Positions 1 to 25,489 of a DNA stretch of 25,489 nucleotides are shown here, piece by piece. The stretch's first letter is position 1; every line of letters starts with the position of its first letter. The notes beneath the pieces were generated by a model. That model had not been told where the DNA came from and did not search any database. It saw nothing but the letters and a program-made list of their open reading frames with translations. The DNA lies in IMG/VR virus record IMGVR_UViG_3300020405_000561, positions 1 to 25,489 of that record; one strand, written 5' to 3'. The stretch is from a virus. The position numbers were made by a program, and so were the translations under genes.

Positions 1-111
1 TTTAGACTTAGGTACGGTACGAGGCATTCTTCTCGCAAAATATTCTTTCGCGTAATCTTGTTTAGCTTTTGTATCTTTACGCCCTGTAGCGTGTCCCGAT
101 CTATGTGGCAT
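1..111 (-). CDS. Small basic protein of unknown function, open at the window edge
   Basis: The reading frame starts at an ATG at 111-109 and runs through 37 codons to the window edge without a stop, so its length and C terminus are unknown. The visible part is hydrophilic and basic (MPHRSGHATGRKD, later YFARRMPRTVPKSK), with many Lys, Arg and His and no signal peptide or membrane segment. The ATG overlaps the last base of the holin stop codon (TAATG), the junction used throughout this operon, which supports it as a real gene. No Shine-Dalgarno sequence is visible, so translation probably depends on coupling to the holin. I do not recognise a family. The position next to a holin could suggest a lysis or late accessory role, but nothing in the residues shows that. 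Confidence 0.5.
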   Translation of the reverse strand, partial: MPHRSGHATGRKDTKAKQDYAKEYFARRMPRTVPKSK

Positions 112-299
112 TAGCTTGCCGCTGAAGCTGATCCGTCACCAAACTGCTTGGCAACAACGCTCTTAACAAGGCTGAGAACAGCAGTAGCTCCTGCAAGTCC
201 AGCCGCTTTCATGCTTCCCATGTCACCAATGGTGAACACAGCAAGGAATGACTGCGCGAATGTGGCAATCACTCTCTCTAGTACGTCTTTGTTAAACAT
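111..299 (-). CDS. Putative holin, r1t-like, two transmembrane helices
   Basis: This 62-residue protein has a short polar N terminus (MFNKDVLERV), a first hydrophobic helix at about residues 10-25, a Gly/Met turn, a second hydrophobic helix at about 31-50 rich in Ala, Gly, Leu and Val, and a short Ser/Ala-rich tail. The size, the two helices and the opening (LERV followed by ATFAQSFLAVF) match what I know of the r1t-type phage holins, common in phages of Actinobacteria and lactococci. Holins oligomerise in the cytoplasmic membrane and open it at a set time, ending infection and releasing or activating the endolysin. No endolysin is recognisable in the window; it may lie further left. The start overlaps the preceding stop (TAATG), with a weak AAGG-type ribosome site upstream. 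The assignment rests on length and pattern only. Confidence 0.68.
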   Translation of the reverse strand: MFNKDVLERVIATFAQSFLAVFTIGDMGSMKAAGLAGATAVLSLVKSVVAKQFGDGSASAAS

Positions 300-382
300 T
301 ATTTACGTTTACCTTTCTTTACCTTCTTATAAGGTACTTTCTTTGCCTTCCCTTTGGAAGAGCTAGTTGCATATTTAGGCAT
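299..382 (-). CDS. Lysine-rich 27-residue peptide
   Basis: This is a small gene of 27 codons starting at ATG 382-380 and ending at TAA 301-299. Of its 27 residues, 11 are Lys or Arg, concentrated in the C-terminal two thirds (KGKAKKVPYKKVKKGKRK). A strong ribosome site, AGGAG, lies 8 bases before the ATG, inside the end of the upstream gene. The start overlaps the upstream stop by 8 bases, and its own stop shares one base with the holin start (TAATG). Correct spacing at both ends plus a good ribosome site make it a likely real gene. Short, very basic peptides beside structural genes are seen in other marine phages, but I know no demonstrated function. It could bind nucleic acid, or mainly couple translation to the holin. 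Confidence 0.6.
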   Translation of the reverse strand: MPKYATSSSKGKAKKVPYKKVKKGKRK

Positions 383-1721
383 TAGCCGCTCCTATTCCTG
401 TAGTCGATCCTGTAATCATGGCTCCAGCTTGACCTGTACCACCGCCACGGAATCTAGATATCCTTCTTTCTTTTCTGCGGTTTATTAATTCATCTAATGT
501 TAAAGCATCAGCACCAATACCAAATTCTGCACTAATACCATGCCTTTCATATTCTAAATCAGTAAGCTCACCGGCGTTTTCAGTTTCACCAACATTTTCT
601 AAGAATAACATTTCTTCTTGTTTAAGATTCGCAAAAGAATTCCAGACTTGAGCTTGTGATAAACCAAGATCAGCTATCTGATTAGCCATTTCAGAATCCC
701 AACCCAAATCTAAACCAGCAACCATTGTACCCCAACCACCTACTTCAGCAGTTTTAATATCATCTTGGACTTTAGACCAGTTTTGATTAGGATCTAAAAA
801 CATTTTCATCTGAATAGATTTAGCCCAAGTGGGACCAAACCATAACATAATCGTGTCTTGAACATCTTTCGGTACAGAAAAAGTAATTCGTTCTGCTTCA
901 CTTAATCTTTCAGTAACTTCAGGCGTACCCACACCTGCTCTGATAAGACTTGTTGCTAAACCAGTTTCTTCAATATCAGTTACTTGAACACCAAATTGTT
1001 GCAACAAAGTATGTAGATCTTTTTCAAAAGCAATATACTCTCCGGGAGTTGGGATGGCTTTTTCTCCTGCGGATCTCATTTGATCAATAGCAGGAAACCT
1101 ATCTTTAAATACTTGATGATCGTACATTTCCATTAACGCACGTTCCGCTGTATAACCGGGATCTGATATAAACTTATTTGATGCCCAATTAAACAAAGTA
1201 GTAATCATGTCAGGTTCAAATCCCATATTGCGTAATGCAAGTTGGAATGAATTTTTCATGTTGTTTAATATGGTTTGTTTACTGTCTGCGCTGTCGTATT
1301 CTTCTTGTTGAGGTGGAGTATAGCCATAAGGATTAATAGTGCCGGGAAATGTAGCTTCACCCGTAGGAGCATTAGCCATTACTGTTCCAGCAATATCGCC
1401 ACCTATTTCCATAGCGGCGGCGGCTTGTGCTGGTGTCATATCGAATGCAACTTCTAAATTCTCTTGACCGACACGCCACTTTAAAATATCACTACGGATT
1501 TTTTCAGCGGCTTCCCAACCTGAACCACGGCCACCCTCAACCGTACCAGCTATTTCTCCAGCCCATCTATTAACATCCTCTTGAGTAATAGCAGATGATA
1601 ACTTGCCTTGCCCAACTGCTCCTACACGTTCAATCGTTTGAGCTAAAAGATTTAACGGATCCATTTCATCAAAATCTAAACCCGGAACAGATCGAGCTAA
1701 ATCAAAAAGATTATCTGACAT
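375..1721 (-). CDS. Putative internal virion protein (448 residues)
   Basis: The protein is mostly helical, soluble-looking, and lacks a signal peptide or membrane segment. Around residues 207-245 is a stretch of the type FPAIDQMRSAG followed by PTPGEYIAFE and a Leu/Gln-rich helix. Around 262-290 there is a segment with GVGTPEVTERL. I remember both idioms from late structural proteins of phages of Actinobacteria encoded downstream of terminase and portal, though I cannot search to confirm. The C terminus (from about 413) is Arg-rich (NRRKERRISRFRGGG) and then Gly/Ala/Thr-rich, ending GIGAANA, which looks like a flexible or DNA-contacting tail. The gene is fifth of five large genes in a row and starts within the upstream stop (TGATG), with a GGGG-type ribosome site. 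A role as an ejection protein is inferred from context. Confidence 0.6.
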   Translation of the reverse strand: MSDNLFDLARSVPGLDFDEMDPLNLLAQTIERVGAVGQGKLSSAITQEDVNRWAGEIAGTVEGGRGSGWEAAEKIRSDILKWRVGQENLEVAFDMTPAQAAAAMEIGGDIAGTVMANAPTGEATFPGTINPYGYTPPQQEEYDSADSKQTILNNMKNSFQLALRNMGFEPDMITTLFNWASNKFISDPGYTAERALMEMYDHQVFKDRFPAIDQMRSAGEKAIPTPGEYIAFEKDLHTLLQQFGVQVTDIEETGLATSLIRAGVGTPEVTERLSEAERITFSVPKDVQDTIMLWFGPTWAKSIQMKMFLDPNQNWSKVQDDIKTAEVGGWGTMVAGLDLGWDSEMANQIADLGLSQAQVWNSFANLKQEEMLFLENVGETENAGELTDLEYERHGISAEFGIGADALTLDELINRRKERRISRFRGGGTGQAGAMITGSTTGIGAANA

Positions 1722-3379
1722 CAGTAATCACCCCTTAACATACGTGCTACTCCTGTAATGAAATCATTATGAAAGTTTTGGAATTCTCTATTGTGCTGGA
1801 ACCTATCTACATTTTGTCGTGCCGCCAGAGCTAACTCATTAGCAGTTCTAAAATGTCTGTTGCCTTGTTCATCTCTAGTTACATAATTAGCCATCAACCA
1901 AGGATCATCAGGTAAAAGATCAGGAGCATTCCAAAGATTTTTAACAGCTAAGTACTGTCCTTGTAATGTATCTTTGATAGATACTCCTTGAGCGATATAA
2001 TCTTCTCGTTCTTCAGGAGTGAAAGGCCAATCGACCTGATTAAATGCTCTTGTAAGTATCATGTCATCAACTGTTTCTTTATCTATCTTTTCGGATTTAA
2101 CATCTTTAGCCCATTTACGTAAATCATTAACATCAATATCCATGAAGTTAGCTTTAGCTAAGGCTTTCCATTCATTCATAAGCGCAGAGATGCTACCTAT
2201 ACCAATAGTTGTATCTCGGAATCTTTCTTTAAGATTACCGTCTTCATCTACCCACTCATTGAGAAATATCTTTTCAACAATTTGTATAGCTTTTTCTCTA
2301 AATTGGTCTGGAGTAAATTGTTCTCTATCGCGTCCAAGTTTATAACTCGCTCCACCGCTAACCATGATTCGATAAGCGTATCTAGCAATATCAAAGTGGT
2401 TAATTATACCACTTTCTATAAACTCTCCTCCTCCTTGTCTTTCAATAGCTTCAATCGCGTATCCTTTAAATTCTTCTAGTGCGGCATTATAAGGATTACT
2501 TGCACTTGGATCGGTATATGGAGGGTAATCATTATAATCAGGAAGACCAGTTATACCTGCACCATAAACTGGGTCAAGAAAACTGGTTCCCATTCCGGGT
2601 GCGCCTACACCACCTGATTGATACCAAAACTCTAGATGGCTTTTAACACCATCTTCAATGTCACGCCACCAACTTTGGTTATATAAACCATGCGTGTCAT
2701 CATAAAAGAAATCCATTTGTAATTGCTCAATGGATACACCCATAGCTGAAGCTACATCTTCAGGTTGTTCATTAAATTTTTCTACCCAAAAGTCAAAGAA
2801 ATCTTCTACTCTAGGATCAACGTCACCCCATAAATCTAACCAATTCCAATCGCCTAACATTCCTCCACTGCCGGGAATATAAGGAAGTTCAGTTAATGAA
2901 ACAGGAAGAGACTCAGGTTCACTTACTGCTTCAGGAGCAGGATCGTTTTCACCTGTTTGTTCTATTAAATTTTCAAGAGATTCAAATTGTTGTAATGAAT
3001 CTTGCATTGTAGGAACAACAGAAAAATGATCGTAATGATCTAATTGGAACTGAACAAAATCTTGAAAGTTGCCTGCGCCTGATTCAACAGCAATCTTTCC
3101 GAACTGCCAAATATTATTAGCCATTAATAAGAAAGGCACTAACGATAATGCGTTTCTTTGCTCATTGCCAGAAAGGTTACTAATTATTAATCTTTCAATC
3201 TCTTCAGGTGTTGATCCTTCTAATGCCGCAGTTTCTATAAGAGGGTAGAAAAAATTATAAAACGAATCTGATAATTCAACATCTATATAATATTGATCTG
3301 TGATTTCTTGAAGAAAGTTTCTGAATCCTTCCTCATTAAGCATCACACCTTGTGGTCCTTGAGGTGGCTCTTCTGCCAT
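1721..3379 (-). CDS. Putative internal virion protein (552 residues)
   Basis: No catalytic motif is recognisable. The N-terminal third is acidic and helical, followed by a Pro/Glu/Ser-rich linker at about residues 140-175. The middle is Trp-, Tyr- and Asp-rich with Gly/Pro loops (YQSGGVGAPGMG, then repeated Pro/Tyr/Asp turns). The C-terminal 220 residues are a regular helical region with alternating charged and hydrophobic positions, ending in a short helix and RMLRGDY. This C-terminal layout resembles the ends of internal or tail-associated proteins I know from actinobacterial phages, but I recognise it only by style. Start and stop both lie in one-base overlaps (TAATG upstream, TGATG downstream), and AAGGAG precedes the start at good spacing. 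The function stays unassigned; a virion protein is the likely class. Confidence 0.58.
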   Translation of the reverse strand: MAEEPPQGPQGVMLNEEGFRNFLQEITDQYYIDVELSDSFYNFFYPLIETAALEGSTPEEIERLIISNLSGNEQRNALSLVPFLLMANNIWQFGKIAVESGAGNFQDFVQFQLDHYDHFSVVPTMQDSLQQFESLENLIEQTGENDPAPEAVSEPESLPVSLTELPYIPGSGGMLGDWNWLDLWGDVDPRVEDFFDFWVEKFNEQPEDVASAMGVSIEQLQMDFFYDDTHGLYNQSWWRDIEDGVKSHLEFWYQSGGVGAPGMGTSFLDPVYGAGITGLPDYNDYPPYTDPSASNPYNAALEEFKGYAIEAIERQGGGEFIESGIINHFDIARYAYRIMVSGGASYKLGRDREQFTPDQFREKAIQIVEKIFLNEWVDEDGNLKERFRDTTIGIGSISALMNEWKALAKANFMDIDVNDLRKWAKDVKSEKIDKETVDDMILTRAFNQVDWPFTPEEREDYIAQGVSIKDTLQGQYLAVKNLWNAPDLLPDDPWLMANYVTRDEQGNRHFRTANELALAARQNVDRFQHNREFQNFHNDFITGVARMLRGDY

Positions 3380-6165
3380 TACGTTCTCCTTCTTAAGCCA
3401 GCATCAGGATAAAACATTTGTTGCATAGCAAATTTCTTTAAACGATCAGGATCCCATTCTTCTCCATTAGAAGGACGGATAGTATTACGATTCGGCTTTC
3501 TCCATATATGAGGAAGATCAGAAGATACTTCCACACCAAACTGTGGAGCTAAACGTATAGCTTCTTCTTGATCTTTCATAGTTTCATAACCTACAAATAC
3601 TGCATCTCCGTTTTCTAATTGTGTTTGAACATCTTTCGGTATAACTGTTTGAGGATTAATACCTTGTTTACGTAAATCACCTACAGCATTTTTATATAAA
3701 GATGGATCTTCCGCACCAGAAATAATTGTCGAACCAGCTAAAGCAGAGTTCATACCAAAAATTTGATTAGCAATACCCGGATTTAAAGAATCAATACTTT
3801 GATGCCCAGTACCTCGCGCACCTCTACCTATAACATCTCCTAATTTACTAGCGAAATCAATAAGTTTACTTGCGTGATCTGGATTTGTTGCTAACCATGT
3901 TGTTACTGCCGCGCCACCAGCACCAGCTAGTAACCAACCATACAATTTCCTAGTATTTTCTTGACCATAAATACTATCTTGATCGAATAACTTGCCTTTA
4001 CCCGGACCACCAAGAGGTAAGTCTGGTGTTGCTGTTGGTTTTATCTTTGGATCTTCATGATATTTTCTTGCACGTAAAAATTTTGCTAATGCTTCTCTTT
4101 CTTGTGGTGAGTCACCAGTATCATAGAGACTTAAAGAGTCTGGAAGAATTTCATCATCTTGATTAAATGGTTGTCTAGATAAATCTAAACCATCAATTAT
4201 TTCCTCATCAGTTAAACCATCTCCAAAGTATGGATCTTTAGATAACTGTGCAGTGTAGTCTGCTATCATTTGATCTAATTGTTCAACATTCACATCCATA
4301 TCTATTAGCTCAAAAAATTGTGCTAACTGATCGTCGTTATGAACATTCATTCGTAACCAATCTTCACCAAATCCTAAGTCTTTTATCTTTTGATAATCCG
4401 CATCAGCGGCGTTAGCCATAAAAGAATCCCAACCATCATAAGCAGGGATGCCCATCTCGTCGCCTACCCTTTTAACAAAATCAGTAATGCCTTCATCCCA
4501 TTCATCTGGTGGTGGTGAATTTATTTCATCTAAAAATTTCTGTATGCCAGCATCAGGACTATCCTTTTCTAACATTTCTTCCATTTGTTGTATGCCCCAC
4601 TCAGGACTTTCAGTAAGCGCTTTTCTTTCACGGTTAGCTATAGCTTGTCGCATAAAAGGTAACAGATCTTCTTTGCTAATCTTGTCAGGGAATTCGTAAC
4701 CCATCCCACCCTTAATAGGATCACCTTTATATTCCTGTTTAAACAAACTTAAAGCGTCAGCTAAAGTATTAGGATCACGCCAAGGATCATCATCAATCAT
4801 TGGAGCGCTACGATCCCAAAGAGACTGCACTCTTTCTGCGTTTTGGCTATAAAAAGCATCATCAAGTAAATCAGATTGAGATAACTCATCTAAAACTTCT
4901 CGGATTTGTTTCGGAGTCATTCCTCCATGTTCCGCAGTTTTACCTGCAATATAATTTTCGTATTCATTTATTTGATGTTCGAGTTCCATTAACTCGTTAT
5001 CCCATTGTTCTCTATTAAGTTTTCTATTAAGAGGAATAGGATCAGTTAATCCTTTCCCTTCATCTATTAATTTTATAAACTCTCTTACACCCGGATCAGG
5101 ATTAACACGTTGCCAATACTCCTGTACTGCTATTTCATATTCACGTACTGAAGCAAAATCTGAAGGGTCAGGTTTTTCATAGTTCTTATAACCTCTCCCT
5201 CTATCTACTATTACCAATGATTCGACATCCACGGGCGCCGAATCATCAGGTCGTCTAATAGTTGATATTGGATTTGGACCTTGATCTGGACCAGCTACTC
5301 TCGGAGTTGATCTTGATCTAGTGCCGTCTGGTAAAAGTGTTAATTGATTTCTTTTTAATCTGTTTGCAGGATTAAGCCAACGTGTAAAAGATGTAATTGC
5401 TTTACCCATAGCCTGCCGGCCAGCAGGACCAAGCATCGCACCTATGCCTAATTCAAGTCCCCATTCAATAGCGCTATTAGGAACTAAAGGTATCAGATGA
5501 TCGAACTTACCTTCATGTGGCATCTTTGCAGGGTATGGATCAATTTTAAATTCTTGATTACTAGAAGTAAAACGATTAAGCAATGTATTTTGCTCGGCTT
5601 GCATCCGTTTTCTTTCGTCTTCGGTTGCATTCATCCACTCATCATTAGGGCGTAGCTTTACTCCCGGTCGTTTAGGATCACCACCAGAAGCTATAACTTC
5701 TTCAGTGTTAGGCCCACGAAATGATCCCATTCGCCCCATAACAATATTGCTAGGACGATGCGCGCCGCTCATAGCCCCTGATTGAAATATTCCTGTTCTA
5801 TCAAAAGGATTTTTATGATAAAAATTATGGCCATCGACATCCCACGCATACATAATGTCATGCGAACTAACACCCAAAGTTGTTAATACATCAATTACTC
5901 CGTCATATGTTAAACCTAAATCGTTTAAAATTACATCAGCTTGCTTTACAAAAAGTTCAGACTCAACAGGAAAATTTAATTCGTTTCTAGATAATCTTGC
6001 ATTAATACCTTTAGGAAAACTACCCGGATCAGCAGTAGCAGTACTTCTTCCTATCTTTCTTTGATGCGCCATAGGCACACCCATCTCCGATACACCAACA
6101 TGCACAGCACGTAAAAGTTCTAAATAAGCTGAAGCTACATCACGATCAGAATATTTAACTGTCAT
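3379..6165 (-). CDS. Large putative internal virion protein with one hydrophobic segment (928 residues)
   Basis: The protein has a helical N-terminal 150 residues, a Pro/Arg/Asp-rich low-complexity middle (about 270-330), then long acidic helical stretches to about 700. One clear hydrophobic segment (GWLLAGAGGAAVTTWLA, about residues 737-757) is preceded by basic residues and followed by helices. It could be a transmembrane helix or a membrane-inserting segment used when the protein is ejected into the host. The C terminus is basic (AGLRRRT). I find no lytic transglycosylase, peptidase or polymerase motif. The start overlaps the upstream stop by four bases (ATGA) and has a GGGAG ribosome site; the stop is a TAATG with the next gene. 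The size, the position among other giant genes and the Gly/Ala segment favour an ejection-type virion protein, but this is inference. Confidence 0.55.
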   Translation of the reverse strand: MTVKYSDRDVASAYLELLRAVHVGVSEMGVPMAHQRKIGRSTATADPGSFPKGINARLSRNELNFPVESELFVKQADVILNDLGLTYDGVIDVLTTLGVSSHDIMYAWDVDGHNFYHKNPFDRTGIFQSGAMSGAHRPSNIVMGRMGSFRGPNTEEVIASGGDPKRPGVKLRPNDEWMNATEDERKRMQAEQNTLLNRFTSSNQEFKIDPYPAKMPHEGKFDHLIPLVPNSAIEWGLELGIGAMLGPAGRQAMGKAITSFTRWLNPANRLKRNQLTLLPDGTRSRSTPRVAGPDQGPNPISTIRRPDDSAPVDVESLVIVDRGRGYKNYEKPDPSDFASVREYEIAVQEYWQRVNPDPGVREFIKLIDEGKGLTDPIPLNRKLNREQWDNELMELEHQINEYENYIAGKTAEHGGMTPKQIREVLDELSQSDLLDDAFYSQNAERVQSLWDRSAPMIDDDPWRDPNTLADALSLFKQEYKGDPIKGGMGYEFPDKISKEDLLPFMRQAIANRERKALTESPEWGIQQMEEMLEKDSPDAGIQKFLDEINSPPPDEWDEGITDFVKRVGDEMGIPAYDGWDSFMANAADADYQKIKDLGFGEDWLRMNVHNDDQLAQFFELIDMDVNVEQLDQMIADYTAQLSKDPYFGDGLTDEEIIDGLDLSRQPFNQDDEILPDSLSLYDTGDSPQEREALAKFLRARKYHEDPKIKPTATPDLPLGGPGKGKLFDQDSIYGQENTRKLYGWLLAGAGGAAVTTWLATNPDHASKLIDFASKLGDVIGRGARGTGHQSIDSLNPGIANQIFGMNSALAGSTIISGAEDPSLYKNAVGDLRKQGINPQTVIPKDVQTQLENGDAVFVGYETMKDQEEAIRLAPQFGVEVSSDLPHIWRKPNRNTIRPSNGEEWDPDRLKKFAMQQMFYPDAGLRRRT

Positions 6166-8486
6166 ACATTTCTCCCGGCTGGCATACTGGTTAAATCACG
6201 ACGGCGGCTTATTACACTAGCTAACTGTCCAAATGGTTGTGGATTAATACCAGTCAACTGATTAGCTCTAGCTATTCTTTCTTGTAATGTTCCATAAAGT
6301 TCAGGCGTTTCAACATCTTCAAGAACAACAGCTTCACGTATTTCTTGCGCCATGCGCTCATAATCTCTGATTGTATAATTAAAATCTGCCCCGACTCTTG
6401 AACCTAAAGTATTACCAAAATTATTAAGAGCGTTAGCTAATGATCCCACTTCACCTATAGCTGTTTCTTCTCCTTGTTGTTTAATTAAATCTAAAAAGAA
6501 ACTAATAATAACATCTCTTGCGGCTTTTCTAGTAACAGGACGCGGATCTACAAAATCGTCATATACAACATCCATGTTATATATTGTCCCTCGATCTTGA
6601 GTTGTAACTTCAGGAACATTTTGCAACTGACCCGGATTTAAACCAGCCTGATACATAGGCATAGTAGAAGTACCCGGATCCCAAGCTGGAGAATTTTCTA
6701 TTGCTTCCAACTCTTCATCACTAAGAGCGCCAGATCGTTTAGCATAACGATAGTAATCAAAAGCAGAATCATTAGCTCCTATGAAAACATTATCTTCCCA
6801 ATCCTCGTCTTGATAAAATAATCTCATCGCTACTTCAGCAACCATTTGTTGTTCAGGAGTTCCTCCACCACCAAATGCTTCTTCTTGTTCCTCAAGTGTA
6901 AGTTCTTTTATATCTTTCTTTAATTCTTTACGAACTATATCTTTACCTTCTTCAGTAAAAGTTCGCCCACTTCTACTAGCGAGACTATCTAAGCCACTAA
7001 TAACAGACTCTATTGCGCTTACATACTGTCCTTCACGCCCACCTCTTTCTGGTAAAGTCTCAAGTTTTCTAGCAACACTAGCGTGAACAACTTTATCTAA
7101 ATAAGCTGTACCATCAGGAGACAAGTTTGCTATATCTCCATCAGCTTGTCTTAACCCTTCATTAATAAGATCTGCTTGTAGCATTTGAAGAGCATCAATA
7201 CTTGGATCAACGTTTGCTCCTTGTTCACCTCTTACAAGTCCCGGTATTTCTAATTTGCCCCATTCAGCAGGAGCGCTCATATATCCCCACGCATAAAGTT
7301 CTTGTTGTATTCTTGCAAGAACAGATGAATATCCGCTTCCATCTTTTGTCTCGTTATATAATCTATCCATGAAATAGCTTGCGTCCATCGGTCCGATTTT
7401 GCCACCAGAAAATAAATCTTTAACGCTTTGAATATCTCCAAATGGTGTGCCATCGAAAGAAGTAATGAATGCTATTTGATCTTGTGGTGCTTGTGTTTGC
7501 CCATCTTCTAACAAACCTGTTTGTTCTGCCATTAGTCCTTGGCCAAGAGTTCCTACTGATGGTCCTATAAGTATTGCTCTGTTGTTTCCTAATAGTTCCT
7601 CTTGTGCGGCGATTAAAGCATTTTCAAAGTTTTGTGCTACTAAATGTTCAAAAGCATTATGTCCCCACATTTGATTCATATTTGCTATATTGACTTCTTC
7701 GTTTCCTAAACTACCAAAAGTCCTGAGGATCTGAGCCATCGTGTCTCTACCTGCTTGAAAATCTTCTGCGTAATAAGGTTTATCCCATCCTCTATCTTCC
7801 CAATCCCAACTATCATCAGGATTAGCAGAAGCCATTACATCAAAAGCTTTTTGAAGTTCACCTTCTATTCTTTGTTTAACTTGTGGTATTGAATCCCAGT
7901 TGTCAGCAATAAACATTAAAACTTCATTTCGTGACTCTACACCAGCAAGATCCAAAAGGCGTGTTTGAGGAATACCTGCTTTATCTTGAATAGTAAAAGA
8001 TGCTCCTAATGGTGCGCCTTCTCGTTCAACTTGACTAATGCCATGACCAATAAGCCAATTAATAAATTTTATAAATGCACTTTGTTTACTCATGCCAGCA
8101 AAATGGATTTCTTTTATAGCAGTACGATTCCCTTGTTCTGCTAAATCACCACCATCTGATTCATAAAAAGATTTTGAATCTTTTCTTTTATCTTGTTCTC
8201 TCTCTTCTTTTGTTCCTAAGAGCCATTCATCAAGCCATGTGAATGGGCCTATAATTTCAAGTCCTTTTTTATGAGCATCGCGCTGAAATTCGAAGTATGC
8301 TCTACCAGCTCGACCAACGTTTTCAGCACCTATTCGGTAATGATCCCCTTCTGGTCCCATGATTGTGTCATATACTGCATCAGCACCTCGACCTACAATG
8401 TCATGCGCTTCATCACGAATCTCTTCTATTGCTGGAGCCATCGCTTCATTAAGACCAGTCGGATCAGGTAAACCCATATCACTCAT
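6162..8486 (-). CDS. Large putative internal virion protein, possible peptidoglycan-binding-like segment (774 residues)
   Basis: The protein is acidic and mostly helical. An N-terminal region of about 130 residues is amphipathic and highly charged, including a Lys/Glu/Asp cluster. Around residues 385-440, a run with VLARIQQELYAWGYM, a Pro/Gly turn and then DPSIDALQMLQADLINEGL resembles the helix-turn-helix layout of small peptidoglycan-binding modules (helix, GY turn, D..T/S, helix). I have met similar runs in proteins of actinobacterial phages, but the match is weak and by eye only. A second helical block with many Glu follows at about 495-560, and a Pro/Ile-rich part ends in a basic tail (RRRDLTSMPAGRNV). 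The start lies in the stop of the 2734-residue gene (TGATG) with AGGAG about 10 bases upstream. It could help the ejected proteins cross the cell wall; this is unproven. Confidence 0.55.
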   Translation of the reverse strand: MSDMGLPDPTGLNEAMAPAIEEIRDEAHDIVGRGADAVYDTIMGPEGDHYRIGAENVGRAGRAYFEFQRDAHKKGLEIIGPFTWLDEWLLGTKEEREQDKRKDSKSFYESDGGDLAEQGNRTAIKEIHFAGMSKQSAFIKFINWLIGHGISQVEREGAPLGASFTIQDKAGIPQTRLLDLAGVESRNEVLMFIADNWDSIPQVKQRIEGELQKAFDVMASANPDDSWDWEDRGWDKPYYAEDFQAGRDTMAQILRTFGSLGNEEVNIANMNQMWGHNAFEHLVAQNFENALIAAQEELLGNNRAILIGPSVGTLGQGLMAEQTGLLEDGQTQAPQDQIAFITSFDGTPFGDIQSVKDLFSGGKIGPMDASYFMDRLYNETKDGSGYSSVLARIQQELYAWGYMSAPAEWGKLEIPGLVRGEQGANVDPSIDALQMLQADLINEGLRQADGDIANLSPDGTAYLDKVVHASVARKLETLPERGGREGQYVSAIESVISGLDSLASRSGRTFTEEGKDIVRKELKKDIKELTLEEQEEAFGGGGTPEQQMVAEVAMRLFYQDEDWEDNVFIGANDSAFDYYRYAKRSGALSDEELEAIENSPAWDPGTSTMPMYQAGLNPGQLQNVPEVTTQDRGTIYNMDVVYDDFVDPRPVTRKAARDVIISFFLDLIKQQGEETAIGEVGSLANALNNFGNTLGSRVGADFNYTIRDYERMAQEIREAVVLEDVETPELYGTLQERIARANQLTGINPQPFGQLASVISRRRDLTSMPAGRNV

Positions 8487-11400
8487 CAGACAAGAACTCC
8501 TGTGTTAATGTTGATGTTTCCGGCATCATATTTCGCTAACCAACTTTCTCCAATTAAAGGCACGAATACGCTATAGAATAGCTCATTTAACCAAGGTTTG
8601 TTACTGGTGAAAGATTCTAATATGTTATAATACTGCGCTCTAAGAGCATCTCGTTTCTGTTGAGCATCAGGAGTATTCAATCCTCTAAGCGAATCCATCT
8701 TATTTTGGAATCCAACAATCGTACTCATAACAGTTAAGACATCATCTTTATGCTCACCTTCTGGAATTAAATCAGGTGACTCTACAAGATGTCTGAACTG
8801 TCGAAGAGTTTCTGCTCTTCGTTCCCTTGAAGTACCAGTAGTAATAACGTGATTAAATACAGGATGTTGTGTTTTAAATGTCTCATACCAAACATCCCAA
8901 ACTCTATCTAACTCTGTAGTATCAGCATTAACTCGTTTATGTGCTTGTTTTTGTTTTAAATACTGTGTTCTTTTTTGGCTATACAAACCATAAGAAACAT
9001 TAAAGTAAAGTTGTTCTAAGAATTCTTCAGGACTTTGTAAAGTTCTAAGACCCATATTAATTTGTCTTTGTTTAGCTTCAGCTATGTATTCATCGTCTTC
9101 AGGATTAAAATCTCTAGGCATAAAGAAAGCACTAGCCATCGTAAATGATCTAGTGAACTCATCATTATTAACTAACCACCGATTAGCTTCTTGTGTTGTT
9201 TCTAAAACAGCAAAAGGAATTTTTTCATATGCACTTGTACGGAATGGTGAGAACTGCATAGCATTAAAATCTTCACCAGTTCTAGCTTCTATATTCTTTA
9301 CCCATTGTGGATACGCTTGTTCATAAGGTAAACCTAATTCAAGCAATTCATAAAACTCTGAGTTCCATTCCCAGTTTTCATTTAATGTAAGATCAGCTAA
9401 ATAACCTGTACCTGTACCAAAGAACCATGTCATAGCTTGAAGCAACTGATATTGTTTCGCCATTGCATCTACTTTTTCTAAGAATGCTTCTTGGAATAAA
9501 GCAGGATTATCTGCATTAGCAATTTCTTCTTCACTTGGTATCTTATCCATCATTGCTAAAAACTTAATAACATCAATCTTTGCTTTGCTTCTTGCTTCAC
9601 CTTCAGGTCCATCAATACCAGCAATCTGCAAACTTCTTGTTAAAACCGCTGGCATAAACGAAGACCACACAGCTTTCGCTAAAGATTCCGCATTAGAAGA
9701 AACATCACTTACACCTGTGTAACGTCCTCCAATAATATTATTTTCAAATATTTGTCTTATCTCAGGATCACGCCCTGACAAATAATTAATTGGCGCGGCA
9801 AGCAAAGGACCAAACCCCATACGTCCTATAGTTTCAAGATCATATCCGGGTACAACTTTAAGACTTGTAGCTAATCCCATTGATGGTCTAATAACTGAAC
9901 CAAGTTCCCCACCGAAAACATTCTTAACTATCGGAGTGCTGTCAGCTATAGCTAACATTGCTGTTGTAGCTACTTCGCTACCCGGAATGATTAGTTTCCT
10001 TTCACCGAATTCATCTGTTTGAACAAGTCCGCTGTATACACCAGCAGTCATTGTTAGATGCAAATTGCGTAACATCAACGGATTATGCTTTAAGCTTCTT
10101 CCGACACGACGAAGGAAGTTATCTTCAGCGAACCAAAACGGAACCATTGTTCCTACCATCTGCTGGAATTGTGAACGTATACGATGATCGTCAATATATG
10201 CACTTGTTAGTGTCATTGCTCTTTGTGTTGCTACATCTCTATGCGTTTCAAAGACTCGTTTCTTATGATGCATCATACTAAAGAAATCATCTTGCACACT
10301 TGCGACTGATCTCCGTCGCGTAAATATTTCTGTCCCTGCTGGATCTTTTGTTGGTGCCATACTTATAAAAATATTATCGCCGTTAATATCTGTGGGTTTC
10401 ATATCCATAAGGTTTCTAACGCGGAACCATATGGGATGAACTTCTTCTAGCATTCTGTCTGGAATATTGTCTAATACATAAGCTAATGCTTCATGATCTC
10501 TTTTTTCTATAGCAAAAGCTATCTGTGTCCACACCTCATCTGAATCCGTATGAGCCAACTGCCATTCTACTTCTGCAAAATCTGTGAAAGGTTGCATATC
10601 GTACTGTCCAAATTCATCAAAAGATTCAAGTGTATCGTCGCGCGTTAATACATAGTGCAAATCTTCTTCAGCAAATATTGATTTTGTTTTATAGGTACCA
10701 ATCTTTGTTTTACCTTTTGGTCCTTCAACAAAAATATCACCTTTGTCATATTGTCTTCTGCCTTTAATTGTTTTATCAAAAATAAATTCGTTAGCAACAA
10801 CCTCACGTTTCGCTCTATCAAAATTGCGACGAATACTCTGTGTCTGATCCCAACCCGTTACTAGATAATGCTGGAACATAGGTTCTCTTACCATTGCTCC
10901 AATCATTGGATTAACTATCCCATCAAACCAATTCCTAAGAACACTTGTCCAAGCATCATTAATCTTTTCACCAACACTTCCACCCTCATTAGTAACAGGA
11001 ACAAAAGCTAAAATATCTTTAGGAGCATGAGGCCACCATCTACCATCAGTAGCGGCTCGATGAATTCTATGAGCGCTTACAGGATCTTCACTTAAAACTT
11101 CTCGCACCCAAGGATAAAACCATTCTTCTCGTCCTGCACCACGACGCGCTCCACTAGAAAGAAGATCAACAACTTCTTGTTTAGCTAATAAAGCATACTG
11201 TTCAGCAGTAGCTCGAATACCATTTAAAGGCACTCGTTGTTCTTCTACAAGTTCTGCACTTTCAAACCAGTCAATAGCATCAGGATCTATTTCAGTTCCT
11301 TCTTCTAATAAAATAAATCTTCCTGTTTTATCTTTGTAAATCTTTACAGTACCAACTTGTGATTGCCCATCTAATACATGTATCGGGCTTAATCCTCCGG

Positions 11401-14400
11401 GCTTAGGAGAAAGGAGATAAGAGCCACCCACTCCTATCATTGTTTCATTTTTTAATCCTCCCTCACCAAACTCTTTAGAACCAACAGAACCACGCCCTAT
11501 TGCTTCTCCAGTTATAGGATCGTTAGCTCCTTCAAAACCAAAGAAATCATTCCAAAATGGACCTGTTACATCTTCAGCTAATGTTTGATACTCAGTACTA
11601 CCTTTAACACCATTTCTTGTAACTGTTGTCCGATACTCAGGACGACTATATGAAGCGAACCCACCTTGATTAAATAATGATTCTGAATTTACATCTAACG
11701 CACCAATCATTCCTTTGATGCCACCTTGCGCTACATCTGCGGCAGTTAAAGTTTCAGCATCTAACATGTCAACAATGGTTTCAGAAATAGCATTAGCTAC
11801 ACGATCATCTGCACTACCTACAACAATAGGGAAATAATTTCCTGTAGTAGACCACTCTTCCATTAAAGCAACTTGAGCGCTTAAAGTTTCTCCAATATTT
11901 CCGGGATGTAATAATCTAGCGGCTTTAACAGCTTCGTCAGGACTTACCCCGATAACAGATAATCTTTCTCCAAGTACATCTACAAAAGTATTAAACCATT
12001 CTCTTCCAAGTCCACCACCCGGACGTAACATATTTGTGTACTTCTCAGCCAGCCTCATTGGTATCATCGGCATAAACAAACGTGTCATTCCGGGAGGTAA
12101 AGGAAGATCTAGTTTCCCTTTCAAGTTCCCACCAGCGGCTCCTCGATGAGAAGACAAAATAAATTGTTGTCCTTCTGGTGTACCCGAAAGATACTTTACG
12201 TATGCTTTCATTCCTCTTTCGATCGCTTCGTCAAAGTTGTCAGTTAAATTGTCAATCTTGACATCGCTCAATAGAAAAGCCATAAGGTTCCAGTCGGCTC
12301 CTAGCTCAACACCAGCGGCATCTTTAGGATTTAATAATGCTTCCCAAATCCATTGTTGCTCTCCGGGCTTACTGCGAATGAAACTTTCAACAGCTTCTAT
12401 GTAAGCAAGATCTCCTGAAACCACAGAAGAAATTAATTCGCCAGTTTCATCTAACGCTTCAGCAGGAATAATATTGTCATACGCTTTACTAAGTTTTTCT
12501 AATGAATCAGGATCTTTTCTTAAAGCTGTTAACACAACTACTTCTGGATTAGCAGTAGCTAGGTATGCTAAGTCAAGATCTGCTTCAAGAAGTTTATCTG
12601 AAAGCTGTCGTAATTTTTCTCTAGTACTTACAGGTACATGATGCATCGCTTCAAACAAAAACTTTTGTGTAGCTTTATCGCCCGACATCATATCTATTCG
12701 TTGTGCTACAGCTATTGATTTAGGTACACCATGAATAGAACTGCTATCAACAGTACTTATATATTTAAGATCACGATTTTCACGGAGACCCACCATCGCC
12801 ATTTGCACTAAATTATTAATAGGGCTATCTACCCCTGATTGTCTTAGTGCGGCATCTAAAGTGTTCTTTTCAAAATTAAGATAATTATCGAATCCACCAA
12901 GTACATCTTTCATTTGGGCATCTAATATTGTTGGGTGAGTATAAGTACGAATAATCGCATCTACTCTTTTATCGTGATCTAGATCTACTGCACGACCAAC
13001 TTTTTCAGCAAGTTTATATCTTGATGGAAGTCCCGGAATTTTACTTCTTACATTGTCATACAATAAGCTGAGTTCATTTGCTTTAGAATCAGCAAACTCA
13101 AATAATCTTTTAGATGTTTTGCCAAAGAATTTTCTTTCGCGTACATCTTTTTCAACACCTTTACGAACTTGTTTAAATAATTCTACTCTTTGATCTTCAG
13201 TCATAAACTGCCACTTATGTGGTTTAGCTTCAATAGATTCTTTAATAGCTCTAGTTGTAATTGCGTAATCACCTACACCAGCAAACTCGTTAAATGATCT
13301 CCACATTCTAGAGAATGGTCTCCAAAACAATGGCGCTCTTACAGAATCAGCTACAGTTTTACCATCAGCTAATTTGTCAGTACCTTTCATCATTATACGA
13401 CGGCCATACTCATCCCATACAGGATGAAGATCTACGGCTTTACGAGCAAGTTTTTGTTTTAAATAATTAGTTGGTCCTTCACGCCACCACCATGTAGCAA
13501 GCTCTTCGCCACCATTACGTGCAACGTAACCTAATCGTAATAAAACTGCTGGTCGCCAAGCACGAGCCATAAATTTATCTATTTGTGGTAAAGGTAATCC
13601 CCATCCAAGCCTTCTATACATAGACATATAACGAGAAACAGCGGCAAGTTCTCTATAGTCTGGCATCACATTTGATTTAGCAAATTGAGCTAAGTGTTCT
13701 TGGCTAGGATGCACAGCAGTACGAATATTAAGATTATGGAAACCAACAAAGTCTTCCGCTACCTGCCCATATTTGTGATGACCATGCCTTACAAATCGTT
13801 CAATAAACCTTGTAACATCTGAACCACCCATCAAGATAGCACCAGATCGTCCTAAGAAATCTAAATAAAATTCTGTTGTTACTCTCCATCTATCAGCTTC
13901 ATTACCTAAAGCATAATCACGGAAGAAATGATCTATTTGAGTTCGTGGCATATCAGCTAAGATGCCCATATCTACTAATGCTTGGAATTCTTGCAGTCCA
14001 AATTTTGGATCTGTTAAATCTAAATGTTTTGCTTTTGGAACATACGTTGTTAATTTCTCAGCGAACTTTGCTGGATGGTATGATAAAGCTACTGCTGTTG
14101 CTCTAGTTATAATTCCTGTTCTAGTCCACCAATCAAGTTCACCATTGTGACCTCCAGCGGCATGAATTTTTTTATTAAAGTAATCTTCTTCTAATTTATT
14201 TCTTGTTCTAGTAAATAAATCTTTTGGCTTACGTAAGAGCGAAGGCTTACGTAAACTTAATTCAAGTATTCCTGTATCTGGATTCTTTTGAAAGTGCCAT
14301 CCTTCTGCTTGATACCAATGATACAAGTCAGACATTTCACCATCTTCTAAAATAAACATAGGTGCTTGTTTTTCAAAAGTTTCAACAGCTTCAGTTATCT

Positions 14401-16690
14401 GCTGATAATCTTCAGGATTTAACCCTAGCTCATCATAAGTATGTGGCAGTTCTGCTTTATCTGTAAGGCGTGGATCTTTAAGAAGTCTATCTAAATCAAG
14501 TTGATCTATTTCCTTACTTAATTGAATCGCGCCTTCTTCTATACCTTCCCATACTTTTTTATGTACATAGTTTCCTTGCTTAACTAAAAACTGTGCAGTC
14601 AGTCGAGCCATATCAGCTTTAGCTTCTAAATCGACATTATAAAAGTCTTGTGTTTTTCTAATCCATCGTTTCGTTTTAATCCATTGTTCACCAAATGCAG
14701 AGATAGCAGGTATCCACATAGCTTCAGGATCTACACCACCTAAATTAGTAGCAAGTCCTTTCATGCCTGCTGAACTTTCTAAGAACTCCCAGTATCCCTC
14801 ATGGTCAGCAAGAGTAGGAAATGATCTATTAGTCATTCCCTTCATCTCCATAACACCATCAACATCTAGATCATCCCAAACAATCCAACCTTCTTCAGTA
14901 GGTATTTTTTTGTGACCATATACTCCGCTATCTGGGAAACTATGAAATCCGCTTATATCAGCTTGACTAATTACTTCACCAGTAAAATCATCTATGACTT
15001 GGAAGTAACCATTTTCATTTATATACCCTTGGTCTACAACAATGTTCATCTTTCTTCGCATCATGTGATGCTTAATCATGTCCGGCATGATCGCTCGTAA
15101 TCCGGGTAGATCACGCACAAGTTGTCCTATTGGATCAACTACACTAAATACTCCTTCATCAATAAGTTCTGCTTGTTTTTGTTTCCATGTTTTAGATCCA
15201 TCTAAGTAAGCTTCAGTTTTTTTGAATTGCGTTTCAGCTAACTGTTGTGCATCTAATTCAGAAAAAGCAGAAGTTAATCTGTCAATAAAACGATTGTGTG
15301 CTTGACCTCTAGCACGAAGCATTAATGGATTCGTTCCTACCTTAAGTGCCGCTGTTTGCCAAAGATCTCTCAATGGTTGAAAGACAGGAATGCCTCCTAC
15401 TTCTACAGCCGCATCGCGTGACTTTTTAGGTTGTTTAATCCACTCACCTATTTCATCAGTAGGATCAGAAAAAGTTTTAGTATTTGGATCCCAAATTTTT
15501 AAATCTTTAAATAGTCCTCTTGCTCTACCACCTTTAAGCGCGTCCCAAATTTTTTCTTCTGCTCTCACAGTCATAGCTATTCGTCGTTCAAGATCAATTA
15601 ATTTAGATGTATATTGACTTCCTCTTACACCAGACTTAATTGCTTTATAAACTTTTACATACGCTCCCCCTACCCATGTCATAGGATCAAGAAGAATCTC
15701 TATACCAAGAGCGCCGACAGTTCCAATAATTTTTCCACCTACACTATTAGGTGAAACATCGTAAGGAGATACAGCATTAAAGCCTCTAATGGATGCATCG
15801 AAAAGTGTTAGCTTGCCTGACTCTAATATCTTTAAAGCATCTAAAGATTGTTGATCATCTAAAGTTGTTTGCCATGCTTCAAATCTTGACTGTGCAACTG
15901 AAGCGTTACCTTGTGAGTTATTTAAAATAAGATCATAAACACCTTGTTGGCCATCAGTAAGATACGCTCTTAAAAGATCTGTTTGTTGTTTACCAACTAA
16001 ATCAACAGCCGCTTCTACAGTTCCACTATAATAAGAATCATTTTCATTTTTAGTGGCATTCCAAGCTTCTCGCCATGTAGCAGGGTTACCCATTTGTGCT
16101 GTATCTAAAGGATCCCAATGACTTAAGCCAGCATACTTTTGAGTTAGATATGCACCTGTTCTACCTAAACGAGTAGCAAACCTAGAAGGTTTCATTATAG
16201 CAGTTTCCCAAAGAGTGCTTGTTGCTTTACCTGCTACGAAACCAACTGCACGAATAGGAGCCATCCCCCATTTAACTGCTGTACCAAAATGTTCTTCAGG
16301 TAATAGTGGGATATCCCATGTGAGCATACGTTTCCATAAAGCATCTTTACTAGCATCAGGTATTTCGTATCCTGATCCTAAAAGAACTTTTTGTGTAGCA
16401 GGTGGAAGAGAATTAAATTCTGCCTCTTGTAATTGTTGAGGCATAGCTTCCATTTTTTCTTTCATCATATTGAAATCAACTTGATCGTGTCCTGATAAGA
16501 AACTGTCAAGCATGTCATTATCTGTTTTACTTGAACTAGCTAAAGCCACCAATGTTTGAGGTGCTGTTTTTAAATAACGATCTCCTCCTGCTTTAAGCAA
16601 AAGTTGCATACGCCTTCCATACCACTCGTCATCAAATGAGGAAAATTCAGCAGATCCAACTGCTCTTCTATTACCAGCCCGTTCAGCCAT
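8486..16690 (-). CDS. Giant virion-type protein of 2734 residues
   Basis: This single intact frame fills nearly a third of the window. No signal peptide is present. The N terminus (about 1-120) is charged and helical. At about 315-345 a Gly/Ile-rich hydrophobic run (GTVGALGIEILLDPMTW) is followed by basic helices. Long regions with regular Trp/Tyr, Leu and charged residues follow. At 1041-1066 is MARAWRPAVLLRLGY followed by RNGGEELATWWW. At about 2180-2230 lies MVPFWFAEDNFLRR with a NPLMLRNLHL helix and a GLVQTDEFGE turn. I remember the last two patterns from giant proteins next to portal genes in actinobacterial phages, without a proven function. An Asp-rich DDLDVDG sits at 606-612. No complete enzyme motif set is visible. 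Its start overlaps the upstream gene by 8 bases, and no ribosome site is seen. The size and place resemble those of giant ejection proteins or virion-packaged enzymes of other phages, so an internal virion role is the best inference. Confidence 0.65.
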   Translation of the reverse strand: MAERAGNRRAVGSAEFSSFDDEWYGRRMQLLLKAGGDRYLKTAPQTLVALASSSKTDNDMLDSFLSGHDQVDFNMMKEKMEAMPQQLQEAEFNSLPPATQKVLLGSGYEIPDASKDALWKRMLTWDIPLLPEEHFGTAVKWGMAPIRAVGFVAGKATSTLWETAIMKPSRFATRLGRTGAYLTQKYAGLSHWDPLDTAQMGNPATWREAWNATKNENDSYYSGTVEAAVDLVGKQQTDLLRAYLTDGQQGVYDLILNNSQGNASVAQSRFEAWQTTLDDQQSLDALKILESGKLTLFDASIRGFNAVSPYDVSPNSVGGKIIGTVGALGIEILLDPMTWVGGAYVKVYKAIKSGVRGSQYTSKLIDLERRIAMTVRAEEKIWDALKGGRARGLFKDLKIWDPNTKTFSDPTDEIGEWIKQPKKSRDAAVEVGGIPVFQPLRDLWQTAALKVGTNPLMLRARGQAHNRFIDRLTSAFSELDAQQLAETQFKKTEAYLDGSKTWKQKQAELIDEGVFSVVDPIGQLVRDLPGLRAIMPDMIKHHMMRRKMNIVVDQGYINENGYFQVIDDFTGEVISQADISGFHSFPDSGVYGHKKIPTEEGWIVWDDLDVDGVMEMKGMTNRSFPTLADHEGYWEFLESSAGMKGLATNLGGVDPEAMWIPAISAFGEQWIKTKRWIRKTQDFYNVDLEAKADMARLTAQFLVKQGNYVHKKVWEGIEEGAIQLSKEIDQLDLDRLLKDPRLTDKAELPHTYDELGLNPEDYQQITEAVETFEKQAPMFILEDGEMSDLYHWYQAEGWHFQKNPDTGILELSLRKPSLLRKPKDLFTRTRNKLEEDYFNKKIHAAGGHNGELDWWTRTGIITRATAVALSYHPAKFAEKLTTYVPKAKHLDLTDPKFGLQEFQALVDMGILADMPRTQIDHFFRDYALGNEADRWRVTTEFYLDFLGRSGAILMGGSDVTRFIERFVRHGHHKYGQVAEDFVGFHNLNIRTAVHPSQEHLAQFAKSNVMPDYRELAAVSRYMSMYRRLGWGLPLPQIDKFMARAWRPAVLLRLGYVARNGGEELATWWWREGPTNYLKQKLARKAVDLHPVWDEYGRRIMMKGTDKLADGKTVADSVRAPLFWRPFSRMWRSFNEFAGVGDYAITTRAIKESIEAKPHKWQFMTEDQRVELFKQVRKGVEKDVRERKFFGKTSKRLFEFADSKANELSLLYDNVRSKIPGLPSRYKLAEKVGRAVDLDHDKRVDAIIRTYTHPTILDAQMKDVLGGFDNYLNFEKNTLDAALRQSGVDSPINNLVQMAMVGLRENRDLKYISTVDSSSIHGVPKSIAVAQRIDMMSGDKATQKFLFEAMHHVPVSTREKLRQLSDKLLEADLDLAYLATANPEVVVLTALRKDPDSLEKLSKAYDNIIPAEALDETGELISSVVSGDLAYIEAVESFIRSKPGEQQWIWEALLNPKDAAGVELGADWNLMAFLLSDVKIDNLTDNFDEAIERGMKAYVKYLSGTPEGQQFILSSHRGAAGGNLKGKLDLPLPPGMTRLFMPMIPMRLAEKYTNMLRPGGGLGREWFNTFVDVLGERLSVIGVSPDEAVKAARLLHPGNIGETLSAQVALMEEWSTTGNYFPIVVGSADDRVANAISETIVDMLDAETLTAADVAQGGIKGMIGALDVNSESLFNQGGFASYSRPEYRTTVTRNGVKGSTEYQTLAEDVTGPFWNDFFGFEGANDPITGEAIGRGSVGSKEFGEGGLKNETMIGVGGSYLLSPKPGGLSPIHVLDGQSQVGTVKIYKDKTGRFILLEEGTEIDPDAIDWFESAELVEEQRVPLNGIRATAEQYALLAKQEVVDLLSSGARRGAGREEWFYPWVREVLSEDPVSAHRIHRAATDGRWWPHAPKDILAFVPVTNEGGSVGEKINDAWTSVLRNWFDGIVNPMIGAMVREPMFQHYLVTGWDQTQSIRRNFDRAKREVVANEFIFDKTIKGRRQYDKGDIFVEGPKGKTKIGTYKTKSIFAEEDLHYVLTRDDTLESFDEFGQYDMQPFTDFAEVEWQLAHTDSDEVWTQIAFAIEKRDHEALAYVLDNIPDRMLEEVHPIWFRVRNLMDMKPTDINGDNIFISMAPTKDPAGTEIFTRRRSVASVQDDFFSMMHHKKRVFETHRDVATQRAMTLTSAYIDDHRIRSQFQQMVGTMVPFWFAEDNFLRRVGRSLKHNPLMLRNLHLTMTAGVYSGLVQTDEFGERKLIIPGSEVATTAMLAIADSTPIVKNVFGGELGSVIRPSMGLATSLKVVPGYDLETIGRMGFGPLLAAPINYLSGRDPEIRQIFENNIIGGRYTGVSDVSSNAESLAKAVWSSFMPAVLTRSLQIAGIDGPEGEARSKAKIDVIKFLAMMDKIPSEEEIANADNPALFQEAFLEKVDAMAKQYQLLQAMTWFFGTGTGYLADLTLNENWEWNSEFYELLELGLPYEQAYPQWVKNIEARTGEDFNAMQFSPFRTSAYEKIPFAVLETTQEANRWLVNNDEFTRSFTMASAFFMPRDFNPEDDEYIAEAKQRQINMGLRTLQSPEEFLEQLYFNVSYGLYSQKRTQYLKQKQAHKRVNADTTELDRVWDVWYETFKTQHPVFNHVITTGTSRERRAETLRQFRHLVESPDLIPEGEHKDDVLTVMSTIVGFQNKMDSLRGLNTPDAQQKRDALRAQYYNILESFTSNKPWLNELFYSVFVPLIGESWLAKYDAGNININTGVLV

Positions 16691-17084
16691 TAGATAACTG
16701 TGCGGCGGCTTCTGCTAATAAAGGATCTCCTGTAGCGTCTGCCCAAGAAGCAACCATCATAGCCGCTTCTTGTTTTGGTGTAATACCTCTACTAACTGTT
16801 GGTGGTTGCTGACCCCATGTACTACCCGGAGAATCTAAAGGAGTTACTTTTGGAGTAAATGCTTGTGCCGCTTCAATAGGTAATGGCATCTGACTAACAG
16901 CAGTTGTCTGTGGAGGTGCTGATCTAGTAGGAGCAGTTGTTTCAAAACCACTTAAATCTGGAGCTACTTCTCCTTTACCTAAAGGGATGCCACCCTTATT
17001 AGGATTCATACTGTCTGCTGTAGTTTGAACAGTGCCATAATCGCCACCGTGTTCTAATCCTACGTTCTGTCTTTTCCTTGGCAT
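16683..17084 (-). CDS. Short Pro/Thr-rich protein between portal and giant protein (133 residues)
   Basis: The protein is mostly low in order. The N terminus is basic (MPRKRQNVGLEHGG), and a middle of about 70 residues is rich in Pro, Thr, Ser and Gln. Only the last 35 residues look helical (KQEAAMMVASWAD, later LLAEAAAQL). It has no membrane segment and no known motif. The start shares a base with the portal stop (TAATG, with a weak AGG upstream), and its end overlaps the giant gene by 8 bases. Its place directly after the portal is where some phages encode a scaffold, a portal-associated factor or a head-tail adaptor. The disordered middle with a C-terminal helix would fit a scaffold-like or tethering protein. 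That is inference from place and composition; I do not recognise a family. Confidence 0.55.
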   Translation of the reverse strand: MPRKRQNVGLEHGGDYGTVQTTADSMNPNKGGIPLGKGEVAPDLSGFETTAPTRSAPPQTTAVSQMPLPIEAAQAFTPKVTPLDSPGSTWGQQPPTVSRGITPKQEAAMMVASWADATGDPLLAEAAAQLSNG

Positions 17085-18895
17085 TAGATACCTGCCTGTA
17101 ATGCACCTACTAATTGAGCGGCGGCTTCAGGTGAAAACTCTTGCGGAGTAGGTGTGCCTTGAGGAGCCATTCCTTCTGGTCCAGCCGCTAATCCTTGTGC
17201 TTGTTCTGGAGCCATAGCCATACCCTCTTCAGGTGCAGGTGCTATAGCCGCTTGCTCTTCACGAATCTCAGCGTCGGCTTTTTCGATAGCCTCAAAAATG
17301 TCAAGACCCTTCTTCCGATGTTTCTCAATCTTAGAGACATACACCACCGGCAACTGACCGGACAATGCTTGTTGTTGAATCGCCGCCAATACTGCTTCCT
17401 CAAGTTGTTCTTCATCTACCCTACGTCCTTCAGCTTCAGCATCCTCAATGAATGGATGCTTAGTACGAAATGTACGCAAGCTTATTCCTTTCATTGAAAG
17501 CAACTGACCTAATTGTATTGTAGTGCCTTGAATGTCTGCGCCGGGGATTGAGTATGAAACAACATTATCGTGTGTTTCAAAGTGTTCGTTTGGAGTGAAC
17601 TCTACTTGTCCAAAATCCCCGGCGTAGCCAGTGAACATTGAGAATTGTTTGTTACCAAAGTAGCCCTGATAGGTAGCGAATATGCATTCGTTTAGATGAG
17701 GAAGATGAGCCTCCATAATCTCCTGCATCTCTTGGATACGCGGATCCAATGCCGCGCCCATAAGCGAGTCGATTCCTCTGCCTGTACGTAACGCTCCGTA
17801 AGTTTCCCCACCAATTTGTGGGACGGTTCCTGTAGAGATTCGAGCATTTCTTTCCAATCTGTCGATGGCAATGTTTGTACTCGGATCAGGAGTTGATCTT
17901 AATTCACCAATAGCTTCAGCATCGAGAAGTACGTTTACTTCCCCTTCACGACCGTCTTTCCATTCACCTCCGACGATCATGGGTACCTGACCCGATCGTC
18001 CTATTATATATCGGTCAGGGAAGATAGCTTTTTCTTGTGCAAGTATTTCCAAAGCCATCATTTTTGACATAAGATCTACGATTCCAACTACGTTAGAAAC
18101 AGAGGAAGCGATCTTATCTAATGAAACTCGACCCGGAGTTATTACACAAGGCATACCAGATTTGTTAGGTGCGCGTGATAATTCTATTTGCGTACTGTGA
18201 TATGGGTATGTTTGGTTATAATGGTTGTATCTTGGCCCCATTATCCCAATAACAATATGTTCACTATCCACCCATTCGCATACATCCCACAATTCTTGAC
18301 GGGCATTATCATCTGAAGCTACAGGTCCACCATTTTCTTGCCTAGCGGCAGGATAATGTGCGCGTAGCCAGTCACCTGATTTGCCGTAAACAAACCCACA
18401 GTTACGTGGTGGTTCTACGTCTTCATACGCTTTAGGTTCTGGATATACACCAAGAGGGTCACGAATATCAATACGAGGTACACCCTTTTCAAAGTCAGGT
18501 GTAACAATTAGACATGATGTGGCGTATCCAGCTAGATGTCTGTACGCTCTTCTCATCTTTAATTTGTATTTAGATGAATACCATGTAGCGGCAAGTGCGC
18601 GTCTACGTATATCAGCGTACTCACGGGATCTAACACCACGTTCTTTTGACTGATCTATAGCAGGACACCCAATGAAAGGCATGACAGAAGAAGCTCTTTG
18701 AGCTACAGCATCAATGTTTTCTGCTATAAGAGCAGGTGTTAAAGGAGGAAGAACAGGTTCATTCTCCATAGAAGGAAGAGGAATAACGTATTCTCCGTTA
18801 TATCTTTCTTTAACTTCAAGCATTCTTTCCAATAAAGGACTTTGAACATCTTGTCGTTGTCTTATAATCCCTACTATTTCATCAAAGGTATACAT
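17084..18895 (-). CDS. Portal protein
   Basis: The 603 residues have the composition and architecture of phage portal proteins. A helical N terminus (about 1-60) carries an acidic region. The region from about 100 to 160 has RRRALAATWYSSKYKLKMRRAY, followed by a strand-rich part with RIDIRDPLGVYPEP, which I know as the DP.G.YPEP style of actinobacterial and marine phage portals. A long middle holds SSVSNVVGIVDLMSKMMALE, and the C-terminal stem and crown have the heptad-like helix DEEQLEEAVLAAIQQQ. The last 70 residues are Glu/Ala/Pro/Gln-rich and probably disordered. Twelve copies would form the vertex channel through which the terminase drives the DNA. The start lies in the terminase stop (TAATG) with AAGG upstream. 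It directly follows the terminase and precedes the probable ejection proteins, as expected for this function. Confidence 0.85.
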   Translation of the reverse strand: MYTFDEIVGIIRQRQDVQSPLLERMLEVKERYNGEYVIPLPSMENEPVLPPLTPALIAENIDAVAQRASSVMPFIGCPAIDQSKERGVRSREYADIRRRALAATWYSSKYKLKMRRAYRHLAGYATSCLIVTPDFEKGVPRIDIRDPLGVYPEPKAYEDVEPPRNCGFVYGKSGDWLRAHYPAARQENGGPVASDDNARQELWDVCEWVDSEHIVIGIMGPRYNHYNQTYPYHSTQIELSRAPNKSGMPCVITPGRVSLDKIASSVSNVVGIVDLMSKMMALEILAQEKAIFPDRYIIGRSGQVPMIVGGEWKDGREGEVNVLLDAEAIGELRSTPDPSTNIAIDRLERNARISTGTVPQIGGETYGALRTGRGIDSLMGAALDPRIQEMQEIMEAHLPHLNECIFATYQGYFGNKQFSMFTGYAGDFGQVEFTPNEHFETHDNVVSYSIPGADIQGTTIQLGQLLSMKGISLRTFRTKHPFIEDAEAEGRRVDEEQLEEAVLAAIQQQALSGQLPVVYVSKIEKHRKKGLDIFEAIEKADAEIREEQAAIAPAPEEGMAMAPEQAQGLAAGPEGMAPQGTPTPQEFSPEAAAQLVGALQAGI

Positions 18896-20613
18896 TAAAA
18901 AACCTTACTCGCGGACACACTTGTCTTCCACGGTAGTCCTTTAAAGTTGAATTGTGAAGAGTCCACACTATATGATTGTTTCCTTTGTCTCCATAGTATC
19001 CATATAAACCACAATGCCATTACTTGATCCTGCCTTAGTTTAGTACCACGTTTTAATGGCCGCCATGCTTTCAACTGTCTTATTAACTCATCAGCTTGAT
19101 GGCGCGTAGATGGATCATCAGCATAAGGAATATCAATCTCACCTCTCATAAACGACAAAGCCATAGATGGAATACCAATAGTTTCATCATACTTATTAGC
19201 ACCAGTTAAATGCTCCCTTACACGGAAACCATACCGCTCAGTCATCTCTATAAGACGTTCATCACGAGACAAACCCTTTTGAAAAACCATAGCTTCAATA
19301 ACAACATCTGATACTGACGCACCATTCTGTCCGCATCTAAGCACAGCATCTTCTACAATTCCAAGTATCTGCTCATTACGAGTAAGACCCACATCCTCAC
19401 GCACAAAAAGAATCTTTAACTTATCCTCATGCGGTGTAGCCGCTATCACACAGTTATTAGAACCCAACGCAGGGTCTAATCCTATATACACAGTGCAATT
19501 CTCAGGTGGATTATGGTTAACAGACCGTAAAGGATTCAAACATTTCTGTATAGATTCATCATTAAACGTAGCCGCCGCTGACGAACTTGGCTGTTGCATA
19601 TAGTTACGCGACCATGCCTCTTCACCAACCTTGCGTCTAATCCTGTCAAGAGCTTCCATAGAGAACATCTCAGGCCATAAAGGTTCAGGTTCGTCATCAT
19701 CATTCTGTATTATCGCAGGGAATCTAATAACTGAAAGAATGTCAGGATCAATCTCACTCATCACCCGTTCATAAAAATCATCTTCACCTACACGAGTACC
19801 GTTAATACTTGTCCTACCTGACTCACCCGGACGGGTAAGCCAGTCTTGACGGAAAATCTCGAACATCTGTTCTGTAAGATTCAACGAAACACGAGACTGA
19901 ATATCATCAATATGCAGATGATCGGTACGTGTACCAGCAATCTTCGATCGCCAACCTAAAGAAACCATAGAATAATCACGCTCATCGTGACGGGACTTCT
20001 TAAATATATTAAAATAATCAGCACCCCACGCTTGAGCAGTTTTACGACCGCTCTGATTTTGAGGTACGAAAGGTCCGAATTTAGCTACATATTTAGGAAA
20101 GGGTCCATGAGGTTCCATCCGGCTACGTATACGCCCAAGAATTTTGCGAGCCATGTCTTGGCCCTCAGATCCGACGGTGATCCTGAATTCGGGATTTGTC
20201 GCCAGTTTGTAGCAGAAGTAGTCCTCGGCGAGCGTAGTTTTGCCGTGTTCTGGAGGCCAGAGAATCAGGGTAATGTTTCCGGGTGGTGTGTTTTCATACG
20301 CTTCGATGGCTTTGATATGGAACCACGGGGACATGTGGCCGAAATAGTGACTTCTGAAACTTTGAAACGAGCCGTCCCACTTCTCCACGCCGCCGTCCTT
20401 GAGCGCTTTAGCCCTGATAGCGTCCGCTTTCTCAGCGAAATCAGGTATACGTTGTCTCCACTTGTCGTAAGCGGATCGAGTGACACCAGCGATAGTACAC
20501 GCCTTAGAGATAGTTCCATGCTCCGCGAGTCCTTCAAGGAACAATTCACGAGTCTTCTGTCCCCTGACTTTGCTGACGTTGCCGCCATGTTGTTCATGCG
20601 TAGTGTTAGTCAT
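18895..20613 (-). CDS. Terminase large subunit with an N-terminal small-terminase-like helix-turn-helix
   Basis: This is the DNA-packaging motor and nuclease. Numbering from the ATG at 20613 (572 residues), 33-52 is a helix-turn-helix of the small-terminase kind (GTISKACTIAG, then VTRSAYDKW). The ATPase has Walker A at 119-127 (WPPEHGKTT, Lys125) and Walker B as HLHIDD at 232-237; the second acid is Asp where Glu is usual. The motif NGTRVGEDDFY follows. The C-terminal RNase H-like nuclease has candidate acids Asp380 (YIGLDPA), Glu440 (VVIEAM) and Asp529 (RQDQVMALW). The frame continues upstream to a TTG at 20634, but that has no ribosome site, while GAGGGG precedes this ATG, so I chose the ATG. 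Positions 20101-20640 are much richer in GC than the rest of the gene. The gene precedes the portal, with a TAATG junction. Confidence 0.9.
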   Translation of the reverse strand: MTNTTHEQHGGNVSKVRGQKTRELFLEGLAEHGTISKACTIAGVTRSAYDKWRQRIPDFAEKADAIRAKALKDGGVEKWDGSFQSFRSHYFGHMSPWFHIKAIEAYENTPPGNITLILWPPEHGKTTLAEDYFCYKLATNPEFRITVGSEGQDMARKILGRIRSRMEPHGPFPKYVAKFGPFVPQNQSGRKTAQAWGADYFNIFKKSRHDERDYSMVSLGWRSKIAGTRTDHLHIDDIQSRVSLNLTEQMFEIFRQDWLTRPGESGRTSINGTRVGEDDFYERVMSEIDPDILSVIRFPAIIQNDDDEPEPLWPEMFSMEALDRIRRKVGEEAWSRNYMQQPSSSAAATFNDESIQKCLNPLRSVNHNPPENCTVYIGLDPALGSNNCVIAATPHEDKLKILFVREDVGLTRNEQILGIVEDAVLRCGQNGASVSDVVIEAMVFQKGLSRDERLIEMTERYGFRVREHLTGANKYDETIGIPSMALSFMRGEIDIPYADDPSTRHQADELIRQLKAWRPLKRGTKLRQDQVMALWFIWILWRQRKQSYSVDSSQFNFKGLPWKTSVSASKVF

Positions 20614-20626
20614 GGCCCCTCGTGGA

Positions 20627-20914
20627 TCAATCAAAGACGGAATGGACTACCTCTAACTGTACAATACCCGATGCAATAACCCCTTCATCACCTTGAAATT
20701 TGACATGATGCATACCTGCTTCAGATAATGTTAAATCAACATAGTAAATACCTGTTGAGCTTTTTGTCGCCGCAGGAGTAGTATCTGTGCCACCTGAAGG
20801 TTTACGCCAAGTAACTGTTACACCTGCCGCATCCCCAACTGGGTCAGCAAGTGTACCATCAGTTGTAAAGTTCGCTGTTACACGTACCGAGTCTCCTTTA
20901 TCGTATGTTGCCAT
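20627..20914 (-). CDS. Ig-like fold phage structural protein (95 residues)
   Basis: The protein is a single small beta domain. It begins MATYDKGDSVRVTANFT, has strands separated by Gly/Asp/Thr-rich turns, TVTWRKPSGG in the middle, the segment STGIYYVDLTLSEAGMHHVKF that is usual for Ig- or Fn3-like folds, and ends in a beta strand IVQLEVV. I know proteins opening MATYDKGD and containing S.TG.Y..D.T...AG from phages of Actinobacteria and marine hosts, where they are annotated as structural or Ig-like proteins. They are thought to decorate the virion or sit near the tail; the exact place is unknown. A good AGGAG precedes the start, just after the stop of the repeat protein. Its stop lies 13 bases before the preferred start of the terminase. 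Confidence 0.7.
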   Translation of the reverse strand: MATYDKGDSVRVTANFTTDGTLADPVGDAAGVTVTWRKPSGGTDTTPAATKSSTGIYYVDLTLSEAGMHHVKFQGDEGVIASGIVQLEVVHSVFD

Positions 20915-20922
20915 TAAATCTC

Positions 20923-21546
20923 CTAACCTACACTCGCTTCAAGCGTAACATTATGGTACGTAGAAGGCGAGAGTGTTACGTGAGGTTTAGGGTATTTTAA
21001 ACGAATGACAGTAGTCATACTAGCTGTCGAAGTCCAAGCCGCCGCTATAGAAGCTTCCTCAATGATAAGAGTAGCTGTTGATAACACCGCTGAAAGCGAA
21101 GATGCTATAGGTTGATCTCTAACAATCGCCGCTGAAAGACTTGCTGTTGCTGAGAGAGCGGACGCTATAGAAGCCTCTTCGATAATAACTGTGACCTTTG
21201 ACGTTGTTGACGACAAAGCAGAAGCAATGAAGTTGTTCATATTCAAAGTTGTGCTTACAGAAGCAGAACTTGAAATAGCTGAAGCGATAGACGCTTCTTC
21301 TACGATAACGGCTGTTATCGAAGCTGAAGAAGAAATCGCAGAACCTAAAGCCGCAGTAGCACTAATAGTTGTCGATATTGAAGCGGCGCTAGATATAGCT
21401 GAAGCTATCGACGCTTCCTCCACTATGACTGCTGATACAGAAGCAGAGCTTGAAAGCGAAGCAGTTAAAACAGGTTGTTCATTACCATCATAGTTGTGGG
21501 TGGTGTTTCTGTAATCTACCCCTGATTGGCGATAGTCGATAGCCAT
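20923..21546 (-). CDS. Repeat protein of eight 20-residue units, probable fibre or stalk
   Basis: After a short N terminus (MAIDYRQSGVDYRN) comes a run of about 160 residues (22-181) that divides into 20-residue units, seven full and one shorter at the start. Each unit ends with a hydrophobic pair and has S/A-I/L patterns such as SIASAISS; units alternate between one opening with V/IEEAS and a more variable one, giving a 40-residue super-repeat. The alternation of small polar and hydrophobic residues predicts beta strands, as in a trimeric fibre shaft or solenoid. The last 25 residues (from YPKPHVTL) differ and may cap it. The gene abuts its neighbour (0 bases) and belongs to the fibre group. 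I know serine/alanine repeat proteins of this style from phage genomes but cannot name a family. Function as a virion fibre is inferred. Confidence 0.68.
   Translation of the reverse strand: MAIDYRQSGVDYRNTTHNYDGNEQPVLTASLSSSASVSAVIVEEASIASAISSAASISTTISATAALGSAISSSASITAVIVEEASIASAISSSASVSTTLNMNNFIASALSSTTSKVTVIIEEASIASALSATASLSAAIVRDQPIASSLSAVLSTATLIIEEASIAAAWTSTASMTTVIRLKYPKPHVTLSPSTYHNVTLEASVG
21004..21480 (-). repeat. Tandem 60-bp coding repeats (20-residue units)
   Basis: Within the 207-residue gene the translated sequence repeats with a period of 20 residues (60 bp). Seven complete units plus a shorter first one can be aligned by their Ile/Leu pair at the unit end. Odd units carry EEASIASA or a close variant; even units are more diverged. 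The DNA is less conserved than the protein. Confidence 0.85.
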
Positions 21547-22062
21547 TTATATCGCTATCCATTCTTCTTTATCCCCATCCCAATAATGATCCGCTCCCGG
21601 CCAACTTTCCATATCAGGATCGCCTACATCCCAGCCTGTGTTATCATCCCACCCTCTATGCCAAGGCGGTTCATCTCCACGTTTCCAACTAACAGAATCT
21701 TCATCCCACCACCATGCTTCTCCGGGTCTATCAATAGGAGGTTTACTGGTTCCTGTTTCGTCGTCGAAAACCCACGAAGGATAAAAAGGTTGTGTATGCT
21801 CAAACCTGTCTTTGTCAGGATTATATCTCATCCCCACACCCGCATAATTCCCTCTAAACGGTGTTCCCCCAAACATGTGTGTATTTTGAAAAGTCCCGTA
21901 AGATGTTTGAACCCATGTGCCGGAATCAGGAAACCATTCTTTTAAATGCGCTATACCTAATGATTCTTGCTCAACATCGTTTTCGTCTAAAAGAACTTCA
22001 TTACCAACTATTAAGACTCTAGTAACAATATTGTTTTCATCTATTTCAGCGAAATGAGCCAT
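21547..22062 (-). CDS. Conserved marine-phage structural protein with Trp-rich C terminus (171 residues)
   Basis: The N-terminal 110 residues match a protein family I know from marine phages, including cyanophages and pelagiphages: it opens MAHFAEIDENNIVTRV, has LLDENDVEQESLGI, then WVQTSYGTFQN, a GNYAGVGMRYN segment and YPSWVFDDETG. That part usually occurs in structural or tail-associated proteins of unknown detailed role. The family usually ends with a short WDED..SW unit. Here the end is extended: ten Trp fall in residues 117-168, spaced by acidic and Gly residues. This suggests a set of exposed aromatic strips, perhaps carbohydrate-binding, but that is inference. Both ends use tight junctions (TAATG upstream, zero-base gap downstream). 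It is most likely a virion or fibre-associated protein. Confidence 0.72.
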   Translation of the reverse strand: MAHFAEIDENNIVTRVLIVGNEVLLDENDVEQESLGIAHLKEWFPDSGTWVQTSYGTFQNTHMFGGTPFRGNYAGVGMRYNPDKDRFEHTQPFYPSWVFDDETGTSKPPIDRPGEAWWWDEDSVSWKRGDEPPWHRGWDDNTGWDVGDPDMESWPGADHYWDGDKEEWIAI

Positions 22063-23702
22063 TAGGTGTGTAACCTAACGTACATGCCTCCGCCTCCCCC
22101 ATTCCCACCAGCTACGGTTCCAGTCATTGTTGTCCCTGCACCATTACCCGTATAAGCAATCCCATGATGAAATACAGAAGAATAACTAAAAGTGCCACTT
22201 GCATCCCAACCGTAAGGATAAGTAGCAGTTACGGAACCGTAAGCCATTACCCATGATGTAGAGCCTCCACCACCAGCACCCGGAACTGGGGACTGTGCGC
22301 CATTACCGTAAGGAGGAGGAGCGGCGTACATTCCGGCTCCTACACCACAACCTGAACCACCATACCCAATCCCACCAATAAATTTGTAAGAACCGTTATT
22401 GGTATCAATACCACCAAAACCTTCTTGTTCCTGAAAAACATAACCACCAGCGCCGGATCGGGAGTAAGCGTAAATATAGGCACTACCGCTACCGGAACCG
22501 TAAGCATCAATAGCGTTGAATCCTGATGGTAAGTAAGTATTCCAACCATTAGCGTCGTATCCGGTTATATCACTACCGCTACTGGTTGTTACCCCTCCGC
22601 CACCGCCGGCACCGCCAACGTAAGCGTAATAACCCGCAAAGCCTGCTACACCGTGGCTACCCCCGTCGCCACCGTCGCCTCCGTGCATGTTATAAACTAC
22701 ATCTCCGCGTACTTTATCTGCGTTTGCGCCGCTTTGAGTTAAAGCAAGATTACTACCAGCATGTCCAGTGTAACCACCTGCCGCGAAAGGACTACCTGCG
22801 GCGGCGTTACCATTAGCGCCAGCACCACCAGAACCATTTGAACCAGTTTTATTTGAAGTGTAATCTGTAGCGCCTCCACCACCAGCGCAAGTAATATCAT
22901 CCCAACCTGAACCGTTGTAATGCAAATTAGTGCAAGTGCTATCTGTGCCTCTAGCACTCGCGTTGAAAGCTTGCCCTGCGCCTAATGCCACAGTATGTAA
23001 AGCGTCACCTGTTGTACCAATGGCCCAATTTGTTCTTTCGTGTGCAATATACATAGCGCCAGCGCCACCACCGCCACCAGCACCCCAACCTGAATAAGCG
23101 CCACCACCCGGACCTACAAGTATAGCTGTTACAGGTGAATCGTCAGGATTAGCGCTAATAGCCCACGAGCCTGAACCCCTAAACTGAATAGTATTAAAAC
23201 CATTACCGTCTTGACTTTGACCAGAGTAAGTTCGTGTTCCTGTACCAAACCATGTGGATGTGCCAGTCGTTGTTATTGTTGGCGCGGCTGGATTCGCAAG
23301 TGTAATTGAAGCAGAGTGAGGTCCTTCGCCTACAGCATTATAAGCAGTAGCCGTGTAAGTACTCGTAGTTCCTGTTGTGCAACCAGTATGAATATAAGTT
23401 CTCTCAGCCCAACCAGTACCTACAGTCGTGTGAGCTAACACGCCGTTTTTATAAAACTTGTAACCAATAATAGGTGAAGTACCCGGAGAAGCTGGTGGAG
23501 AATTTACCACCACCTTAGCCTTAGTTGAGATCTCACCAATAGGAGCGGGTCTAAAAACTTGAGGCGCGGTAGGTGGAAGACCGCTACTTAAACCATTCAA
23601 CCAGTCAGAAACTAAAGTGGAAGGATTACCACGCTGTAAATCACGCCCACCCTTCCAACCTCCTACAATTCCCGAAGGGTTCGTTCGATCATTCCTGAAC
23701 AT
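22062..23702 (-). CDS. Receptor-binding adhesin: Fn3 domain plus glycine-rich domain (546 residues)
   Basis: The N-terminal 40 residues are polar with Gly/Trp (GIVGGWKGGRDLQ) and may serve as an anchor. Residues about 43-140 form a fibronectin type III-like domain, with a typical late strand YTATAYNAVGEGPHS. A short beta part follows (about 150-197). From about 198 to the end the protein is very glycine-rich, beginning with ILVGPGGG, then GWGAGGGGGAGAMY, VALGAGQAF and many later Gly runs. This pattern matches the glycine-rich domain found in phage adhesins, which builds polyglycine helices with variable loops at the tip of tail fibres. It probably recognises the host surface. The start overlaps the upstream stop (TAATG), and the stop overlaps the next start (TAATG). 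Other reading frames in this low-complexity DNA are shadows. Confidence 0.75.
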   Translation of the reverse strand: MFRNDRTNPSGIVGGWKGGRDLQRGNPSTLVSDWLNGLSSGLPPTAPQVFRPAPIGEISTKAKVVVNSPPASPGTSPIIGYKFYKNGVLAHTTVGTGWAERTYIHTGCTTGTTSTYTATAYNAVGEGPHSASITLANPAAPTITTTGTSTWFGTGTRTYSGQSQDGNGFNTIQFRGSGSWAISANPDDSPVTAILVGPGGGAYSGWGAGGGGGAGAMYIAHERTNWAIGTTGDALHTVALGAGQAFNASARGTDSTCTNLHYNGSGWDDITCAGGGGATDYTSNKTGSNGSGGAGANGNAAAGSPFAAGGYTGHAGSNLALTQSGANADKVRGDVVYNMHGGDGGDGGSHGVAGFAGYYAYVGGAGGGGGVTTSSGSDITGYDANGWNTYLPSGFNAIDAYGSGSGSAYIYAYSRSGAGGYVFQEQEGFGGIDTNNGSYKFIGGIGYGGSGCGVGAGMYAAPPPYGNGAQSPVPGAGGGGSTSWVMAYGSVTATYPYGWDASGTFSYSSVFHHGIAYTGNGAGTTMTGTVAGGNGGGGGMYVRLHT

Positions 23703-24055
23703 TAGGCCGTTATTCTATTTACGTAACCATTCACCATAACGACATTCGCCGCCGCCGCGAAAGCCTGAATCACAAGACCATTCTGAATAAGCAATCCCGG
23801 CACAACCAAAGTCCAACCTGATTCAGCTTCAATAGTTACTTCCGTTAAATCATCCGGTGCAGTTACACCACCCCACTCAATCGTCAGTTTCCTATCAGAA
23901 GAATCAGTGTTACAAGCGTACAACCACACCTCATCCCAATTCGCGGTTCCTGCTACAGCGGTATGAATGTCATCACCGGCAGTTGCCGTTTGCGTGACCT
24001 TAATGTTCTTACCATTAGTGTTATGCGATAAAGGTAGTTTTGAAAAAGTTGCCAT
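23702..24055 (-). CDS. Conserved phage structural protein, fibre group (117 residues)
   Basis: The protein is a small all-beta type: MATFSKLPLSHNTNGK, then IKVTQTATAGDDIHTAV, an EVWLYACNTDSSDRKLTIEWGG segment, a hydrophobic strand SGWTLVVPGL, and a C-terminal NVVMVNGYVNRI. I recognise this layout (ATAGT.IHTA, EVWLYA.N, IEWGG, YVNRI) from small proteins in marine phage structural regions, where it is annotated only as a virion protein. It has no signal peptide or catalytic motif. A weak GGAT ribosome site lies upstream; there is a 9-base gap after the previous gene and a one-base overlap with the adhesin gene. It may form a collar, decoration or fibre-base module. The role is inferred from neighbours. 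Confidence 0.68.
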   Translation of the reverse strand: MATFSKLPLSHNTNGKNIKVTQTATAGDDIHTAVAGTANWDEVWLYACNTDSSDRKLTIEWGGVTAPDDLTEVTIEAESGWTLVVPGLLIQNGLVIQAFAAAANVVMVNGYVNRITA

Positions 24056-24064
24056 ATAATAATC

Positions 24065-24379
24065 CTAACTGAAAACTAGATTCGCTAAAATAATATTAGC
24101 ATTCTCGTAACCGCCTGTTAAACCACCAGAAGTACCAGTCGTGTTAATAGAAGGCGTAGTGGTCCACGAAGTAGCAGAAGTGCCAGTACCAACAAGAATC
24201 GCACCCGACGAAGCATTAGAATCAGTAGACCCTAACTTTGTCTCCAAAGCAATAATCGCACCCGAATGATTCGCATGCACCACATCATGTTCATAACCCG
24301 TAGCATCCATATCCGTAGTCGAAGACGGAGACGGCTGTTGAGTCGAAGTATCTAACGACCCCGGAAAATTTGTAGCCAT
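24065..24379 (-). CDS. Probable fibre-base protein (104 residues)
   Basis: The protein opens MATNFPGSLDT, followed by a Ser/Thr/Pro linker, then DMDATGYEHDVVHANHSGAI and ALETKLGSTDS. The motif H...H.N.S.AI.ALE.K.G is a fibre attachment element I know from the N termini of phage tail fibres and side proteins in many actinobacterial and marine phages. The rest is Ser/Thr/Gly-rich, ending in a hydrophobic strand NIILANLVFS. Here the element is a stand-alone short gene rather than the head of a long fibre, so the fibre body is probably supplied by the neighbours. No ribosome site is visible; the start is 4 bases after the preceding stop, suggesting coupled translation. Function as a fibre or baseplate connector is inferred. 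Confidence 0.68.
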   Translation of the reverse strand: MATNFPGSLDTSTQQPSPSSTTDMDATGYEHDVVHANHSGAIIALETKLGSTDSNASSGAILVGTGTSATSWTTTPSINTTGTSGGLTGGYENANIILANLVFS

Positions 24380-24383
24380 TGGA

Positions 24384-24770
24384 CTAAGCCAAAGTTATAT
24401 CTAGCGAACCTGCCGCAAGCGAAATCGTGTCACCAGCAGTAACAGTCTTAGACGCAGACACAGCACCATAAAACAAAAGGTTCCCCGAAGAAGCCGCATC
24501 CCAAATACCTATATGAGTCACAGTGCAACCCGGCATGTTAGTGAACTCCTCAGCGGACGAATTGTCTATCGTACCGTTCGTAGCGTGAGCGGCATTAAAA
24601 GTAATAGCCTGCCTTGCATAAGACCCACCAGATACTTCCGCACCGGAACCGTCTTCAGCAGGATCGGCTGTATGCAAAGAAAGATACACAGCGGCGGGAG
24701 CCCAATCCGCTGTATCACGGAGAACATAGTCTAAGACTTTAGTCTCCAAATAATTTGACATTGCTGACAT
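24384..24770 (-). CDS. Conserved phage structural protein, first main gene of the operon (128 residues)
   Basis: The protein begins MSAMSNYLETKVLDYVLR, then AAVYLSLHTADP, EVSGGSYARQAITFN, a Thr/Ser strand part, VTHIGIWDAASSGNLLFYGA, KTVTAGDTISLAAGSLDITL. I recognise this family from actinobacterial and marine phages: SNYLE.K.LD.VL, A.VYLALFT.DP, GGSYARQ, THIGI.DA..GG.LLF.G. Members are small virion proteins near fibre genes. The usual start is the second Met (24761), but the first (24770) has a strong ribosome site, AGGAGA, five bases upstream and also closes a TAATG with a possible leader peptide, so I chose it. A structured RNA candidate and an AT-rich promoter-like tract lie upstream. Confidence 0.72.
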   Translation of the reverse strand: MSAMSNYLETKVLDYVLRDTADWAPAAVYLSLHTADPAEDGSGAEVSGGSYARQAITFNAAHATNGTIDNSSAEEFTNMPGCTVTHIGIWDAASSGNLLFYGAVSASKTVTAGDTISLAAGSLDITLA

Positions 24771-24796
24771 TAATATCTCCTAAAAGGTTTGAACAT
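24770..24796 (-). CDS. Possible 8-residue leader peptide (MFKPFRRY)
   Basis: A mini-ORF begins at ATG 24796-24794, four bases after AGGAGA (24801-24806), and ends with a TAA that shares a base with the start at 24770. Its AGG-AGA codons form part of the ribosome site of that next gene. It could be a translated leader that couples initiation, but the short length also allows chance. Confidence 0.35.
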   Translation of the reverse strand: MFKPFRRY

Positions 24797-24806
24797 GTTC
24801 TCTCCT
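24776..24806 (-). promoter_or_regulatory. Two tandem ribosome binding sites at the head of the operon
   Basis: The hexamer AGGAGA occurs twice on the minus strand, at 24801-24806 and 24776-24781. Each lies 4-5 bases ahead of an ATG, at 24796 and 24770. This supports the start chosen for the 128-residue protein and is why the mini-ORF is reported. Confidence 0.7.
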
Positions 24807-24807
24807 A

Positions 24808-24822
24808 TGATATAAATATATA
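24808..24822 (-). promoter_or_regulatory. AT-rich tract, possible -10 region
   Basis: On the minus strand a tract reading TATATATTTATATCA lies directly upstream of the first ribosome site and could supply a -10 element. No convincing -35 hexamer stands 16-18 bases upstream, where the sequence is GC-rich (GGACGGGGCGCG). A phage-specific promoter or an extended -10 is possible, so this is a candidate only. Confidence 0.25.
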
Positions 24823-24861
24823 CGCGCCCCGTCCACATCACAGGGCATATTCATAAAAAAC

Positions 24862-25091
24862 GAGATGTGCGAACCCTTATCAGGTTCAGTTCGCCCGTCA
24901 GAGGGGCATTCGCTCCCTGCAATCAAGTCAAGCAGGGACAGAGCAAAGCGTGATCGCTCGAACTCAGAGTGGAACCGTACTCAAAACGGACGGATGGCAC
25001 CCAAGGGGAAACTAAACTCAACACATCCGGTGTCCACGACGAGAATAACAAGCCTGACACATATTTAAGATAGCCACTGCTGGTACATCCC
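24862..25091 (-). ncRNA. Candidate structured RNA upstream of the late operon
   Basis: About 230 bases without a credible gene pack at least seven mutually compatible or near-compatible stems. A closing helix joins 25085-25091 to 24862-24868. Inner stems pair 25056-25060 with 25030-25034, 25024-25029 with 24991-24996, 24986-24989 with 24975-24978, 24955-24958 with 24947-24950, 24932-24938 with 24914-24920 (7 perfect pairs, 11-base loop), and 24904-24907 with 24893-24896 or, competing by two bases, 24889-24894 with 24869-24874. The minus strand is favoured because the closing helix then has a G-U wobble where the plus strand would have an A-C mismatch, and because T6 follows the 3' end at 24855-24860. 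It is locally more GC-rich than the genes. I excluded tRNA, tmRNA and RNase P RNA by eye. The class is unknown. Confidence 0.45.
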
Positions 25092-25271
25092 CACCTCGTC
25101 CCTTAAGCTTCCACCAACTAAGCAAAAAAATCCTCAACCCACATAGCCACACAAGCAACTAACCTACGTACGACCCCAAAAAAGACCACACCAGTCAAAG
25201 CAGGACATGTGATAGCCAAGAAGTCTAAGTTTTCGGCAATTAAAAGTATTAGGCATAAGCGTTGGATGTAA

Positions 25272-25300
25272 GGGTGTATGGAGGGTGTGGGCGTAGAGGG
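25272..25300 (+). other. Possible G-quadruplex
   Basis: Four GGG tracts at 25272, 25283, 25289 and 25298 are separated by loops of 8, 3 and 6 bases on the plus strand. The first loop is slightly longer than the usual limit. It sits in a G-rich, C-poor stretch. Confidence 0.35.
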
Positions 25301-25346
25301 AATAGAGGAAAAAGACGCTGACGCGGTAGTGAGGTGTTTGGTCGTT

Positions 25347-25405
25347 TCGCCGATAAGGTTTGTGGTTAGCAAGTTCCTTGTCGGCGACCACGGAGCGATC
25401 CGTGG
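25347..25405 (+). other. Two adjacent strong hairpins
   Basis: The first stem pairs TCGCCGATAAGG (25347-25358) with CCTTGTCGGCGA (25376-25387) across a 17-base loop: 12 pairs with one G-U wobble when read as plus-strand RNA, but a C-A mismatch on the minus strand. Directly after it, CCACGGA (25388-25394) pairs with TCCGTGG (25399-25405) around GCGA, a GNRA tetraloop on the plus strand only. A plus-strand RNA element is therefore favoured. A run of A, not T, follows, so it is not a normal terminator. Confidence 0.5.
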
Positions 25406-25412
25406 ACGATCG

Positions 25413-25480
25413 AAAAAAAAAAAAATAGTTGGGTTGAAAAAAAATAGCAACCTAAAAGAAAGGAAAAAAAATCAAAAAAA
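25413..25480. other. A-tract cluster at the window edge
   Basis: Four A-runs of 13, 8, 8 and 7 bases start at 25413, 25437, 25464 and 25474 on the plus strand. Between the first and third, GGTTG (25432-25436) and CAACC (25448-25452) can form a small stem. Spacing is not regular enough to claim phased bending. Confidence 0.55.
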
Positions 25481-25489
25481 TATGCTTAG

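Follow-up and report, generated by a model that had tools for sequence, protein, structure and literature searches.

The window analysed here is a phage contig of 25,489 bases that, according to its open reading frames and a PHROGs search, has minus-strand genes. Its late operon opens with a head protein gene, followed later by terminase and portal genes, and among its products there is one protein of 2734 aa (8486-16690) adjoined by other very large proteins. Upstream of the head protein gene lies a non-coding element (Table 1), which the initial annotation had already delimited as a compact structured RNA preceding the first structural gene. Both statements hold, as the element is conserved in many related contigs with compensatory pairs, and the head protein of PHROG 240 is found downstream of it in the window, with the same late-side placement in the marine relatives examined.

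Table 1. Features of the element and of its neighbouring gene in the window.
Feature	Positions	Strand	Basis
Structured non-coding element	24862-25091	-	upstream of head-protein gene, same strand as that gene
Head protein gene, late operon gene 1, PHROG 240	24384-24770	-	PHROGs E 5e-36
Supported structure	25010-24871 plus 5' module	-	conservation and pairing in relatives
5' module: GAUGUACC box (25089-25082), then AT-rich stretch and AUAUGUGUC	25056-25089	-	conserved box upstream of motif
Stem GUGUC (25060-25056)/GACAC (25034-25030)	25030-25060	-	two arms kept among the window's relatives
Conserved block UUCCCCUUGGGUGCCAUCCG opening the core	24991-25010	-	CC(U)UGGGnCCCUCCG in many unrelated marine families
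P1 hairpin CCGU (24989-24986)/ACGG (24978-24975), 7-nt loop UUUGAGU	24967-24989	-	pairing versus shuffles
Pseudoknot, P1 loop GAGU (24982-24979) with ACUC (24970-24967)	24967-24989	-	several different pairings across members
H4 hairpin UCCCUGC (24938-24932)/GCAGGGA (24920-24914)	24914-24938	-	compensatory changes, window group
H5 signature GCCC-CUCUGAC-GGGC-GA, most conserved part of the element	24891-24907	-	compensatory changes
H6 hairpin GAACC-UGAUAAG-GGUUC, 7-nt loop	24871-24887	-	stem position kept, stem sequences unrelated

Read along the minus strand, the element comprises the box GAUGURCC and an AT-rich stretch, the GUGUC/GACAC stem, the block CCCUUGGGUGCC, P1 with its pseudoknot, H4, H5, a GA dinucleotide and finally H6. 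The 5' module is possibly a promoter or a protein site, and of 55 nonredundant members, 20 have its ATGTRCC sequence at a distance of 180-320 nt on the upstream side of the motif, where 1.2 were expected and the downstream control gave 1. A G/C stem was also noticed around the GATGTRCC box (25082-25096), in which G..C and C..G are swapped between relatives (L002 and L009 versus L013), as if only pairing were kept. The covariation of the GUGUC/GACAC stem is weak because its arms are mostly invariant.

The predicted minimum-energy fold of the element is no more stable than those of shuffled sequences (z = -0.07 for the minus strand and -1.32 for the plus strand), so that the single sequence proves nothing and the evidence has to be supplied by the relatives. 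The structure that the relatives support comprises the stretch between 25010 and 24871 and the 5' module. Homologues were collected by blastn of the element region against contigs fetched by their head or terminase protein, which gave identities from 98% down to about 70%. Each genome has a single copy of the element at E<0.01. A protein-coding explanation was rejected, since no frame is open in all 28 relatives and any given one is open in at most 8 of them.

Comparison of the homologues revealed compensatory base changes in two hairpins, in the 7-nt-loop stem and in the pseudoknot. As a MAFFT alignment across groups (A1, A2) misplaced H4, models were built within groups. In the closest one, both sides had changed in 3 of 16 pairs, and 98.8% of the cells were paired in comparison with 27-59% when the partners were slid. 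Among 56 nonredundant members, H4 reached at least 7 pairs in 39% (1.5% of shuffles) and H6 at least 4 pairs at the expected place in 54% (8% of shuffles), and among 22 nonredundant ones, P1 and the pseudoknot together had 8 or more pairs in 45% (1.3% of shuffles). The pairings of the pseudoknot include GAGU/ACUC, CAGU/ACUG, AGGC/GCCU, CAGC/GCUG, AGGU/ACCU and ACGC/GCGU across members, and the GCCC/GGGC stem of H5 is replaced by GUCC/GGAC in relatives, and mycophage origins have GCCG/CGGC there. Altogether, sequence comparison argues strongly for the homology of the element and its membership in a family. Two other details of the original description were lost on comparison. The helix thought to close the element end to end has 14 pairs in the window only and 4-8 pairs in 14 relatives, because the 5' side has been replaced there, and the T6 tract at the 3' end is not kept, the relatives having GUUUCAUAU or GGUUUAUGU instead. 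In contigs L116 and L122 the 5' part of the element is common and the sequences diverge past GTGTCAGGC, which corresponds to a mosaic junction within the element.

The wider occurrence of the family was followed with the motif pattern GCCCNTCTGACGGGCGA, searched in IMG/VR. Among the matches listed, most carry flanking hairpins and a minority resemble chance coding matches; about 22 of those listed were excluded by eye as probable coding, and in this excluded set flanking hairpins were present in 1 of 20 tested, while those searched with a covariance model built from 10 window-group sequences only (R1) were not found by it. Two pattern matches in bacterial genomes (L198 and L199) were judged to be chance because no H5 motif was seen beside them. 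The core, consisting of a hairpin, GCCC-nUCUGAC-GGGC-GA and a hairpin with a 7-nt loop, is found in at least dozens of unrelated contigs and in isolated Mycobacterium and Gordonia phages. In this regard, blastn searches from two distant members led to Mycobacterium phages of the A4 group (e.g. the right end of Wile), to Rahalelujah and to Gordonia phage Coeur. The element of Rahalelujah lies between gene 33 and parA, in a region that aligns with RedRock, Alma, LadyBird, Gladiator and Gordonia phage Daredevil. Such a recurrence does not stem from the pattern alone, since it was blast that led to the origins and a protein search that led to the head-protein relatives. A blastn search of plasmids with the Alma origin gave short weak matches only.

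No tRNA or tmRNA was detected, and a scan of 4227 Rfam families at relaxed E-values gave no match of note, so that the original view of an undescribed RNA stands, with homologues that covary and none with a conserved frame. Environmental and phage RNAs of Rfam resemble the element in being structured RNAs of environmental phages, and the element matched neither phi29 pRNA nor other Rfam phage RNAs at E-values up to 10. The Pleft noncoding RNA of L5/D29 (PMC5712189) is likewise a phage non-coding RNA adjoining an early promoter at the early/late boundary; its identity with the element was rejected, the motif being absent from the right end of D29.

The phages reached by blast bring in published functional work, as protein-free, RNA-based (non-RepA) origins, belonging to extrachromosomal cluster A prophages, have been reported for five mycobacteriophages (PMC7157519). 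In M. smegmatis, a segment of ~600 bp that precedes parA in RedRock, Alma, LadyBird, Gladiator and Et2Brutus is enough for protein-free plasmid replication (Wetzel et al. 2020, PMC7157519), the neighbouring parABS not being essential for origin function on plasmids. According to the same work, deletion of Alma 26463-26959 or LadyBird 25900-26299 destabilises the prophage, and removal of the region holding Alma gene 35 abolishes plasmid replication, an effect that stop codons in gene 35 do not have. No structural model of these origins was found in the main text of that paper or in Rfam. The motif described here is inside all four origins fetched (Alma, LadyBird, Gladiator and RedRock), in each case within the ~600-bp plasmid-sufficient segment. 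In Alma it occupies 26708-26788, within the ori deletion and in the region of gene 35, and in LadyBird 26157-26244, again within the ori deletion. Across these four phages plus Rahalelujah, Echild and Daredevil, all 63 of 63 cells of H5/H6 are paired, and both sides have changed in 5 of 9 pairs. Between motif and parA, the mycophage origins (L313-L316) also show a hairpin of the GGCACC..GGTGCC type followed by TGnTAtAaT, which may be the parA promoter and operator.

Covariance models link both sets of sequences in either direction. Searched against nine actinophage loci (18 kb), R1 placed the motif at ranks 1-8 with E-values from 4e-7 to 6e-3, the next match being at 1.4; the order was Rahalelujah (4e-7), Wile, Gladiator, RedRock, Daredevil, Alma, Coeur and LadyBird (6e-3), and the best E-value on phage D29 was 5.7. 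On nine whole phage genomes the motif was the best match in five, and the fast first look of this search gave no candidate in Alma, Gladiator, Daredevil or D29. The reciprocal model R2, made from seven mycophage and Gordonia phage sequences, has as its best match the window element itself (24870-24944, minus strand, E 3.4e-6; next 0.63), and also recovers 25 relatives of the window. Moreover, the motif is present in Echild (1e-5), and it was not found in the ParA-linked phages Mulciber and Bachome nor in the RepA phage Miko. As a whole, these sequence relationships make homology between the window element and the published origins well supported.

The resemblance is limited to a 3' domain of ~80 nt (hairpin, GCCn-nUCUGAC-nGGC-GA, hairpin with a 7-nt loop), which in the cluster A origins as in the window is non-coding and present in one copy. 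Similarity over the whole ~600-bp origin was looked for and did not appear, the 5' halves being different; moreover, cluster A origins adjoin parA, whereas the window element lies at the early/late boundary, and no ParA (AAA_31) match was obtained in 7 relatives of the window. Since neither the whole-length similarity nor the parA neighbour was found, the element is not filed among the parABS-linked origins.

A G-U wobble had originally been taken to pick the minus strand. Wobbles of the closest group do favour it, with G-U at three pair positions and two cells opposite, yet a neutral count over all clusters gave 6 G-U versus 11 A-C events, both small numbers, after which the choice of strand by wobble was dropped. 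Folding z-scores (-0.51 versus -1.24 for the strands) do not settle the matter either, because the motif strand is G+T-rich and its shuffles fold well. A 5' module located upstream on the motif strand would suit transcription of that strand, and the published transcript of Alma and LadyBird runs along the opposite one (PMC7157519). By analogy, sense and antisense RNAs like those of ColE1 would fit all of the strand evidence. The element is best explained as a structured RNA, or else as a segment that acts through both strands. Its acting at the DNA level, as a single-strand initiation site that would still serve as an origin, is a very improbable reading: the balance of wobbles looks as if neither RNA strand alone were selected, but the counts are small and the origin region is transcribed in lysogens (PMC7157519).

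In marine families the element separates divergent operons: head or terminase genes follow it on the downstream side, and the far-side genes mostly point away. It shares the late strand with those head or terminase genes in the marine families examined. This arrangement, together with the conserved promoter-like 5' module ahead of it, would be expected of an RNA that acts in cis where the late operon begins, as a leader or in antitermination, with a role comparable to that of put or EAR RNAs. We consider such a role unlikely, since in the Gordonia phages Daredevil and Coeur the element is on the strand opposite to the late genes and therefore cannot be their leader, and in the cluster A origin phages it is found mid-genome, before parA, within the plasmid-replicating segment. 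The same mid-genome location, the mid-contig location in the 48.3-kb relative G001 and the varying position of the contig ends near the element make a packaging (cos/pac) or genome-end element highly improbable, even though near-full-length contigs of 46.9-47.5 kb end near it and in Wile about 0.7 kb separates it from the right genome end. A free-standing RNA acting in trans on a host machine (RNA polymerase, ribosome or nuclease), whose effects on cluster A replication would be indirect, could account for the pseudoknot, the conserved loops and the variable genomic position, and cluster A phages are known to make stable noncoding RNAs in abundance (PMC5712189). This explanation appears still less likely than the leader, as the motif is absent from D29 in the region of the abundant L5/D29 RNA and the plasmid-sufficient origin segment has the element in cis.

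Homology thus points away from the roles first suggested for this RNA (regulatory leader, packaging RNA or environmental RNA class) and towards the replication origins of cluster A. As its core lies inside protein-free, RNA-based origins of mycobacterium phages, the element is probably part of how these phages begin DNA copying. From this we infer its transcription, its origin role in the window phage and a mechanism. The reading of the element as a replication-origin RNA that belongs to the marine phage itself, with a 3' domain common to the protein-independent cluster A origins, is given a probability of about 0.52. The odds are about even because the element is carried by integrating phages such as Wile, which has a serine integrase as well as a DNA polymerase of its own, and Coeur, likewise with an integrase, because only the 3' domain is common, and because Alma lacking ori grows normally in lytic culture (PMC7157519), which is counter-evidence to a lytic role and leaves that role unproven. 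The opposite-strand transcript of Alma and LadyBird and the lack of a match in Mulciber and Bachome also speak against this reading, and the lack of the motif in the RepA phage Miko speaks for it. Mechanistically, a transcript across the element would adopt a fold of pseudoknot and 7-nt-loop hairpins, which host enzymes would exploit to start or control DNA synthesis where the divergent early and late operons meet. ColE1-type origins are protein-free and rely on structured RNA with 7-nt hairpin loops. The RNA II/RNA I system would work alike by analogy, and no Rfam RNAI/RNAII match was obtained for the element.

More tentatively, and with clearly lower confidence than for the window phage itself, one undescribed family of pseudoknotted RNAs that is widespread in phages might start replication without a phage initiator protein in marine phages and actinobacteriophages, in lytic growth and plasmid-like prophages alike, the mycobacteriophage origins being one branch of it. 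The covarying motif provides a structural model for RNA-based origins that predicts important bases, and would extend this origin type to marine and other phages without a recognisable replication initiator, so that the open question of how replication starts in them becomes testable on plasmids.

The gene content of the relatives counts in favour of the origin reading for the window phage. Six relatives of 43-48 kb gave no match to models of DNA_pol_A, DnaB_C, ParA (AAA_31) or tyrosine or serine recombinases, a search that small or unusual replication proteins could escape, and a larger contig of 81 kb has a DnaB-like helicase. In G001 no replication initiator, helicase or polymerase was recognised, and its early genes include SSB, a Cas4-like exonuclease, a Gp3/RDF-like protein and DUF932. 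Along this contig the cumulative GC skew reaches its minimum at 21-22.5 kb, close to the element (24.1 kb) but also where gene direction flips. The Gp3/RDF-like and Cas4-like exonuclease genes of G001 (L319:2155-3219 and 3379-4323) belong to types that also occur in actinobacteriophages. To judge from the relatives only, the host is likely to be found among marine Actinobacteria.

Four near-full-length marine contigs (G003, G004, G006 and G007) stop no more than about 0.5 kb from the element, at what may be genome ends or an assembly break. Finally, the window contains at 25382-25413 a non-coding block of ~30 bp, with the palindrome CCACGGA-GCGA-TCCGTGG beside a long A-run, possibly an operator, which recurs in relatives with 90-100% identity (e.g. 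L099, L005 and L009) at about 0.4-1.6 kb from the RNA.
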